Below, piece after piece: positions 1 to 57,441 of a stretch of DNA of 57,441 nt. The stretch is from NCBI GenBank assembly GCA_016790515.1, contig JAEUOY010000033.1, positions 1 through 57,441 on the forward strand, written 5' to 3'. This stretch comes from Burkholderiaceae bacterium. GTDB lineage: Bacteria; Pseudomonadota; Gammaproteobacteria; Burkholderiales; Burkholderiaceae_C. A model generated the notes under the pieces. It was not told the DNA's origin. It did not search any database and saw only the letters and a list, made by a program, of their open reading frames with translations. The translations under genes and the position numbers were made by a program. Every line of letters starts with the position of its first letter. The first letter of the stretch is position 1.

Positions 1-1
1 T

Positions 2-559
2 GGCCCGGCCTACGACGCCGTCAACCCGAGCCACCTGGTGCCGGTGCTCGAGGAGGGCGACTTCCGCCTCACCGAGAGCTCGGCGATCCTGAAGTACCTG
101 GCCGACAGCATCGACTCGCCGGCCTACCCCAAGGAGCTGAAGGCGCGCGCGCGGGTCAACGAGATGATGGACTGGATCAACACCCAGCTCTGCCGCGACC
201 TGGCCTACGGCACCGTCTACCCGCAGATCTTCCCCGGCCACCAGCGCCCCGGCGACGAGGCGCAGCGGGTCACGGTGGCCTGGGGCCAGGAGCGCGCGCG
301 CCAGTGGATGGCCGTGCTCGACCAGCGCCTGCTCGGCGCCGACAAGCCCTACCTGTGCGGCGATCGGATCACGATCGCCGACTACTACGGCGCCTCGTTC
401 GTGCACCTGGCCGAGGTCGTCGGCTCGGACCTGTCGGCCTATCCCAACGTCAGGCGCTGGCTCGACCGGATGAAGTCGCGCCCGACCTGGCAGAAGGTGT
501 ACGAGGCGATCGACGGCTTCGCCAGGCAGCTGCCCAAGGGCCAGCTGGCGATGGTCTGA
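2..559 (+). CDS. Glutathione S-transferase family protein (5' truncated)
   Basis: The reading frame is open from base 2, so the true start lies outside the window; 185 residues are visible. The first part, with NPSHLVPVLEEGDF and LTESSAILKYLAD, is the end of the thioredoxin-like GST N-domain. The P-V-L turn holds the conserved cis-proline, and the E-S motif binds the gamma-glutamyl group of glutathione. The rest is the all-helical C-domain, with the ITIADYYGASF N-capping motif seen in most cytosolic GSTs. The enzyme is probably cytosolic and conjugates or isomerises an electrophilic substrate with glutathione. Only 19 bases separate it from the VOC gene, so the two are likely co-transcribed. 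The GST subclass cannot be fixed because the active-site Ser/Tyr/Cys at the N terminus is missing. Confidence 0.9.
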   Translation, partial: GPAYDAVNPSHLVPVLEEGDFRLTESSAILKYLADSIDSPAYPKELKARARVNEMMDWINTQLCRDLAYGTVYPQIFPGHQRPGDEAQRVTVAWGQERARQWMAVLDQRLLGADKPYLCGDRITIADYYGASFVHLAEVVGSDLSAYPNVRRWLDRMKSRPTWQKVYEAIDGFARQLPKGQLAMV

Positions 560-578
560 GCGCCGGCGGGAGCCCGTC

Positions 579-1061
579 ATGATCAAGGGCCTGCACCACA
601 ACGCCTACCGCTGCCGCGATTCGGGGCAGACGCGTCGGTTCTACGAGGACTTCCTCGGCCTGCCGCTGGCCGGCACGCTGGAGATCGCCGAGACCAAGAG
701 CGGCCGGGCGACCCACGTGCTGCACACCTTCTACCGCCTCGGCGATGGCTCCTTCCTGGCCTTCTTCGAGGCGCCGGACCTGCCGTTCGAGTTCAAGCCC
801 CAGCACGACTACGACCTGCACATCGCGCTGGAGGTCGATCGGCCCACGCTCGACGCGATGTTCGCGAAGGGGCCGGCCGCCGGCATCGAGACCCGCGGCA
901 TCTCCGATCACCGCTTCATCGACTCGATCTACTTCCGCGACCCGAACGGCTACGTGATCGAGCTGACCTGCAAGCGCGACGGCCACGACGCGGCGATGGA
1001 CCCGGCGCGCAACGGCGCGCGGGCAATGCTCGACCGCTGGCAGGCCGCCAAGGCGCATTGA
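579..1061 (+). CDS. VOC family protein (glyoxalase/bleomycin resistance/dioxygenase fold)
   Basis: This 160-residue protein has the paired beta-alpha-beta-beta-beta modules of the vicinal oxygen chelate fold. Likely metal ligands are the His of LHHNAYRC near residue 7, the His of DLHIALEV in the middle, and the Glu of YVIELT near residue 125. The FRDPNGYVIEL segment is the usual C-terminal family signature. Such proteins include dioxygenases, glyoxalases and glutathione-dependent thiol transferases. The GST immediately upstream suggests joint handling of a reactive small molecule, but no substrate can be read from the sequence. The start is set by the first Met, with a purine-rich GGCGGGAG segment before it. 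The gene converges on the LysR gene with 4 bases between them. Confidence 0.9.
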   Translation: MIKGLHHNAYRCRDSGQTRRFYEDFLGLPLAGTLEIAETKSGRATHVLHTFYRLGDGSFLAFFEAPDLPFEFKPQHDYDLHIALEVDRPTLDAMFAKGPAAGIETRGISDHRFIDSIYFRDPNGYVIELTCKRDGHDAAMDPARNGARAMLDRWQAAKAH

Positions 1062-1065
1062 GCGG

Positions 1066-1971
1066 CTACGCCACCGGCGCCAGCCGGTGGCGCAGGCCCT
1101 CCAGCGCCTCGATCGCGACGACGACGCGGGCCGGCAGCAGCCGGCCCGACGGGTAGACGATGTGGATCGGCATCGGCTCGGGGCGGCATGAGGGCAGCAG
1201 CTCGACCAGTCCGCCGCGGGCCAGCTCGTCGGCCACCAGCAGGTCAGGGGCCTGGCCAACGCCCAGGCCGAGCCTGAGCGCATCCAGCAGCCCCTCGGTC
1301 TCGTTGACGCGCACCTGCGGTTCGGGATGCAGGCTGACCTCGGTGCCGCGCTGCACGAACTGCCAGGGCCGGTCGCGCCCGGTGGTCGGCAGCCGGAACA
1401 CCACCGCGGCATGGCCCGCCAGATCCTCGATCCGCTGCGGCGTGCCACGTGCGGCCAGGTAGCCCGGGCTGGCGCACAGGCACAGGCCCTGCCGGTCGAC
1501 GCGCCGGGCGACCAGGGTCGAGTCGCGCAGCTGGCCGATGCGCACCGCCAGGTCGATGTTGTCGCGCACCAGGTCGGTCTGCACGTCGCTGAGCCGCGCG
1601 TCCAGGCACAACGCCGGGTGGCGGCGCAGCAGATCGGCCAGCAGCGGCAGCACGAAGCGCTTGCCGTAGAAGACCGGCATCTCGATTCGCAGCACGCCGG
1701 CGGGCGCCTTTCGCGTGCCCGCCGCCTCGGCCTGCAGGTCCTCGACCTCGGCCAGCACCCGCTGGCAGCGCTGGAACAGGCGCTCGCCGTCGGGCGTCAG
1801 CCTGACCTGCCGCGTCGTGCGGTGGAACAGCTTGACGCCGAGCCCGGCCTCCAGCCGCGCCACCGCCTTGGCCAGCGTCGACGGCGCCAGCCCCAGCTCG
1901 CGCGCCGCCGCGGCGAAGCTGCCGTGCTTGGCCGTCTCGGCAAAGGCGATGAACTGCTGCAGGCCCTGCAT
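1066..1971 (-). CDS. LysR family transcriptional regulator
   Basis: At 301 residues it has the typical LysR length. The winged helix-turn-helix occupies about residues 1-60 (FAETAKHGSFAAAARELG, then STLAKAVARLE and KLFHRTTR). A periplasmic-binding-protein-like effector domain follows, with the usual GVLRIEMP start of the CrgA-like subgroup near residue 90. It is cytoplasmic and DNA-binding. It is transcribed divergently from the cupin gene across a 144-base gap, the classical arrangement for a LysR regulator and its target, so control of the cupin gene is the first guess. The inducer is unknown. Confidence 0.95.
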   Translation of the reverse strand: MQGLQQFIAFAETAKHGSFAAAARELGLAPSTLAKAVARLEAGLGVKLFHRTTRQVRLTPDGERLFQRCQRVLAEVEDLQAEAAGTRKAPAGVLRIEMPVFYGKRFVLPLLADLLRRHPALCLDARLSDVQTDLVRDNIDLAVRIGQLRDSTLVARRVDRQGLCLCASPGYLAARGTPQRIEDLAGHAAVVFRLPTTGRDRPWQFVQRGTEVSLHPEPQVRVNETEGLLDALRLGLGVGQAPDLLVADELARGGLVELLPSCRPEPMPIHIVYPSGRLLPARVVVAIEALEGLRHRLAPVA

Positions 1972-2115
1972 GGCCGTGGCGGCTGGATCGAGGATGAAAT
2001 GTCGTCAATGTTATGGCGGATGAAGCTGTTCCGGAATCGAGGATCGGCCGCCACACTGCGCCCCAGCCGATGCTCGGTGCGTCTGCCCCACTCGACGAAA
2101 CCCCAGGAGACCTCG
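1972..2115. promoter_or_regulatory. Divergent intergenic region, LysR gene / cupin gene
   Basis: This 144-base gap separates two divergent starts and is locally AT-richer (about 1996-2030) than anything nearby. It must hold both promoters and presumably the LysR operator. An 8-base palindrome TTCCGGAA lies at 2029-2036. I could not find a convincing T-N11-A operator or a good -35/-10 pair, so the assignment rests on position alone. Confidence 0.5.
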
Positions 2116-2493
2116 ATGTTCGTGATCGAACAACCCCGCCTCGAACCCGCCGCGATCCCGGGGATCGCCCATGCCACCTTTGCCGGCGCCGCCGACGGCC
2201 TGCAGCAGCTCTCGGTCTGGCGCCAGACCATGGCGCCGGGCGCGTGCACGCCGCCGCACAGCCACGCCTGCGACGAGGTCGTGCTGTGCCTGGGCGGCCG
2301 GGGCGAGGTGCACATCGACGGCCAGGCCCACCGCTTCGGCGCCGACACGACCATCGTGCTGCCCAAGGGCAAGCTGCACCAGCTGTTCAATGTCGGCACG
2401 GTGCCGCTGGAGACGCTGGGCATCTTCGCCGCGACGCCGGTGGCGACCCATCTGCCCGACGGCCAGGCCATCGAGCTGCCCTGGCGCACCTGA
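2116..2493 (+). CDS. Cupin domain-containing protein
   Basis: This 125-residue single-domain cupin has metal-binding motif 1 as PPHSHACDE (His-x-His-x3-Glu). The second motif supplies the His of PKGKLHQLFN, with the glycine-rich turn GGRGEVHIDG between them. Such small cupins are often dioxygenases, isomerases or ligand sensors; nothing here decides which. The ATG at 2116 is preferred because it follows an AGGAGACC Shine-Dalgarno and begins the domain; the open frame extends far upstream but antisense to the LysR gene. It is probably regulated by the divergent LysR protein. Confidence 0.85.
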   Translation: MFVIEQPRLEPAAIPGIAHATFAGAADGLQQLSVWRQTMAPGACTPPHSHACDEVVLCLGGRGEVHIDGQAHRFGADTTIVLPKGKLHQLFNVGTVPLETLGIFAATPVATHLPDGQAIELPWRT

Positions 2494-2506
2494 CCGGTGG
2501 ACGGCT

Positions 2507-4714
2507 TCAGTACGTCACCCGGGCGTAGAAGGTCTTCTGCGCCGCCTCCCGCGCCTGGCCCAGCGTGCGGATGCCCTGGGCTTCGAGCAGTGGCACCAGC
2601 TTCAGGAACACCTCGGCGGTGACCAGTGCATCGGCCAGCGCGGTGTGGCGACCCTGCACCGCGATGCCCAGCCGCTGCGCGATCGCCTCCAGGCTGTGCG
2701 ATTCCTGCTGCGGGTGCACCACCGCCGACAGCAGCAGCGTGTCGAGCACCGGCTGGTCGAAGCGCAGCCCGGTGGCCGCCTCCTTCAGCTGCAGGAAGCG
2801 CATGTCGAACGCGGCGTTGTGGGCCACCAGCACGGTGTCGAGCGCGAAGGCGTGGAAGGCCGGCAGCACCTCGGCGATCGTCGGCTGGCCGGCCACCATC
2901 GCCGGCGTGATGCCGTGGATCGCGATGCCGGCCGCTGGCAGGCTGCGCTGAGGGTCGACCAGCTGCTCGAAGCTCTCCTGGCGCCGCAGCCGGCCGTTGA
3001 CGATGCGCGTCGCCCCGATCTGGATGATCTCGTCGCCCTGGGACGGTTCGAGCCCGGTGGTCTCGGTGTCGAACACCGTGCAGCTCAGCTCGGCCAGCGG
3101 CCGCTCGTCGAGCGCGCGGCTGGCGTCGGTGCTGCGGAACAGGTCGAAGTCGTAGTACTCGGGCCGCGCGTCGGTCGGCCGCAAGCCACCGGCGCCGGCG
3201 CCGGGAACGGGCTCGGCCTGCGCGTCGGCGGTGGGCAGCAGGAAGCGGAAGAAGGCCTGGTGGCGCACCCGCTCGCGCTCGAACCAGAACTCGCCGCCGT
3301 GGCGCTGAACGACATCGCGCACGCTCAGCGCGCTGGCCTCGCCGCCCGACTGCATCGCGTCGGTCTCCCAGCTCATCACGGTCTCGGTGCTCATCGCCTG
3401 GCCGGTCCACATCAGGTCGAGGTGGGCATGGCCGGCCGGTGACGAGGCCGGCGCCAGGCGCAGCTGCACCAGCTTGATCTCGTACTCGTCGTGCAGCCGG
3501 CCGGCCAGCGAGGCCAGCGCCTGCAGCAGCGAGAAGCTGTCGACCCGCAGCCAGAGCGTCGCATCGACCTCGGCCGCCGCGGTGCGCAGGCCGGGGACCG
3601 CCTCGATGCGGCGCAGCCCGGCGGCCACCAGGTCGGCGCCCAGCATCTCCTCGAGCGGCCAGCGGGTGGCCTGGCCGTGCATCGTGCGTGCCGCCAGGTC
3701 CTGCAGCCGGCTGCGCATCGCCGCCACCTCGTCGTGCACCACCGCCTGGAAGCGCTGGCGCTGCGCCTCGTCCAGGTCGGGGTAGTCGAGCATCTCGAGG
3801 GCTGCACTGAGGTTGCCCAGCGAGGCCCGGCTGCCCTCGGTCAGGCCCAGCAGCAGCTGGTCCTGCGCGGTCGAGGCCTCGAATTCGCGGGTGACGTTGG
3901 CCAGCAGCAGCACATAGCCGTTCAGCGCCGCGCCGCGGCCGTCGGCGGCCGCCTGCACCTCGTGCACCGGCGCCACCTGCACCCGCAGCAGCTGGCCGCC
4001 GGCGGTGCTGGTGATGAACTGCGCGCTGGGCTGCGCCAGGCCGCGCTGGCGCAACTGCTCGATCTTCTCCAGCGCATGGTCGAGCAGACGGCGGTCGATC
4101 ACCGGGTGGATCGAGCGGCCCAGGCCGATCAGCTCGGCGCCGTCGGCCAGCCCGGGCGACTGCGACAGCGCGCGGAACTGCGCCCGCGCGCTGCCGTTGT
4201 ACAGCAGGATGCGGCCGTCGAGGTTGCAGACCACCACCGCCTGGGTCAGCTCGGACATCAGCGCGGCCAGGCGGTTGCGCTCCTGCTCGATGCCGCGGCT
4301 GGCCGCGCGCACCTGCTCGGCGATGTCGGCCTTCAGCTGGTCGCGCTGCGCCGCCAGCTGGACTATCGCCGCGGCCAGCGCCTGCAGCGTGGCGTCGCCG
4401 CTCGTCGTGATCTCGCGCCGGGTGTCGGTGGCCAGCAGCACCCGGGCCTCCTCGACCAGCTGTGCCGGCGCGGCGACCCAGCGCCGGTAGGCGCGCGGCA
4501 CGGCCCAGCCCAGAGCGGCCAGCAGCATCAGCACCGCGAACATCAGCAGCGCCGCGCGCGGGCCCAGCAGCGCGGCGGCCTGCGTGCGCTCGTCGGCCTC
4601 CAGCGTCGCCCACAGCATGCCGACGGCGGCGCCGGCCCAGGCCAGCACCGCGCCAGCCGCCAGCGCGACCCACAGCGCGACACTGCGGCCGGCCTGGCGC
4701 GCGGCCTGGGTCAT
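2507..4714 (-). CDS. Membrane PAS/pseudokinase protein fused to a DnaQ-type 3'-5' exonuclease
   Basis: This 735-residue protein has three parts. Two N-terminal membrane helices occupy about residues 10-32 and 45-68. A PAS-like sensor (LAALMSELTQAVVVCNLDGRILLYN) is followed by a region shaped like a histidine kinase but lacking the phospho-acceptor His box and the ATP-binding N and G boxes; only the VVQRHGGEFWFE end of the ATPase fold is recognisable. From about residue 544 there is a complete DEDDh exonuclease: FDTETTG (Asp549, Glu551), AHNAAFDMRF (Asp near 637) and GRHTALAD (His near 690, Asp near 695). Genes of this kind recur beside actP/DUF4212 clusters, often annotated as DNA polymerase III epsilon, which is misleading because no replicase context exists. 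It overlaps the receiver gene by 4 bases and closes the kinase operon. Substrate and role are unknown. Confidence 0.9.
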   Translation of the reverse strand: MTQAARQAGRSVALWVALAAGAVLAWAGAAVGMLWATLEADERTQAAALLGPRAALLMFAVLMLLAALGWAVPRAYRRWVAAPAQLVEEARVLLATDTRREITTSGDATLQALAAAIVQLAAQRDQLKADIAEQVRAASRGIEQERNRLAALMSELTQAVVVCNLDGRILLYNGSARAQFRALSQSPGLADGAELIGLGRSIHPVIDRRLLDHALEKIEQLRQRGLAQPSAQFITSTAGGQLLRVQVAPVHEVQAAADGRGAALNGYVLLLANVTREFEASTAQDQLLLGLTEGSRASLGNLSAALEMLDYPDLDEAQRQRFQAVVHDEVAAMRSRLQDLAARTMHGQATRWPLEEMLGADLVAAGLRRIEAVPGLRTAAAEVDATLWLRVDSFSLLQALASLAGRLHDEYEIKLVQLRLAPASSPAGHAHLDLMWTGQAMSTETVMSWETDAMQSGGEASALSVRDVVQRHGGEFWFERERVRHQAFFRFLLPTADAQAEPVPGAGAGGLRPTDARPEYYDFDLFRSTDASRALDERPLAELSCTVFDTETTGLEPSQGDEIIQIGATRIVNGRLRRQESFEQLVDPQRSLPAAGIAIHGITPAMVAGQPTIAEVLPAFHAFALDTVLVAHNAAFDMRFLQLKEAATGLRFDQPVLDTLLLSAVVHPQQESHSLEAIAQRLGIAVQGRHTALADALVTAEVFLKLVPLLEAQGIRTLGQAREAAQKTFYARVTY

Positions 4715-5085
4715 TCGTGGTGCTCCAGCAGCGCCTTCACCTGCTCGACCAGCGCCTTGGTCGCGAAGGGCTTGGTCATGTAGGCGTCGGCACCCAGCGC
4801 CAGGCCCTTGGCGACGTCGGTCTCGCGGCCCTTGGCGGTCAGCATCAGGATGCGCAGGCCCGCCAGGCTGTCGTCGGCGCGCAGCGCCTGGCAGACCTCC
4901 AGGCCGGTCTTGCCCGGCATCATCACGTCGAGCAGCGCCAGCGCCGGCCGCTCGCGCTGCACCGCCGCCAGCGCCTCGTCGCCGTTGCGCGCCAGCACCA
5001 CCCGGTAGCCGGCGCGCTTGAGCAGGAATTCCAGCGAGATCAGGATGTTCGGTTCGTCGTCGGCGACGACGATCAGTTCGTTCAT
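4711..5085 (-). CDS. Single-domain response regulator (receiver only)
   Basis: The 124-residue protein is a bare receiver domain. It has the acidic pair ADDE near residues 9-11, the phospho-acceptor Asp53 in LLDVMMPGKTG, the Thr of MLTAKG and the Lys of MTKPFA. There is no output domain, so it must act by protein contact or phosphotransfer, unlike the LuxR-type CrbR or NtrC-type CbrB partners of comparable transporter-kinases. The ATG at 5085 is chosen over upstream in-frame codons because it follows AGGAG at the right distance and overlaps the kinase stop by 4 bases. It lies between the kinase and the exonuclease fusion, both of which it overlaps, so translational coupling is likely. Confidence 0.93.
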   Translation of the reverse strand: MNELIVVADDEPNILISLEFLLKRAGYRVVLARNGDEALAAVQRERPALALLDVMMPGKTGLEVCQALRADDSLAGLRILMLTAKGRETDVAKGLALGADAYMTKPFATKALVEQVKALLEHHE

Positions 5086-7841
5086 GGGGTGTCTCCTGTC
5101 GTGTCGTCTTGCACCGCCCGCCATGGCAGCGTGAAGCCGAAGGTCGCGCCTTGTCCGGGATCAGACTCGAGCCACATCCGCCCGCCGTGGTGCTCGACGA
5201 TCTGGCGCGAGATCGGCAGCCCCAGCCCGGTGCCCTGCGGCCGGTTGCTGGCGTCGCCGCCCTGGCGGAACTTCTCGAACACCAGCGCCTGCTGCCCGGC
5301 CGGCACGCCGGGGCCGTTGTCCTGCACGGTGACGGTGGCGCCCTGGTCGTCGGCGCGCAAGGTCACCGTCACCCTGCCGTCCTGCGCCGGCATGAACTTC
5401 GCCGCGTTCGACAGCAGGTTCAGCACCACCTGCAGCAACCGGTCGTCGTCGCCCTGCAGCGCCGGCAGGTGCTCGGGCAGGTGGAGCTCGACGCGGGCGC
5501 CGCGGCCATGGAACAGCTCGGCAGTGGTCTGCACCGCGCGCTCGAGCAGCGCCCGCAGGTCGACCGCGGTGCTGCGCCACTCGGCGTTGCCCGATTCGAT
5601 CTTGGCCATGTCCAGCACCTGGTTGACCAGCCGGGTCAGGCGCTCGGTCTCGGCGACGATGATCGCCAGGAACTGCTGGCGCTGCCCGGCGTCCATCTCG
5701 GGGTCGTCGACCATCAGCTCGGACAGCGCGCGGATCGAGGTCAGCGGCGTGCGCAGCTCGTGGGTGACCGAGGACATGAAGTCGTCCTTCAGCAGGTCCA
5801 GGCTCTCGAGCCGCTCGTTGGCCGCGCGCAGCTCGGCGGTGGCGGCCTCGAGCGAGCGCGATTTCTGCTCCAGCGCCTCGGAGTAGGCGCGCAGCTGCGA
5901 GGCCTCGTCGAGGATGCGCATCACGTCGTCCAGGCCCAGCGGCTCCTCCTCGACGGTGCGCGCGACCATCACCCGCGCCGAGGCGCTGCCGATCGCGCCG
6001 GCCAGCTGGGTCTCGGCGAACTGCACCAGCCGGGCATCGGCCGGCAGCTGGGCCGCCGAGGCCGCGCCGACGCCCTGCGCGTACTGGGCGAACAGCGCGT
6101 GCATGCGCTGCTCGCCGAGAAAGCGCGCCAGCAGCGCCTGCAGATCGGCCAGGCGGGCGCGGCCGCGCCAGAACACCGGGCCCTCGCCGGGACGCTGGAA
6201 CACGTCGACGAACAGCAGCGCCTGGCTGGTCTCGGCCGCCGACGGCCGCTTCCACAGCGACACCCCGACATAGGCCGCGACATTGGCCAGCAGGCTCCAC
6301 AGCAGCGAATGGGTCAGGTTGTCCAGGCCCTGCAGGCCGAACAGCCGCTCGGGCCGCAGCAGGGCCAGGCCGGCCGGGCCGTCGGCGATGAACGACGCGC
6401 CCCAGCCCGCGCCCAGCCAGCCCGACTTGGCCAGCGACGGCAGCATCAGCGTGTAGACCCACAGCGCGAAGCCGGCGACCAGCCCGGCCAGCGCGCCGGC
6501 GCGGGTACCGCCCTTCCAGTACAGCCCACCCAGCATCGCCGGCGCGAACTGGGCCACCGCGGCGAAGCTGATCAGGCCGATGCTGACCAGCGCATAGGCC
6601 TCGCCGGCGAGGCGGAAGTACAGGTAGCCCAGCGCCAGCATCAGCGCGATCGCGGCGCGGCGGATGCCCAGCAGCAGGCCGGTCAGGTCGGCGCCGGCGC
6701 GGCCGTGGAAGTGGCGCGTGCGCAGCAGCAGCGGCATCACCAGGTCGTTGCAGACCATCGTCGACACCGCGATGGTCTCGACGATCACCATCCCGGTGGC
6801 CGCCGACAGCCCGCCGACGAAGACCACCAGCGCCAGCAGCGGCTGGCCATGGGCCAGCGGCAGCGACAGCACGAAGGCGTCGGCCTGGGCCACGCTGCCG
6901 CCCAGCAGCAGCCCGCCGAGCGCGATCGGCAGCACGAACAGATTGATCAGCAGCAGGTACAGCGGAAAGGCCCAGACCGCACGCCGCACATGCCGCTCGT
7001 CGACGTTCTCGAGCACCATCACCTGGAACTGCCGCGGCAGGAACACCACCGACATCATCGCCAGCGCGGTCAGCGCGAACCACTGGCCGCCGACGAAGGG
7101 CTGGCCGCTGCCGCCCAGGCGCAGCAGCCCCTGCAGCGCCGGCACCGCCTGGGCGCGCCGGAACAGGTCGGCCGGCCCGTCGAACAGGCCCCAGCAGACG
7201 AACACCCCGACGGCCAGGAAGGCGCCGAGCTTGACCACCGATTCGAACGCGATCGCCGCGACCAGGCCCTCGTGGCGCTCGGTGCTGTCCAGGTGGCGGG
7301 TGCCGAAGACCATCGTGAAGCCGGCCAGCGCCGCGGCCATGTACAGCGTGCTGTCCTGCCACCAGTTCGCGGCCGGCAGCGCCGCGCTGCCCGGCGGCGC
7401 GGTCAGCAGCGCATAGCCGGTGGCCACCGCCTTCAGCTGCAGCGCGGTGTAGGGCACGATGCCGACCAGGGTGATCAGCGTCACCAGCCCGGCCAGCGTC
7501 GGGCTCTTGCCGTAGCGGCTGGCGATGAAGTCGGCGATCGAGGTGATGCGGTAGGCGCGCACGATGCGGATCATCTTGCGCACCACCATCCAGCCCAGCA
7601 CCAGCGCCAGCGTCGGCCCGAGGTAGATCGGCAGGAACCAGATGCCGCCGCCGGCGGCACGGCCGACGCTGCCGAAGTAGGTCCAGGCGGTGCAGTAGAC
7701 CGCCAGCGACAGCGTGTAGACCCAGGGGTTGCCGATCACCGAGCGGCCCTGGCGCGAGCGGCGGTCGGCCCAGCCGGCCAGCGCGAACAGCCCGAGCAGG
7801 TAGGCGAAGGCGGTGGCGATGACCAGCGGCGCGCCGAGCAT
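5082..7841 (-). CDS. SLC5 transporter-histidine kinase fusion (CbrA/CrbS type)
   Basis: This 919-residue protein begins with about 12-13 membrane helices of the sodium:solute symporter family (residues 1-480). A STAC-like linker follows (FWRGRARLADLQALLARFLG). A PAS-like segment and coiled coil (EALEQKSRSLEAATAEL) lead into a complete kinase core. The core has the phospho-acceptor His near residue 694 in SVTHELRTPL, an N box LLSNAAKFM, a G1 box DNGPGVP and a G2 box GTGLGLPI. Known relatives are CbrA (carbon/nitrogen balance) and CrbS (acetate switch). The divergent actP-like gene favours an acetate or monocarboxylate signal. The Met at 7841 starts the first membrane helix and overlaps the stop of the small upstream gene by one base (TGATG). 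The kinase presumably phosphorylates the adjacent receiver. Confidence 0.93.
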   Translation of the reverse strand: MLGAPLVIATAFAYLLGLFALAGWADRRSRQGRSVIGNPWVYTLSLAVYCTAWTYFGSVGRAAGGGIWFLPIYLGPTLALVLGWMVVRKMIRIVRAYRITSIADFIASRYGKSPTLAGLVTLITLVGIVPYTALQLKAVATGYALLTAPPGSAALPAANWWQDSTLYMAAALAGFTMVFGTRHLDSTERHEGLVAAIAFESVVKLGAFLAVGVFVCWGLFDGPADLFRRAQAVPALQGLLRLGGSGQPFVGGQWFALTALAMMSVVFLPRQFQVMVLENVDERHVRRAVWAFPLYLLLINLFVLPIALGGLLLGGSVAQADAFVLSLPLAHGQPLLALVVFVGGLSAATGMVIVETIAVSTMVCNDLVMPLLLRTRHFHGRAGADLTGLLLGIRRAAIALMLALGYLYFRLAGEAYALVSIGLISFAAVAQFAPAMLGGLYWKGGTRAGALAGLVAGFALWVYTLMLPSLAKSGWLGAGWGASFIADGPAGLALLRPERLFGLQGLDNLTHSLLWSLLANVAAYVGVSLWKRPSAAETSQALLFVDVFQRPGEGPVFWRGRARLADLQALLARFLGEQRMHALFAQYAQGVGAASAAQLPADARLVQFAETQLAGAIGSASARVMVARTVEEEPLGLDDVMRILDEASQLRAYSEALEQKSRSLEAATAELRAANERLESLDLLKDDFMSSVTHELRTPLTSIRALSELMVDDPEMDAGQRQQFLAIIVAETERLTRLVNQVLDMAKIESGNAEWRSTAVDLRALLERAVQTTAELFHGRGARVELHLPEHLPALQGDDDRLLQVVLNLLSNAAKFMPAQDGRVTVTLRADDQGATVTVQDNGPGVPAGQQALVFEKFRQGGDASNRPQGTGLGLPISRQIVEHHGGRMWLESDPGQGATFGFTLPWRAVQDDTTGDTP

Positions 7842-8062
7842 CAGTCTTCGTCGCGCTCGACGATCCAGGCGACCGCGGCGATCAGGGCACCCCAGATCAC
7901 GAACAGCATCAGCGGCAGCAGCGGCAGGCCGGCGACGCTGGCGTCGCGGTCCCACAGCGCCAGCAGCGGCAGGTTCAGCAGCAGCCAGCCCGCCAGGAAC
8001 GCGGCCACCAGACGCTGAGCTTTCAGGCCCTCGAACACGCTCGTCTCCTCGCCGGGCGCCAT
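7841..8062 (-). CDS. Small two-helix membrane protein upstream of the transporter-kinase (CbrX-like)
   Basis: This 73-residue protein has a short cytosolic start (SVFEGLKAQR), two membrane helices (about residues 17-35 and 43-66) and an acidic tail ERDED. It resembles in size, topology and position the small cbrX reading frame found before cbrA in Pseudomonas. That comparison is from memory of gene layout, not from an alignment. The ATG at 8062 is chosen because upstream sequence in frame is Arg/Pro-rich and unlike a membrane protein start. Its stop shares a base with the kinase start, so translation of the kinase is probably coupled to it. It heads the four-gene minus-strand operon. Confidence 0.75.
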   Translation of the reverse strand: MAPGEETSVFEGLKAQRLVAAFLAGWLLLNLPLLALWDRDASVAGLPLLPLMLFVIWGALIAAVAWIVERDED

Positions 8063-8282
8063 GCCGCCATCGCGCGGTTCGCGCCGCTGGGCCCGTTCTG
8101 AGGGCGATTGTGGCGCCGGCGCTGACCGCCGGCTGACGACGCCGCCGCCTCGCCGACGGCACCGCCGCGGCGCGGCGAACAACTGACGCAAAGCTGTCGC
8201 CCGCATCGCCTGCCGGTCAGCCGACGGTCAGGCATGGACCGCAGACTCGCCCCGGTCCAGACCTTCAATGAGGAGCAACGCA
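8063..8282. promoter_or_regulatory. Divergent promoter region, kinase operon / DUF4212-actP operon
   Basis: This 220-base gap separates the divergent transporter-kinase and symporter operons, so it holds both promoters and the natural target site for any regulator of the pair. The right end has a good ribosome binding site, AGGAG at 8271-8275, for the DUF4212 gene. I saw no clear sigma-54 (GG-N10-GC) element and no strong sigma-70 pair, so the control site is unassigned. Confidence 0.45.
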
Positions 8283-8591
8283 ATGAGCGACAAGACGGTG
8301 GCCCGTATCAAGGCCAACCCCAAGTACCAGGAGCTGAAGCGCAAGCGCAGTTCCTTCGGCTGGTGGCTGACGCTGCTGATGATGGTCGTCTACTACGGCT
8401 ACATCGCGCTGATCGCCTGGAACAAGCCCTTCCTGTCGCAGCCGATGGGCAGCGGCGTCACGACGATCGGCGTGCCGATCGGCATGGGCGTGATCATCTT
8501 CACCATCGTGATCACCGGCATCTACGTGCGCCGCGCCAACAGCGAGTTCGACGCGCTGACCCGTGACATCCTCGAGGACGCCGCCAAATGA
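8283..8591 (+). CDS. DUF4212 domain-containing protein (small symporter subunit)
   Basis: This 102-residue protein has two membrane helices, at [20 protein letters not shown] and [14 protein letters not shown] charged N terminus precedes them, and RRANSEFD follows the second helix, as is typical of the family. DUF4212 proteins are encoded directly before VC_2705-type solute:sodium symporters and are thought to be their small subunit. The start at 8283 follows AGGAG by 7 bases; an in-frame ATG at 8268 lies upstream of that site and is less likely. The stop overlaps the symporter start by 4 bases, which argues for coupled translation and a fixed ratio of the two products. Confidence 0.92.
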
Positions 8592-10315
8592 GCCGCCCCC
8601 ATCACCTCATCGGCGCGCTGATCGCGCTGCTGGCCGCAGGTTCCGCGGTTGCTGCCGGCGGCGACGTCGGCCAGGCCGCCAAGCAGGCCACCAACTGGAC
8701 GGCGATCGGCATGTTCGGCGCCTTCGTCGTCGCCACGCTGTGGATCACCAAGTGGGCGGCGTCCAAGACCAAGAGCGCGGCCGACTTCTACACCGCCGGC
8801 GGCGGCATCACCGGCTTCCAGAACGGTCTGGCGATCGCCGGCGACTACATGTCGGCGGCCTCGTTCCTGGGCATCTCGGCGGCGGTGATGGCCTCCGGCT
8901 ACGACGGCCTGATCTACTCGATCGGCTTCCTGGTCGGCTGGCCGGTGATCACCTTCCTGATGGCCGAGCGGCTGCGCAACCTGGGCAAGTTCACCTTTGC
9001 CGACGTTGCCGGCTACCGTTTCAAGCAGGGGCCGATCCGCGCGTTTGCGGCCAGCGGCACGCTGGTCGTCGTCGCTTTCTACCTGATCGCGCAGATGGTC
9101 GGCGCGGGCCAGCTGATCAAGCTGCTGTTCGGGCTGGAGTACTGGGTCGCGGTGGTCATCGTCGGCGCGCTGATGATGGTCTACGTGCTGTTCGGCGGCA
9201 TGACCGCCACCACCTGGGTGCAGATCATCAAGGCCTGCCTGCTGCTGTCGGGCGTGACCTTCATGGCGATCATGGTGCTGGCGCAGTTCGGCTTCTCGCC
9301 CGAGGCGCTGTTTGCCAAGGGCGTCGAGGTGAAGACGCAGATCGCGCAGAACGGCGGCAAGACCCCCGAAGAGGCGCAGAAGATCGGCCTCGCACTGATG
9401 GGCCCGGGCGGCTTCATCAAGGACCCGATCTCGGCGATCAGCTTCGGCATGGCGCTGATGTTCGGCACCGCCGGCCTGCCGCACATCCTGATGCGCTTCT
9501 TCACCGTGCCCGACGCCAAGGAAGCGCGCAAGAGCGTGTTCTGGGCGACGACCTGGATCGGCTACTTCTACGTGCTGATCTTCATCATCGGCTTCGGCGC
9601 GATCACGCTGGTGCTGACCAACCCCGAGTTCGCCGATGTCGCCAAGGGCGTCATCAAGGGCGGCGCGGGCACCGCCAACATGGCCGCGGTGCTGGTGGCC
9701 AAGTCGGTCGGCGGCGACGTCTTCTACGGCTTCATCTCGGCGGTGGCCTTCGCGACCATCCTCGCGGTGGTGGCCGGCCTGACGCTGTCGGGCGCTTCCG
9801 CCGTGTCGCACGACCTGTACGCGACGCTGATCAAGAAGGGCAATGCCGACAGCGCCTCGGAGCTGAAGGTCTCGCGCGCCACCACGATCGCGCTGGGCAT
9901 CATTGCCGTCGCACTCGGCATCGCGTTCGAGAAGCAGAACATCGCCTTCATGGTCAGCCTGGCCTTCGCGATCGCCGCGTCGGCCAACTTCCCGGTGCTG
10001 TTCATGAGCGTGCTGTGGAAGGACTGCACCACCAAGGGCGCGGTGATCGGCGGCTTCCTGGGCCTGGTGTCGTCGGTCGGCCTGACGATCGTCTCGCCCT
10101 CGGTCTGGGAAGCGACGCTGGGCAACCCCAAGGGCTCGGCCTGGTTCCCGTACACCTCGCCGGCGCTGTTCTCGATGGCCATCGGCTTCGTCGGGATCTG
10201 GCTGTTCAGCGTGCTCGACCGCAGCGCGCAGGCAGCCCAGGAGCGCGAGGACTTCGAAGCCCAGCAGGTGCGCTCGGAGACCGGCCTCGGCGCCGCGGGG
10301 GCCTCGGGCCACTGA
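8588..10315 (+). CDS. Solute:sodium symporter, ActP-like (VC_2705 subfamily)
   Basis: The 575-residue inner-membrane protein starts with a cleavable-looking or first-helix hydrophobic segment ([17 protein letters not shown]). It then has about 13 membrane helices of the SLC5 family. Characteristic segments are [32 protein letters not shown] split across helices 2-3, LGKFTFADV, and [14 protein letters not shown] near residue 410. The VC_2705 subfamily, paired with DUF4212, transports acetate or other short monocarboxylates with sodium; the exact solute is inferred. It is translationally coupled to DUF4212, followed by a hairpin terminator, and divergent from a CrbS-like sensor. Acetyl-CoA synthetase, the usual partner, is not in the window. 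Confidence 0.92.
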
Positions 10316-10353
10316 AGCCCCGTCCAGCCCGGGCGCCGCGCCCGGCTGCACGG

Positions 10354-10380
10354 AACCCGGGCCCCGTGCCCGGGTTTTTT
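10354..10380 (+). terminator. Rho-independent terminator after the ActP-like gene
   Basis: Arms AACCCGGG (10354-10361) and CCCGGGTT (10369-10376) pair perfectly around a 7-base loop. The second arm runs into a tract of six T. It lies 38 bases after the symporter stop and is the clearest intrinsic terminator in the window. Confidence 0.9.
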
Positions 10381-11140
10381 CTGGACCTCGCGCAGCGACC
10401 CGGCAGCGGCTGCGGCAAGCCGCCCAGCCCCGGGCAGCGGGCCAGGGCGGCCACGCCACCAGCTTCGGCGACCAGCTCGTGGCCTCCGGCGGCGATCTCG
10501 GCCGCGCTCAACGGCCAACGCCCATGCGGCCTGCCGGCACTGCCGGGAAACACCAGGGTGGTCGCCGGATCGTCGGCCGGTATCGCAGCCGTGCCGCCGC
10601 CGAGGCTGCTGGGATGGCCGCAGGCGCCGGGCGAGGCCGCGATGTCGTTCCGGATCATGCACAGCCGCCCGGACCGCAGACCGGGAAGCCGGCGTCGCGC
10701 AGCTCGATGCAATCGCGCGAACACGGCTCGCTGCGGTCGACGCCCGTCCCGGGGTCGATGCCCCCCTCCCGGCGGGCCGGCCGTGCCGCCCGGCGCGTGG
10801 CGGTCGCGCAGCCGCCCGTCGGCGAATCCCGATGGCCGACGTTGGGCGTGCCGGCGTCGTCGCGGTCGACCTGGGCGGTGCCGGCCACCGCGTCGGGCTG
10901 CGTGCGCCGCCTTGCCGTGGCCTGCGAATACACCTTCGGCAACGCCGCCGCAGCGACCGGCTCCAGCAGGCAGGGCCGCGCCAGGCCGGCTGCAGCGGCA
11001 GGCCGGGGACCGGATCGTGTGACGAGGGCATGTCCAACTCCTGCCTGCCGATCGATCCGGCAGCGGGGTCGGTGGGCCGCGGCGGCCGGCGTGACCGCTT
11101 GACGAGCCCGCTGCCCGGCCGGCAGGCCCGGGAACGTCGC
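10381..11140. other. About 0.76 kb without a recognisable gene
   Basis: No frame on either strand gives a protein I recognise. The best candidate is a minus-strand frame at about 10655-10942 (95 residues from a TTG). It has good high-GC codon use and a Cys-containing end (PCSRDCIEL, FPVCGPGGCA), but no clear ribosome binding site and no family resemblance. Other open frames are Arg/Ala/Pro-rich, as expected from random GC-rich DNA. It may be spacer, an eroded gene or an unannotated small secreted protein. Confidence 0.4.
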
Positions 11141-11144
11141 AATG

Positions 11145-11163
11145 AATGAGATACAATCTCATT
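11145..11163 (+). promoter_or_regulatory. Fur box upstream of feoA
   Basis: AATGAGAT (11145-11152) and ATCTCATT (11156-11163) form a perfect inverted repeat around ACA. The core TGAGATACAATCTCA is close to the 7-1-7 Fur consensus TGAGAATNATTCTCA. It sits 17 bases before the feoA start and contains a -10-like TACAAT (11152-11157). Iron-loaded Fur bound here should block transcription of feoAB. Confidence 0.88.
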
Positions 11164-11180
11164 TAGGTTCACCCATCACC

Positions 11181-11441
11181 ATGTCGGCCCGCTCCGCTTC
11201 GATCCTGCTGGCCGATCTGCCCGATGGCGAGCGCGCCACCGTGGTCGCGGTCAGCGGCAACGGCCCCTCCGGCCCGGAGCCGCAGCACCTGCGCCGGCTC
11301 GGCGAACTGGGCTTCCTGCCGGGTGAGTCGGTGCAGGTGCTGCAGCGGGGCCCGGGCGGGCGCGAGCCGCTGGCGGTGTTGGTGGGCGACACCGTGTTCG
11401 CGCTGCGCCTGGTCGAGGCGCGCTGCATCATCGTCGAGTGA
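11181..11441 (+). CDS. feoA: FeoA family ferrous iron transport protein
   Basis: This 86-residue cytosolic SH3-like protein has the family features ILLADLPDGERATV at the N terminus, HLRRLGELGFLPGESVQVLQRGP in the middle and TVFALRLVEARCIIV at the end. FeoA supports the FeoB pore, probably by direct contact. The ATG at 11181 is preferred to the in-frame ATG at 11142, because the latter lies against the Fur operator and has no ribosome binding site. feoB begins 10 bases after its stop, and the Fur box upstream predicts induction under iron limitation. Confidence 0.95.
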   Translation: MSARSASILLADLPDGERATVVAVSGNGPSGPEPQHLRRLGELGFLPGESVQVLQRGPGGREPLAVLVGDTVFALRLVEARCIIVE

Positions 11442-11451
11442 TCCGCCGGCC

Positions 11452-13353
11452 ATGGACGCCGCCAGCCTCGCCCCACTGCCTGCCGGGGCATTGCACAGCG
11501 TCGCGCTGGTCGGCAACCCGAACTGCGGCAAGACGGCGCTGTTCAACCTGCTGACCGGCGCGCGGCAGAAGGTCGCCAACTACGCCGGCGTCACGGTCGA
11601 GCGCAAGGTCGGCCAGCTCCGGCTGGCCGACGGCCGCCAGATCGCGGTGATCGACCTGCCCGGCACCTACAGCCTGCAGCCGGCGACGCCCGACGAGCAG
11701 GTCACGCTCGAGGTGATCGAGGGCCGACGCGCCGGCGAGGACGTGCCCGACGCGCTGGTCGTCGTCGTGGCCGCCACCAACCTGCGCATGAACCTGCGCC
11801 TGGTGCTCGAATGCCGCCGGCTCGGCCGGCCGATGCTGGTGGCGCTGAACATGGTCGACATGGCGCGCCGGCGCGGCCTGGCGATCGACACGGCGCGCCT
11901 GGCCGCCGAGCTGGGCTGCCCGGTGGTCGAGACCGTCGCGGTCCAGGCCGACGGCCATGCCGCGCTGCTGAAGCAGCTGGCCAACTGGCCGATCCCGGAG
12001 CCCGGCAGCCCGGTGACGATGCCGCCGGCCACCCCGCTCGCCCCGGCCGAGCTGCAGCGCGAGGTGCGCCGCCTGCTGGCGCTGGCCGTCACCCAGCCCG
12101 CCAGCGCGGCCGGCCACGCGGCGCAAGGTCTGCAGCTGCGGCTCGACGGCTGGGTGCTGCACCCGGTCTGGGGGCCGCTGATCCTGGCCGTGCTGCTGTT
12201 CGTCGTCTTCCAGGCGGTGTTCTCCTGGGCCGCCGCGCCGATGGACGCGATCAAGGCGGCGATGCAGGCGGCCGGCGTCTGGGTCAGCAGCGAGATGGCG
12301 CCGGGCCCGCTGCGCAGTCTGCTGGTCGACGGCGCGATCGCCGGCGCCGGCAGCGTGCTGGTGTTCCTGCCGCAGATCCTGATCCTGTTCTTCTTCATCC
12401 TGGTGCTCGAGGATTCGGGCTACCTGCCGCGCGCGGCCTTCCTACTCGACACGCTGATGGGCAAGGTCGGGCTGTCGGGGCGGGCCTTCATCCCGCTGCT
12501 GTCGAGCTTCGCCTGCGCGGTGCCGGGCATCATGGCCACGCGCACGATCGCCCATTGGCGCGACCGCCTGACGACGATCATGATCGCGCCGCTGATGACC
12601 TGCTCGGCCCGGCTGCCGGTCTATGCGCTGCTGATCGGCGCCTTCGTGCCCGAGCGCCAGGTCGGCCCGTTCAACCTGCGGGGCCTGGTGCTGTTCGCGC
12701 TCTACGTCGCCGGCGCGGCCGCGGCAATGGCGGTGGCCTGGCTGTTCAAGCGGCTGTGGCACAAGAGCGCCTACCAGCCGCTGATGCTGGAACTGCCGCC
12801 CTACCGCTGGCCGGCGCTGCGCTCGCTGGCGATGGGCCTGTGGGAGCGCGCGCGGACCTTCCTGCGCCGGGTCGGCACGATCATCTTCGCGTTGATGGTC
12901 GTGCTGTGGTTCCTGTCGACCTACCCGGCGCCGCCGGCCGGCGCCACCGGCGCGGCGATCCAGTACAGCTTCGCCGGCCAGCTGGGCCGGGCGCTGGAAC
13001 ATGTCTTCGCGCCGATCGGCTTCAACTGGCAGATCTCGATCGCGCTGGTGCCCGGGCTGGCGGCGCGCGAGGTCGCGGTCGGCGCGCTGGGCACGGTGTA
13101 CGCGCTGTCGGTCACCGGCGAGCAGGTGGCCGAGCAGCTGGCCCCGGTGATCGCCCAGGGCTGGAGCCTGGCCACCGCGCTGTCGCTGCTGGCCTGGTAC
13201 GTGTTCGCGCCGCAGTGCTTCTCGACGCTGGCCGCGGTGCGGCGCGAGACCAACAGCTGGCGCTACCCGCTGGCGATGGCCGCCTACCTGTTCGCGCTGG
13301 CCTATGCGGCGGCCTTCGTCACCTACCGCAGCGCGCTGGCCCTCGGGGGATAG
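11452..13353 (+). CDS. feoB: Ferrous iron transporter FeoB
   Basis: The 633-residue inner-membrane protein starts with a GTPase domain: G1 GNPNCGKT near residue 22, G3 DLPG, and G4 as NMVD. A short helical insertion domain follows. From about residue 240 there are membrane helices with the conserved two Gate regions, including LPRAAFLLD, SSFACAVPGIMATRT and GLAAREVAVG. It imports Fe(II). It is shorter than E. coli FeoB (about 770), as is usual for compact betaproteobacterial forms. The ATG at 11452 begins the G-domain; an open frame further upstream is an overlap with feoA. It is Fur-regulated through the box before feoA. Confidence 0.96.
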   Translation: MDAASLAPLPAGALHSVALVGNPNCGKTALFNLLTGARQKVANYAGVTVERKVGQLRLADGRQIAVIDLPGTYSLQPATPDEQVTLEVIEGRRAGEDVPDALVVVVAATNLRMNLRLVLECRRLGRPMLVALNMVDMARRRGLAIDTARLAAELGCPVVETVAVQADGHAALLKQLANWPIPEPGSPVTMPPATPLAPAELQREVRRLLALAVTQPASAAGHAAQGLQLRLDGWVLHPVWGPLILAVLLFVVFQAVFSWAAAPMDAIKAAMQAAGVWVSSEMAPGPLRSLLVDGAIAGAGSVLVFLPQILILFFFILVLEDSGYLPRAAFLLDTLMGKVGLSGRAFIPLLSSFACAVPGIMATRTIAHWRDRLTTIMIAPLMTCSARLPVYALLIGAFVPERQVGPFNLRGLVLFALYVAGAAAAMAVAWLFKRLWHKSAYQPLMLELPPYRWPALRSLAMGLWERARTFLRRVGTIIFALMVVLWFLSTYPAPPAGATGAAIQYSFAGQLGRALEHVFAPIGFNWQISIALVPGLAAREVAVGALGTVYALSVTGEQVAEQLAPVIAQGWSLATALSLLAWYVFAPQCFSTLAAVRRETNSWRYPLAMAAYLFALAYAAAFVTYRSALALGG

Positions 13354-13357
13354 GTCG

Positions 13358-13645
13358 ATGGCCCAGCAGCTCATCGCCGCAGCGATCGTCGCCGCCGCGT
13401 TCGGCTACAGCGTCTGGGCCCTGCTGCCCGCCGGCTGGCGCCTGGCGCTGCGGCGCCGGCTCGGGCTGCCGACGCCCGCCGGGGCGGGCAGCCGCAACGG
13501 CTGCGGCGGCTGCAGCGGCTGCGCCGGCGATCCCGCGGCGCCGCCGCGGCCCGGCCCGCCGGCGGCCGCCGTCGTCACGCTGCACCGGCGCCGGCCGGCC
13601 GCTACACCGCCTCGAGGTGGAAGCGCAGACGCAGCTGCGCCTTGA
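13358..13645 (+). CDS. Small Cys-rich FeoB-associated membrane protein (DUF6587-like)
   Basis: This 95-residue protein has one N-terminal membrane helix (AAAIVAAAFGYSVWALLP), a basic stretch, then the cluster NGCGGCSGCAGD. A Pro/Ala-rich tail follows. The CGGCSGC motif recalls the FeoB-associated Cys-rich family and FeoC-like small partners that bind a metal or iron-sulfur cluster. It starts 4 bases after feoB and so belongs to the feo operon. Its last 44 bases overlap the 3' end of the opposing DUF294 gene, so either the tail is genuine antisense overlap or a sequencing slip has lengthened it. Confidence 0.75.
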   Translation: MAQQLIAAAIVAAAFGYSVWALLPAGWRLALRRRLGLPTPAGAGSRNGCGGCSGCAGDPAAPPRPGPPAAAVVTLHRRRPAATPPRGGSADAAAP

Positions 13646-15473
13646 AGCGCTTGACGACGGCCAGCGTGTCCTTCAGCAGGTCGCGGTCCAGGCTGCTGAG
13701 CCGTTCCATCACGATGCCGGCGCCGGGGCGGCCGGCCTCGATCGCCGCCAGCCCGGCGTCCAGCCTGAGCCGCATGAAGAAGTGCAGCGAGTCGACCAGT
13801 TCGCTGCCCAGCACCGCCGGCAGCCGCTGCGCCGCCACCAGGGCCTCGATGCGCTCGGCCGTGCCGGTGCAGCGCAGGCGCTCGGCCAGTGCCAGCGCGC
13901 GCACGCCGTGCACCAGCGGAAACAGGCCTGCCTTCTTCAGGTCGAAGTCCTGCGGCTCCTGCGCCTTGCCGCCGCTGAACAGCCGCAGCCACCAGCCGCT
14001 GCCGCCCTCGCCCGTCGCCACACCGTCGAAGGCGTTGATCGCCGCGGCAAAGCGCGCCAGCAGCGCGTCGTTGTCGGTGACCAGCGTGAACACCTCGCCG
14101 CGGACCTGGGCCAGCAGCGCGGCGTCGCCGGACACCGCATGGGCGTCGACGAAGATCGCCAGCGCCATCAGGCTGTCGGGGCTGGGCAGCAGCAGCCAGC
14201 GCCGCACCTGGTGGCCGAACTCGGCGGCGCTGTGCCGCCAGTCGGGGTTGCTGACCATGATGCGGCCCGGGCATGGCGGGTAGCCGAAGCGCGCCAGCGC
14301 CTGCGAAAAGCGGTCGCAGATCGCCGCCAGGTCCGCCGGCGGCGTGTAACCGTCGCGCAGCACCAGGCCGTTGTCCTGGTCGGTCTTCAGCAACTGCTCG
14401 CCGCGGCCCTCGCTGCCCATCACGAACAGGCAGCTGTTGGCCACCAGGTCGGCCGGCGCCAGCAAATGCCAGGCGCGCTCGAACAGCTTGGCGTTCAGCT
14501 CCTGCACCAGCCGGGCGATCAGGCTGACCTTGGTGCCGCTGCGGTGCATCAGCGCGATCACCCGCGTGATGCGCTCGGCCGCGGCGGCCAGCGCGTCCAG
14601 GTCGGTCGCCTCGAGGATCTGGCGGATCACCAGGTAGCTGTGGTTCGACAGGAAACTCAGCAGGTCCAGCTGCTCGAGGATGCCGACCACCCGGGGCTGC
14701 GCGTCGGGCGCCGACGCTTCCGGTGCATCGACCACCACGACCCGCTGCACGCGGTGGCGGATCATCACCGCCAGCGCGTCGAACAGATGGTCCGACGGCC
14801 GCACCGTCACCAGCGGATGGCTGGCCAGCGCGCCGACCGCCAGCCGGTCGAGCGGCGTGCCCTGCAGGATCGCGCGCTGCAGCCCGGCCGTGGTGAAGAT
14901 GCCCAGCCGCGGCGGGGTGACCGACGCATCGCGCACCAGCACGTTGGTGATGCGCTGCGCGGTGAACAGCCGCACCACCGAGACGATGTCGGTCGCCGCG
15001 TCGACCACCTCGGCCGGCCGCACCGTCGCCTGGTCGACGCGGGCCATCGTCAGCGACTGAAGCTCGTGGCGGCCGTGGCGCTCGGCCAGGGCGTTGAGCT
15101 TCTGCGACAGGTCGGCGAACAGCAGTGCGCCGAAGGTGGCGTTGGCGGCGATCAGTTCGCCGACCACGGCCTTGTCGAGCCGCCAGGCCTGCACCGCTTC
15201 GGCAGCGACGAAGCGGTGGCTGGCGCGGCCGGCCACCAGGGCGCGGCCGTCGAAGCAATCGTCGGGGCCGTAGCTGGCCAGCAGTTCGTCGCCGTCCCAT
15301 TGCTGGACATGGCCGCTGACCAGCACGAACAGGTGGCCGGGTTCCTCGCCCGGCGACAGCAGCACCCGGCCCGCGGGCACCGCGTCGATCGACAGGTGCC
15401 GCAGCACCAGCTGCTGCTGCTCGCCGCTGAGGCAATCGAAGGGCGAGACGGCGAAATCGAAGGCGGCAGTCAC
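13602..15473 (-). CDS. DUF294 nucleotidyltransferase-like protein with cyclic-nucleotide-binding-like and CBS domains
   Basis: The 623-residue cytosolic protein has a cyclic-nucleotide-binding-like beta barrel at residues 1-140 (AGRVLLSPGEEPGHLFVLVSG). Two CBS motifs follow at about 155-285. A nucleotidyltransferase core near 345-365 (FVMGSEGRGEQLLKTDQDNG) carries the GS...TDQDN signature, and a helical DUF294 C-domain completes it. The core resembles GlnD-type uridylyltransferases, but the target is unknown. Homologues travel with actP, DUF4212 and the DnaQ-like exonuclease, so this gene is probably a displaced member of the acetate cluster at 2507-10315. It lies 54 bases after the diguanylate cyclase gene. 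Confidence 0.9.
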   Translation of the reverse strand: MTAAFDFAVSPFDCLSGEQQQLVLRHLSIDAVPAGRVLLSPGEEPGHLFVLVSGHVQQWDGDELLASYGPDDCFDGRALVAGRASHRFVAAEAVQAWRLDKAVVGELIAANATFGALLFADLSQKLNALAERHGRHELQSLTMARVDQATVRPAEVVDAATDIVSVVRLFTAQRITNVLVRDASVTPPRLGIFTTAGLQRAILQGTPLDRLAVGALASHPLVTVRPSDHLFDALAVMIRHRVQRVVVVDAPEASAPDAQPRVVGILEQLDLLSFLSNHSYLVIRQILEATDLDALAAAAERITRVIALMHRSGTKVSLIARLVQELNAKLFERAWHLLAPADLVANSCLFVMGSEGRGEQLLKTDQDNGLVLRDGYTPPADLAAICDRFSQALARFGYPPCPGRIMVSNPDWRHSAAEFGHQVRRWLLLPSPDSLMALAIFVDAHAVSGDAALLAQVRGEVFTLVTDNDALLARFAAAINAFDGVATGEGGSGWWLRLFSGGKAQEPQDFDLKKAGLFPLVHGVRALALAERLRCTGTAERIEALVAAQRLPAVLGSELVDSLHFFMRLRLDAGLAAIEAGRPGAGIVMERLSSLDRDLLKDTLAVVKRFKAQLRLRFHLEAV

Positions 15474-15527
15474 GGCCGGGATCTGACCACAGGCGGCTGA
15501 CGCCAGGCCTTCGGCTGCCGCTGCACC

Positions 15528-17261
15528 TCAGGCGATGCAGGTGCGGTTCTTGCCGGTGCGCTTGGCCTCGTACAGGCCTTCGTCGGCGCGCGCCAGCGCG
15601 GCATCGACCGTCTCGCCCGGTTGCCAGGCGGTGACGCCGGCGGAAAAGGTGACGAAGACCTCCTGGCCTTCGTGCATAAACAGGCTGGCGCTCAGCTCGC
15701 GCTGCAGCCGGGTGACCAGCTGCTGCGCCTGCGCCACCGGCGTGGCCGGCAGCAGCAGCACGAACTCCTCGCCGCCGAAGCGCGCGATGTGGTCGGCCGG
15801 ACGCAGCCAGCCCTTGACCCGCGCGGCCAGGCTCTGCAGCGCCACGTCGCCCGCGGCATGGCCCAGGCTGTCGTTGAGCTTCTTGAAGTTGTCGATGTCG
15901 ATCAGGCCGATCGCCAGCGGCGCGGCCGGCTCGCCCTCGCGCAGCACGCGCGAGGCCTCGCGCTCGAAGGCCTGGGCCAGGCCGCGCCGGTTGGCCACCT
16001 GGGTCAGCGCATCGGTCGCCACCTCGTCGGACAGGCGGCGCAACTCGGCCTCGAGATCCAGCACGCGCGATTCGAGCGCGACCGCGCGGTCGTGCTCGGC
16101 GGCCAGGCGATGGCGCGCGCCGGCCACCAGGCCGTGCACGGTGCGGCTTTCGCCGACCATCTCGCGCACCGCCTCGGCCAGGCTGTCGAGCGACTCGGCC
16201 GCCTCGATCGCCTGGCCGTAGGCGGCCACCTTGTCGCTGAAGCGGCCGGTGGCATCGCCCAGCTCGCCGAGCTCGCGCAGCACCTGGCCGACCATCTGCT
16301 TGAGCGCATCGCGCGCCTTGGCCCGCTCGGCCTGCAGCCGGCGCTGGTCGTCGCGCGTGCTGTCGAGCAGCGCCCGCGCGGCCCGCACCGCGCGCGCGCC
16401 CGCCACGCCGTCCAGGCGCTGGCGCAGGCTGTCGCGCTGGCCCCGGACCCAGAGGCCGTCCTCGGCGCCGTCGGCCAGTCCATCCGTCAGCGACCGGCAC
16501 AGCGCCAGCAGTTCGTCGACCAGCTCGTGGCGCAGGCCCAGCACGCGCTGCACGCGATGACAGAGCTCGGCCACCGCGTCGGCCAGCGCCGATGTCGCAC
16601 CCTCGGCGGGGATGCGCGCGGCCAGCGCGGCGAGCTGATCGGCCAGCTCGGCCGCACGCGGCTCACCGACCGGCAACGCGGCCTGCACGGTGGCGTGCAG
16701 CGCACCGGCCAGGCGCGGTACGTCGCCGGGCCAGGCGGCACCGGCGTCGCGCGGCGCCAGGGTGTCGACGCCATCGTCGGGCTGGTCGTCGTCCCAGGCC
16801 GACAGCAGCTGGCCCAGCCGCTGCTGCAGGCGCTGCGCGTCGCCGCGGCTGCCATCGAGCACGCGCTGCAGGCCGTCCTTCTTGCGCGCGCCGGTCCAGT
16901 GGCGGGAACCGCGCTCGAGGCCGCGCACCAGGCGCTCGATCAGCTGCGCCCAGCCCGCGCCCTGCGTCGCCGCGGCGTCGGCCGCACGGTCCAGCGCGCG
17001 CGGCAGGTCGTCGCAGCGTCCTTCCATCAGGGCCGCGGCGATCTCGTCGCGCAACGCGATGTCGTCGGTGGCACGGGCCGCCAGCCGCTCGACCGCAGCG
17101 CGGGCTCGCGGCGGCAGCGCGGCCTCGGCAGCCGGGGGCTGGCCAGCCTCCTGGGCATAGGCGCGGGCAAAGTTGGCCGGGGTCGGTTCCTGCCGGGCCT
17201 GCGCCAGGCGGCGCAAGGCGCCCTTGGCCAGGACCGCCGGCGTGGGACGTTCAGCGTCCAT
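15528..17261 (-). CDS. Diguanylate cyclase (GGDEF domain)
   Basis: The 577-residue protein has a long Ala/Arg-rich helical N-terminal region with no membrane segment (about 1-400), then a GGDEF domain. The active site is GGEEF at about 496-500. An intact inhibitory site RPAD stands five residues before it, so product feedback by c-di-GMP is expected. ANRRGLAQAFERE and NFKKLNDSLGHAAGD are the usual nucleotide- and metal-binding segments. It should make c-di-GMP from two GTP. No PAS, GAF or receiver is visible, so its input is unknown. The gene lies 42 bases downstream of the REC-GGDEF-EAL gene on the same strand, probably in one operon. Confidence 0.93.
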   Translation of the reverse strand: MDAERPTPAVLAKGALRRLAQARQEPTPANFARAYAQEAGQPPAAEAALPPRARAAVERLAARATDDIALRDEIAAALMEGRCDDLPRALDRAADAAATQGAGWAQLIERLVRGLERGSRHWTGARKKDGLQRVLDGSRGDAQRLQQRLGQLLSAWDDDQPDDGVDTLAPRDAGAAWPGDVPRLAGALHATVQAALPVGEPRAAELADQLAALAARIPAEGATSALADAVAELCHRVQRVLGLRHELVDELLALCRSLTDGLADGAEDGLWVRGQRDSLRQRLDGVAGARAVRAARALLDSTRDDQRRLQAERAKARDALKQMVGQVLRELGELGDATGRFSDKVAAYGQAIEAAESLDSLAEAVREMVGESRTVHGLVAGARHRLAAEHDRAVALESRVLDLEAELRRLSDEVATDALTQVANRRGLAQAFEREASRVLREGEPAAPLAIGLIDIDNFKKLNDSLGHAAGDVALQSLAARVKGWLRPADHIARFGGEEFVLLLPATPVAQAQQLVTRLQRELSASLFMHEGQEVFVTFSAGVTAWQPGETVDAALARADEGLYEAKRTGKNRTCIA

Positions 17262-17303
17262 CGCGAAGGCTCCAGAGTGCGGCGGCCCGCCGCCGGGCCG
17301 CGC

Positions 17304-19562
17304 TCAGAATCGGCGGCCGCCGCTGCTGCGCGGCGGCTCGATGCGCTCGAGGCCGGCCGGGACGATCCACGGCGCCTTGCGCGGCAGCACGGTCTGGTGC
17401 AGCCAGCGCTCCAACTCGTCGGGTGGGACCGCCCGGCTGAATAGGAAGCCCTGCATCACGCCGCAGCCCAGCCGGTGCAGCACCTCCATCTGGCGCAGGT
17501 TCTCGACGCCTTCGGCGATCACCCGCAGTCCCAGCGAGCGGGCCAGCGCGATGATCGCGGTGACCACCGCCGAGCTCTGCGGCGTGATGCCCAGGTCGCG
17601 CACGAAGCTGCGGTCGATCTTCAGCTCGGAGATCGGCAGCGTCGTCAGGTAGGCCAGTGACGAATAGCCGGTGCCGAAGTCGTCGATCGAGATCTCGACG
17701 CCGATCTCGGTCAGCCGGTGCAGCGACGGGATCACGTTCTGCAGGTCCTTCATCAGGCCGGTCTCGGTGATCTCGAGCTGGATCGCGCGGTGCGGCACGC
17801 CATAGGCGGACACGCACTGGTGGATGTGCTCGACCAGGTCGGTGCGCTCGAACATGCGGTTGGGCAGGTTGACCGCGATCGAGTCGGCAAAGCCGAAGTT
17901 CAGGCTCCAGGCCTTGGCCTGGCGCGCCGCCTCGCGCACCGCCCATTCGGACAGCGGCACGATCAGGCCCGTCTCCTCGGCCAGCGGGATGAAATCGCCC
18001 GGCGGCACCAGCGCGGCGCCGCGCTGCCAGCGCATCAGCGCCTCGGCACCGACCATGCGCGCCGAGCGCACGTCAATCTTGGGCTGGTAGTGCAGCACCA
18101 GCTCGTCGCGCTCGATCGCCTTGTGCAGCGCCGACTCGAGCTCGAGCTTCTCGCGGCCGCGGCCGGCGAGCATCGGGCTGTACAGCGCGCTGTCGTTGCG
18201 CCCGGCGTTCTTCACCGAGTACATCGCGACGTCGGAGTTGCGCATCAGGTCGGCCACCGACTGGCCGTCGCGCGGGTACATCGCGATGCCGACGCTGGCG
18301 GTGACGAAGCATTCCTGGCCGCCGACGAAGATCGGCTCGCGCATCGCCTCGAGGATGCGCAGCGACACCCGCTCGGCATCGCCCTCGTCGCCGACCTCGG
18401 GCAGCAGCGCGACGAACTCGTCGCCGCCGAGCCGGCCCACCGCCTCGAGCGTGCGGTGGCTGCGCACGCCGGCCGATTCGAGCGCCGCGTCCATCACCTG
18501 GTCGGAGTGGCGCACGCAGCTGCGCAGCCGCCGCGCCACCTCGACCAGCAGTTCGTCGCCGGCGGCGTGGCCCAGCGTGTCGTTGATGACCTTGAAGCGG
18601 TCCAGGTCGATCAGCAGCAGCGCCGACTGGTGGCCCAGCCGGCGGGCATGGTCGAGCGCGCGCTCGGTGCGCCAGATCAGCTGGCGCCGGTTGGGCAGGC
18701 CGGTCAGCGCGTCGAAGTTGGCCAGGTGGCGGATGCGGTCCTCGGCGACCCGGCGGTCGGTCACGTCCTGCACGATGCCGGTGTAGCCGATGCCGTGGCC
18801 ATGCTCGTTGAACTCGGGCTCGGCCTCGATGTGCACGATGCGCATGCGGCCGTCGGGCATCGTGACCGGCACGTCGATCGCCAGCACGGTGCTCTGCGCA
18901 TGCACCTCGCCCAGCACCCGCGTCATGCCGCGGCGCTCGGGCAGCGGCACCATGCGGATCAGCCGGCGCAGCGAGATCGACTCGTGCGGACCGAAGCCGA
19001 ACACCCGCAGCGCCTCGGGCGCCAGCTGCAGGCTGCCCGCGCCCGACCCGCTGCCCGAGGCCCCGCCCGCGCGCCAGTCGAAGCTGCCCATGCGCGCCAG
19101 GTCCTGCGCGCGGGCGAGCTTGCTCTTGCTGCGCTCGAGTTCCTGGCGGGTGCGCGCCGAGCGCAGCAGGTAGCGCAGGCGGCCCGACAGCAGGCTCCAC
19201 TGGCTGCTCTTGACGAAGAAGTCGGTCGCGCCGACCTGGTAGGCGCGGTTGATCGAGGCCTCGTCGTCCAGGCCGGTGAGCATCAGCACCGGCATGTTCT
19301 CGAAGCCGGGCGCCTCGCGCAGTTCGTGGCAGGTGTCGAAGCCGTCGCGGCCGGGCATCAACGCGTCGAGCACGATGATGTCGGGCATCCACTCGGCCAG
19401 CAGTGCCAGCGCGCGCTCGCCGCTGCTGGCCTCGGTGATCTCGAAGCCGCGTTCGCGCAGCGCCTCGGCGGTGAGCATCAGCGTCACCTCGTCGTCGTCG
19501 ACCAGCAGCACTTTCGGCCGTTCGGGCGAATCGTCGGCGTCGAATGCGTGCGGCAGGGTCAT
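17304..19562 (-). CDS. Response regulator with PAS, GGDEF and EAL domains (c-di-GMP turnover)
   Basis: This 752-residue protein has a receiver domain (phospho-acceptor Asp66 in VLDALMPGRDG) and a PAS/PAC segment ending in GIVQDVTDRR. A GGDEF domain with intact GGDEF follows; the upstream inhibitory site reads RTLE rather than RxxD. The EAL domain has AEALMRW, DDFGTGYSS, AEGVE and QGFLF, all consistent with active phosphodiesterase chemistry. Which activity dominates cannot be told from sequence. The ATG at 19562 overlaps the stop of the HPt gene by ATGA, better supported than the TTG one codon upstream. Phosphorylation through the upstream HPt protein is the obvious input. Confidence 0.94.
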   Translation of the reverse strand: MTLPHAFDADDSPERPKVLLVDDDEVTLMLTAEALRERGFEITEASSGERALALLAEWMPDIIVLDALMPGRDGFDTCHELREAPGFENMPVLMLTGLDDEASINRAYQVGATDFFVKSSQWSLLSGRLRYLLRSARTRQELERSKSKLARAQDLARMGSFDWRAGGASGSGSGAGSLQLAPEALRVFGFGPHESISLRRLIRMVPLPERRGMTRVLGEVHAQSTVLAIDVPVTMPDGRMRIVHIEAEPEFNEHGHGIGYTGIVQDVTDRRVAEDRIRHLANFDALTGLPNRRQLIWRTERALDHARRLGHQSALLLIDLDRFKVINDTLGHAAGDELLVEVARRLRSCVRHSDQVMDAALESAGVRSHRTLEAVGRLGGDEFVALLPEVGDEGDAERVSLRILEAMREPIFVGGQECFVTASVGIAMYPRDGQSVADLMRNSDVAMYSVKNAGRNDSALYSPMLAGRGREKLELESALHKAIERDELVLHYQPKIDVRSARMVGAEALMRWQRGAALVPPGDFIPLAEETGLIVPLSEWAVREAARQAKAWSLNFGFADSIAVNLPNRMFERTDLVEHIHQCVSAYGVPHRAIQLEITETGLMKDLQNVIPSLHRLTEIGVEISIDDFGTGYSSLAYLTTLPISELKIDRSFVRDLGITPQSSAVVTAIIALARSLGLRVIAEGVENLRQMEVLHRLGCGVMQGFLFSRAVPPDELERWLHQTVLPRKAPWIVPAGLERIEPPRSSGGRRF

Positions 19563-19993
19563 CAACGGGGCTGAGAGCGGTCAGTGAGCAATTCGAGCAC
19601 GGCGGCGTCGACCCGGACCGCCTCGGCCTCGAGCCGGTCGAGCAGCGGCGGCAATGCCTCCAGCCGGCCCTCTCGGACCGCCTGCTCCGCCGCGCCGCAC
19701 AGCGACGACAGCGCCAATGCCCCCACACTCGCCGACGAGGATTTTAAGGTGTGCACGGCCAGCCTCAGCGCCGCCGGGTCGGCATTCCTCCGGGCCTGCG
19801 CCAACTGCGCCACCAAACGGGCGAGCGACGTGCGGTAGGTCGTCATCACCCGGGTCAGCAACTGGCTGCTGCCGCTGGGGTCGAGCTGCGACAGCGCCGC
19901 CAGCGCCTGGGCATCGAGCACCATCGCCGGCCGCGGCTCGGCGCGAGCGACGTCGTCTTCAGCAGGCTCGTTCGGCAAAGGCGATGTGTTCAT
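19562..19993 (-). CDS. HPt domain phosphotransfer protein
   Basis: The 143-residue protein has an acidic, Pro-rich N-terminal extension of about 25 residues, then a four-helix HPt domain. The phospho-acceptor is His81 in AVHTLKSSSASVGA, with the expected Lys three residues after. It has no kinase or receiver of its own, so it should shuttle phosphate between a hybrid kinase or receiver and the receiver of the coupled GGDEF-EAL protein. The ATG at 19993 was chosen because the upstream frame is Arg/Pro-rich non-domain sequence. The stop overlaps the next start by 4 bases. Confidence 0.88.
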   Translation of the reverse strand: MNTSPLPNEPAEDDVARAEPRPAMVLDAQALAALSQLDPSGSSQLLTRVMTTYRTSLARLVAQLAQARRNADPAALRLAVHTLKSSSASVGALALSSLCGAAEQAVREGRLEALPPLLDRLEAEAVRVDAAVLELLTDRSQPR

Positions 19994-20282
19994 GTCGGAA
20001 GAAACCTTTGTCGAGAACCGGCCGCCCGCATCGATCGACCCGCCCTGACGGTCAGCCCGAGCATCGCGCGGCACTGCTGCGACGTCAATCGAGACGCCCC
20101 GGCTGCCGCCGAGGATGGCTGGCGGCGCCGGTTGCTCGGGTCGGCGCGACGCCTGCCGGTTCGGTCCACGTCCGCCCCAGCGGCGCACGCTCTGCACTGG
20201 CTATCGGCGTGGGCGCGCGCGACTTGAGGCCCGCCCCGGCGCGTGGCCTGCCGCGCCGAATCGCGTCCGTACAATGACCGGC
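19994..20282. promoter_or_regulatory. Divergent intergenic region, HPt operon / sensor kinase gene
   Basis: These 289 bases between divergent starts contain no coding frame I can support. A -10-like TACAAT is at 20270-20275, directly before the kinase start, but no matching -35 is visible. Promoters for both directions must lie here. Confidence 0.4.
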
Positions 20283-21911
20283 ATGTCGCGCGACCGCGAA
20301 GCCAGCGCCTCGCCGCCCGGCAAGCCCCATCGTCCGGCCTGGACGCTGCCGATCCTGCCGCTGACGCTGCTGGCCGTCGCCGCCGTGGCGGCCTTGCTGG
20401 CCGGCCAGCAGGTGCTGCCGGCCTGGCTGGCGGCGCTGGCGCTGCTGCTGGCCGCCGCCGGCGCGCTGTTCGCCGGCGCCGCCTGGGGCCGCCAGCGCCA
20501 GCACGACCGGTTGCGTGAAGCCCGGCTGCAGACCCAGCTGCTGGGCCAGCTGGTCGACGTCTGGTGCTGGCAGACCGACGCCGGGCACCGGCTGATCAAG
20601 CTGCAGCCACCGCAGGCGGCCCCGGCCTCGGCCTGGGTCGCCGGCGCGTTCAGCGGCGAACTGCTCTGGCAGCGCTTCGACGATGCCGAGCACAGCCTGC
20701 AGCCGCGCATGCAGGCCTTGGCGCCGCTCGGCGAACTGGCGGTGACCCACGCGGGGACCGAAGGCTCGGCGCCGCGCCGCTGGCGCTTGCGCGGCCTGCC
20801 GCTCTTCGACGGCTGCGGCCGCTTCACCGGCTACCTGGGGGTGGCCTGGCCCACCGGGCAGGCCGACGCGCTGGCCGCGGCCCGGCAGGGCCTGGAGGCC
20901 CTGCTGCAGCAAGGGCCGGCCGCGCTGTGCCTGGCCGCACCGGCTGCCGACGGCCAGGGCTGGGTGCTGCAGCGCGCCAACCCGCCGGCCTGTGCGCTGC
21001 TGGGCCTGGACGCCGCGCCGGACGGCAGCCAGCCCTGGCCGCAGGTGCTGGGCGGCCTGCCGCCCGGCCTGCGCGAAGCGGTGCTGGCGCTGCAACCGGG
21101 CCAGGAGGTCAGGAGCGAAGACTGGCACGCCCGCCTGGAGCGCCTGGACGCCGACCCGGCCGGGGCGCCCACGGCCGGCGCCGCCCTCATGCTGGCGCTG
21201 GCCCCGCTGCGCGCCGGCAGTGACAGTGCCAGCCGGGCGCTGGCGGCCGAGCATGCGGCGTTCAGCTACACGATCTCGCACGACCTGCGCGCACCGATCC
21301 GCGTCGTCGAGGGCTTCGGCCGGATCCTGAAGGAGGACTACGCCGCCTCGCTCGACCGCGTCGGCCGCGACCATCTCGACCGGGTGATGGCCGCCGCCGC
21401 GCGCATGAACCAGATGATCGACGCGCTGCTGTCGCTGTCGCGGCTGTCGACCCAGCCGCTGGCGCGCCAGCCGGTGAACCTGTCGCAGATCGCGCTCTGG
21501 GTGGTCGACGAGCTCCGGCGTGCCGCGCCCGAGCGCAACGTGGTGGTGACCATCGCGCCCGACATGACGGCCCTGGGCGACCCCACGCTGCTGCGCATGG
21601 CGCTGGAAAACCTGCTGGGCAATGCCTGGAAATACAGCGCGAAGGTGGCGCAGGCACAGGTCCGCTTCGAGCCCTTCGCTGCCGGCGGCCGCGCCGGCTA
21701 CGTGATCGGCGACAACGGCGCGGGCTTCGACATGCGCTTCGCCGACCGGCTGTTCGGCGTCTTCCAGCGTCTGCACAGCAGCAGCGACTTCCCCGGCACC
21801 GGCGTCGGCCTGGCCTCGGTGCAGCGCATCGTGCGGCGCCATGGCGGCGAGATCTGGGCCGAGAGCGAGGTCGGCCACGGCGCGCGCTTCTATTTCACGC
21901 TGCGGGATTGA
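20283..21911 (+). CDS. Sensor histidine kinase (membrane, PAS, HisKA)
   Basis: This 542-residue protein has two close N-terminal membrane helices (about residues 20-62, LLAVAAVAALLAGQQ and AALALLLAAAGALFAGAAW). A degenerate PAS-like region follows (about 80-310), then a bacteriophytochrome-type kinase core. The phospho-acceptor is His333 in YTISHDLRAPI; the N box is NLLGNAWKYS, with GDNGAGFD and GTGVGLAS as G boxes. It carries no receiver or HPt. The HPt and REC-GGDEF-EAL genes begin 290 bases away on the other strand, which makes them plausible partners. An ATG at 20274 is an alternative start giving three more residues. Confidence 0.93.
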   Translation: MSRDREASASPPGKPHRPAWTLPILPLTLLAVAAVAALLAGQQVLPAWLAALALLLAAAGALFAGAAWGRQRQHDRLREARLQTQLLGQLVDVWCWQTDAGHRLIKLQPPQAAPASAWVAGAFSGELLWQRFDDAEHSLQPRMQALAPLGELAVTHAGTEGSAPRRWRLRGLPLFDGCGRFTGYLGVAWPTGQADALAAARQGLEALLQQGPAALCLAAPAADGQGWVLQRANPPACALLGLDAAPDGSQPWPQVLGGLPPGLREAVLALQPGQEVRSEDWHARLERLDADPAGAPTAGAALMLALAPLRAGSDSASRALAAEHAAFSYTISHDLRAPIRVVEGFGRILKEDYAASLDRVGRDHLDRVMAAAARMNQMIDALLSLSRLSTQPLARQPVNLSQIALWVVDELRRAAPERNVVVTIAPDMTALGDPTLLRMALENLLGNAWKYSAKVAQAQVRFEPFAAGGRAGYVIGDNGAGFDMRFADRLFGVFQRLHSSSDFPGTGVGLASVQRIVRRHGGEIWAESEVGHGARFYFTLRD

Positions 21912-21963
21912 CGCCGCGCCCCGGCGCGCCTAGGGTCTGGCCCCGGTCTCGACGGACAGCCCG

Positions 21964-22989
21964 ATGCGCATCTACTTCGCCACCAACCGCAACCCGGACC
22001 GGCTCGACAAGCCGACCGGCTTCGGCGGCCACTTCAGCCCCAGCGGACTGACCGACCTGCGCTTCGGCAGCGCAGAGGTCAGCGGCCCCGGCCTCGACCG
22101 CTACACGCTGGAAGTGGCGCCGGAGAAACTCGACGTCGGCGCGGCCAAGGCCAGCGTCGGCCAACTGGCGGGCCAGGTGCTGGGCAGCCAGGCGGTGTTC
22201 GAGCAGGTGCGCGCCGAGATGGTCGCCGGCCAGCAGGACTGCATGGTGTTCATCCACGGCTTCAACGTCGGCTTCGACGAAGCGATCAGCCGCACCGCCC
22301 AGCTCAAGCGCTTCTACGGCGGCCGGCCGATGACCTGGGTGCTGTTCACCTGGCCGTCGGACGGCTCGATGCTGCCGTTCAAGGCCTATGCCAGCGACCG
22401 CGACGACGCCCGCGCGTCCGGCGTGGCGCTGGGCCGCGGGCTGCAGAAGCTGGCCAACTTCCTGCACGGCTCGCGGCCGGAGGACTTCTGCGGCCAGCGG
22501 GTGCACCTGATGACGCACAGCATGGGCGGCTACGCGCTGCGCTGGGCGCTGCAGTCGATCCTGGGCTCGACCGGCAGCGGTCTGCGGCGGCTGCTCGAGC
22601 ACATCCTAATGTTTGCGCCCGACGAGGACGACGATGCCTTCGAGCTGGCCCACAAGCTGCGGGCGCTGCCCGACATGGCACGGCGGGTCAGCGTCTACCA
22701 CAACGCCGGCGACCTGGCGCTGGTGACCAGCGACGTGACCAAGGGCAACCCCGACCGGCTCGGCGCCGCCGGGCCGCGCAACTCGCGTGCGCTGCCCGAC
22801 AAGGTGACCGTGATCGACTGCGAGCCGGTGCTCAGCCTGAGGCAGGACCCGAAGGGCCACGGCTACTATGCGCTGAACACCGCCGTGCGCCGGGACGTGC
22901 TGGCGGTGCTGGACGGCACGGCGCCGCTGGACGTCAAGGGCCGCCAATACCAGGCCGACACCCGCACCTACCGGCTGCGCAAGGGCTGA
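21964..22989 (+). CDS. Alpha/beta hydrolase (DUF900 family)
   Basis: The 341-residue protein has the DUF900 layout: an N-terminal MRIYFATNRNPD strand, the oxyanion segment MVFIHGFNVGFDEA, FTWPSDGS, and the nucleophile elbow THSMGGYALRWAL with Ser as nucleophile. An acid (FAPDEDDD) comes later, and the likely catalytic His is in VYHNAGDLAL. It has no signal peptide, so it is probably cytosolic. Substrates of the family are mostly unknown; an ester or acyl hydrolase is expected. The next gene starts 86 bases downstream on the same strand with a perfect ribosome binding site of its own. Confidence 0.88.
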   Translation: MRIYFATNRNPDRLDKPTGFGGHFSPSGLTDLRFGSAEVSGPGLDRYTLEVAPEKLDVGAAKASVGQLAGQVLGSQAVFEQVRAEMVAGQQDCMVFIHGFNVGFDEAISRTAQLKRFYGGRPMTWVLFTWPSDGSMLPFKAYASDRDDARASGVALGRGLQKLANFLHGSRPEDFCGQRVHLMTHSMGGYALRWALQSILGSTGSGLRRLLEHILMFAPDEDDDAFELAHKLRALPDMARRVSVYHNAGDLALVTSDVTKGNPDRLGAAGPRNSRALPDKVTVIDCEPVLSLRQDPKGHGYYALNTAVRRDVLAVLDGTAPLDVKGRQYQADTRTYRLRKG

Positions 22990-23075
22990 TCGGCCCGACC
23001 AGGCGGCGTCACGGGCCATCGCCCAGGGCGAAACCGCAGGAGCCGGGTTCGGCGACGGACCACAAGGAGGATTGC

Positions 23076-24374
23076 ATGAAGCTCGAGGAACGCAAGCGCA
23101 AGTGCTTCGTCATCATGCCGTTCGGCGAGAAGACCGATCTCGACGGCAACGACATCGACTTCGACGACATCTACCGGTTCTTCTTCAAGAAGGCCATCGA
23201 GGACCTCGGCATCGACTGCGTGCGCTGCGACGAGATCGAGGAGGCCGGCTCGATCCACGAGAAGATGTTCGAGCAGATCTACCAGGCCGACGTCGTGGTG
23301 GTCGACATCACGACCTCGAACGCCAACGTCTACTACGAGCTGGGGATCCGGCATGCGCTGGCCAAGGGGTTGACGATCCTGATCCGGCGCAAGGGCACGG
23401 TGATCCCGTTCAACATCCAGGGCCTGCAGGTGGTCGAGTACGACCAGAGCCGCTTTGCCAGCATCGAGCAGGCCAAGCTGCGCATCCACCAGATCATCCA
23501 CAACGGGCTGGTGCAGCGGCGCAACGACAGCCCGGTGCACGCGGTGCTCGACCTCAACATCGAGCCCGAGGGCAAGCCGATCGACTCGACCGAGTTCTTC
23601 GAATGGCGCCTGGCCGATTCCGACGATCTGGTGGTCGGCCTCGTCACCGGCGACATCCAGAACGTGATCGGCATCGACGTCTGGGTGAACCCCGAGAACA
23701 CCAGCATGCAGATGGCGCGGCCGTTCGAGAACTCGATCTCCGGCATCGTCCGCTACCTCGGCGCCGAGAAGGACCCGGAGAACGGCCAGATCCGGTCCGA
23801 CACCATCGCCAAGGCGCTGGAGGAGCGGATGGGCGGCCGCACGACGGTCGACCCGGCCACCGTGCTGGTCACCACCGCCGGCGCGATGGAGGGCACGCAC
23901 AAGGTGCGGCGGATCTTCCATGCCGCGGCCAACTACGGCCAGGTCGGGCAGGGCTACATCCCGATCGACTACGTGGCGCGCTGCGTCACCAATGCCCTGA
24001 AGACGCCGGTCGACGACGCCGCGCTCGGCGAACGGCCCTCGATCCTGTTCCCGCTGATGGCCACGCGCTCGCGCAAGGGCGCGGTCCTCGACGAGCGCGT
24101 GAGGCCGCTGCTCGGTGCAGCGATCGAGAGCCTGGCGCGCAACCCGCAGGGCAGCTTCCGCCGCGTCTACTTCCTGGCCTACACCGACAAGGAACTGGAG
24201 GTCTGCCACCAGTTGCTGCGCGAGGATGCCCGGCTGCGGCCCCTAGCCGGCGCGCGCGGGCCGGTGGCGGATCTGGCGGCAGAGTCCCCGGTCTCGCGCA
24301 AGCCGGCCGCGGCCAAGCCGGCCGGGCCGGCCGCGATCAAGGCGGTCGAGATGCCGCGATCGGGCACCTCCTGA
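23076..24374 (+). CDS. TIR/nucleoside deoxyribosyltransferase-like domain fused to a macro domain
   Basis: The 432-residue soluble protein has two recognisable halves. Residues 1-150 contain KCFVIMPFGEK, then DVVVVDITTSNANVYYELG. This is the pattern shared by nucleoside 2-deoxyribosyltransferase-like and TIR-like nucleotide-cleaving domains, with the Glu of YYELG as likely catalytic residue. Residues about 180-390 look like a macro domain: VTGDIQNVIGIDVWVNPEN, VRRIFHAAAN and SILFPLMATRSRKG match the phosphate-binding and strand positions of ADP-ribose-binding macro domains. A Pro/Ala/Lys-rich tail follows. A combined NAD- or nucleotide-cleaving and ADP-ribose-binding enzyme is inferred, with possible roles in stress or phage defence. 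AAGGAGG lies just before the ATG, so it should be well translated. Confidence 0.8.
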   Translation: MKLEERKRKCFVIMPFGEKTDLDGNDIDFDDIYRFFFKKAIEDLGIDCVRCDEIEEAGSIHEKMFEQIYQADVVVVDITTSNANVYYELGIRHALAKGLTILIRRKGTVIPFNIQGLQVVEYDQSRFASIEQAKLRIHQIIHNGLVQRRNDSPVHAVLDLNIEPEGKPIDSTEFFEWRLADSDDLVVGLVTGDIQNVIGIDVWVNPENTSMQMARPFENSISGIVRYLGAEKDPENGQIRSDTIAKALEERMGGRTTVDPATVLVTTAGAMEGTHKVRRIFHAAANYGQVGQGYIPIDYVARCVTNALKTPVDDAALGERPSILFPLMATRSRKGAVLDERVRPLLGAAIESLARNPQGSFRRVYFLAYTDKELEVCHQLLREDARLRPLAGARGPVADLAAESPVSRKPAAAKPAGPAAIKAVEMPRSGTS

Positions 24375-24386
24375 CGGAGGTCCGGC

Positions 24387-24983
24387 TCAAGCCTGGCCGC
24401 GCGCCAGCAGTTCGACCGCCTCGACCAGCCGCCCGGCCTGGTCGGCCAGGCTGCGCTGCTCCTCGGCGGCCAGCCGCTGCAGGCGCTGCAGGGCCTGGCC
24501 GCGCTGCAGCGAGTAACGGTGCATCAGCACGCCCACCGCGATCGCCACCAGGTCGAGCGGCGCGCCGGCCTCGGCCGGGACCGGCGTGATCGGCCGCGTG
24601 GCGGCCTGCCGCGCCGGCAGGCTGGCCAGCGCCGCGGCCACCGTCGGCAGGATCTGGCCGATGTCCAGCGGCTTGACCAGGTAGGCCACCGCGCCCAGCG
24701 CCTTGACCTGCTGCACCGTCGCGTCGTCGGCGAACGCCGACAGGAACATGAACGGTACGTGCAGGTACTCGCGCAGGTAGGCGGCGACGTCGAAGCCGCT
24801 CTTGCCCTCCATGCGGATGTCCAGCAGCGCCAGGTCGGGCTTGTGCTCGCGCGCCAGCAGGATCGCATCGTCGCCGTTGTCGGCGTCGATCACCTCATAG
24901 CCGGCCTGCGCCAGGCCGTGGCTGACGGTGGCCAGCACCAGCCGATCGTCGTCGACCACCAGAATCTTGCCTCTCTCGGCCAT
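24387..24983 (-). CDS. Response regulator with ANTAR RNA-binding domain
   Basis: This 198-residue protein has a receiver domain (phospho-acceptor Asp55 in LLDIRMEGKSG, Lys in LVKPLDIG), a Pro/Ala-rich linker, and a C-terminal ANTAR-like segment. That segment (VAIAVGVLMHRYSL to RLVEAVELL) keeps the family's helical spacing with some divergence. ANTAR regulators act on nascent RNA and prevent termination. Its kinase is probably the HisKA_2 protein at 25706-29401, since that kinase class and ANTAR regulators often pair. The ATG at 24983 begins just before the first receiver strand; the longer upstream frame lacks domain sequence. Confidence 0.88.
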   Translation of the reverse strand: MAERGKILVVDDDRLVLATVSHGLAQAGYEVIDADNGDDAILLAREHKPDLALLDIRMEGKSGFDVAAYLREYLHVPFMFLSAFADDATVQQVKALGAVAYLVKPLDIGQILPTVAAALASLPARQAATRPITPVPAEAGAPLDLVAIAVGVLMHRYSLQRGQALQRLQRLAAEEQRSLADQAGRLVEAVELLARGQA

Positions 24984-25260
24984 TGATGCATCCCACCGGG
25001 CCGGACCGCCCGCGACCTTCGAATTGTCACCGAGCACTTCCGCCGCTCGGATCTGCTGTGTCAGGTTCGATTGGAATGAAAAACCGGGCCCAGCCACATC
25101 ATGCCAAACAAGGGGGGCCAGATCGAAAGGCCTTGCATGCGACCGCCGGGTGGCATACTGTTTCCATGCGGGCGTCAACTGGTGTTAACACGCCTTGCTT
25201 TCGTGCGTCAGCGGGCTCGAGTTCCTTTCATTGGCCTACCTGACTGAGGAGTTCAATGCC
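24984..25260. promoter_or_regulatory. Divergent intergenic region with a perfect palindrome, ANTAR regulator / secreted protein
   Basis: This 277-base region is AT-richer than the surroundings and separates divergent genes. It contains a perfect 10-base palindrome GTGTTAACAC at 25182-25191, flanked by GGCGT (25171-25175) and ACGCC (25190-25194). A weak TTGCAT (25133) and CATACT (25154) pair with a 15-base spacer points to the right. The ribosome binding site GAGGAG precedes the secreted-protein gene. Confidence 0.4.
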
Positions 25261-25662
25261 ATGCGTAAACTCTGCACTTCTCTCGCGACTGCGGCGCTTG
25301 CCGCTGTTCTGGCCTTGCCGGCGCCAGTGTATTCCGTGGTCCCAATCGTCGACTCTGTCGGCAAGCGCGCCAAGATCAGGTGCGGCACCGCCCCGGATGG
25401 GGCCGCGGTCTATGCCGTCCATGCCGACAAGGTCATCTTCATGCTGCTGACGGTGATACAGGCCGCGGACCCTGCGGATCAGCAAGCTCTGAACCTGATC
25501 CCAAGGAACACCGAGCTCGATGTCAAACTGCTGGATGACCCCACCCGCATTGCCGACCTGCGCGGCAAGGTCGTGACCTTTCTTGGCGGTGTCAACAGCC
25601 CGGCCTCACGCGACGCGGTCAGGATCATCGACGTGGACTACGCCATGATCTGCCCAGTCTAG
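25261..25662 (+). CDS. Small secreted protein of unknown function
   Basis: This 133-residue protein starts with a typical signal peptide (MRKLCTSLATAALAAVLALP, cleavage likely after APVYS), leaving about 108 mature residues. The mature part has alternating beta-strand pattern with two Cys, IRCGTAPDG near the start and AMICPV at the very end, which could form a disulfide. I recognise no family. The start at 25261 follows GAGGAG and begins the signal peptide; an upstream in-frame TTG extension lacks both. It lies alone on the plus strand between an ANTAR regulator and a large kinase, both minus-strand, and converges on the kinase gene. Confidence 0.8.
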   Translation: MRKLCTSLATAALAAVLALPAPVYSVVPIVDSVGKRAKIRCGTAPDGAAVYAVHADKVIFMLLTVIQAADPADQQALNLIPRNTELDVKLLDDPTRIADLRGKVVTFLGGVNSPASRDAVRIIDVDYAMICPV

Positions 25663-25705
25663 GCGACGAGCGGTCTACAAGAGGGTTGCGAGCCCGCGCG
25701 CTCTT

Positions 25706-28700
25706 CTAGATCGGCTCCAGCAGACTGACGCTCGGCGGCACCAGCACCACCCGGGCCTCGACCTCGACGCCGGCCTGCACCAGCGTCAAGGTCGCGCTGC
25801 GCCGCGGCAGCAGCGCGCGCACCAGGCCCAGGCCCGAGACGCCCGGCGGCACCTGGGCCAGGTTGAAGCCCTCGCGCAGCTGGCCGGGGTTGTGCACGCT
25901 GATCGCCAGCCGGGCCTCGTCGCAGTGCAGCACGCAGCGGATGTCGCCCGGCGTGCCGTGCTTGATGGCGTTGGTCAGCAGCTCGTTGATCGTCAGCGCG
26001 ATCGGGATCGACTCGGCCTCGGGCAGCGCGAAGCGGTGCGGCGCCGCTCCCTCGACGCCGACGCCGATGGCGCGGCCGAAGGTGCGCTGCACGCTGGCCG
26101 TGATCGCCTCGACCAGCGGCTTGACGCGCAGCGGCCCGGTCACTCCGACCTGCAACCCGTGCACCTGGGCGATCGCCTGCACCTGGCCGACCGCCTCGTT
26201 GATCAGCAAGGCCACCTCGGGCCGGCGCGCAGCGGTCTGCTGCAGCAGCCCGGCGACCCCCTGCAGGTTGTTCTTGATGCGGTGGTGCACCTCCTTGACC
26301 AGCATCTCGCGCTGCGACACCGCGGCGTCGAAGCGGGCCTGCTCGGCCGCGCGCTGCTCGGTCACGTCGCTGGCCACCAGCAGCAGCTGGGCCTCGCCGC
26401 GGGCCTCGGCGCCGGCGTCCAGCGCGACGATGCGCACGTCCCAGACCCGGCGCTCGGCCGCAGCGTCGTCCGGGGCGGTGCGCAGCGGCCGCGGCAGCTC
26501 GCGGCGCAGCACCTCGGTCTGCGCCCGCGCGGCGTCCAGGTCGCGCCGCAGCAGCGCCGCATCGTCGGGGCCGAACCATTCCTCGGGCAAGCGCCCCAGC
26601 ACCGCCTCGACCGGCCGGCCGAAGAACATCGCCGCCATCTGGTTCAACCGCAGCACCCGGCCGCTGGGCGCGTCGAACAGCGCGATGGCCAGCGGCGCGG
26701 TCTCGATGATGCGCTGCAGGCTGGCCTGGGCCTGCGCGATGCTGACCTCGGCCTGGCGGCGGCGCTCGATGTCGAGCAGCGCGAAGGTGACCTGGCTGCC
26801 GCTGCCCGGCTCCGGGCCGGCCGTGTCGCCGCGGCCGGTGACCACCGCGTTGCCGACGACCCAGAATTCGCGGCCGTCGCGCCCGCGCAGCTTGCACTCG
26901 AAGGTCTCGGCCTGGCCATCGGCCAGCGCCTGCAGGTAGTGGGTGGCGCGCAGCGGGTGCTCGGGGTCGGCGGTGGCGACGATGGCAATCGGCTCGCCGA
27001 CGAAATCGGCCAGTTCGCCACCGAACATGCGCCGCGCCGAGCGGTTCATCCACTCGATGCCGCCGTCGCCGACGGTGACGATGCCCACCAGCACCGAATC
27101 GAGGATCGCCCGCGTGCGCTCGGCCTGCAGCTGCACCGCCTCGCGCGCGCGCCGGCGCTCGTCGACGTCGACATACGAGCAGATCAGGTCGGAGGCCGGG
27201 TCCGATTCGTCGACCCGCCGCTTGCTGACCTGGACCCAGACAATCCGCCCGTCGCGCCGGCGCAGGCGACGCTCGCCGCTCCAGCGGCCGCTCCGGCGCA
27301 GCGCGGCCTGCTGCTGCTGCCAGTCCTGCGCGAAGCTGGCGTCGTCCTCGAACAGCGCGACCAGCGGCATGCCCTGCAGTTCGCCGACCGCATACCCGGT
27401 CAGCGCGGCCAGCGCCTCGTTGGCGCGCTGCAGCGTGCCCTGTCGCAGATAGGCCAGGCCGACGTCGGACAGCGTGAACATCAGCTCGCGCTCGCGCGCC
27501 AGCGCCTCCAGCTCGGCCTGCTGCGCCTTCAGCCGCGAGACGTCGGTCAGCACCACCACCAGCTCGGGCGCCCCGCCACCGGCGGCCCGGCTGGCCGACA
27601 GCGCATACCAGACCGGCCGGGCGCCATCGGCGGCGCGGCGCGTGATCTCGATCTCGTGGCGGCCCTCCCCGGCCAGTGCCTGGCGCAGCAGCGCCTGGGC
27701 CGCCGGCTGGTCGGACAGCAGGTCGCCCAGCAGCGCGCCGGCGGCGCGGCCGGTGGGCAGCCCCAGCATCGCCTCGAAGCGCCGGTTGCAGCGCACCAGC
27801 CGCTCGCCGCGCAGGTAGGCGATGCCGGCGCTGGTGCCGTCGAGGATGGTCGACAGCTCGCGCAGCAGCTGCTCGCTGCGGCGGTGCGCCTCCTCCTGCT
27901 CGGTGACGTCGAGCGTGACCACCGACAGCGCGGCGCGGCCGCCGGTCAGCTCGCCCGGTTCGACCCGCGTCAACAGCCAGCGGGTGCCGAGCTCGGGCAC
28001 CTTCACCGCATAGCGCACCTGGATGCGCTGGCCGTCGCGCAGCGCGCGCTGCAGCCGCTCGAACTCGTCGCGCGCGTCCGGCTCGACCTGGTCGCGGCCG
28101 ACCGACTGCAGGGCCCCGGCCAGGGCCGACGGCGCCGCCGGGTCGGCCGCCGCCGGGCCGCGCGGCGAGCGGCTCTGCACCCAGCCGCGCGAAGCCTCGT
28201 AGGTGGCCACGCCGACGCTGGCAGTGTCCATCAGCGCGCCGATCTCGAGCTGGGCCAGGTCGTGCTCGTCCTCCAGGCTGCGGTCCTCGACCACCGCCAT
28301 CACGCGCAACCCGTCGTGCCCGGGCGCGCCGCCCTCGCCGACGAAGGCGCGCAGCCGCGCCCGCAGCCGCTGGCGCCGGCCGTCGGGCAGCGCCACGCTG
28401 GCCCGCACCTCCAGCGGCCGGGCATCGGGGCGCAGCTCGGGGTGCGGCGCCTGGCCCTCCCAGGCCAGCAGCTGGCACAGGTCGGCCGGCGCGTCGGTCA
28501 ACAGCACCGGCGCGCGGCCGACCAGGGCCTCGAAGGCCGTGTTGCTGCGCAGCACCAGCCCGCTGCCGTCGTAGACCAGCATGCCGATCGGGCTCAGCTC
28601 GAACCATTGGTCCAGCGCATGGTCGGACTGCGCGGCCTGGTGCAGCGCCCGGTGCTCCAGCGTCACGTCCTGCAGGATCGTCAGCAGCAGCGGCGAGCCG

Positions 28701-29401
28701 TCGTCGGCGCTGACCCAGCGCGGCGCGAAGCGGAACCAGCGCTCGCGCCCCTGGCCGTCGACGAGGCGGCGATCGACCTGCCGGTCGGGCTGGCGGCCTT
28801 CGGCCAGCGCCGCCAGCCACTGCCGACGCGACAGCCGCACCGCATCGTCCGCGCCGATGTACAGCGCCTCCAGCGGGTCGTGCCCCAGCACCTGGTCGGG
28901 TGGCCGGCCGCAGGCCTCGAAGAACGCCCGGTTGGCCGCCACGATCACGAAGCGGGTGTCCTGCACGGTCAGCGGCTGCGGCGAATCCCACAGCAGGTGC
29001 ACCAGCTCGCTGGTCGTGCCGGCGGCCAGGGGCGGGGCCGCCGGCGCGCCCGGCGCGGCCGGCGCCCGCAGCACCCAGCCGCTGCCGGCACCCCGACCCA
29101 GCGTGAACGGCAGGCTGTGCCCGGCGAGCGGCCCGCTGGCCAGCGTCAGCGACCCTGTCGCCGCCGGCCCCGCCGACTGCAGACCCTTGTGCAGCCGGTC
29201 GCGCGCCGGCGCATCCAGCCGCTGCAGCGCCCGCTCGAACGGCTGGCCCGGCGCGCAACCCAGCAGCTGCTGCGCCGCACGGTTGCAGTAGCTGACCCGC
29301 TGCCGCGCATCGAACAGCAGCAGGACTTCGTCGACGCCGTCGAGCAGCGCCGCCAGCTGGGCGTTCGACGGCAGCGTGGCGTGGCGCGGCAGCAGGGACA
29401 T
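25706..29401 (-). CDS. Large multi-PAS sensor kinase of the HisKA_2 type
   Basis: The 1231-residue soluble protein has about eight PAS or PAS-like modules in a row (residues 10-1000). Recognisable starts are LLDGVDEVLLLFD, FELSPIGMLVYD, ILDGTSAGIAYL, ILDSVLVGIVTV and IIETAPLAIALFD. A HisKA_2 phospho-acceptor segment follows (VKEVHHRIKNNLQG, first His near 1039), then a compact ATPase domain (TINELLTNAIKHG, GVSGLGLVRALL). It has no membrane helices or signal peptide, so the signals must be cytosolic, such as redox, light or metabolites. The nearest response regulator is the ANTAR protein 0.7 kb away on the same strand. The ATG at 29401 is the first Met of the first PAS module. Confidence 0.93.
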   Translation of the reverse strand: MSLLPRHATLPSNAQLAALLDGVDEVLLLFDARQRVSYCNRAAQQLLGCAPGQPFERALQRLDAPARDRLHKGLQSAGPAATGSLTLASGPLAGHSLPFTLGRGAGSGWVLRAPAAPGAPAAPPLAAGTTSELVHLLWDSPQPLTVQDTRFVIVAANRAFFEACGRPPDQVLGHDPLEALYIGADDAVRLSRRQWLAALAEGRQPDRQVDRRLVDGQGRERWFRFAPRWVSADDGSPLLLTILQDVTLEHRALHQAAQSDHALDQWFELSPIGMLVYDGSGLVLRSNTAFEALVGRAPVLLTDAPADLCQLLAWEGQAPHPELRPDARPLEVRASVALPDGRRQRLRARLRAFVGEGGAPGHDGLRVMAVVEDRSLEDEHDLAQLEIGALMDTASVGVATYEASRGWVQSRSPRGPAAADPAAPSALAGALQSVGRDQVEPDARDEFERLQRALRDGQRIQVRYAVKVPELGTRWLLTRVEPGELTGGRAALSVVTLDVTEQEEAHRRSEQLLRELSTILDGTSAGIAYLRGERLVRCNRRFEAMLGLPTGRAAGALLGDLLSDQPAAQALLRQALAGEGRHEIEITRRAADGARPVWYALSASRAAGGGAPELVVVLTDVSRLKAQQAELEALARERELMFTLSDVGLAYLRQGTLQRANEALAALTGYAVGELQGMPLVALFEDDASFAQDWQQQQAALRRSGRWSGERRLRRRDGRIVWVQVSKRRVDESDPASDLICSYVDVDERRRAREAVQLQAERTRAILDSVLVGIVTVGDGGIEWMNRSARRMFGGELADFVGEPIAIVATADPEHPLRATHYLQALADGQAETFECKLRGRDGREFWVVGNAVVTGRGDTAGPEPGSGSQVTFALLDIERRRQAEVSIAQAQASLQRIIETAPLAIALFDAPSGRVLRLNQMAAMFFGRPVEAVLGRLPEEWFGPDDAALLRRDLDAARAQTEVLRRELPRPLRTAPDDAAAERRVWDVRIVALDAGAEARGEAQLLLVASDVTEQRAAEQARFDAAVSQREMLVKEVHHRIKNNLQGVAGLLQQTAARRPEVALLINEAVGQVQAIAQVHGLQVGVTGPLRVKPLVEAITASVQRTFGRAIGVGVEGAAPHRFALPEAESIPIALTINELLTNAIKHGTPGDIRCVLHCDEARLAISVHNPGQLREGFNLAQVPPGVSGLGLVRALLPRRSATLTLVQAGVEVEARVVLVPPSVSLLEPI

Positions 29402-29497
29402 CCGGGCAGTTTAGTGGCCGGATCGACGGCTGCCGGTTACAACCGGGGCCGCGGCGGCCGGCGGATGGGCCGGCCGGACAACGTGGAGATGCCGACC

Positions 29498-30640
29498 ATG
29501 AGCACCGAGATCCAGCCCTTTCGCATCGCCGTTGCCGACAGCGTGCTGGACGACCTGCGCGCGCGCCTGGGCCACACCCGCTGGCCGGAGGCCGAGCCGG
29601 TCGACGACTGGTCTCAAGGCGTGCCGCTGGCCTGGATCCGGGACATCTGCCGCTACTGGGCCGAGGACTACGATTGGCGCAGCCGCGAGGCCTCGATGAA
29701 CCGCTTCGACCAGTTCACCACGCTGATCGACGGGCTGGCCATCCACTTCCTTCATGTTCGCTCGCCCCATCCCGATGCGATGCCGCTGCTGATGACCCAC
29801 GGCTGGCCGGGCTCGGTGGTCGAGTTCCACAAAGTGATCGCGCCGCTGACCGACCCCACCCGCCACGGCGGCAGCGTCGGCGATGCCTTCCATGTGGTCT
29901 GCCCGTCGCTGCCGGGCTTCGGCTTCTCGGCCAAGCCGACGGCCACCGGCTGGGGCGTCGACCGCATCGCCGCGGCCTGGGGCACGCTGATGGCCCGCCT
30001 GGGCTACCCGCGCTACGGGGCCCACGGCGGCGACTGGGGTTCGGCAGTGACCAGCTCGCTGGGCGCCCAGGATCCGCAGCACTGCGCCGGGATCCACGTC
30101 ACGCTGGCGATGGGCAGCCGCCCGACGCTCGGCGGCCAGCCGGGTCCCGACGAGGCCCGGGCGCTCGAGCGCGCCAGGTACTACAAGGACTGGGACTCGG
30201 GCTACTCGAAGCAGCAGTCGACCCGGCCGCAGACCCTGGCCTACGGGCTGACCGACTCACCGGCCGGCCAGGCGGCCTGGATCCTCGAGAAGTTCCGGGC
30301 CTGGACCGATTGCGACGGCCGCCCCGAGAACCTCCTGAGCCGCGACGAACTGCTGGACAACGTGATGCTGTACTGGGTCACTGCCAGCGCCGCTTCGTCG
30401 GCGCGCCTGTACTGGGAGAGCTTCGGGCCCGGGCGCGGGAGTGCGCAGCCAGTCACCGTGCCGACCGGCGTCGCGGTGTTCCCGAAGGAGATCGTGCCGC
30501 CGGTGCGGCGCTGGATGGCGAGCCGCTACACCGACATCCGCCGCTGGACCGAGATGCCGCGCGGCGGCCATTTCGCCGCCTTCGAGCAGCCCGGGCTGCT
30601 GGTCGAGGACCTGCGGGCGTTCTTCGGGGCGCTGCGCTGA
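29498..30640 (+). CDS. Epoxide hydrolase family protein
   Basis: The 380-residue protein has the N-terminal EHN segment of microsomal-type epoxide hydrolases (PFRIAVADSVLDDLRARL). The alpha/beta hydrolase core follows: HGWPGS for the oxyanion hole, nucleophile Asp in AHGGDWGS, and catalytic His in PRGGHFAAFE near residue 350. A lid region with YKDWDSGYSKQQ-type Tyr residues can activate the epoxide. It should open epoxides to diols in the cytosol; juvenile-hormone-like and aromatic epoxides are known substrates of the family, but none is indicated here. GGAG 9 bases upstream supports the ATG at 29498 over one at 29489. It is divergent from the multi-PAS kinase. Confidence 0.93.
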   Translation: MSTEIQPFRIAVADSVLDDLRARLGHTRWPEAEPVDDWSQGVPLAWIRDICRYWAEDYDWRSREASMNRFDQFTTLIDGLAIHFLHVRSPHPDAMPLLMTHGWPGSVVEFHKVIAPLTDPTRHGGSVGDAFHVVCPSLPGFGFSAKPTATGWGVDRIAAAWGTLMARLGYPRYGAHGGDWGSAVTSSLGAQDPQHCAGIHVTLAMGSRPTLGGQPGPDEARALERARYYKDWDSGYSKQQSTRPQTLAYGLTDSPAGQAAWILEKFRAWTDCDGRPENLLSRDELLDNVMLYWVTASAASSARLYWESFGPGRGSAQPVTVPTGVAVFPKEIVPPVRRWMASRYTDIRRWTEMPRGGHFAAFEQPGLLVEDLRAFFGALR

Positions 30641-30708
30641 TCCGCGGCGGCGCTGAAGGGCCGCGCCGGCCTGGATGCCGCTGCAGCAGCGCGACCACGC
30701 GCCGATCG

Positions 30709-31908
30709 TCAGTCCAGCTGCCGCGCCGCGACCAGCGCGCGCAGCGTCGCCTTGTTGACCCCGGCCGGGGTCATCATCAGCGCCTCGGTGGCGCCGCGGA
30801 TGTCGTACAGCACGGCCGACTCGATCGCCTGCACCAGCGCCAGGTAGGGCTGGTGCGGCCCGTCGCCGTGCAGCAGCGCGGCGCGCACCGCGTCGCTGGT
30901 CGGGATGCTCTTCAGCAGCTCGTCGAAGGGCTGGTGCATCAGCCGGTCCAGCAGCGAGAAGACACCGCAGATGAACAGCTCGCCCAGGCGCTCGGCGTCG
31001 GCGCCGCTGTCGCGGCCGAGCTCCTCCATCAGCAGGCCGCGGCGCACCGCGGCGTAGATCACCGGCTTCATGCCGGCGTCGCGGCTGCCGGCGGCCAGCA
31101 GCAGCGCCAGCCAGCGCTTGAGCTTCTGGTAGCCCAGCAGCATGATCGCGTGGCGGAAGCCGGTCACCTCGACCCTCAGCCCGAACGCCGGCGCGTTGAT
31201 GTAGCGCATCAGCTTGAAGGCCATCGTCGGATCGTTCTTCATCACCGCCTCGAGCCGGTCGATCGGCTCCTGGCGGTCGACCCGGTTGATCAGCTCGACG
31301 ATCGCCTGCAGCTCGGGCTGGGCGCCGCGGCTGGGGCCGGCCCGCGGCGGCGCGGTATCGTCGATCGGCCAGCCCAGCACCGCGATCGCCCCGCGGCCGA
31401 AAGCCTCGGTCATCTGCGCCATCGTGCGCACGCCGGCCTGCACGTGCGGGATGTTGCGCGACACGCCGCCGGGAGGCGGCATGCCGTCGCGGCGCTCGTC
31501 GGCCAGGTCGATGATCGAGTAGGCGAAGCATGGCAGCACCTCGCGCGGCAGCGGCGCCAGCGGTCGGCCCTTGATCAGCAGCGTGTTGCCGCGGGTGTGC
31601 AGCGCGGCCAGCGCGTCGCCGCAGGCTAGGTCGCTGGCCATGAAGGCCGGCACCTCGAGCATCAGGTTCAGCGGCAGGTCGGTGCGCAGCACCGCCTGCA
31701 GCAATCCTTCGCCGACGAGGTTCAGCGACACCCGCTGCGCCGGCTCGGGCCAGGCCTGGGCCAGCGCGGCGATCAGCTCGCCGGCGTCGGGCGGCAGTTC
31801 CGGGCGGACCGGAAAGATCGTCAGGCGCAGCGCGGTGACCGCCTTGTGGCGGTCGATCATCGGCGAGTAGCCCAGCGCCACCTGGCTGAGGGCGGGAAAG
31901 TCGGTCAT
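30709..31908 (-). CDS. HDOD domain protein with degenerate EAL domain (YuxH/CdgJ type)
   Basis: The 399-residue protein has an N-terminal EAL-like fold (residues 1-180) whose catalytic motif is lost: the usual ELLYR-like segment reads VTALRLTIF here, and no DDFGTG is present. It therefore cannot be an active c-di-GMP phosphodiesterase. Residues 195-390 form an HDOD domain (MKNDPTMAFKLMRYINAPAFG, FRHAIMLLGYQKLKRWLALL), a helical fold used in signalling. Relatives affect motility and biofilm formation. It begins 26 bases after flgL on the same strand and so is the last gene of the flagellar operon, which argues for a motility role. Confidence 0.9.
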   Translation of the reverse strand: MTDFPALSQVALGYSPMIDRHKAVTALRLTIFPVRPELPPDAGELIAALAQAWPEPAQRVSLNLVGEGLLQAVLRTDLPLNLMLEVPAFMASDLACGDALAALHTRGNTLLIKGRPLAPLPREVLPCFAYSIIDLADERRDGMPPPGGVSRNIPHVQAGVRTMAQMTEAFGRGAIAVLGWPIDDTAPPRAGPSRGAQPELQAIVELINRVDRQEPIDRLEAVMKNDPTMAFKLMRYINAPAFGLRVEVTGFRHAIMLLGYQKLKRWLALLLAAGSRDAGMKPVIYAAVRRGLLMEELGRDSGADAERLGELFICGVFSLLDRLMHQPFDELLKSIPTSDAVRAALLHGDGPHQPYLALVQAIESAVLYDIRGATEALMMTPAGVNKATLRALVAARQLD

Positions 31909-31933
31909 GCCGCGAGTGTGCGCCGGATCGGCG

Positions 31934-33130
31934 TCATTTCACGTAGTCGAACAGCGACAGGCGCTGCACCATCGCGTAGCTCTGCAGCGCCGCCTGGTAA
32001 CCGGTCTGCTGGTTCTGGAAGGTGCTGACCGCCTGCACCATGTCCAGGTCTTCGGCGTCGGCCTGCACCGACCTGGCCCACAGCGCGCGGTCCTGGTTGC
32101 GCGCGTCCAGCGTGTCGAGCCGCGTCAGCGTGCTGCCGGCTGCCGCGCGGGCGGCCTGCATGTGGCCCATCACCGCGTCGAGGTCGCGCAGCCCGCTGTT
32201 GACCGCCTGCGCCACCCGGCCGGGATTGGATGCCGGATCCTTCAGCGTCGCGATGGCCCGGTCGAGCGCCTCGAATGCATCGAGGTCGGGCGTCGCCGGG
32301 CCGATCGTGAAGCGGTCGCCGTCGGCCGGCAGGCCCTTGACATGCAGCGACATGCCGTCGACGGTGATCGCCGCGCCGGCCTGGTAGGGGACGTTCTCCA
32401 GCGCGGTCGGCGCAGCGTTGGACGACACGGTGTAGCTGAGCACGCCGTTGTGGTCGAAGAAGTCGATCGTGTAGTCGTTGCCGGTGATCGCCGCCGGGTC
32501 GGTGACCGTGCCGGCGTCGATCCAGCCCGAGCCGGTGTTGGCCGCCGCGGCCGCGCTGACGAACACCCCGTTGCCGCTGCGCGCGGCCAGCCAGATCGTC
32601 TGGCCGTCCACCGTGATCGGCATCGCATCGGCGGTGGAGAGTTCGGACTGGCCGCCGGTGGCCGCCGGCTGCACCCCCGCGGCGGTGTCGAGGAAGGGGA
32701 TCGTCGTCGCGCCCTGGCCGCCGAACAGGTAGCCGCCCGCGCCGTTGCCCTGGTTGGCCAGCGCCAGCAGCTGGCTGCGCAGCTGGGCCAGCTGGTTGGC
32801 CTGCGACGCCCGTTCGGCCGCGCTGTAGCTGCCGTTGCCGGCTGCCACCAGGGTGTCGCGGGCGCCCTGCAGCAGCTCGCCGGCCTGGCCCAGCGCCGCC
32901 TCGGTGAGCGTCATCGCATGGCGGCTGGCGGCCAGCGAGCGCTGCTCGCTGGCAATGCGCTCGCCGCTGATGTAGGCCCGCTCGGCGCGCGCCGCGCCGG
33001 TGGGGTCGTCGCTGGGCCGGTTGATGCGCTTGCCGTTGGTCATCGCGGTCTGCGCCTCTGCCATGTCGCGCTGGCGGCGCTGCAGGTTGTCGACGGCGGT
33101 TTCGTAGCGGTTGGCGGTCGAGACTCTCAT
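31934..33130 (-). CDS. flgL: Flagellar hook-associated protein 3 (hook-filament junction)
   Basis: The 398-residue protein has the flagellin-like N-terminal helix (MRVSTANRYETAVDNLQRRQ, then MTNGKRINRPSDDPTGAARA) and a matching C-terminal helix (QTGYQAALQSYAMVQRLSLF). A variable beta-rich centre lies between. FlgL forms the second junction ring between FlgK and filament flagellin after export by the flagellar type III apparatus. It follows flgK after a 66-base gap and precedes the HDOD gene by 25 bases. Sigma-28 control is common for flgKL, but no such promoter is visible before flgK here, so read-through from flgB is likely. Confidence 0.96.
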   Translation of the reverse strand: MRVSTANRYETAVDNLQRRQRDMAEAQTAMTNGKRINRPSDDPTGAARAERAYISGERIASEQRSLAASRHAMTLTEAALGQAGELLQGARDTLVAAGNGSYSAAERASQANQLAQLRSQLLALANQGNGAGGYLFGGQGATTIPFLDTAAGVQPAATGGQSELSTADAMPITVDGQTIWLAARSGNGVFVSAAAAANTGSGWIDAGTVTDPAAITGNDYTIDFFDHNGVLSYTVSSNAAPTALENVPYQAGAAITVDGMSLHVKGLPADGDRFTIGPATPDLDAFEALDRAIATLKDPASNPGRVAQAVNSGLRDLDAVMGHMQAARAAAGSTLTRLDTLDARNQDRALWARSVQADAEDLDMVQAVSTFQNQQTGYQAALQSYAMVQRLSLFDYVK

Positions 33131-33196
33131 GTCAAGGGCTCCTTGCCCCCGGGACGGCGTTCGCGCTCGAGGCGGCCGGGTTCGCGGCCGGGCTCA

Positions 33197-35113
33197 CTAC
33201 CTGCCGAGGTTGTTGATCAAGGTGTCGAACAGCGACTGCGAGGTCTGCAGCAGCTTGGCCGCGGCCTGGTAGCTCTGCTGGAACTGCAGCAGCCGCGCCG
33301 CCTCCTCGTCGAGGTTGACGCCGATCTCGGCGCTCAGTTCGGCCTGGGCCCGCGACGCGACCGTGGCGCTGGTGTCGGCCGCGGCAACCGCGCCTTGCAC
33401 CCGCACGCCGACCTCGGCCATCGTGGCGGCATAGGCGTCGGTGGCGGTCTGGCCGTCGACCAGCAGGCGCGAGGACAGGCTCTCGAAGCGCAGCGCGTTG
33501 CCGTTGCTGGCCGCCGGCAGCGGCGTCGGCACGATCGCCAGCCGATCGCCGGCGCGCGGGATGCCGCTGAGCGTCAGTTCGATGCCATCGAGGCGGATCG
33601 GCTGCCCGGCCAGGTGGACCCCGGTGCCGACCACGTTGTTGCCATCGAGCAGCTCGTAGCTGCCGCCGTCGTCGCTGAAGCGCAGCGTCAGCGCCTGGTA
33701 GGGGCCGGCGGGCGCGGCGGTGATCGCCAGCGCAGCGACGCTCGCGGTGCCGGTGTTGGCCGGGTCGACGGTGGCCAGCACCGGGTTGGCCGCCGCCAGT
33801 GCGCGCGGGTTCTTCAGCAGCACGGTCAGGTCGCCGGCCGCCGCCGCAACCGGCTTGAGGGTGAACGACTCGCCGGCGGCCGGCACGCCGGGCCCGATCG
33901 TGATCGTGAAGCCGTCGAGGCTGTCGCCGTCGAGCACCGGCTGGAACACCTGGCCGTCGGCCAGGCGGGTGACGATGTACTGGCCAGCGTTGGCCGGGTC
34001 GGTTTCGAGCCGGTAGTCGCTGGCCTTCAGCAGTGCCGGGTCGCTGATCGCGAGGCCGACGCCGCTGATGAAGTTGCCGTTGGCGTCGCGCGCATTGGCG
34101 CTGGCCGGCAGCACCTTGGGGCCGCTGAACGCGAGCAGCGTCGCGCCGGGCTGGCCCTGCAGGTCGAGGCCGAACGACTGCTGCTCGTTCAGTGCACCGG
34201 CCAGGCCGGCGACCAGCAGGCCGAGCCGGTTGCGCGCCTCGGCCAGGTCGTCGTTCTGGAACCGCAGCAGCCCGCCGATCTGGCCGCCGCCCACCGTCTC
34301 GGCGCTCAGCGAGGTGATCTGGCCGCCGTTGTCGACACCCACCGTGATGCGGCTCGAATCCTGCGGATCGGCCTGCACCAGCAGCCGGTTCGACGACAGG
34401 CCCAGCACCAGCGTCTGGCCGCTGCCGACGAACACGCTGACCGTCTCGTCGGGTCCGCGCACGGTGTGCACCTCGACCTGCTGGCCGATGCGCCGCACCA
34501 GCTCGTCGCGCTGGTCCAGCAGGTCGTTGGGCGCCTGGCCGCGGCGCGTGGCCGCGGCGATCGCGCCGTTGAGCTTGGCCAGCTCGGCGGCGATCGTATT
34601 GACCTCGGCAATCCCGCCCGAGACGTCGTGCATCAGGTTGGCCTGCAGCGATTCGATCTGGTTCGACGCGTTGCGGGCCAGCGAGGCAAAGTCCTCCAGC
34701 CGGCCGAGCATCGCCTGGCGCGCGGCCAGGTCGGCCGGCGCTGCGGCGACGTCGGCCGCGGCGTTGAAGATCTGGTTGGCGGCGCGCCCCAGCCCCGCCT
34801 CGCCGCCGGGGAACACCTGCTCCAGCTGCGACAGCATGTCGCGCCGCACGCCGTCGGCCGCCGCCGCCGCGCCGGCGCCCACCGCCTGCTGGGTCAGGAA
34901 CATGTTCGACGCCCGGGTGACCGTGGCCACCGTGACGCCGCGGCCGAAGTAGCCGGCGCCGAACGACGCCCCGCCGGCGGTGGCCAGCTGCACCGACTGG
35001 CGCGAGAAGCCCGGCGTGTTGGCATTGGCGATGTTGTTGCCGGTGGTCTGCAGCTGGGCGTAGGCGGCATACAGCGCCGTGGTGCCGATGGACATCAGGG
35101 ACGAGGTCGACAC
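33197..35113 (-). CDS. flgK: Flagellar hook-associated protein 1
   Basis: The 638-residue protein has the flagellar rod/hook N-terminal motif (MSIGTTALYAAYAQLQTTGN, NIANANTPGFSRQ). Its C-terminal D0 helix is EEAARLLQFQQSYQAAAKLL with LFDTLINNLGR at the end. The middle contains the long variable D1-D3 region with several repeat-like segments. FlgK is the first hook-filament junction protein. flgJ ends 18 bases away upstream, so both are on one transcript. Its length is at the high end for the family because of the extended middle. Confidence 0.97.
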   Translation of the reverse strand: MSTSSLMSIGTTALYAAYAQLQTTGNNIANANTPGFSRQSVQLATAGGASFGAGYFGRGVTVATVTRASNMFLTQQAVGAGAAAAADGVRRDMLSQLEQVFPGGEAGLGRAANQIFNAAADVAAAPADLAARQAMLGRLEDFASLARNASNQIESLQANLMHDVSGGIAEVNTIAAELAKLNGAIAAATRRGQAPNDLLDQRDELVRRIGQQVEVHTVRGPDETVSVFVGSGQTLVLGLSSNRLLVQADPQDSSRITVGVDNGGQITSLSAETVGGGQIGGLLRFQNDDLAEARNRLGLLVAGLAGALNEQQSFGLDLQGQPGATLLAFSGPKVLPASANARDANGNFISGVGLAISDPALLKASDYRLETDPANAGQYIVTRLADGQVFQPVLDGDSLDGFTITIGPGVPAAGESFTLKPVAAAAGDLTVLLKNPRALAAANPVLATVDPANTGTASVAALAITAAPAGPYQALTLRFSDDGGSYELLDGNNVVGTGVHLAGQPIRLDGIELTLSGIPRAGDRLAIVPTPLPAASNGNALRFESLSSRLLVDGQTATDAYAATMAEVGVRVQGAVAAADTSATVASRAQAELSAEIGVNLDEEAARLLQFQQSYQAAAKLLQTSQSLFDTLINNLGR

Positions 35114-35131
35114 GGCGCGGCTCGTCTAGGT

Positions 35132-36007
35132 TCAGGCCATCGAGCGCTGCAGGCGCAGCGTGGTGTTGATCACCTTGCCCAGCTTGTCGGCATAGGCCGG
35201 ATCGGTGGCGTAGCCGGCCTTCTGCAGGCCCACGGCGAACTGGCGGGCGTCCGACGCCCGGGCCACGACCTGGGCATAGCGCGGGCTGTCCTTCATCAGC
35301 CGCGCGTAGTCGGCGAAGGATTCGGCCTCGCTGCCGTAGGCGCGGAACTTCTGCACCATCTTGCGCGGCTGGCCGCCGACGTATTCGGTGGTGGTCACGT
35401 CGACCGTCGGGCCCTTCCAGTCGCCGCCGGCCTTGATGCCGAACAGGTTGTGGCTGTTGCTGCCGTCGACGCCGATGATCTCGCGCTTGCCCCAGCCGGT
35501 CTCCAGCGCGGCCTGCGCCAGCATGAACTGCGCCGGGATCCCGGTCTCGGCCGCCGCGGCCTCGGCCGCGCGGCTGTGCTGCTGCACGAAGCCGGCAGCG
35601 CTCTTCTCGGGCAGCTTGGGCACCGCATCGGGCGCACTGACCACCGGCAGGCTGGTGTTGGCCGTGCCGCTGCTGGGGATCGGGCCGGGCACCAGCGCCA
35701 TCTGGCGCTCGAGCTGGCGGGCGATCACCTCGGACAGGCTGCCGGGCTGGCCGGCCATCCGGTTGACCAGCTGGGTGTCGAGCATCTCGGTGCCCAGCTT
35801 GCTGGCCTGGTTGTCCATCAGCCCGCTGGCCTGGGTCGAGGCGCGCATGGTCTTCATCAGCTCGCCCATGAACAGCGCCTCGAACTGCCTGGCCGCCTCG
35901 CGCGCGGCGGTCTTCGGGTCCTGGGCGGCGCTGCGGCGCAGCGCGTCCAGGCCACGGCCATCGGCGGCCAGCGACGCGGTCGACACCTGGGAGGGAATTG
36001 CGGCCAT
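35132..36007 (-). CDS. flgJ: Flagellar rod assembly protein/muramidase
   Basis: The 291-residue protein has the N-terminal rod-capping domain (REAARQFEALFMGELMKTMR, residues 38-57) and a C-terminal glucosaminidase-type domain. The catalytic Glu is in AQAALETGWGKREI near residue 170, and YARLMKDSPRYA and GYATDPAYADKL follow. It cuts peptidoglycan to let the rod pass. The dual-domain form is usual for beta- and gammaproteobacteria. The ATG at 36007 lies 2 bases after the flgI stop, so translation is probably coupled to flgI. Confidence 0.97.
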   Translation of the reverse strand: MAAIPSQVSTASLAADGRGLDALRRSAAQDPKTAAREAARQFEALFMGELMKTMRASTQASGLMDNQASKLGTEMLDTQLVNRMAGQPGSLSEVIARQLERQMALVPGPIPSSGTANTSLPVVSAPDAVPKLPEKSAAGFVQQHSRAAEAAAAETGIPAQFMLAQAALETGWGKREIIGVDGSNSHNLFGIKAGGDWKGPTVDVTTTEYVGGQPRKMVQKFRAYGSEAESFADYARLMKDSPRYAQVVARASDARQFAVGLQKAGYATDPAYADKLGKVINTTLRLQRSMA

Positions 36008-36009
36008 GG

Positions 36010-37158
36010 TCAGATCACCTCCAGTTCGGCATTCAGCGCACCGGCGCTCTTCATGGCCTGCAGGATGGCCTGCAGGTCGGCCGGGGTGGCGCCCAGCGTG
36101 TTCAGCGCGCGCACCACGTCGGCCAGCTTGGCGCCGGCAGGCAGGTGCACCAGCGCCCCGCCCTGCTGGGTGATCGCGATATCCACCTGTTCGGACTGCA
36201 CGGTGCGCCCGCCGGCGAACGCGTTCGGCTGGCTGACCACCGGGGTCGAGTTGACGGTCACGGTCAGCGAGCCGTGGGCGACCGCGCAGCTGCCGATCGT
36301 GACCGACTCGTTCATCACCACCGAGCCGGTGCGTGCGTTCAGCACCACCCGGGCGGCCGGCTTCTGGGTGCGCACGTCCAGGTTCTCGACGTCGGCCAGG
36401 AAGGCCACGTGCTCGGCGGCCTGGGCCGGCAGGCGCACCTGCACCACCCTGCCGTCCAGCGCCTGCGCGGTGCCCTCGCCCTTGGCGGCGTTGATCGCCT
36501 GGGCCACTGCGCGGGCGGTGGCGAAGTCGTTGGCCGACAGGTTGTACTGCATCACGCCGTTCTGGCTGAAGTGGGTCGGCACCGCACGCTCGACCGTCGC
36601 ACCCTCGGGGATGCGGCCGGCCGACAGGTGGTTGATCACCACCTTGCTGCCGCCGGCTGCCGCGCCGGCGCCGCCGACCACCAGGCTGCCCTGGGCCATC
36701 GCGTAGACCTGGCCGTCGGCACCGCGCAGCGCGGTGGCCACCAGCATGCCGCCGCGCAGGCTCTTGGCGTTGCCGGCCGACGATACGTTGACGTCGAGGC
36801 GCTGGCCTGGCTGGGCGAACGGCGGCAGCTCGGCGGTGACCACCACCGAGGCGAGGTTGCGCGGCTGGGTGCTGGTGCCCGGCGGCAGCGTGATGCCGTT
36901 CTGCTGCAGGAAGGCGGCCAGCGCCTGCGGCGTGTATGGCGCCTGGGTCGCCTGGTCGCCGGTGCCGTCGAGGCCGAAGACGAGCCCGAAGCCGGTCAGC
37001 TGGTTGGGCCGGACGCCCTGCACGCTGCCCAGTTCCTTGACGCGGGCGGCCTGCGCCGGCCACCAGACCGCGGCACTGGCGACCAGCAGACTCAGCAGCA
37101 CCACCGCGCGCAGCGCCCGCTCGGGATCGGGCTTTCGCAACCTGAAGCGACGGTTCAT
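36010..37158 (-). CDS. flgI: Flagellar P-ring protein
   Basis: The 382-residue precursor begins with a basic N terminus and signal peptide (AVVLLSLLVASAAVWWPAQA). The mature start is ARVKELGSVQGVRPNQLTGFG, followed by GTGDQA, SSAGNAKSLRGG and the C-terminal DVVRALNTLGATPADLQAIL, all standard FlgI signatures. It polymerises around the rod in the peptidoglycan layer. The ATG at 37158 is chosen because it gives a normal signal peptide; nine residues upstream in frame are less likely. It follows flgH by 32 bases. Confidence 0.97.
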   Translation of the reverse strand: MNRRFRLRKPDPERALRAVVLLSLLVASAAVWWPAQAARVKELGSVQGVRPNQLTGFGLVFGLDGTGDQATQAPYTPQALAAFLQQNGITLPPGTSTQPRNLASVVVTAELPPFAQPGQRLDVNVSSAGNAKSLRGGMLVATALRGADGQVYAMAQGSLVVGGAGAAAGGSKVVINHLSAGRIPEGATVERAVPTHFSQNGVMQYNLSANDFATARAVAQAINAAKGEGTAQALDGRVVQVRLPAQAAEHVAFLADVENLDVRTQKPAARVVLNARTGSVVMNESVTIGSCAVAHGSLTVTVNSTPVVSQPNAFAGGRTVQSEQVDIAITQQGGALVHLPAGAKLADVVRALNTLGATPADLQAILQAMKSAGALNAELEVI

Positions 37159-37190
37159 GGGATGGGGTCGGTTCGAAGGGTCCATCGGGG

Positions 37191-37931
37191 TCAGATCGGC
37201 AGCACGCTCATGAAGAAGCGGGCGAGCCAGCCCATCGACTGCGCCTCGGCCTGCTGGCCGCGCCCGCGCTGCTCGACCCGCACGTTGGCGATCTGAGTGC
37301 TGAGCACCGAGTTGCCGGGGGCGATCGACATCGGGTCGATCTGGCCCGAGAAGCGCAGCACGTCGACATTCGCGTTGACGCCGACCTGCTTCTCGGCGGC
37401 GACGATCAGGTGGCCGTTGGCGAGCACCTGCACCACGCTGGCGGTGATGGTGCCCGAGAAGTCGTTGCTGTTCTCGGTGGTGCCCTTGCCCTCGAAGGTA
37501 TTGCTGGCCGAGCCGGTGGCCGACGAGCGGGTCAGCGCCGAGGGCTTCAGGAACGGCAGCGCGCTCAGCGTCGCGGCGATGTCGCCGCTGCGGTCGACGC
37601 TGCTGGTGCTCTTCTGCACCGCGCTGACCTTCTCGACGATCCTGACGGTGATGACGTCGCCGACGATGCGGGCGCGGTGGCTCTCGAACAGCGGCCGGTA
37701 GCGGTCGGCCTGGAAGATCGCGCCGTTGGGTGGCGCATGCGCCGCGGCGGCCGGCGCTGCCGCGGTGAACACGGCGGCTTCCGGCAGCGGCAGCGCGGCG
37801 CTGGGCTGCACCACGTCGACCGTGGGCAGGCGGGCCATCTGGGTGCAGCCGGCCAGCGCCAGCGCGGCGACGCAGCCCAGGCGCCGGACGGCGCGGCCTG
37901 CGGCGGTGAACGGGGTGTCGAGGGTCATCAT
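37191..37931 (-). CDS. flgH: Flagellar L-ring lipoprotein
   Basis: The 246-residue lipoprotein precursor has a signal ending in the lipobox LALAGC, with Cys as the lipidated residue. The family segments YRPLFESHRARIVGDVITVRI, GKGTTENSNDFSGTITASV and VLANGHLIVAAEKQVGVN follow, and the C terminus carries FSGQIDPMSIAPGN. FlgH forms the outer-membrane L ring. An ATG at 37955 shares a base with the flgG stop and would add eight residues (MHHPRGPR); I prefer the ATG at 37931 because it gives a compact lipoprotein signal. Confidence 0.96.
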   Translation of the reverse strand: MMTLDTPFTAAGRAVRRLGCVAALALAGCTQMARLPTVDVVQPSAALPLPEAAVFTAAAPAAAAHAPPNGAIFQADRYRPLFESHRARIVGDVITVRIVEKVSAVQKSTSSVDRSGDIAATLSALPFLKPSALTRSSATGSASNTFEGKGTTENSNDFSGTITASVVQVLANGHLIVAAEKQVGVNANVDVLRFSGQIDPMSIAPGNSVLSTQIANVRVEQRGRGQQAEAQSMGWLARFFMSVLPI

Positions 37932-37954
37932 GCGAGGGCCTCGCGGGTGATGCA

Positions 37955-38740
37955 TCACAGCTGCGCCAGCTTCTGCAGCATCTGGTCGGAGGTCTGCACG
38001 GCCTTGGAGTTGAGTTCGTAGGCGCGCTGGGTCTGGATCATCGACACCAGTTCCTCGACCACGTTGACGTTGCTGGTCTCCAGGCTGCCGTAGGCCAGCG
38101 AGCCCAGGCCGTCGCTGCCCGGCGCGCCGGCCTGCGGCGTGCCCGAGGCGGCCGTCTCGGCGTAGAGGTTCTCGCCGCGCGGTTCCAGCCCGCCGGGGTT
38201 GACGAAACCGGCCAGCTGGATCTGGCCCAGCTGCTGCGGCGCGGTCTGTCCGACCGAGGTGGTCACCGTGACGATGCCATCCTTCTGCACGTTGACCGAC
38301 AGCGCGTTGGCCGGCACCGTCAGCCCGGGCTGCAGCAGGTAGCCGGCCTTGGTGACGATCTGGCCCTGGGCGTTGACCTCGAACGAGCCGTCGCGGGTGT
38401 AGGCGGTGGTGCCGTCGGGCATCTGCACCTGGAAGAAGCCGTTGCCCAGCACCGCCATGTCGTAGGCGCCGCCGGTCTGCTGCAAATTGCCCTGCGAGAA
38501 GTTGCGCGCGATGCCCACCGGCCTGACGCCCAGGCCGACCTGCAGGCCGCTGGGCAGCGTGGCCTGCTCGGCGGTGCTGGCGCCGGCCGGGCGGATGTTC
38601 TGGTACATCAGGTCCTCGAACACCGCATGGCTGCGCTTGTAGCCGTTGGTCGAGGTGTTGGCCAGGTTGTTGGCAATGGCGTCCAGGGCCACCTGCTGGC
38701 CCTCCATGCCGGTCTTCGAAACCCACAGTGAACGGATCAT
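37955..38740 (-). CDS. flgG: Flagellar distal rod protein
   Basis: The 261-residue protein has the canonical N terminus ([20 protein letters not shown], then [14 protein letters not shown]) and C terminus ([26 protein letters not shown]). The [16 protein letters not shown] segment in between is shared with FlgE/FlgF. It builds the distal rod. It is separated from flgF by 165 bases that hold several hairpins, the largest gap inside the flgB-flgL series, and its stop abuts flgH. Confidence 0.98.
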
Positions 38741-38905
38741 CGCCGCGCTCCTCTACCGCTGTCCTGCAACGATGATCGCGCCGACTGAAGGGCCGCCAAG
38801 CGGCAAAAAGCACCGCGACGGCGGTGCTTTCTTCAAGGTCGGCACCGCGACGGCGGTGCTTCTCTGCATCCCGAGGGCCGCCAGCTGCGGCGGCGGGCGC
38901 CGCCG
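38741..38905 (-). repeat. Intercistronic hairpins and 20-base direct repeat between flgF and flgG
   Basis: The 20-base unit GCACCGCGACGGCGGTGCTT occurs at 38810-38829 and 38842-38861. Each copy folds on itself; the first forms a 10-base-pair stem (38807-38830, arms AAAGCACCGC and GCGGTGCTTT around GACG). A third perfect hairpin, arms GCGGCGGC and GCCGCCGC, spans 38887-38906 at the flgF stop codon. The set lies inside the operon and could stall RNases, stabilise upstream mRNA or attenuate transcription. Confidence 0.8.
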
Positions 38906-39631
38906 CTACGAGCTCGACAGCAGCCGGGTCGCCGACTGCTCGCGGTCCTGCGCGGTCTGCAGCATCTTCATCTGCTGCTCGAACTGGCGCGCCGCGGCGA
39001 TCATCGCGACCATCGATTCGACCGGGCTGACGTTGCTGCCCTCGAGCGCCTCGTTCTGCAGTCGCGCCGCGGGGTCGGCGTCGAGCTCGCCGCCGGCAGC
39101 GCGGAACAGGCCGTCGTCGCCGCGGCGCAACGGCGCCTCGGGCGTCACCAGCTTGAGCCGGCCGATCCCCTGCGGCCTGCCGCCCGGCGTCGTCGCGGTG
39201 ACGCTGCCGTCGGTGCCGATCGTCACCTGGGCGTTGGGCGGCACGTTGATCGGCCCGCCATCGCCCTGCACCGGCAGCCCGCTGCGGGTGACGAGCAGGC
39301 CCTCGCTGTCGACGTCGAGCGCGCCGTGGCGGGTGTAGGCCTCGGTGCCGTCGCTGGCCTGCACCGCCAGCCAGGCGTTGCCCGTCATCGCGACGTCGAG
39401 GTTGCGGCCGGTGGTGGCGACAGTCCCCGGCTCGGCGTTGTAGCCTGGCGTGGACTCGATCGCGAAGACCCGGGTGGCGGCGGCATCGCCCTGCACCGGC
39501 ACCGCGCGGAAGGCCGTCATCTCGGCGCGGAAGCCCGGCGTCGACGCGTTGGCCAGGTTGTGCGCCAGCACGTCCTGGCGCTGCAGGTTGGCCTTGGCAC
39601 CGGCCATGGTGAGGTAGATCACGCGGTCCAT
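38906..39631 (-). CDS. flgF: Flagellar proximal rod protein
   Basis: The 241-residue protein begins MDRVIYLTMAGAKANLQRQD with HNLANASTPGFRAEM, the usual rod-protein N terminus. It ends with GSNVSPVESMVAMIAAARQFEQQMKML split over the C-terminal helix. A YTRHGALDVDSEGLLVT segment matches the shared FlgF/FlgG domain. It forms part of the proximal rod. flgE ends 40 bases upstream; hairpins follow the stop. Confidence 0.97.
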   Translation of the reverse strand: MDRVIYLTMAGAKANLQRQDVLAHNLANASTPGFRAEMTAFRAVPVQGDAAATRVFAIESTPGYNAEPGTVATTGRNLDVAMTGNAWLAVQASDGTEAYTRHGALDVDSEGLLVTRSGLPVQGDGGPINVPPNAQVTIGTDGSVTATTPGGRPQGIGRLKLVTPEAPLRRGDDGLFRAAGGELDADPAARLQNEALEGSNVSPVESMVAMIAAARQFEQQMKMLQTAQDREQSATRLLSSS

Positions 39632-39671
39632 GGCAGCGCCTCAGCGTTTGGCGTCGTCGGGCCCGGCAGGT

Positions 39672-40955
39672 TCACTTCAGGTTCACCAGCGTCTGCAGCA
39701 CCGAGTCCTGGGTCTTGATGGTCTGCGCGTTGGCCTGGTAGATGCGCTGCGCGACCATCATGCTGACCAGTTCGGCGGTCAGGTCGATGTTGCTCTCCTC
39801 GACCACGCCGGCCTGCAGGACGCCCAGGTTGCCCGCGCCGGGGGTGCCCGGCACCGGGTCGCCCGACTCGTAGGTCGCGCCCCAGACGTTGCCGCCCAGC
39901 GGCTGCAGGCCCTGCACGTTGCGGAAGGTCGCCAGCTCGATCTGGCCGATCGGGGTGCTCTGGCCGCTGGAATAGGTGGCCAGCACGATGCCGTTGGGCT
40001 GGATCTTGATCGCGTTCAGCTGCCCCGGCGGGAAGCCGTCCTGGGTGACGTTGGTGACGCCGAAGATCGCGCCGTACTGGGTCAGCGTGGACATGTCGAG
40101 CTGCACGCCGGGGATCGGTTCGGTCACCGCACCCTGGAAGTTGGAGGTGGCCGGCACGTCGAAGGCGATCAGGTCCAGCGGCAGGGTCGGATCGCTCGGG
40201 TTGATCGGCGCGCTGCCGTCGCTCGGGAACCTGATCGTGGTCACCGGCTGGGGATTGCCGCCGCCGTCGGGATTGACCGCCACGCCGTTCGCCGCGGCAT
40301 AGACCCGCCAGGTGTCGGCACCCTCCTTCTGGAAGAAGTAGGTCAGCGAGACCTCCTGGCCCTTGCTGTCGAACACATTGACCGAGGTCGCGTTGTTGTA
40401 GGTCTTGGCGTCGTTGAGATCGATCATCGGCGTCGCGGTCGCGTCGTAGGTCGCCGTGGCGCGGGCGTCGAGGTTGAGCTCGAGGGTGACGTTGGCGGTG
40501 GTGCTGGGGGCGATGCCGGCGGTCGGCAGGACCAGCGGCTGGGCCTGGCCGGGCACCAGCACGCCCCGGTCGTTGGCCGGGTAGCCGAGCAGCCGGGCCT
40601 GCTGCGCATTGACGATGTAGCCTTCGCGGTCGACCTTGAACTGGCCGTTGCGGGTGTACTGGCTGTTGCCGGTCAGGTCCTTGAGCTGGAAGAAGCCGCC
40701 GCCGTTGATCGCCATGTCCAGCGGCCCGTCGGTGGAGCGGAAGCTGCCCTGCGAGAACTGCTGCGTCACCGCGGTCTGACTGACCCCCAGTCCGATCGAG
40801 CTGGCGCCACCGCTGATCGCGCGGGCATAGACGTCGGCGAACTCGGCGCGCGCCACCTTCGCGCCCACCGTGCTGGCGTTGGCCACGTTGTTGCCGATGA
40901 CCTCGAGGTTGCGCGCCGAGGCGGTCAGGCCGGATACACCTTGCTGGAAACTCAT
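39672..40955 (-). CDS. flgE: Flagellar hook protein
   Basis: The 427-residue protein has the N-terminal hook motif (MSFQQGVSGLTASARNLEVI, NNVANASTVGAKVARAEF), the shared FFQLKDLTGNSQYTRNGQFK segment and a beta-rich D1/D2 centre. The C terminus carries NIDLTAELVSMMVAQRIYQA and TIKTQDSVLQTLVNLK. It polymerises as the hook. Size is normal for betaproteobacteria. It follows flgD after a 103-base gap with a strong hairpin. Confidence 0.97.
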   Translation of the reverse strand: MSFQQGVSGLTASARNLEVIGNNVANASTVGAKVARAEFADVYARAISGGASSIGLGVSQTAVTQQFSQGSFRSTDGPLDMAINGGGFFQLKDLTGNSQYTRNGQFKVDREGYIVNAQQARLLGYPANDRGVLVPGQAQPLVLPTAGIAPSTTANVTLELNLDARATATYDATATPMIDLNDAKTYNNATSVNVFDSKGQEVSLTYFFQKEGADTWRVYAAANGVAVNPDGGGNPQPVTTIRFPSDGSAPINPSDPTLPLDLIAFDVPATSNFQGAVTEPIPGVQLDMSTLTQYGAIFGVTNVTQDGFPPGQLNAIKIQPNGIVLATYSSGQSTPIGQIELATFRNVQGLQPLGGNVWGATYESGDPVPGTPGAGNLGVLQAGVVEESNIDLTAELVSMMVAQRIYQANAQTIKTQDSVLQTLVNLK

Positions 40956-41014
40956 TCAATCTCTCCTGCGAAAACGACGGGTCAAGCGGTACGGCAGCGG
41001 CGGCGGGGGCCCGG

Positions 41015-41060
41015 GATCCCGGCAACGGCCGGTTCGGCCGGTCCGGCGCCGGCCGGGATC
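41015..41060 (-). repeat. Intercistronic hairpin between flgD and flgE
   Basis: Arms GATCCCGGC (41015-41023) and GCCGGGATC (41052-41060) pair perfectly over nine bases and enclose a GC-rich segment that can fold further (CGGCC...GGCCG). The structure begins at the flgD stop codon. It has no T tract on the minus-strand side, so it is more likely an mRNA-stabilising or attenuating element than a full terminator. Confidence 0.55.
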
Positions 41061-41730
41061 AATCGAGCGCGCTGATCTCCGAATAGGCCACATGGCCGCT
41101 GCGCTCGAGTTCCAGCGTCAAGGACTTGCCGCTGGTGTTGACCGCGTCGACGCGGTCGCGCATCAGCGGGGTGGCCGTCAGCGCGGTGGACCCGCTGCTG
41201 GCGGTGACGCGGAAGCGCATGCCGGCCGCGTCGCTGCGGCCGGCACCGGCCGGCCACTCGAAGTCCTGCCGGCCGCTGGCCTTGGCACCGAGCACCAGCG
41301 TGTCCACCAGCTGGCCGGCCGCGCTGAGCACCTCGACCTTCACCCGGTCGGCCGGCGCGTCGAGCTCGAACGCGCCGACGGCCTTGCCGTCGACCAGCGA
41401 CAGCTTGTCGCCCTTGAGGATGACGTCCTTGCCGACCAGCGAGGCGCCCTGCAGGGCCTGCATCTGGACGAACTGCGAGTTCAACCCCTCGACGGTGACG
41501 TTGAGCTTCTCGATGCCGCTGACGGTGCTGATCTGCGCCATCTGCGACGTCATCTGGGCGTTGTCCACCGGGTTCATCGGGTCCTGGTTCTGCAGCTGGG
41601 TGACCAGCAGCTTCAGGAATCGCTCGCCGGCCTCCTTGGCGGTGGTGGCGGTGATCGACGAGGCCGGGTTGGTCAGGCTGCTGGGGATGCCGCTGGTGGC
41701 GGCGCTGATCGATGCGGTGACGGTGCTCAT
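41059..41730 (-). CDS. flgD: Flagellar hook assembly scaffold protein
   Basis: The 223-residue protein has the FlgD signature near residues 40-75 (RFLKLLVTQLQNQDPMNPVD, then NAQMTSQMAQISTVSGIEKL). Later parts fold as the FlgD Ig-like/tudor domain (GAFELDAPADRVKVEVL, DFEWPAGAGRSDAAGMRF). FlgD caps the growing hook and is not in the finished flagellum. It follows flgC after 34 bases. Confidence 0.97.
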   Translation of the reverse strand: MSTVTASISAATSGIPSSLTNPASSITATTAKEAGERFLKLLVTQLQNQDPMNPVDNAQMTSQMAQISTVSGIEKLNVTVEGLNSQFVQMQALQGASLVGKDVILKGDKLSLVDGKAVGAFELDAPADRVKVEVLSAAGQLVDTLVLGAKASGRQDFEWPAGAGRSDAAGMRFRVTASSGSTALTATPLMRDRVDAVNTSGKSLTLELERSGHVAYSEISALD

Positions 41731-41764
41731 GCGGGCGGGCTCGGTTGGGGCTGGACGGAGTGCA

Positions 41765-42172
41765 TCACGACTGGCCCAGCTGCAAGGTCTTCAACAGCAG
41801 GCCTTTGGCGGTGTTCATCACTTCGACGTTGTTCTGGTACGAGCGCGAGGCCGAGATCATGTTGACCATCTCCTCGATCGCGCTGACGTTGCTGTAGGTC
41901 ACGTAGCCGTCGGCGTCGGCCTGCGGGTGCTTCGGGTCGAGCACGCGGCGGCCGGGCTCGCCGCTCTCGACGACATCGCTGACCTGCACCCCGGCCGAGG
42001 TGGCCTCGCCCATCATCAGCGTCTGGAACACGACCTGGCGCGCCTTGTAGGCCTTGCCGTCGGGTCCGGCGACGGTGTCGGCGTTGGCCAGGTTGCTGGC
42101 GACCACGTTCAGCCGCTGCGACTGCGCGCTGGCCGCGCTGCCCGAGACGTCGAAGATCCTGAACATGCTCAT
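41765..42172 (-). CDS. flgC: Flagellar proximal rod protein FlgC
   Basis: The 135-residue protein has FRIFDVSGSAASAQSQRLNV with SNLANADTVAGPDGKAYKAR at the N terminus, and VNMISASRSYQNNVEVMNTA at the C terminus, the canonical FlgC pattern. It is a structural rod subunit. The gap to flgB is 110 bases, with no coding content. Confidence 0.97.
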   Translation of the reverse strand: MSMFRIFDVSGSAASAQSQRLNVVASNLANADTVAGPDGKAYKARQVVFQTLMMGEATSAGVQVSDVVESGEPGRRVLDPKHPQADADGYVTYSNVSAIEEMVNMISASRSYQNNVEVMNTAKGLLLKTLQLGQS

Positions 42173-42282
42173 GGGTGCCCCTCGCCCGATGGGTACATCG
42201 GCCGATCCCCCCGGGGGATCCGGGCCGGCTTGGGAACGGCCCGGCGCCCGGCCCGGCGCTGCTTGCTGGAGATCGCCATCGA

Positions 42283-42690
42283 TCAGCCCTGGTTCGCGCT
42301 CTTCATCGCGTCGAGCATCGAGCGCACGCTGCCGTTGATGAAGCGCAGCGTGGCTTCGTACTTCACGCTGTTGTCGGCAAAGCTGGCGCGCTCGCGGTCG
42401 AGGTCGACGGTGTTGCGGTCGAGCGCGTCCTGGCTGTGGCGGGCCCGCAGCAGTTCGGGCACCTCGCCCGGCCCGAGGTCGCCGGCAGCGTGCGCGGGGT
42501 GGGTGACCGCCAGTTCACGTCCGCTGGCAGTCCGGGTGGCCTGCCGCAGCGCGTTCGCGAAATCCATCTCGCGGGCCTGGTAGCCCGGCGTGTCGGCATT
42601 GGCGATGTTGCTGGCGATCAGCCGCTGGCGCTCGGCACGCAGCAGCAGGGCCTGGGATTGGAAGTCGAGCGCTTGGGTCAGGCGTTGCAT
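42283..42690 (-). CDS. flgB: Flagellar proximal rod protein FlgB
   Basis: The 135-residue protein has LTQALDFQSQALLLRAERQR, then ASNIANADTPGYQAREMDFA, and ends with VKYEATLRFINGSVRSMLDA. This is typical FlgB. It heads the minus-strand axial-structure operon. The ATG at 42690 follows an AAAGGGG-like ribosome binding site; the upstream frame is Arg/Pro/Cys-rich and rejected. The operon promoter should lie in 42691-42828; I saw no clear sigma-28 or sigma-54 element there. Confidence 0.97.
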   Translation of the reverse strand: MQRLTQALDFQSQALLLRAERQRLIASNIANADTPGYQAREMDFANALRQATRTASGRELAVTHPAHAAGDLGPGEVPELLRARHSQDALDRNTVDLDRERASFADNSVKYEATLRFINGSVRSMLDAMKSANQG

Positions 42691-42828
42691 GCACGGCCCC
42701 TTTCGCTGGCCGCCGGGCCAGGGGTGTCGATGTCTGGCGATTGTGGGCAGCCGCACGGCGCGGCATGGATCCGAACAAGGGGCAGGACACCGGGCATTTC
42801 GGCGCACCGCGCCGGCCAGCGTCGACCC
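42691..42828. promoter_or_regulatory. Divergent promoter region flgB / flgA
   Basis: These 138 bases separate flgB (minus) from flgA (plus) and must carry the start signals for the rod-hook operon. No sigma-28 element (TAAA-N15-GCCGATAA) is present, in contrast to flgM. That fits an earlier flagellar class for these genes, but I cannot identify the sigma factor used. Confidence 0.4.
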
Positions 42829-43635
42829 ATGATCCCGACCGTGAACAAGCTGGCGTCACCGCGTCCCCACCCGGCTGCCACCGCGGCCTTCGCGGCGGCA
42901 CGCAGCCGTCGGCCAGCGCCTGGGCGGCCGATCCGGGCCATCGTCGCCCTGGTCGCCGGCCTGGGCGCGAACGCCCAGGCACAGCCGGCCGCCGCGCTGC
43001 CCGACGGTCTGCTGGCCGAGGTGCGCCGCCTGGCCGGCGACGCCGCCCTGCTGGTGGCATCGCCTTCGACCTCGACACCCCGCGTCGAGGTCGTCGTCGG
43101 CCGCATCGACCCCCGGCTGTCGCTGGCCGCCTGCGCCGAGATCGTGCCGTTCCTGCCGCCCGGTGCGCGCCCGCTGGGGTCCACCCGCATCGGCCTGCGC
43201 TGTGCGAACGGCCCGACGGCCTGGCGCGTGACCCTGCCGCTGACGGTGAAGGTCTGGGGCCCGGCGCTGGTGGCGCGCACGGCGCTGCCGGCCGGCACCG
43301 TGTTGCAGGCCAGCCAACTGATGACCGCCGAAGTCGACCTGGCCGCCCGCGCCGATGCGGCCATCGACCACGAGCGCAACGCCGTCGGCCGGACGCTGCG
43401 GCGCGGCCTGGCCGCAGGCGATGCGCTGCGCAGCGGCGACATCAGGCTGCGCCAGTACTTCAACGCCGGCGACACCGTGCGGGTGGTCGCCGTCGGCGCG
43501 GGCTTCGCCGTCAGCGGCGAAGGCCAGGCGCTGGGGCCCGGCAACGAGGGCCGCAGCGCGCAGGTGCGCCTGGCCGGCGGGCGCGTCGTCACCGGCGTCG
43601 CCACCGGCGAGCGGCGGGTGGAGGTGGCGCTGTGA
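42829..43635 (+). CDS. flgA: Flagella basal body P-ring formation protein
   Basis: The 268-residue precursor has a long basic N terminus before a hydrophobic signal segment (PIRAIVALVAGLGANAQA). It ends with the FlgA/SAF region: ARTALPAGTVLQASQLMTAE, RTLRRGLAAGDALRSGDIRL and the C-terminal SGEGQALGPGNEGRSAQVRL. It is a periplasmic chaperone for FlgI. The ATG at 42829 is the last Met before the signal segment. It is divergent from flgB and followed by the separately promoted flgM. Confidence 0.93.
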   Translation: MIPTVNKLASPRPHPAATAAFAAARSRRPAPGRPIRAIVALVAGLGANAQAQPAAALPDGLLAEVRRLAGDAALLVASPSTSTPRVEVVVGRIDPRLSLAACAEIVPFLPPGARPLGSTRIGLRCANGPTAWRVTLPLTVKVWGPALVARTALPAGTVLQASQLMTAEVDLAARADAAIDHERNAVGRTLRRGLAAGDALRSGDIRLRQYFNAGDTVRVVAVGAGFAVSGEGQALGPGNEGRSAQVRLAGGRVVTGVATGERRVEVAL

Positions 43636-43713
43636 TGCCCTGCCGCCGGCACCACGCGAACCCGGCCATCGGCGCCGCGATCCGAGGCGGGCGAAAAATC
43701 GGCCGCCAGGCCC

Positions 43714-43740
43714 TAAAGTCCCGCATTGGCGGGCCGATAC
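43714..43740 (+). promoter_or_regulatory. Sigma-28 (FliA) promoter of flgMN
   Basis: TAAA at 43714-43717 and GCCGATAC at 43733-43740 are separated by exactly 15 bases. This matches the sigma-28 consensus TAAA-N15-GCCGATAA at all but the last position. It lies 52 bases before the flgM start, on the coding strand. It makes flgM and flgN class III genes. Confidence 0.93.
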
Positions 43741-43792
43741 CCCGAGCATGTCTCAGGGTCGGTTGTTCAGACCCCCACTGCTGGAGTCCATC

Positions 43793-44098
43793 ATGAAGAT
43801 CGGTCATCTCGAAAATTCGTCGGTCACGCCGGCCGTCGGCGAACGCAAGCCGGGCGCCGCGACCGCGCCAGCGGCAGCCGCCGGCACCGTGGGCGTCGAG
43901 CCCAGCGCCAAGGTGGCGCTGTCCACCACCGTTTCGCAGCTCGCCGCCGGCGGCGGCGACGGCGTGTTCGATGCCGAGAAGGTCAAGCGCATCTCGGACG
44001 CGATCCGCGATGGCCAGTTCAAGGTCAACCCCGAGGCGATCGCCGACAAGCTCATCGCCAACGCCCAGGAACTGCTGGGCCGGACCGGCAAGGCCTGA
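43793..44098 (+). CDS. flgM: Anti-sigma-28 factor
   Basis: The 101-residue protein has MKIGHLENSSVTPAVGE at the N terminus, an Ala/Thr-rich disordered middle and the conserved sigma-28-binding C terminus (FDAEKVKRISDAIRDGQFKV, then NPEAIADKLIANAQELLG). It holds FliA inactive until it is exported through the finished hook. GGAG precedes the ATG. Its own sigma-28 promoter creates the usual feedback loop. flgN follows after 13 bases. Confidence 0.96.
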   Translation: MKIGHLENSSVTPAVGERKPGAATAPAAAAGTVGVEPSAKVALSTTVSQLAAGGGDGVFDAEKVKRISDAIRDGQFKVNPEAIADKLIANAQELLGRTGKA

Positions 44099-44111
44099 GC
44101 GACGCCACGGC

Positions 44112-44534
44112 ATGGCGAGTTCCTCCGTCGACCTGCGCCTGGATGCGCCGGCCGGGTCGCCCGAGTCGGTCGATCACCTCGAACCGCTGGTGGTCGACGT
44201 CGAGCAGCGCCTGGCCGCGCTGGCCGACTCGCTGCGTGAGCGCGACGTGCAGGCGATCGAGCAGCAGTCGCATGAGCTGCACCGCTCGCTGGCCCGGGCA
44301 GTCGAGTCGTTCATGCACGCCGCCCGCCACGGCGGCGTGCCCCACCCGATGCGGCATCGGCTGGCACGCGCCAGCGCCCAGCTGGCGCGGCAGCGCGAGG
44401 CGCTGGCGCGAGCCACCGCCGCGCTCGACCGCGCGATCGAGGTGCTGTTGCCCGGCGCCTCGCCGGCCGGCACGATCTATTCGGCCAACGGCCTGACCGA
44501 GCCGGCATTCCGCGGCGGCGCGCTCAGCGCCTGA
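44112..44534 (+). CDS. flgN: FlgN-type flagellar export chaperone
   Basis: This 140-residue helical protein sits directly after flgM. It is rich in Ala, Arg, Leu and Glu (LVVDVEQRLAALADSLRERD, then LARASAQLARQREALARATA), consistent with a coiled-coil secretion chaperone for FlgK and FlgL. Sequence conservation of FlgN is low, so the call leans on position, size and helical pattern. It should share the sigma-28 promoter with flgM, matching its role late in assembly. Confidence 0.8.
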   Translation: MASSSVDLRLDAPAGSPESVDHLEPLVVDVEQRLAALADSLRERDVQAIEQQSHELHRSLARAVESFMHAARHGGVPHPMRHRLARASAQLARQREALARATAALDRAIEVLLPGASPAGTIYSANGLTEPAFRGGALSA

Positions 44535-44598
44535 TGCGGCGTGGCGCCGTCGCGCTGCGCGGTCCGGCCCCCGCCCCGCGCCCGCACCGGCCGCCGGC

Positions 44599-45597
44599 CT
44601 ACTGGAGCTGGCCGGACGCCGGTGGCGCCTCGCGACCGGGCGTGAACAGCCCGCCTGCGTCCACTGCGTCGAAGCGGTACATCGCGCCGCAGAAATCGCA
44701 GCCGACCTCGGCCTCGCCGCGTTCGGCGATCAGCCCCAGCACCTCGTCGGACCCCAGGCTGCGCAGCATCGCGGCCACCCGCTCGCGTGAACAGCGGCAG
44801 GCAAAGCGCGGCGCCTGCGGCTCGAAGACCCGCAGCGCCTCCTGCCAGAACAGCCGGTGCATCAGTTGCTCGGGCGGCAGCGTCAGCAGTTCGTCGCGGC
44901 TGAGGGTGGCGGCCAGCAGCGCGATCCGGTTGAAGTCCTCGTTGCGGCCGATCTGGTCCTCGTCGCTGCCGCTGCGCAGGCCACCGGCCCAGCCGGCGCC
45001 GCCGGCGAGATTGGCGCTGCCGGCCACCGGCAGGCGCTGGATCAGCAGGCCCGCGGCCACCGCGTCGTCGGCGGCCAGCACCAGCCGGGTGTCGAGCTGC
45101 TCGGACTGCAGCATGTAGTGCTCCAGCACCTCGGCGAGCTGCTGCAGCGGTTCGCGCCGGTCGCCGTGCAGCGGCACCACGCCCTGGTAGGGCTGCTGGC
45201 CGGGCAGGCGGTCCTGCGGGTCCAGCGTGATCGCGCAGCGGCCCTGGCCGTGCAGGTTGAGCATCGCCTCCAGCCGTGCATCGGGGCGCACCTCGCCGAC
45301 CACCTTGGCGGTGGCGCGATAGCTCAGGTCGGGCAGCGTCTCGGCCACCGCCAGCTTGACCGGGCCGTCGCCCTGCATCTGCAGGATCAGCGCGCCGTTG
45401 AACTTCAGGCCCGCCTGCATCAGCACGCTGGCCGCCGCCATCTCGCCGAGCAGCGCGCGCACCGGCGCGGGGAAGGCATGGCCGCCATCGCTGGCGCTGC
45501 GCCGACGCTGCAGCAGGTCGCGCCAGCTGGCGTCCAGCCGCACCAGCATGCCGCGCACCGGCAGGCCCTCGAACAGGAACTTGTGCAACTGGTCCAT
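44599..45597 (-). CDS. hslO: Redox-regulated molecular chaperone Hsp33
   Basis: The 332-residue cytosolic protein ends with the zinc-binding redox switch CRC, 30 residues, then CDFC (the CxC-x27-32-CxxC pattern). The N-terminal part holds the Hsp33 core (FLFEGLPVRGMLVRLDASW, MAAASVLMQAGLKFNGALIL, QGDGPVKLAVAE). Oxidation releases zinc and activates holdase function. It lies 25 bases after the carbonic anhydrase gene on the same strand, probably as an operon. Confidence 0.96.
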   Translation of the reverse strand: MDQLHKFLFEGLPVRGMLVRLDASWRDLLQRRRSASDGGHAFPAPVRALLGEMAAASVLMQAGLKFNGALILQMQGDGPVKLAVAETLPDLSYRATAKVVGEVRPDARLEAMLNLHGQGRCAITLDPQDRLPGQQPYQGVVPLHGDRREPLQQLAEVLEHYMLQSEQLDTRLVLAADDAVAAGLLIQRLPVAGSANLAGGAGWAGGLRSGSDEDQIGRNEDFNRIALLAATLSRDELLTLPPEQLMHRLFWQEALRVFEPQAPRFACRCSRERVAAMLRSLGSDEVLGLIAERGEAEVGCDFCGAMYRFDAVDAGGLFTPGREAPPASGQLQ

Positions 45598-45622
45598 CGG
45601 TCGACGCGGTTCGGGTCAGCCC

Positions 45623-46147
45623 TCAGTCCAGCCGTTTGCGCCGTTGCGCGTGGCGTCGCTGCTGGTCGACGTAGTGCGTCGCGCTGACCTTCAGGCGATC
45701 GATCTGCTCGCTCGTCAGTTCGCGCACCACCTTGGCCGGGGCTCCGACGATCAGCACGCCGTCGGGGAATTCCTTGCCCTCGGTCACCACCGCGCCGGCA
45801 CCGACGATGCTGTTGCGGCCGATGCGCGCGCCGTTGAGGATCACGCTCTGGATGCCGACCAGCGAGTTGTCGCCGATGGTGCAGCCGTGCAGCATGACCT
45901 GGTGGCCCACCGTCACACCCTCGCCGATCCGCAGCGGCTGGCCGTGGTCGGTGTGCAGCACGCTGCCGTCCTGCACGTTGCTGTGGGCACCCACCGTGAT
46001 GCGGTCGTTGTCGCCGCGCAGCACGGCGCCGTACCAGACGCTGGCGTTCTCGCCCAGCGACACCTTGCCGATGACCTCCGCACTCTCGGCGACCCAGGCG
46101 GTGGGGTGCAACTCGGGGGCGTCGTCGTCGAGCTGGTAGATGGCCAT
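45623..46147 (-). CDS. Gamma carbonic anhydrase family protein (left-handed beta helix)
   Basis: The 174-residue protein is built of hexapeptide repeats forming a left-handed beta helix (for example [20 protein letters not shown]). Likely zinc ligands are the His of [18 protein letters not shown] and the second His of that motif, as in gamma carbonic anhydrases such as YrdA/CaiE. Activity in this subgroup is often weak or untested. An N-terminal [11 protein letters not shown] and C-terminal basic tail are usual. It is divergent from the DUF455 gene and co-directional with hslO. Confidence 0.93.
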
Positions 46148-46213
46148 GGCTTGTCCTCTTCGGTGGGCGCCGCAGGGGCTGGGCGCCGCTCGGCAAAGCC
46201 TATGATTCTAGGG

Positions 46214-47017
46214 ATGGAACTGCGCCGCCGTGCCCTCGAACTGCTTGCCCTGCCCGACCCGGCGGGCAAGGCGCAGCAGGTGACCGGGTTGCTGGCGGCC
46301 GCCACGGCAGGCGGGCTGCCGCTGGACCGCCAGGTGGCGCTGGCGGCGCCGGGCGGCCTGCCGGGCCGCCCGGCCCGGCCGCGGCTGGTGCCGGCCCACC
46401 AGGTGCCGCGCCGCTCGCCGTTCACGCTGGCCGGGCGCGCGGCGCTGATCCACGCCATCTGCCATATCGAGTTCAACGCGATCAACCTGGCGCTGGACGC
46501 GGTCTGGCGCTTTCCCGGCATGCCCGAGCGCTATTACCTCGACTGGCTGCAGGTCGCCGCCGAGGAGGCGCGGCATTTCACGCTGCTGCGCCGGCACTTG
46601 CAGGGCCTGGGCCATGACTACGGCGACTTCGACGCCCACGACGGCCTGTGGCAGATGACCGAGGCCACTGCCGGCGACATCGTCGCCCGCATGGCGCTGG
46701 TGCCGCGCACGCTGGAAGCGCGCGGGCTGGACGCCACGCCGCCGATCCAGGCCAAGCTGAAGCGCGCCGGCGACCTGGCCGCCGTGGCCATTCTCGACAT
46801 CATCCTGCGCGACGAGATCGGGCATGTGGCGGTCGGCAACCGGTGGTACCGCTGGTTGTGCGAGCGCGAGGGGCTGGATGCCGTCGCGCTGTACCCGGCG
46901 CTGGTGGCACGCCATGCGGCGCCGCGACCGCGCGGGCCGTTCAACCTGGCCGCGCGGCGGGCGGCGGGCTTCGACGAGGCCGAACTCGGCGCACTGGCCA
47001 TCGACCGGCCGGAATGA
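46214..47017 (+). CDS. DUF455 ferritin-like domain protein
   Basis: The 267-residue protein has ferritin-like di-iron motifs: HIEFNAINLALD, AAEEARHFTLL and RDEIGHVAVGNRWY supply Glu/His pairs on four helices. The N-terminal 70 residues are a basic helical and Pro-rich lead. Members are annotated as tRNA-hydroxylase-like or rhamnan-related ferritin-like proteins without established function. A TATGAT stands at 46201-46206, but too near the start codon to be a firm promoter. It converges on the nucleotidyltransferase gene with a 21-base gap. Confidence 0.9.
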   Translation: MELRRRALELLALPDPAGKAQQVTGLLAAATAGGLPLDRQVALAAPGGLPGRPARPRLVPAHQVPRRSPFTLAGRAALIHAICHIEFNAINLALDAVWRFPGMPERYYLDWLQVAAEEARHFTLLRRHLQGLGHDYGDFDAHDGLWQMTEATAGDIVARMALVPRTLEARGLDATPPIQAKLKRAGDLAAVAILDIILRDEIGHVAVGNRWYRWLCEREGLDAVALYPALVARHAAPRPRGPFNLAARRAAGFDEAELGALAIDRPE

Positions 47018-47038
47018 CGCCGGCGCGGCGGCCGAAGG

Positions 47039-48133
47039 TCAGGCCTTCGCGGTGTCGCCGGCAGCGGCGATGCGCCGGCGCCAGGCCTTGCGTGCCAGAT
47101 GGGGCAGCAGCAGGTGCAGCGGCATGCGCAGCCAGTGCGAGCGCAGGTACAGCAGCCACAGCGCCAGCGGCTCGAGCGGCAGCGTCGTGGAGGGGTGACG
47201 CGGCCGCAGCGCAACGCCCAGCAGCCAGGCCATCAGCCGATGTTGCAGCCAGGGCGGTCGCAGCGCGTCCTGGGCGCTGCGCCAGGCCGGCGGCACCCGC
47301 GGGCCCAGCAGCCGCTCGATGTGGAACAGCGCATGGTGCAGCGGCCGCTCGAGCCGCAGCTCCCGGGCGCGGGCGAACAAGGCGGGCCAGAACCCGGGCT
47401 CGGCCGACTCGAAGTGGCGCAGCAGTTCGGCCATGTCCAGCAGGTCGCGCAGGCCGTGGTCGAACTCGCCCTCCTGGAATAGGTGCACCGCGCTGTGCAG
47501 CACCATGTCGACCGGCTGCAGCACCCAGAACCGACCCTCGGCGTCGACCGGCCGGGCCGCCGCCAGCAGGCGCTGGCCATCGACCCGGAAGGCGGACGTC
47601 GGCGCGGTGATCGTGTGGTGCACATCGATGGTCGAGTCGCCATGGATGTGGGTCAGCGGCGGCAGCTCGTGCATCCACTCGCGGTAGTAGCGCTGGTCGT
47701 AGGCATCGACCGCGCCGGCCACCCAGCCGCCGCCCAGCAGCGTGCCCTCGACGCGCGCCAGTGCATCGCGCGGCACCAGGATGTCGATGTCGCCGAACAC
47801 CCGGCCCCTGGCTGCCGGCAAGCGGCCGCAAAGGTAGGCGGCCCCCTTCAACAGCACGCAGCGCACGCCGGCACGCTGCAGCGCCCGCTGCACGCGGTCC
47901 GCCTCCAGCCGCATCTCGACCTGCACGCGATCGGCCACCGTCATCGCCGACGCCAGGTGGCGGCGAGGGCCTTCGGGCACCCGGTCGAGCTGCCCCCGGT
48001 CCGCCAGCCGGCAGGCCCAGCGCCCAATCAGCAGCGAGCGGCGGGCCTGGCTCAGCAGGTCCTCCCAGGCGCGCGGCGGCAGGTCCGGCACCTCGGCGGC
48101 GGTCATCGCCTCGATCAGCGAAGGCTGCCTCAT
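47039..48133 (-). CDS. Nucleotidyltransferase family protein (HPr-rel-A cluster)
   Basis: The 364-residue protein has the nucleotidyltransferase active-site strand VFGDIDILVPRD near residue 115 (Asp-x-Asp), preceded by GVRCVLLKGAAYL. THIHGDSTIDVHHTI adds a third acidic site. The rest is helical, with a basic C terminus. It belongs to the NTP_transf_5 type found in peptide-modification and polysaccharide loci. The ATG at 48133 overlaps the kinase stop by ATGA, so it is the last gene of the four-gene operon. The acceptor is unknown; the Cys-rich product of the same operon is the obvious guess. Confidence 0.9.
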   Translation of the reverse strand: MRQPSLIEAMTAAEVPDLPPRAWEDLLSQARRSLLIGRWACRLADRGQLDRVPEGPRRHLASAMTVADRVQVEMRLEADRVQRALQRAGVRCVLLKGAAYLCGRLPAARGRVFGDIDILVPRDALARVEGTLLGGGWVAGAVDAYDQRYYREWMHELPPLTHIHGDSTIDVHHTITAPTSAFRVDGQRLLAAARPVDAEGRFWVLQPVDMVLHSAVHLFQEGEFDHGLRDLLDMAELLRHFESAEPGFWPALFARARELRLERPLHHALFHIERLLGPRVPPAWRSAQDALRPPWLQHRLMAWLLGVALRPRHPSTTLPLEPLALWLLYLRSHWLRMPLHLLLPHLARKAWRRRIAAAGDTAKA

Positions 48134-49044
48134 CAGGGCGCCGCCGCCAGCGCGTCGAAGGCGGCGATGGCCTCGGGCAGCTGGCTGTAGCGGAAGTCGT
48201 GGCAGCTGCAGCCGTCGACGACATCGCCCAGCAGGTCGAAGCCCGAGCGCCCCAGCGCCGCGAAATTGAAGGTGTTGCGCGCCAGTTCGATCATCGAGAG
48301 GGCGCGCGAGCGTTCGCTCATCACGGTCGGCGAACCCGCCTCGTAGCGTGGAAAGACCACCCAGCGCGCCGGCGCCGGGACGTCGACCTGCGCCAGGTGC
48401 TCGGGCAGCGCCTTCATGTGGGTCACGCTGCCCTTGGCGGTCTCGTGCGAGATGCGGTTGAACACCGCCGCCGGCGCGAAGCGGCGGATGACCTCGATCG
48501 ACGCGTTCTTCAGGCTCACCGGCCGGCACAGCGGATGGATGCGGCCGTCGACCCGCGAAACCAGCGTCAGCTCATCGGACAGCAGCCGCCAGCCCGAGTG
48601 CACCAGCGCCGCACACAAGGTGCTCTTGCCCGAGCCCGGCGGCGCCGGCAGGATCAGCGCCCGACCGGAACGCTCGACCACGGCAGCGTGGATGACGAGA
48701 AACTGGTGTGCATAGCCCGAAATGCACCAGTTCATCGCCCATTCGAGCAACGGATAGGCCTGGCCGTGCGGCAACGGCTCGAACACCGGTCGGCCGTCGA
48801 ACAGGAAACGCGCCTGCGGCCGAATCCAGCGACGCAGGCCGGCCCCTGGCGCGACCGTCACCGTGAAATCGGCGAAATCCTCGTCGGCAGCCAGTTCATG
48901 GCCCGCATACAGCAGTTCGATTCCGTCGGCCACCGCGGCCATGTCCGACCGCAGCCGAAATACGAACGGCCCCATCGTCAAGGCCAGCCCGGATTCGCGC
49001 AACTGGCGAGCGATGTCAGGACGGGATAGTTCGGCGAGTTTCAA
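48133..49044 (-). CDS. HPr-kinase-related kinase (HprK-rel-A type)
   Basis: The 303-residue protein has the P-loop PAPPGSGKSTLC near residues 130-140 and the acidic WRLLSDELTLV site about 25 residues later, as in the kinase domain of HPr kinase/phosphorylase. It lacks the HprK N-terminal domain. The sequence fits the HprK-related kinase A family, which is known from clusters with a PqqD-like protein and a nucleotidyltransferase. Related kinases phosphorylate the C-terminal Ser of some lasso peptides. No HPr or PTS gene is in the window. It overlaps its neighbours by 4 bases on one side and 3 on the other. Confidence 0.92.
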   Translation of the reverse strand: MKLAELSRPDIARQLRESGLALTMGPFVFRLRSDMAAVADGIELLYAGHELAADEDFADFTVTVAPGAGLRRWIRPQARFLFDGRPVFEPLPHGQAYPLLEWAMNWCISGYAHQFLVIHAAVVERSGRALILPAPPGSGKSTLCAALVHSGWRLLSDELTLVSRVDGRIHPLCRPVSLKNASIEVIRRFAPAAVFNRISHETAKGSVTHMKALPEHLAQVDVPAPARWVVFPRYEAGSPTVMSERSRALSMIELARNTFNFAALGRSGFDLLGDVVDGCSCHDFRYSQLPEAIAAFDALAAAP

Positions 49045-49334
49045 ATATCGTCAGTCTCGATCATGCCCGAGCGTTCCAGCTCGTCACAGACCTCGGTCAC
49101 CTTGCGGATCAACGGATCGTCGCAGTCGACGCCCGCCGCCTCGGCGACCCGCGCGGCAACGTCGGCGGCCGTGCCGGAACCGCTCTCGATCAGAGACAGC
49201 ACGGTTGCGTTGAAGGCATCGAGCCCGCAGACCACGCCGCCGGCCTCGAACATGACCACCCATTCATCGGCAAAGGCCCGCCAGTGAAGCGCACCCGGCG
49301 TCCGGAACCTGTTGGCGCTCAATGCAATCGCCAC
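49041..49334 (-). CDS. PqqD-like peptide chaperone (HPr-rel-A type)
   Basis: The 97-residue protein has the PqqD winged-helix pattern: LHWRAFADEWVVMFEAGG, then CGLDAFNATVLSLIESG, and VRKVTEVCDELERSGMIE-like ending helices. PqqD folds (RiPP recognition elements) bind leader peptides and present them to modifying enzymes. The start is a GTG at 49334 after a GGGGTG-like site; a TTG at about 49319 is an alternative. It starts 20 bases after the Cys-rich gene and its stop overlaps the kinase start. Confidence 0.85.
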   Translation of the reverse strand: MAIALSANRFRTPGALHWRAFADEWVVMFEAGGVVCGLDAFNATVLSLIESGSGTAADVAARVAEAAGVDCDDPLIRKVTEVCDELERSGMIETDDI

Positions 49335-49354
49335 CCCGATCCGCGGTCACCCGA

Positions 49355-50056
49355 CTAGGTCCATGTCCGCCTGTTCTTGACGCAGGTCTTTCTGAACAGC
49401 GCGACCGAGTTGGTCTTGCTGCTGCTGACTGCATACTTCACGTAAGACTTGTCGAACGGCAGTTTCTGGTACCCGGTCGGCGGCGAAGCGGTCAATTCGG
49501 AATTCAGATAGCCGGCGATGCAAAAGGCATCATCGCCATCGGGATCCTCGTAAATCCGCTGCAGGCATGTCGTCGTGCTGGTATTGCTGATCACGTCCTT
49601 GCACTGGATATTCCAGGCGACGGTGCCGGGCCAGCTAGTATCCTTGCTCAGTTTCCTGAAACTGTCGTATGCCACCCGATACCAGACGCAGTACCCGGAA
49701 GTCTGCACATACCAGCTGCCGTTCGTGGTACACGCATTCTTCACTTCCGAGGGGCACTGCGACCGTGTCAACGATTCGCACTTGACGAAATACGTTGCAT
49801 GATGTCCGCCGCAAGGTGTCGTCGACGCGGTGCCCGACAGCATCTTGGACATCTGCCCCGACACCGAGCACTGGCATCCGTCGTCCTTCGGCACCTTGCT
49901 GCCGGCGAAACTGCTGATCGGCGACGCGGCGGCCAGCAGCGTCGAGCCTTTCCCGAGCCCAGCCAGGAGCGTTCTGCGGCGTTCGCTTCGCGCAGCGCTG
50001 GCTTCGTCCACCGGGTCGACGGACCGATCAGTCCCGGTCTTGTCATTGCCGTCCAT
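49355..50056 (-). CDS. Cys-rich protein with Tat-like leader, candidate substrate of the HPr-rel-A operon
   Basis: The 233-residue protein has an acidic N terminus (residues 1-24), a twin-arginine-like motif SERRRTLLAG (Arg26-28), and a hydrophobic stretch LLAAASPISSFA (about 40-51). The mature-like region is rich in Ser, Thr, Tyr and Trp and has 11 Cys, beginning with Cys61 and Cys63 (DDGCQCSVSG) and spaced to the end (RKTCVKNRRTWT). Composition is about 55-57% GC in two counted lines against about 65% or more in the neighbours. The ATG at 50056 follows GAGGTG by 5 bases; the frame extends upstream without signal. I recognise no family. First place in the PqqD/kinase/NTase operon makes it the likely modified product. 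Confidence 0.82.
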   Translation of the reverse strand: MDGNDKTGTDRSVDPVDEASAARSERRRTLLAGLGKGSTLLAAASPISSFAGSKVPKDDGCQCSVSGQMSKMLSGTASTTPCGGHHATYFVKCESLTRSQCPSEVKNACTTNGSWYVQTSGYCVWYRVAYDSFRKLSKDTSWPGTVAWNIQCKDVISNTSTTTCLQRIYEDPDGDDAFCIAGYLNSELTASPPTGYQKLPFDKSYVKYAVSSSKTNSVALFRKTCVKNRRTWT

Positions 50057-50393
50057 GTTCACCTCGAATGTCTGCGCCGACCCGACCAAGGTCGACCAAG
50101 TTTCACTGCCGACCGGGACCGCGCACGCCGCGCCCGACCAGCCCACGCAACACGATCGCTGAGTGTTGGCGGGACTCGGTGAAGATAACCCGATTTCGGG
50201 GCCTCCAATCGCGCCAGCGCTGCCCACCCCTCCATTCGGGGTGTGACTTTTGGGCGCGCCACGCACGGCTTGGCATCAACCGCGTCGCCTGCCGGGTCGC
50301 GGGTCGTGTCAGGACGGCCGACCAGCCACCCGGAGGCACTCCGGTGGCGGCGCAACGCCGATGCAGCGTCGCGCTCGCTTCGCGTTCCGGGCG
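50057..50393. other. 337-base intergenic region with short inverted and direct repeats
   Basis: The region precedes the Cys-rich gene and follows the porin stop, both minus-strand. It contains a bulged hairpin at 50326-50347 (CCACCCGGAG and CTCCGGTGG), which may end the porin transcript though no T tract follows. A CACCCC/GGGGTG hairpin lies at about 50224-50242. A doubled CGACCAAG unit is at about 50084-50100. No coding frame or clear promoter was found; a promoter for the Cys-rich operon must lie here. Confidence 0.4.
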
Positions 50394-51716
50394 TCAGAAC
50401 GAATACCGCCCCATGAAGTCCACCCGCTGCAGCTTGCCGGTCTCGCCACCGAAGGTCTTGCGCTCGCCGAGGATCACTTCACCGCCCAGGTCGACGTTCT
50501 TGATCGGCGAATAGAAAAGGTTCAGGAACAGCTCCTGCAGCTTGCGGTTGTTCTGCCCGCTGATGCCCAGGTCGGTCTTGCCCTTGTTCATGCCGTAGAC
50601 GACGTTGCCGCGCAGCTGGTCGCTGAACGTCTTGGCGTAGCCCAGCACCAGGCCCTGGTTCTTGTCGAAGCTGATCTTGCCGGTGGTCGGGTCGATCGCG
50701 TAGCCGTTGCTGCCGTACAACTGGTCGACATCGCCTTCGACCCAGGTGTACTGGCCCATGAACAGGTCCTTGTCGGTCAGCTTGAAGCTGCCGCCGATGC
50801 CGAAGCCGCCGCCATGCTTGGTCTCGTTGAGCGACCGCTTCTCATGCGCCAGGCCGCGGACGTTGACCGCGCCCCAGTCGAAGCTCTTGTCGAGGCGGGC
50901 CACCAGCTGCGGCAACTTCTCGTTCGCGCTGCCGCCGCCGAACTGGTCCTCGGGGTCCTCGATCGCAAAGCTCAGCTTGTAGCCGGCCTTGGCATCGCCA
51001 TAGGTGTAGCGGACCATCGTGCGGCGCGAGAACGGCGCGCCGATCGCACCGTTGAAGTCGACCGTCTCGGGCAGGTCGTCCAGGTCCATGAAGGTCGACC
51101 AGGTCTGGCCGACCAGGAAGCCGGCGTACTCGCCGTAGGCGTGACGCAGCCGCAGCCGGTTGCGGTTGTCGCCGCTGTAGCTGTAGAAGTCGCCTTCGAC
51201 CTTGGTGTTGAAGGTGCCGGCGCTGGTCGGCGTCGAGGTCTCGAAGCCGAAGCGCGAGGTCTGCGCCGTCATCTTGGTCTTGCCCCGCTGACCCAGCATC
51301 GGATCGGCGTCGATCTCGCTCTTCACGGGCTGCAGCGCCAGGTTGGTGAAGTTGTCGAAGGGCGCGGTCTCCTTGAAGTCGTGGATCAGGTGGCCCTCGG
51401 CATAGCCGTACAGCCGGATCGAAGTCTCCGACCCCGGCAGCCGGAAGCCGCCGCCGATGTCGCCGAGCACCACCGCGTCCTTGCTCTTGATCTCGAGCTG
51501 CTCGACGCGCTCGCCCCAGCCGCTGGCGTCGGCCGGCCTGGCCGCCGCCGGGGCCGCCGCCTGGCCCTTCTTCAGCGCCTCGACCTCGGCGCGCAGCTTG
51601 CGGATCTCCTCGCGCATCTCGTTCATTTCCTGGCTGGTCTGGGCCAGCGCGGGCGCGGTGCCCGCCACCAGCAGCGAGGCCGCCAGGCCGATCAGCGTGG
51701 GTTGCAGCTTCATCAT
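50394..51716 (-). CDS. DcaP-type trimeric outer membrane porin
   Basis: The 440-residue precursor has a signal peptide (LIGLAASLLVAGTAPALA), then a short coiled coil (EMNEMREEIRKLRAEVEALK) and Ala/Pro linker. A beta-barrel follows, rich in alternating aromatic strands (SIRLYGYAEGHLIHDF) and ending in the Phe of FMGRYSF, the usual assembly signal. The coiled-coil start and IRLYGYA strand match DcaP-family porins, which pass dicarboxylates and related anions. It starts 42 bases after the ABC ATPase stop on the same strand, so outer- and inner-membrane uptake may be co-expressed. Confidence 0.9.
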   Translation of the reverse strand: MMKLQPTLIGLAASLLVAGTAPALAQTSQEMNEMREEIRKLRAEVEALKKGQAAAPAAARPADASGWGERVEQLEIKSKDAVVLGDIGGGFRLPGSETSIRLYGYAEGHLIHDFKETAPFDNFTNLALQPVKSEIDADPMLGQRGKTKMTAQTSRFGFETSTPTSAGTFNTKVEGDFYSYSGDNRNRLRLRHAYGEYAGFLVGQTWSTFMDLDDLPETVDFNGAIGAPFSRRTMVRYTYGDAKAGYKLSFAIEDPEDQFGGGSANEKLPQLVARLDKSFDWGAVNVRGLAHEKRSLNETKHGGGFGIGGSFKLTDKDLFMGQYTWVEGDVDQLYGSNGYAIDPTTGKISFDKNQGLVLGYAKTFSDQLRGNVVYGMNKGKTDLGISGQNNRKLQELFLNLFYSPIKNVDLGGEVILGERKTFGGETGKLQRVDFMGRYSF

Positions 51717-51757
51717 CGTCTCCTCGTCGAATCTCGAACCGGTAGCGACCGCAGCGG

Positions 51758-52501
51758 TCAGTGAAGGATCTGGCCCAGGAAGGCGCGGATGCGCGCGTTG
51801 TCCTGGGCGCCGAAGAACTGGGTCGGTGGCGCATCGGCGGCCACCCGGCCCTGGTCGATGAACAGCACCCGGTCGGCGACCTCGCGCGCGAAGCCCATCT
51901 CGTGGGTCACGACCAGCATCGTCATGCCGCTGGCAGCCAGCTGCTTCATCACGTCGAGCACTTCCTTGACCATCTCGGGGTCGAGCGCCGAGGTCGGCTC
52001 GTCGAACAGCAGCACCTTGGGCCGCATCGCCAGGCTGCGGGCGATCGCCACCCGCTGCTGCTGGCCGCCGGAGAGCTGGAACGGGTGCTTGTGGACGTGC
52101 GCGGACAGCCCTACCCGTTCGAGCAGTTCCCTGGCGCGCGATTCGGCCTCGTCGCGGCTCAAGGCCCGCACCCGGCGCGGCGCCAGCGCGACGTTCTCCA
52201 GCACCGTCAGGTGCGGGAACAGGTTGAACTGCTGGAACACCATGCCGACCTCGGTGCGCAGCTTGTCGAGCTGCTTCGGATCGTCGCTGACCTCGATGCC
52301 GTCGACGACGATGCGGCCGGAATCGTGCGTCTCCAGGCGGTTCAGCATGCGCAGCAGCGTGCTCTTGCCCGAGCCCGAGGCGCCGACGATCACCGCCACC
52401 TCGCCGGCGTTGAAGTGGGTGCTGATGTCCTTCAGCACATGGTGCGGCCCGAAGTGCTTGTTGACCTTCTCGACGCTGATCAGCGGCCCGGCATCGCTCA
52501 T
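51758..52501 (-). CDS. Amino acid ABC transporter ATP-binding protein
   Basis: The 247-residue protein has Walker [11 protein letters not shown]-loop FQQFNLFPH, signature LSGGQQQR, Walker [13 protein letters not shown] and switch His in VTHEMGF. This is the GlnQ/HisP subfamily. It energises import by the adjacent permease. The ATG at 52501 overlaps the permease stop by ATGA; a longer upstream frame is an overlap with the permease gene. Confidence 0.97.
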
Positions 52502-53286
52502 CGCAGCTTGCCTTCGATGTCGTAGCGGCGCTCGACGGCGTCGGAGATCTGCGTCATCACCGTCGTCAGCAGCAGGTAGATGATCGCCGTGGCAATGAAC
52601 ACCGGCACCGCCTGGAACGAGGTGCTCTTGACCTGCGATCCGGCGTTGGTCAGCTCGACGACGCCGATCGTGAAGGCCAGCGACGAATCCTTCAGCAGCG
52701 CGACGATGTTGTTGACCAGCGGCGGCAGCGCGATCTTGAAGGCCTGCGGGAAGGTGATGTCGATGAAGGTGTGCCAGCGCGACAGCCCGAGCGAGCGTGC
52801 GGCCTCCATCTGGCCCTTGGGCACCGCCAGCAGGCCGGCGCGGATCGCCTCGGCGTTGTAGGCGCCGACGTTCAGCGCCAGCGCGACGCAGGCGGCGCTG
52901 AACTCGTTCAGCCGCAGCCAGGGCGTCAGCTCGGGCAGCGCGAAGTAGACGAACAGCACCTGCACCAGCAGCGGCGTGCCGCGCATCACCCAGATGTAGA
53001 AGCCGGCCAGCCAGCGCAGCGGTGCGATCCGCGAGACCTTGCCCAGCGCCGCGACGATGCCCAGCAGCACGCCGAACAGGCCCGAGACCACGGTGAGCTG
53101 CACCGTCACCCGGGTGCCGTCGGCGAACAGCTGGGCGTTGTTGCCGATCGGCTCGGGCGCCATCGCCAGCGGGATCGTGATCAGCCACAGGATCAGCAGC
53201 AGGCCCAGCGACGCGGTAGCCATCGTCGCGGTGCTGCGCCGCTGGCGCGACCAGCCCGCCGGCCACAGGGAGAGCATTCGGTCCAA
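52498..53286 (-). CDS. Amino acid ABC transporter permease
   Basis: The 262-residue protein has five or six membrane helices and the permease coupling motif [21 protein letters not shown], with [20 protein letters not shown] following it, typical of the HisMQ family. It forms the homodimeric inner-membrane channel. It follows the binding-protein gene by 66 bases and overlaps the ATPase gene by 4. Confidence 0.96.
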
Positions 53287-53352
53287 GGCGGTGTCCGGTA
53301 AGAGTGATCCGGTGCGGTCGTCAGCCTGCAGGCAGCGTGCTGCCGCGCCGCG

Positions 53353-54129
53353 TCACTTGCAGCGGATGTCCTCGTTGAACCACTTCTTGGAGATTGCCGC
53401 GTAGCTGCCGTCGGCCAGGATCGCCGCCAGCGCCTTGTTGACCTCGGCAGCCAGGCCGGCGTTGCCCTTGGCCACCGCCGAGGCGATGCGCTCGACGAAC
53501 AGGAAATCGCCCATCTTCATGCCGGCACCGGGGTTGGCGACCAGCGAGTTCAGCGCGACGAAGCGGTCGGTGACCCAGGCATCGACCCGGCCGCTGACCA
53601 GCGCGGCGCGGGCGTCGGTGTCCTGCGGGAAGTTCTTGACCTCCTTGACCGCCGACACCTTCCTGACGTTCTCCAGGTAGGTCGTGCCGGTCTGCACCGA
53701 GACCACCTTGCCGGCCAGGTCGGCAGCGGTCTTGATCGCACCGTCCCTGGCGATGATCACGCCGCCCGAGCAGTAGTGCGGGTCGGTGAAGGTGACGGCC
53801 TTGGCGCGCTCCTCGGTGATGCCGTGCGAGGCGATCACCATGTCCCAGCGGTCCTGGCGCAGGCCGGTCAGCAGCGCGTCGAACGACAGCGCCTTCCACT
53901 CGACCTTCAGCGCCATCTTGGCGGCCACGGCTTCAGCCACCTCGACCTCGAAGCCGGTCAGCCTGGCGCCCTGGAAGTAGTTGAACGGCGCGAACTGGCC
54001 TTCGGTGGCGATGATGATCTTGCCGTCCTTCTTGATCTCGTCGATGGTGCGCGCATCGGCCTGCGCCACGAGCCCCAGCAGGGCGACGGCGACCAGGGCG
54101 CTCTTCTTCAGCAGGGACAGCAGCATCAT
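53353..54129 (-). CDS. Amino acid ABC transporter substrate-binding protein (family 3)
   Basis: The 258-residue precursor has a signal peptide (SALVAVALLGLVAQADA) and then the family-3 fold: KIIIATEGQFAPFNYFQ, TGFEVEVAEAVAAKM, VSVQTGTTYLENV and a C-terminal SKKWFNEDIRCK. It captures a polar amino acid or related organic acid in the periplasm; the DcaP porin in the same operon hints at an anionic ligand. Two adjacent ATGs (54129, 54126) are possible starts. It heads the four-gene uptake operon. Confidence 0.95.
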   Translation of the reverse strand: MMLLSLLKKSALVAVALLGLVAQADARTIDEIKKDGKIIIATEGQFAPFNYFQGARLTGFEVEVAEAVAAKMALKVEWKALSFDALLTGLRQDRWDMVIASHGITEERAKAVTFTDPHYCSGGVIIARDGAIKTAADLAGKVVSVQTGTTYLENVRKVSAVKEVKNFPQDTDARAALVSGRVDAWVTDRFVALNSLVANPGAGMKMGDFLFVERIASAVAKGNAGLAAEVNKALAAILADGSYAAISKKWFNEDIRCK

Positions 54130-54232
54130 GGCAGGCAGGCCTTTCGGGACGACAACGGGGTGGGGACAGGACAGGAGGACGCGCGCATTCTAGGAGCGCC
54201 TCCGGCGCCCGGGCCGGGTGTCGTCAGCAGTT

Positions 54233-55156
54233 CTAGGCGCGAGGGTGGTGCCTGGCGTGCAGCGCCCGCAGCCGCTCGCGCGCGACATGGGTGTAGATCG
54301 TCGTGGTCGCGATGTCGGCATGGCCCAGCAGCATCTGCACCGCGCGCAGGTCGGCGCCGTGGTTCAGCAAGTGGGTCGCGAAGGCATGGCGCAGCGTGTG
54401 CGGCGACAGCGGCGCGGCGATGCCGGCGTTCGCCGCATGGCGCTTGACCAGGGACCAGAACATCTGCCGCGTCATCGGCGCGCCGCGGGCGGTGACGAAC
54501 AGCGCATCGCTGCGCTGGCCGCCCAGGATCGCCTCGCGGGCTTCGTCCAGGTAACGGCGGATCCAGTCGCCGGCCTCGTCGCCGAAGGGCACCAGCCGCT
54601 CGGTGCTGCCCTTGCCGACGACCCGCAGCACGCCCTCGGCCAGCCCGACCCGCACCGTCGCGATCCCGACCAGTTCGCTGACCCGCAGCCCGCTGGCGTA
54701 CATCAGCTCGAGCATCGCGCGGTCGCGCAGGCCCAGCGGCTGGGCGACGTCGGGCGCGGCCAGCAGCGCCTCGACCTGGGCCTCGGACAGCACCTTGGGC
54801 ACCCGCATCGGCTGGCGCGCGTGGCCCAGCCGCAGCGTGGCGTCCTCGGCCACCAGGCGCTCGCGCAGCGCCCAGCGGAAGAAGCGCTTGAACACCGTCA
54901 GCCGCCGGTTGGCGGTGGTCGCGCGGCTGCCGGCGTGGCGATGGGCGATGTAGCCGAGCAGGTCGGCCTCGCTGCTGGTCTCGATGCTGCGGCCGCTGCG
55001 GTCGGCCAGCCAATGGGCGTAGAGCGTCAGGTCGCGCCGGTAGGCGTCCAGTGTCAGCCGCGCGAGGCCGTCCTCCAGCCACAGCGCGTCGCCGAAGCGC
55101 TTGATCAGCGCCCGGCTGGCAGCCGGCAGCGCGGGGCTCGCGTCATCGCGCGGCAT
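54233..55156 (-). CDS. xerD: Site-specific tyrosine recombinase XerD
   Basis: The 307-residue protein has the SAM-like core-binding domain (residues 10-100) and the tyrosine recombinase catalytic set. These are Arg in YASGLRVSELV, Lys in VVGKGSTERLVP, HTLRHAFATH (His-x2-Arg), His in LGHADIAT, and the nucleophile Tyr in TTTIYTHVAR. XerD resolves chromosome dimers at dif with XerC. Size and GVGLAEGVLRV-type spacing fit housekeeping XerD rather than a phage or integron integrase; no attachment site or cargo lies next to it. Confidence 0.93.
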   Translation of the reverse strand: MPRDDASPALPAASRALIKRFGDALWLEDGLARLTLDAYRRDLTLYAHWLADRSGRSIETSSEADLLGYIAHRHAGSRATTANRRLTVFKRFFRWALRERLVAEDATLRLGHARQPMRVPKVLSEAQVEALLAAPDVAQPLGLRDRAMLELMYASGLRVSELVGIATVRVGLAEGVLRVVGKGSTERLVPFGDEAGDWIRRYLDEAREAILGGQRSDALFVTARGAPMTRQMFWSLVKRHAANAGIAAPLSPHTLRHAFATHLLNHGADLRAVQMLLGHADIATTTIYTHVARERLRALHARHHPRA

Positions 55157-55175
55157 CGGCCGGCCAGCGCCTGGT

Positions 55176-56153
55176 TCAGTCGAGCTTGAGCTTCTGCGCC
55201 GCGACGACCTTCTTGTAGACCTCGAACTCGGCGGCGGTCTGCGCCGCGAACTCGGCCGGCGTGTTGGCCACCACCAGCGAGCCGGTGCCCTCGATGCGGG
55301 CGCGCACCTCGGGCAGCTCGACCGTCTTCTTCACCGCGGCATAGACCTTGTCGACCACCTCCTTGGGCAGGTTCTTCGGCCCGTGGATGCCGTAGTAGGC
55401 CATGCGGTTGACCGGCTCCAGGCCGACCTCCTTGAAGGTCGGCACGTTGGGCAACTGGCTCAGCCGCGTCGGCGCGGCGACGACGATGGCCACCAGCCGG
55501 CCGTCCTTGATGAACGGCAGCGCCGAGGGCATGTTGTCGAAGATGATCGGCACCTGGCCGGCCACCGTGTCGTTGAGCGCCGGGCCGGCGCCGCGGTACG
55601 GGATGTGGGTCACGAAGGTGCCCGACAGGTTCTTGTACAGCTCCATCTGCAGGTGGCCGATGCCGCCGGTGCCCGAGCTGGCGTAGCTGTACTTGCCGGG
55701 GTTCTTCTTCAGCTCGGCGACGAAGCCGGCGTAGTCCTTGGCCGGGAACGACGGGTGCACCGCGATCACGTTCGGCGTCGCCGCGACGTTGGTGATCGAG
55801 CTGAAGTCGGTCAGCGGGTTGTACGGGATCTTCGGGTTGATCGCCGGGTTCGCCGCGGTCGTCGACACCGTGGCCATGCCCAGCGTGTAGCCGTCGGGCG
55901 CGGCCTTGGCGATCTCGTTGGCGCCGATCGAGCCGCCGCCGCCGGCCTTGTTGTCGACGATCAGCGTCTGGCCCAGCGCCGGGCCGATCTTCTCGGCCAG
56001 CACGCGGGCGACGATGTCGGTGGTGCCGCCGGGCGCGAACGGCACGACCAGGCGCACCGGCTTGGCCGGGTAGGCCTGGGCCCAGACCGGCAGGGGCACG
56101 GCCAGCGGCGCCAGCAGCGCGACGGCGACGAGGGAACGCTTGATCGGATTCAT
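55176..56153 (-). CDS. Bug-type tripartite tricarboxylate transporter receptor protein
   Basis: The 325-residue precursor has a signal peptide ([20 protein letters not shown]) followed by the Bug/TctC pattern: [40 protein letters not shown] and [20 protein letters not shown]. These bind carboxylates or aromatic acids in the periplasm. TctA and TctB membrane subunits are absent nearby, as is common for orphan Bug proteins in Burkholderiales. The ATG at 56153 follows AGGAG, though at a rather long spacing. It is divergent from the AEC gene by 66 bases. Confidence 0.95.
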
Positions 56154-56219
56154 GCCGGAGGGTCTCCTGGGAGCGTGGAAAACCTGATTCTGCCCCCTGC
56201 GGCAGGCACACTGCCGGCC

Positions 56220-57122
56220 ATGCCCGACCTGCTGCTGTTGCTGCCCGACTTCGCGCTGATCGCGCTGGGCTACCTGATCTGCCGCCACACGATGCTCAAC
56301 CGAGCGGTGTGGGACGGTGCCGAGCTGCTGGTGTACTACCTGCTGTTTCCCTGCCTGCTGTTCAGCGCGATCGTGCGCAACCCGATCCAGCCCGGCGCGC
56401 TGGCGCAGTTCGGCGGCACCGGGCTGGCAATCGTCGCCACCGGCATCGTGCTGGCCTATGCGCTGGCCCGCCTGCCGGGGGTCGACCCGCTGCTGCATGC
56501 CAGCGGCGCGCAGACCGCGTTCCGCTTCAACAGCTATGTCGCGCTGGCGCTGGCCGAGCGGCTGGCCGGCGCCCAGGGCGTGGCCTGGCAGGCGCTGCTG
56601 ATGGCGCTGTGCGTGCCGCTGTGCAACGTCGCCGCGGTCTGGCCGCTGGCCCGCCAGGGCGGCCACGGCTACCTGAGGGAGCTGGCGAGGAACCCGCTGA
56701 TCATCGCCACGCTGGCCGGCCTGCTGGGCAACCTGGCCGGGCTGAAGCTGCCCGGTTTCGTCGAGATCACGCTGTCGCGCATCGGCGCCGCGGCGCTGCC
56801 GCTGGGGCTGATGGCGGCCGGCGCCGGGCTGCGCATCGGTGCGCTGCGCGAGGCCGCCGGGCTGGCGGCGGGTTTCATGACGATCCGCCACGCGGTGCTG
56901 CCGGCGCTGGCGATCGCGCTGGTGATCCTTCAGGGCCTGCCCGCGGGCCAGCAGGCGGTGCTGGTGGCATTTGCCGCGATGCCCACCGCCAGCAGCGCCT
57001 ACGTGCTGGCGGCCCGGCTGGGCGGCAACGGCAGCTTCGTCGCCGGGCTGGTCACGGTGTCGACGCTGCTGGCGATGGTCGGGCTGCCGGCGGCGCTGGC
57101 GCTGCTGGCCGCGCTGCGGTAG
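56220..57122 (+). CDS. AEC family transporter
   Basis: The 300-residue protein has about ten membrane helices of the auxin efflux carrier fold. The N-terminal half carries [18 protein letters not shown] and [17 protein letters not shown]; the C-terminal half repeats the fold with [20 protein letters not shown] and [20 protein letters not shown]. Bacterial members export or exchange organic acids such as malate or malonate. The ATG at 56220 begins the first helix. It is divergent from the Bug receptor, so both may serve the same acid. Confidence 0.92.
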
Positions 57123-57131
57123 CGCAGGCGC

Positions 57132-57441
57132 TCAGGGCGCCGCCGCGCGCAGCCGGGCCACCGCCGCCGGCAGCTCGGCCCAGGGCGGCTGGCCGGGCGC
57201 GAAGCGCTGGCGCATCCAGGCCGCCAGCTCGGCGATCTGGCGGTCGTCGAGCGCATCGCGGAACGCCGGCATGTGGCCGATCGCTACGAAGGCCGGCTGC
57301 TGGATGCCGTCGAGGATCGTGCGCAGCAGGTTGTCGGGCCGCGCGCTGTGCAGCGTGCTGTTCAGTGCCAGCGGCTGGTTCAGGCCGGCCAGCACCGGGC
57401 CGTCGCCGTCGTGGTGGCAGGCGCCGCAGGCCGATTCGAAC
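57132..57441 (-). CDS. Cytochrome c family protein (5' truncated)
   Basis: The minus-strand frame is open to the window edge, and 102 residues are visible. The haem-binding CxxCH reads CGACHH just inside the edge, near base 57425. The axial Met is in GHMPAFRDALDDRQIAELAAWMRQRF, a class I cytochrome c ending. LARTILDGI-like LRTILDGIQQP in between recalls the cytochrome subunits of membrane alcohol/aldehyde and xanthine-type dehydrogenases. The rest of the gene and its partners lie outside the window. Confidence 0.88.
   Translation of the reverse strand, partial: FESACGACHHDGDGPVLAGLNQPLALNSTLHSARPDNLLRTILDGIQQPAFVAIGHMPAFRDALDDRQIAELAAWMRQRFAPGQPPWAELPAAVARLRAAAP

Follow-up and report, generated by a model that had tools for sequence, protein, structure and literature searches.

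A four-gene HprK-related kinase operon linked to exosortase XrtA and predicted to modify an exported protein guided by its twin-arginine leader

We describe here a four-gene HPr-rel-A operon in a 57,441-nucleotide stretch of DNA from a Burkholderiaceae bacterium (the window). In our best explanation, which we hold at a probability of about 0.55, the operon would encode a precursor protein together with its cytoplasmic modification machinery, such that a core serine is phosphorylated under the guidance of the leader, a second group is added, and the protein is exported by its twin-arginine (RR) leader to take up a role in the exopolysaccharide matrix. The association of these genes recurs, the catalytic residues of the enzymes are conserved, a constant leader precedes variable cores, and ties to the XrtA/PEP-CTERM system are seen in both genomes and promoters. 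This supplies a candidate substrate for the HprK-related kinase A family, on which our literature search found no named paper, proposes the RR leader as a candidate target of the PqqD-type domain, and places the HPr-rel-A system within the XrtA/PEP-CTERM exopolysaccharide regulon.

Results

The original prediction had described a four-gene operon on the minus strand, and its coordinates, spacing and gene families are confirmed (positions are those of the window):

49355..50056, minus strand: gene 1, precursor/substrate candidate (ATG start, 233 aa, 11 Cys, RR at residues 26-27)
49901..50056, minus strand: RR leader of gene 1, approximately residues 1-52, from alignments (the end is an estimate)
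49835..49870, minus strand: core motif C63..S66G..S70...S74 of gene 1, candidate modification site, from class A conservation
49041..49334, minus strand: gene 2, PqqD-like protein of the RRE type that presumably binds the leader (GTG start, 97 aa)
48133..49044, minus strand: gene 3, HprK-related kinase A (TTG start, 303 aa; TIGR04352 HprK_rel_A, 371.8 bits against a cut-off of 200)
47039..48133, minus strand: gene 4, NTP_transf_5 nucleotidyltransferase-fold protein (ATG start, 364 aa; PF14907, 191.8 bits against a cut-off of 31.2)

A 20-base gap is followed by overlaps of 4 and 1 bases, and because of this close spacing the four genes would probably form one transcript; a sigma-70 promoter scan of positions 46900-50400 found none. 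The reading frame of gene 1 stays open upstream as far as a GTG at 50266. Gene 2 falls just under the cut-off of PF05402 (23.1 bits, E 9.4e-5, cut-off 23.4) and below that of TIGR04353 (13.8 bits, cut-off 35), which the PqqD proteins of 9 of 10 chosen relatives pass, and gene 1 has no Pfam or NCBIfam family above cut-off. When sequences were searched against the PDB, the kinase had no usable relative (best E 0.47) and the nucleotidyltransferase had zero matches. Kinase residues H119, K140, D157 and E158 are kept in 83/83 cases, and nucleotidyltransferase residues D115, D117 and D170 in 80/80. PqqD and HprK are fused in locus L021 and, by eye, also in L040; a single-sequence fold of the L021 fusion (pLDDT 35.6) was discarded.

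The prediction had also staked the substrate role of gene 1 in part on a Cys-rich or RR-leader gene being conserved beside other HprK-rel-A clusters. Such a gene accompanies HprK-rel-A in 57 of the 62 loci fetched, the remaining five being situated at the ends of contigs, and lies next to PqqD/HprK-rel-A in 32/32 further loci, in which the RR is partly there by construction because these precursors were chosen by the RR pattern. The RR is present in the window precursor and 89 others (the same 32 included). Since nearly all loci pair PqqD/HprK-rel-A with a neighbouring RR-leader gene, the prediction holds on this point, and since the gene order recurs across many genera, the four-gene arrangement is more than chance. 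A profile of class A precursors, the class of the window, matches 52 of 68 HprK-rel-A genomes versus 0 of 69 genomes without HprK-rel-A; the other 16 carry, in the same position, an RR-leader ORF with a different core. A search of its own genome found gene 1 in single copy (4e-35; next best 0.033). No PqqD-like ORF was seen in locus L089, and the NTP_transf_5 gene was not recognised in 2 of 12 loci (L112 and L116). Iterated PqqD and HprK profiles drifted into each other and were left out of the counts.

The leader is similar throughout the precursors and the cores fall into unrelated classes; RiPP precursors likewise combine a similar leader with differing cores. A PqqD domain that reads the leader would need just such a constant leader before unrelated cores, which supports the role of gene 1 as substrate. 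Because our first leader pattern, PxxLT, fitted just 35/78 precursors, a looser one was adopted, which was devised after the leaders had been inspected and which fits 69/78 precursors versus 1/14 controls. In class A, the conserved residues immediately after the leader are serines: S66 and S70 are invariant in 46/46 aligned class A precursors after 12 divergent rows were dropped (with these retained, S66 is found in 49/57 and S70 in 51/58), and C63 and S74 are kept in at least 90% of the 46. The positions of the conserved serines differ from one core class to another, and no universal modification site is therefore visible. The window precursor, modelled by AlphaFold with 46 rows (pLDDT 70.1, pTM 0.62), had no match to its fold in the PDB at E 0.001 or better.

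The leader has a twin arginine and a hydrophobic stretch and may be that of a Tat substrate. Tat signal models hardly recognise the precursor leaders, PF10518 and TIGR02811 each matching 1 of 46 at E up to 0.01, and this counts against our best explanation.

The original prediction missed a tie to XrtA-type exopolysaccharide clusters and a PEP-CTERM-type promoter, both of which are new here. In the order to which the window belongs, XrtA is above cut-off in 64 of 68 HprK-rel-A genomes versus 34 of 331 others, and HprK-rel-A occurs in XrtA genomes in 31/31 genera; its near confinement to exosortase XrtA genomes in this order is likewise new. A universal XrtA link was rejected, since 36 of the 61 HprK-rel-A genomes in the phylum-wide set are without XrtA above cut-off. 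XrtA-type exopolysaccharide genes lie near 34 of 55 long loci (at least 13 kb). Inside the window there is no exopolysaccharide gene of the searched set, and the XrtA cluster of the source genome is on a separate contig from the operon. A bipartite 'PEP-CTERM box' (TTTACA as motif 1 plus a sigma-54 motif 2) was found upstream of 26 of the 90 precursor genes, the controls giving a shuffle mean of 0.125 of 90 and 0/90 on the reverse strand; there is none upstream of gene 1 in the window. The operon and the XrtA/PEP-CTERM system (PrsK, PrsR, PrsT, EpsB2) share genomes in the window's order, often a cluster, and the TTTACA plus sigma-54 promoter, whereas the precursor, unlike XrtA/PEP-CTERM proteins, has an RR leader and lacks the PEP-CTERM tail, no PEP-CTERM model having matched among 46 precursors scanned. 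PEP-CTERM proteins and RpoN have a known part in floc formation (PMC9850573).

Discussion

We infer leader binding, the modified residue, the second modification, Tat export and the matrix role along the following lines. The PqqD-like protein would bind the constant RR leader and deliver the precursor for phosphorylation of a core serine, in class A most likely S66 and/or S70, by the HprK-like kinase. The nucleotidyltransferase-fold enzyme may next add a group, most likely a hexose (compare PsmN on phosphoserine) or else a nucleotide. The finished protein would leave the cell via its Tat-type RR leader, lose that leader to an ordinary signal peptidase, and act in the matrix produced by the XrtA-type exopolysaccharide cluster. 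Besides the poor response of the Tat models, what speaks against this reading is that the window PqqD is below cut-off, that gene 1 of the window has no box and no exopolysaccharide gene of the searched set near it, that the XrtA cluster lies on a separate contig, that many HprK-rel-A genomes of the phylum-wide set are without XrtA above cut-off, that PqqD or NTP_transf_5 was not recognised in a few loci, and that the conserved serines differ in position between core classes. A bolder and quite tentative form is a bacterial phosphoglycosylation line for whole proteins with signal peptides, in which PqqD treats a Tat-type leader as though it were that of a RiPP, phosphoserine is made and then a sugar placed on the phosphate, and the exported phosphoglycoprotein anchors or retains XrtA-type exopolysaccharide; the LPP/paeninodin systems of Bacillota capsule loci and the HPr-rel-A systems of Pseudomonadota would then be two forms of one function. 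If the chemistry holds, a leader would direct phospho- or phosphoglyco-modification onto whole exported proteins, which would carry RiPP logic beyond small peptides, and it would become testable whether HprK-like kinases share one role in polysaccharide loci.

Among the closest known systems is HPr-rel-A itself (TIGR04352 kinase, TIGR04353 PqqD-type chaperone): the window kinase is far above cut-off with the PqqD-like gene directly upstream, whereas the window PqqD is below cut-off and RR-leader precursors are unmatched by NCBIfam or Pfam bar single weak matches. The lpp cluster of Paenibacillus alginolyticus (linear polyphosphorylated peptides, LPP), as described in PMC13381572, likewise has an HprK-like kinase, a discrete RRE and an NTP transferase, along with a conserved leader before a variable C-terminus and a frequent location in polysaccharide (capsule) loci; LppK polyphosphorylates core Ser3. 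The same text gives LPP leaders a YxxPxVLxHQ motif, which the RR/signal-peptide-like window leader lacks by eye, and LPP clusters a SipW-like peptidase and an MsbA-like exporter, neither of which appeared in a Pfam scan of ten window neighbours. Paeninodin/pseudomycoidin systems (PadeK, PsmK, PsmN) similarly pair an HprK-like kinase with a PqqD-type B1 and a nucleotidyltransferase homologue that act on precursor Ser; according to a review, PadeK/PsmK phosphorylate a C-terminal Ser and PsmN puts a hexose on phospho-Ser (PMC9266682). That serines of leader peptides are modified by relatives of the kinase and of the nucleotidyltransferase alike counts for our best explanation. In contrast to paeninodin-type lasso peptides, the core in the present operon has approximately 180 residues, and neither a lasso macrolactam cyclase nor a B2 peptidase was found among the ten window neighbours scanned; the Asn-synthase-like gene of L108, L109, L111 and L114 belongs to TIGR03108 and scores under the cut-off for lasso cyclase.

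The alternative that survives best, though we think it unlikely, is that the RR-leader protein is a mere co-secreted partner and that the enzymes and PqqD modify a different target, for instance a precursor of the polysaccharide or some other exopolysaccharide-system protein. Many HPr-rel-A operons do sit among glycosyltransferases, and no single conserved site is common to the core classes; however, a leader that stays constant in front of unrelated cores would be expected if the machinery reads the leader, and related kinases work on leader-bearing precursors. It is less likely again that the operon makes a RiPP natural product, a short secreted peptide that is cut from the core and acts perhaps as an antimicrobial or a signal, with the large core as carrier sequence. 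Its enzymes are similar to the LPP and paeninodin ones, the Planctomycetota precursors of L039 and L051 have just 77 aa, and the L092 core is low-complexity and Ser-rich, but most cores exceed 100 aa and have conserved internal motifs, and the ten window neighbours scanned include no peptidase, transporter or cyclase. We consider it very improbable that the kinase and nucleotidyltransferase regulate the XrtA/exopolysaccharide system with the RR protein as an extracytoplasmic sensor: the PrsK/PrsR genes are linked by genome and promoter, yet PrsK/PrsR are already present in the regulon, and the PqqD-type gene and the PqqD-HprK fusion point to peptide handling.

That what is modified or functional in the gene 1 protein should be its Cys residues is hardly credible, since the window protein has 11 Cys but the count after the leader runs from 0 to 12 across 90 precursors, several having none. 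A Cys-rich substrate was rejected because Cys number is not conserved. The original proposal of gene 1 as substrate thus keeps strong comparative support from the recurrent RR-leader gene and the constant leader, and loses its emphasis on a Cys-rich gene conserved beside PqqD; it is serine that is conserved next to the leader.

The operon and its candidate precursor gene

The operon comprises four minus-strand genes with a gap of 20 bases followed by overlaps of 4 and 1, and both this tight spacing and the kinase, nucleotidyltransferase and PqqD-like identities of the original prediction were borne out by the coordinates and family scores. Its neighbours are unremarkable and include genes for Hsp33, a hexapeptide-repeat protein, DUF455, a DcaP-type porin, an ABC transporter of the amino-acid type and a member of the integrase family.

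Features of the window operon (47039-50056, minus strand)
Gene 1: candidate precursor (RR leader and core); no family assigned in profile scans of the window proteins
Gene 2: PqqD-like; slightly under both curated cut-offs
Gene 3: HprK-related kinase A (HprK-rel-A); 371.8 bits, cut-off 200
Gene 4: NTP_transf_5 protein; PF14907, 191.8 bits

A kinase-based search of genome contigs yielded 62 relative loci (L handles below). An iterated profile seeded with gene 1 converged on 57 ORFs, one per source (56/62 loci and the window), all directly upstream of the PqqD gene except in L026, where the ORF lies downstream of gene 4. L060 has the same kind of gene marginally outside the profile (E 0.016), giving a total of 57/62 loci. 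The remaining five are at contig ends: the contig begins within the kinase region in L030 and L057 and within the precursor core in L054, and it stops after the kinase or inside gene 4 in L021 and L040, whose precursor we assume would lie downstream, as in their relative L026. Profile A1, built from 46 precursors of class A (the window's core class) and run on whole genomes of the window's order, matched 52/68 genomes with HprK-rel-A over cut-off compared to 0/69 without HprK-rel-A (34 with the exosortase XrtA and 35 others), although part of the matches may be by construction, as source species of the A1 rows may be among the 68. An RR-leader ORF was present in 20/20 further loci of the order (16 without an A1 match and four weak or distant), with different cores. 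In 19 of these the ORF precedes the kinase, whereas in L089, where no PqqD-like ORF was found, it follows gene 4. It was likewise present in 12/12 additional loci from across the phylum; these 32 precursors were selected for an RR pattern where the gene was expected, which makes RR itself partly by construction. The proposal that a Cys-rich RR-leader gene is conserved next to PqqD therefore holds for the RR-leader gene (57/62 and 32/32 loci) but not for Cys-richness, the Cys count past the leader ranging from 0 to 12 among the 90 precursors.

All 90 precursors carry RR with a hydrophobic stretch after it. A [TS][LVMF] step 11 to 26 residues past RR was found in 69/78 precursors compared to 1/14 Tat-model matches of the window's genome, with the pattern devised after the leaders, which are related, had been seen, and 1 of 15 control matches dropped. 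Class A cores read C..SG..SG..S, with W/Y and LNA motifs further on; S66 and S70 (window numbering) are invariant in 46/46 aligned rows with 12 divergent rows left out, and occur in 49/57 and 51/58, respectively, with these kept. Class B cores (23/90 by our reading) have SC[WY].S near the C-terminus, a further class has ARSSN and LxSAxAxxS, and other cores include two Planctomycetota forms of 77 residues (L039, L051). The low-complexity, Ser-rich core at L092:1577-2023 (reverse complement), mostly Gly/Asn and then Ser, would be a natural many-site candidate substrate. Class A cores such as L031:7108-7680 show an SPGYWKxH...WP ... LN pattern, which may resemble a motif of many secreted bacterial proteins and which none of the library's models matched. 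In L008 (6845-7045) and L013 (200-487), the reading frame stays open, with similar sequence, ahead of the start assigned to the precursor, which may begin earlier or be preceded by a separate peptide.

Enzymes and a possible pathway

Residues H119, G139, K140, T142, D157, E158, K179 and N180 are conserved in 83/83 kinases, as are D115, D117 and D170, presumably metal-binding carboxylates, in 80/80 gene-4 proteins. A His-Lys-Asp-Asp motif is described for lasso kinases in PMC9266682, and by our own matching it would correspond to H119, K140, D157 and E158 here, with Glu in last place. PqqD and HprK-rel-A are fused in one protein, PqqD at the N-terminus, at L021:7578-8903 (TIGR04353 35.1 bits, TIGR04352 392.9 bits) and, by eye, at L040:4500-5825; upstream of both fusions a PrmC-like gene stands in place of the precursor. 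L112 and L116 have no recognisable NTP_transf_5 gene. A long gene of unassigned kind, TPR-like to the eye, follows the kinase at L112:8935-10635, L114:6189-7904 and L116:8873-10651, preceding gene 4 in L114 and occupying its place in the other two. In Massilia sp. H-1 (L061:7972-9960), the matches to the kinase and to gene 4 are split over several frames, suggesting broken genes or errors in the sequence.

According to PMC9266682, PadeK and PsmK phosphorylate a C-terminal precursor Ser and PsmN adds a hexose onto the phospho-Ser; PMC13381572 reports that LppK polyphosphorylates core Ser3, with the leader presented by an RRE protein, and that capsule loci are a frequent site of LPP and paeninodin clusters. 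Because of these known relatives, our reading is that HPr-rel-A may apply the same logic to an RR-leader protein: the leader would be bound, a Ser phosphorylated, the phosphorylated precursor decorated and exported, and the leader cleaved. Since Tat is a carrier of folded proteins and the cytoplasmic enzymes would act before export, a Tat-type leader would thereby be explained. Within a literature coverage without preprints and most subscription journals, we found no paper naming the HPr-rel-A families (NCBI curators may know more), none joining exosortase with PqqD or with HprK, and none joining twin-arginine, RiPP recognition element and leader peptide.

Association with exopolysaccharide loci

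Among 399 genomes of the order Burkholderiales, HprK-rel-A was over cut-off in 68, XrtA, the exosortase of the PEP-CTERM/exopolysaccharide system, in 98 and both in 64 (Fisher 1e-43); by genus, XrtA occurred in 31/31 with HprK-rel-A compared to 12/128. One contig carries both in 27 of the 64 genomes, with a distance of at most 60 kb in 20 of these. For 16 chosen loci of mixed taxa, an exosortase was found in 15 genomes, over the XrtA cut-off in 8. Across 398 genomes of Pseudomonadota, XrtA was over cut-off in 25/61 HprK-rel-A genomes compared to 10/337 others, leaving 36/61 with no XrtA over cut-off. Because 8/9 loci examined from those 36 genomes (L108-L116) keep XrtA-type exopolysaccharide genes beside the operon, the tie of HprK-rel-A may be more to the polysaccharide cluster than to the sortase. 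Such genes were absent from L117-L119, which come from XrtA genomes, and present in 34/55 loci of at least 13 kb (at least two in 33). The window has no XrtA-type exopolysaccharide gene of the set; contig C145 of its genome holds an exopolysaccharide cluster together with XrtA and PrsR. An Asn-synthase-like amidotransferase, a distant relative of the lasso cyclase, lies downstream of the operon in L108, L109, L111 and L114 (TIGR03108 over cut-off) and, by tblastn, in L110 and L115.

For PEP-CTERM genes, Haft and colleagues (PMC1569441) describe a motif ending TTTACA that is separated by ~63 bases from a sigma-54 site, and an RpoN promoter has been mapped for one such gene of Aquincola (PMC9850573). 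Searching the 400 bases that precede the precursor gene for TTTACA and a sigma-54-like site (at least 8 of 11) 38-110 apart, we found this bipartite box in 26/90 loci, related loci among the 90 not being independent, and in 0/90 on the reverse strand, with a mean of 0.125 and a maximum of 1 in 40 shuffles. The window's precursor gene has no box upstream. Spacings group at 66-69, 76-80, 87-92 and 99-104, with successive groups roughly a helical turn from each other (Rayleigh p 1e-4 to 1e-5, five periods tried). The box also precedes 5/553 other ORFs of these loci, three with a PEP-CTERM tail and a fourth with a PEP-CTERM-like tail by eye. A gene for an XDP1-like exosortase-dependent surface protein lies near the operon in L007 (XDP1 158 bits) and, by tblastn, in L003, L009 and L019; in L003, L007 and L009 it bears the same promoter box.
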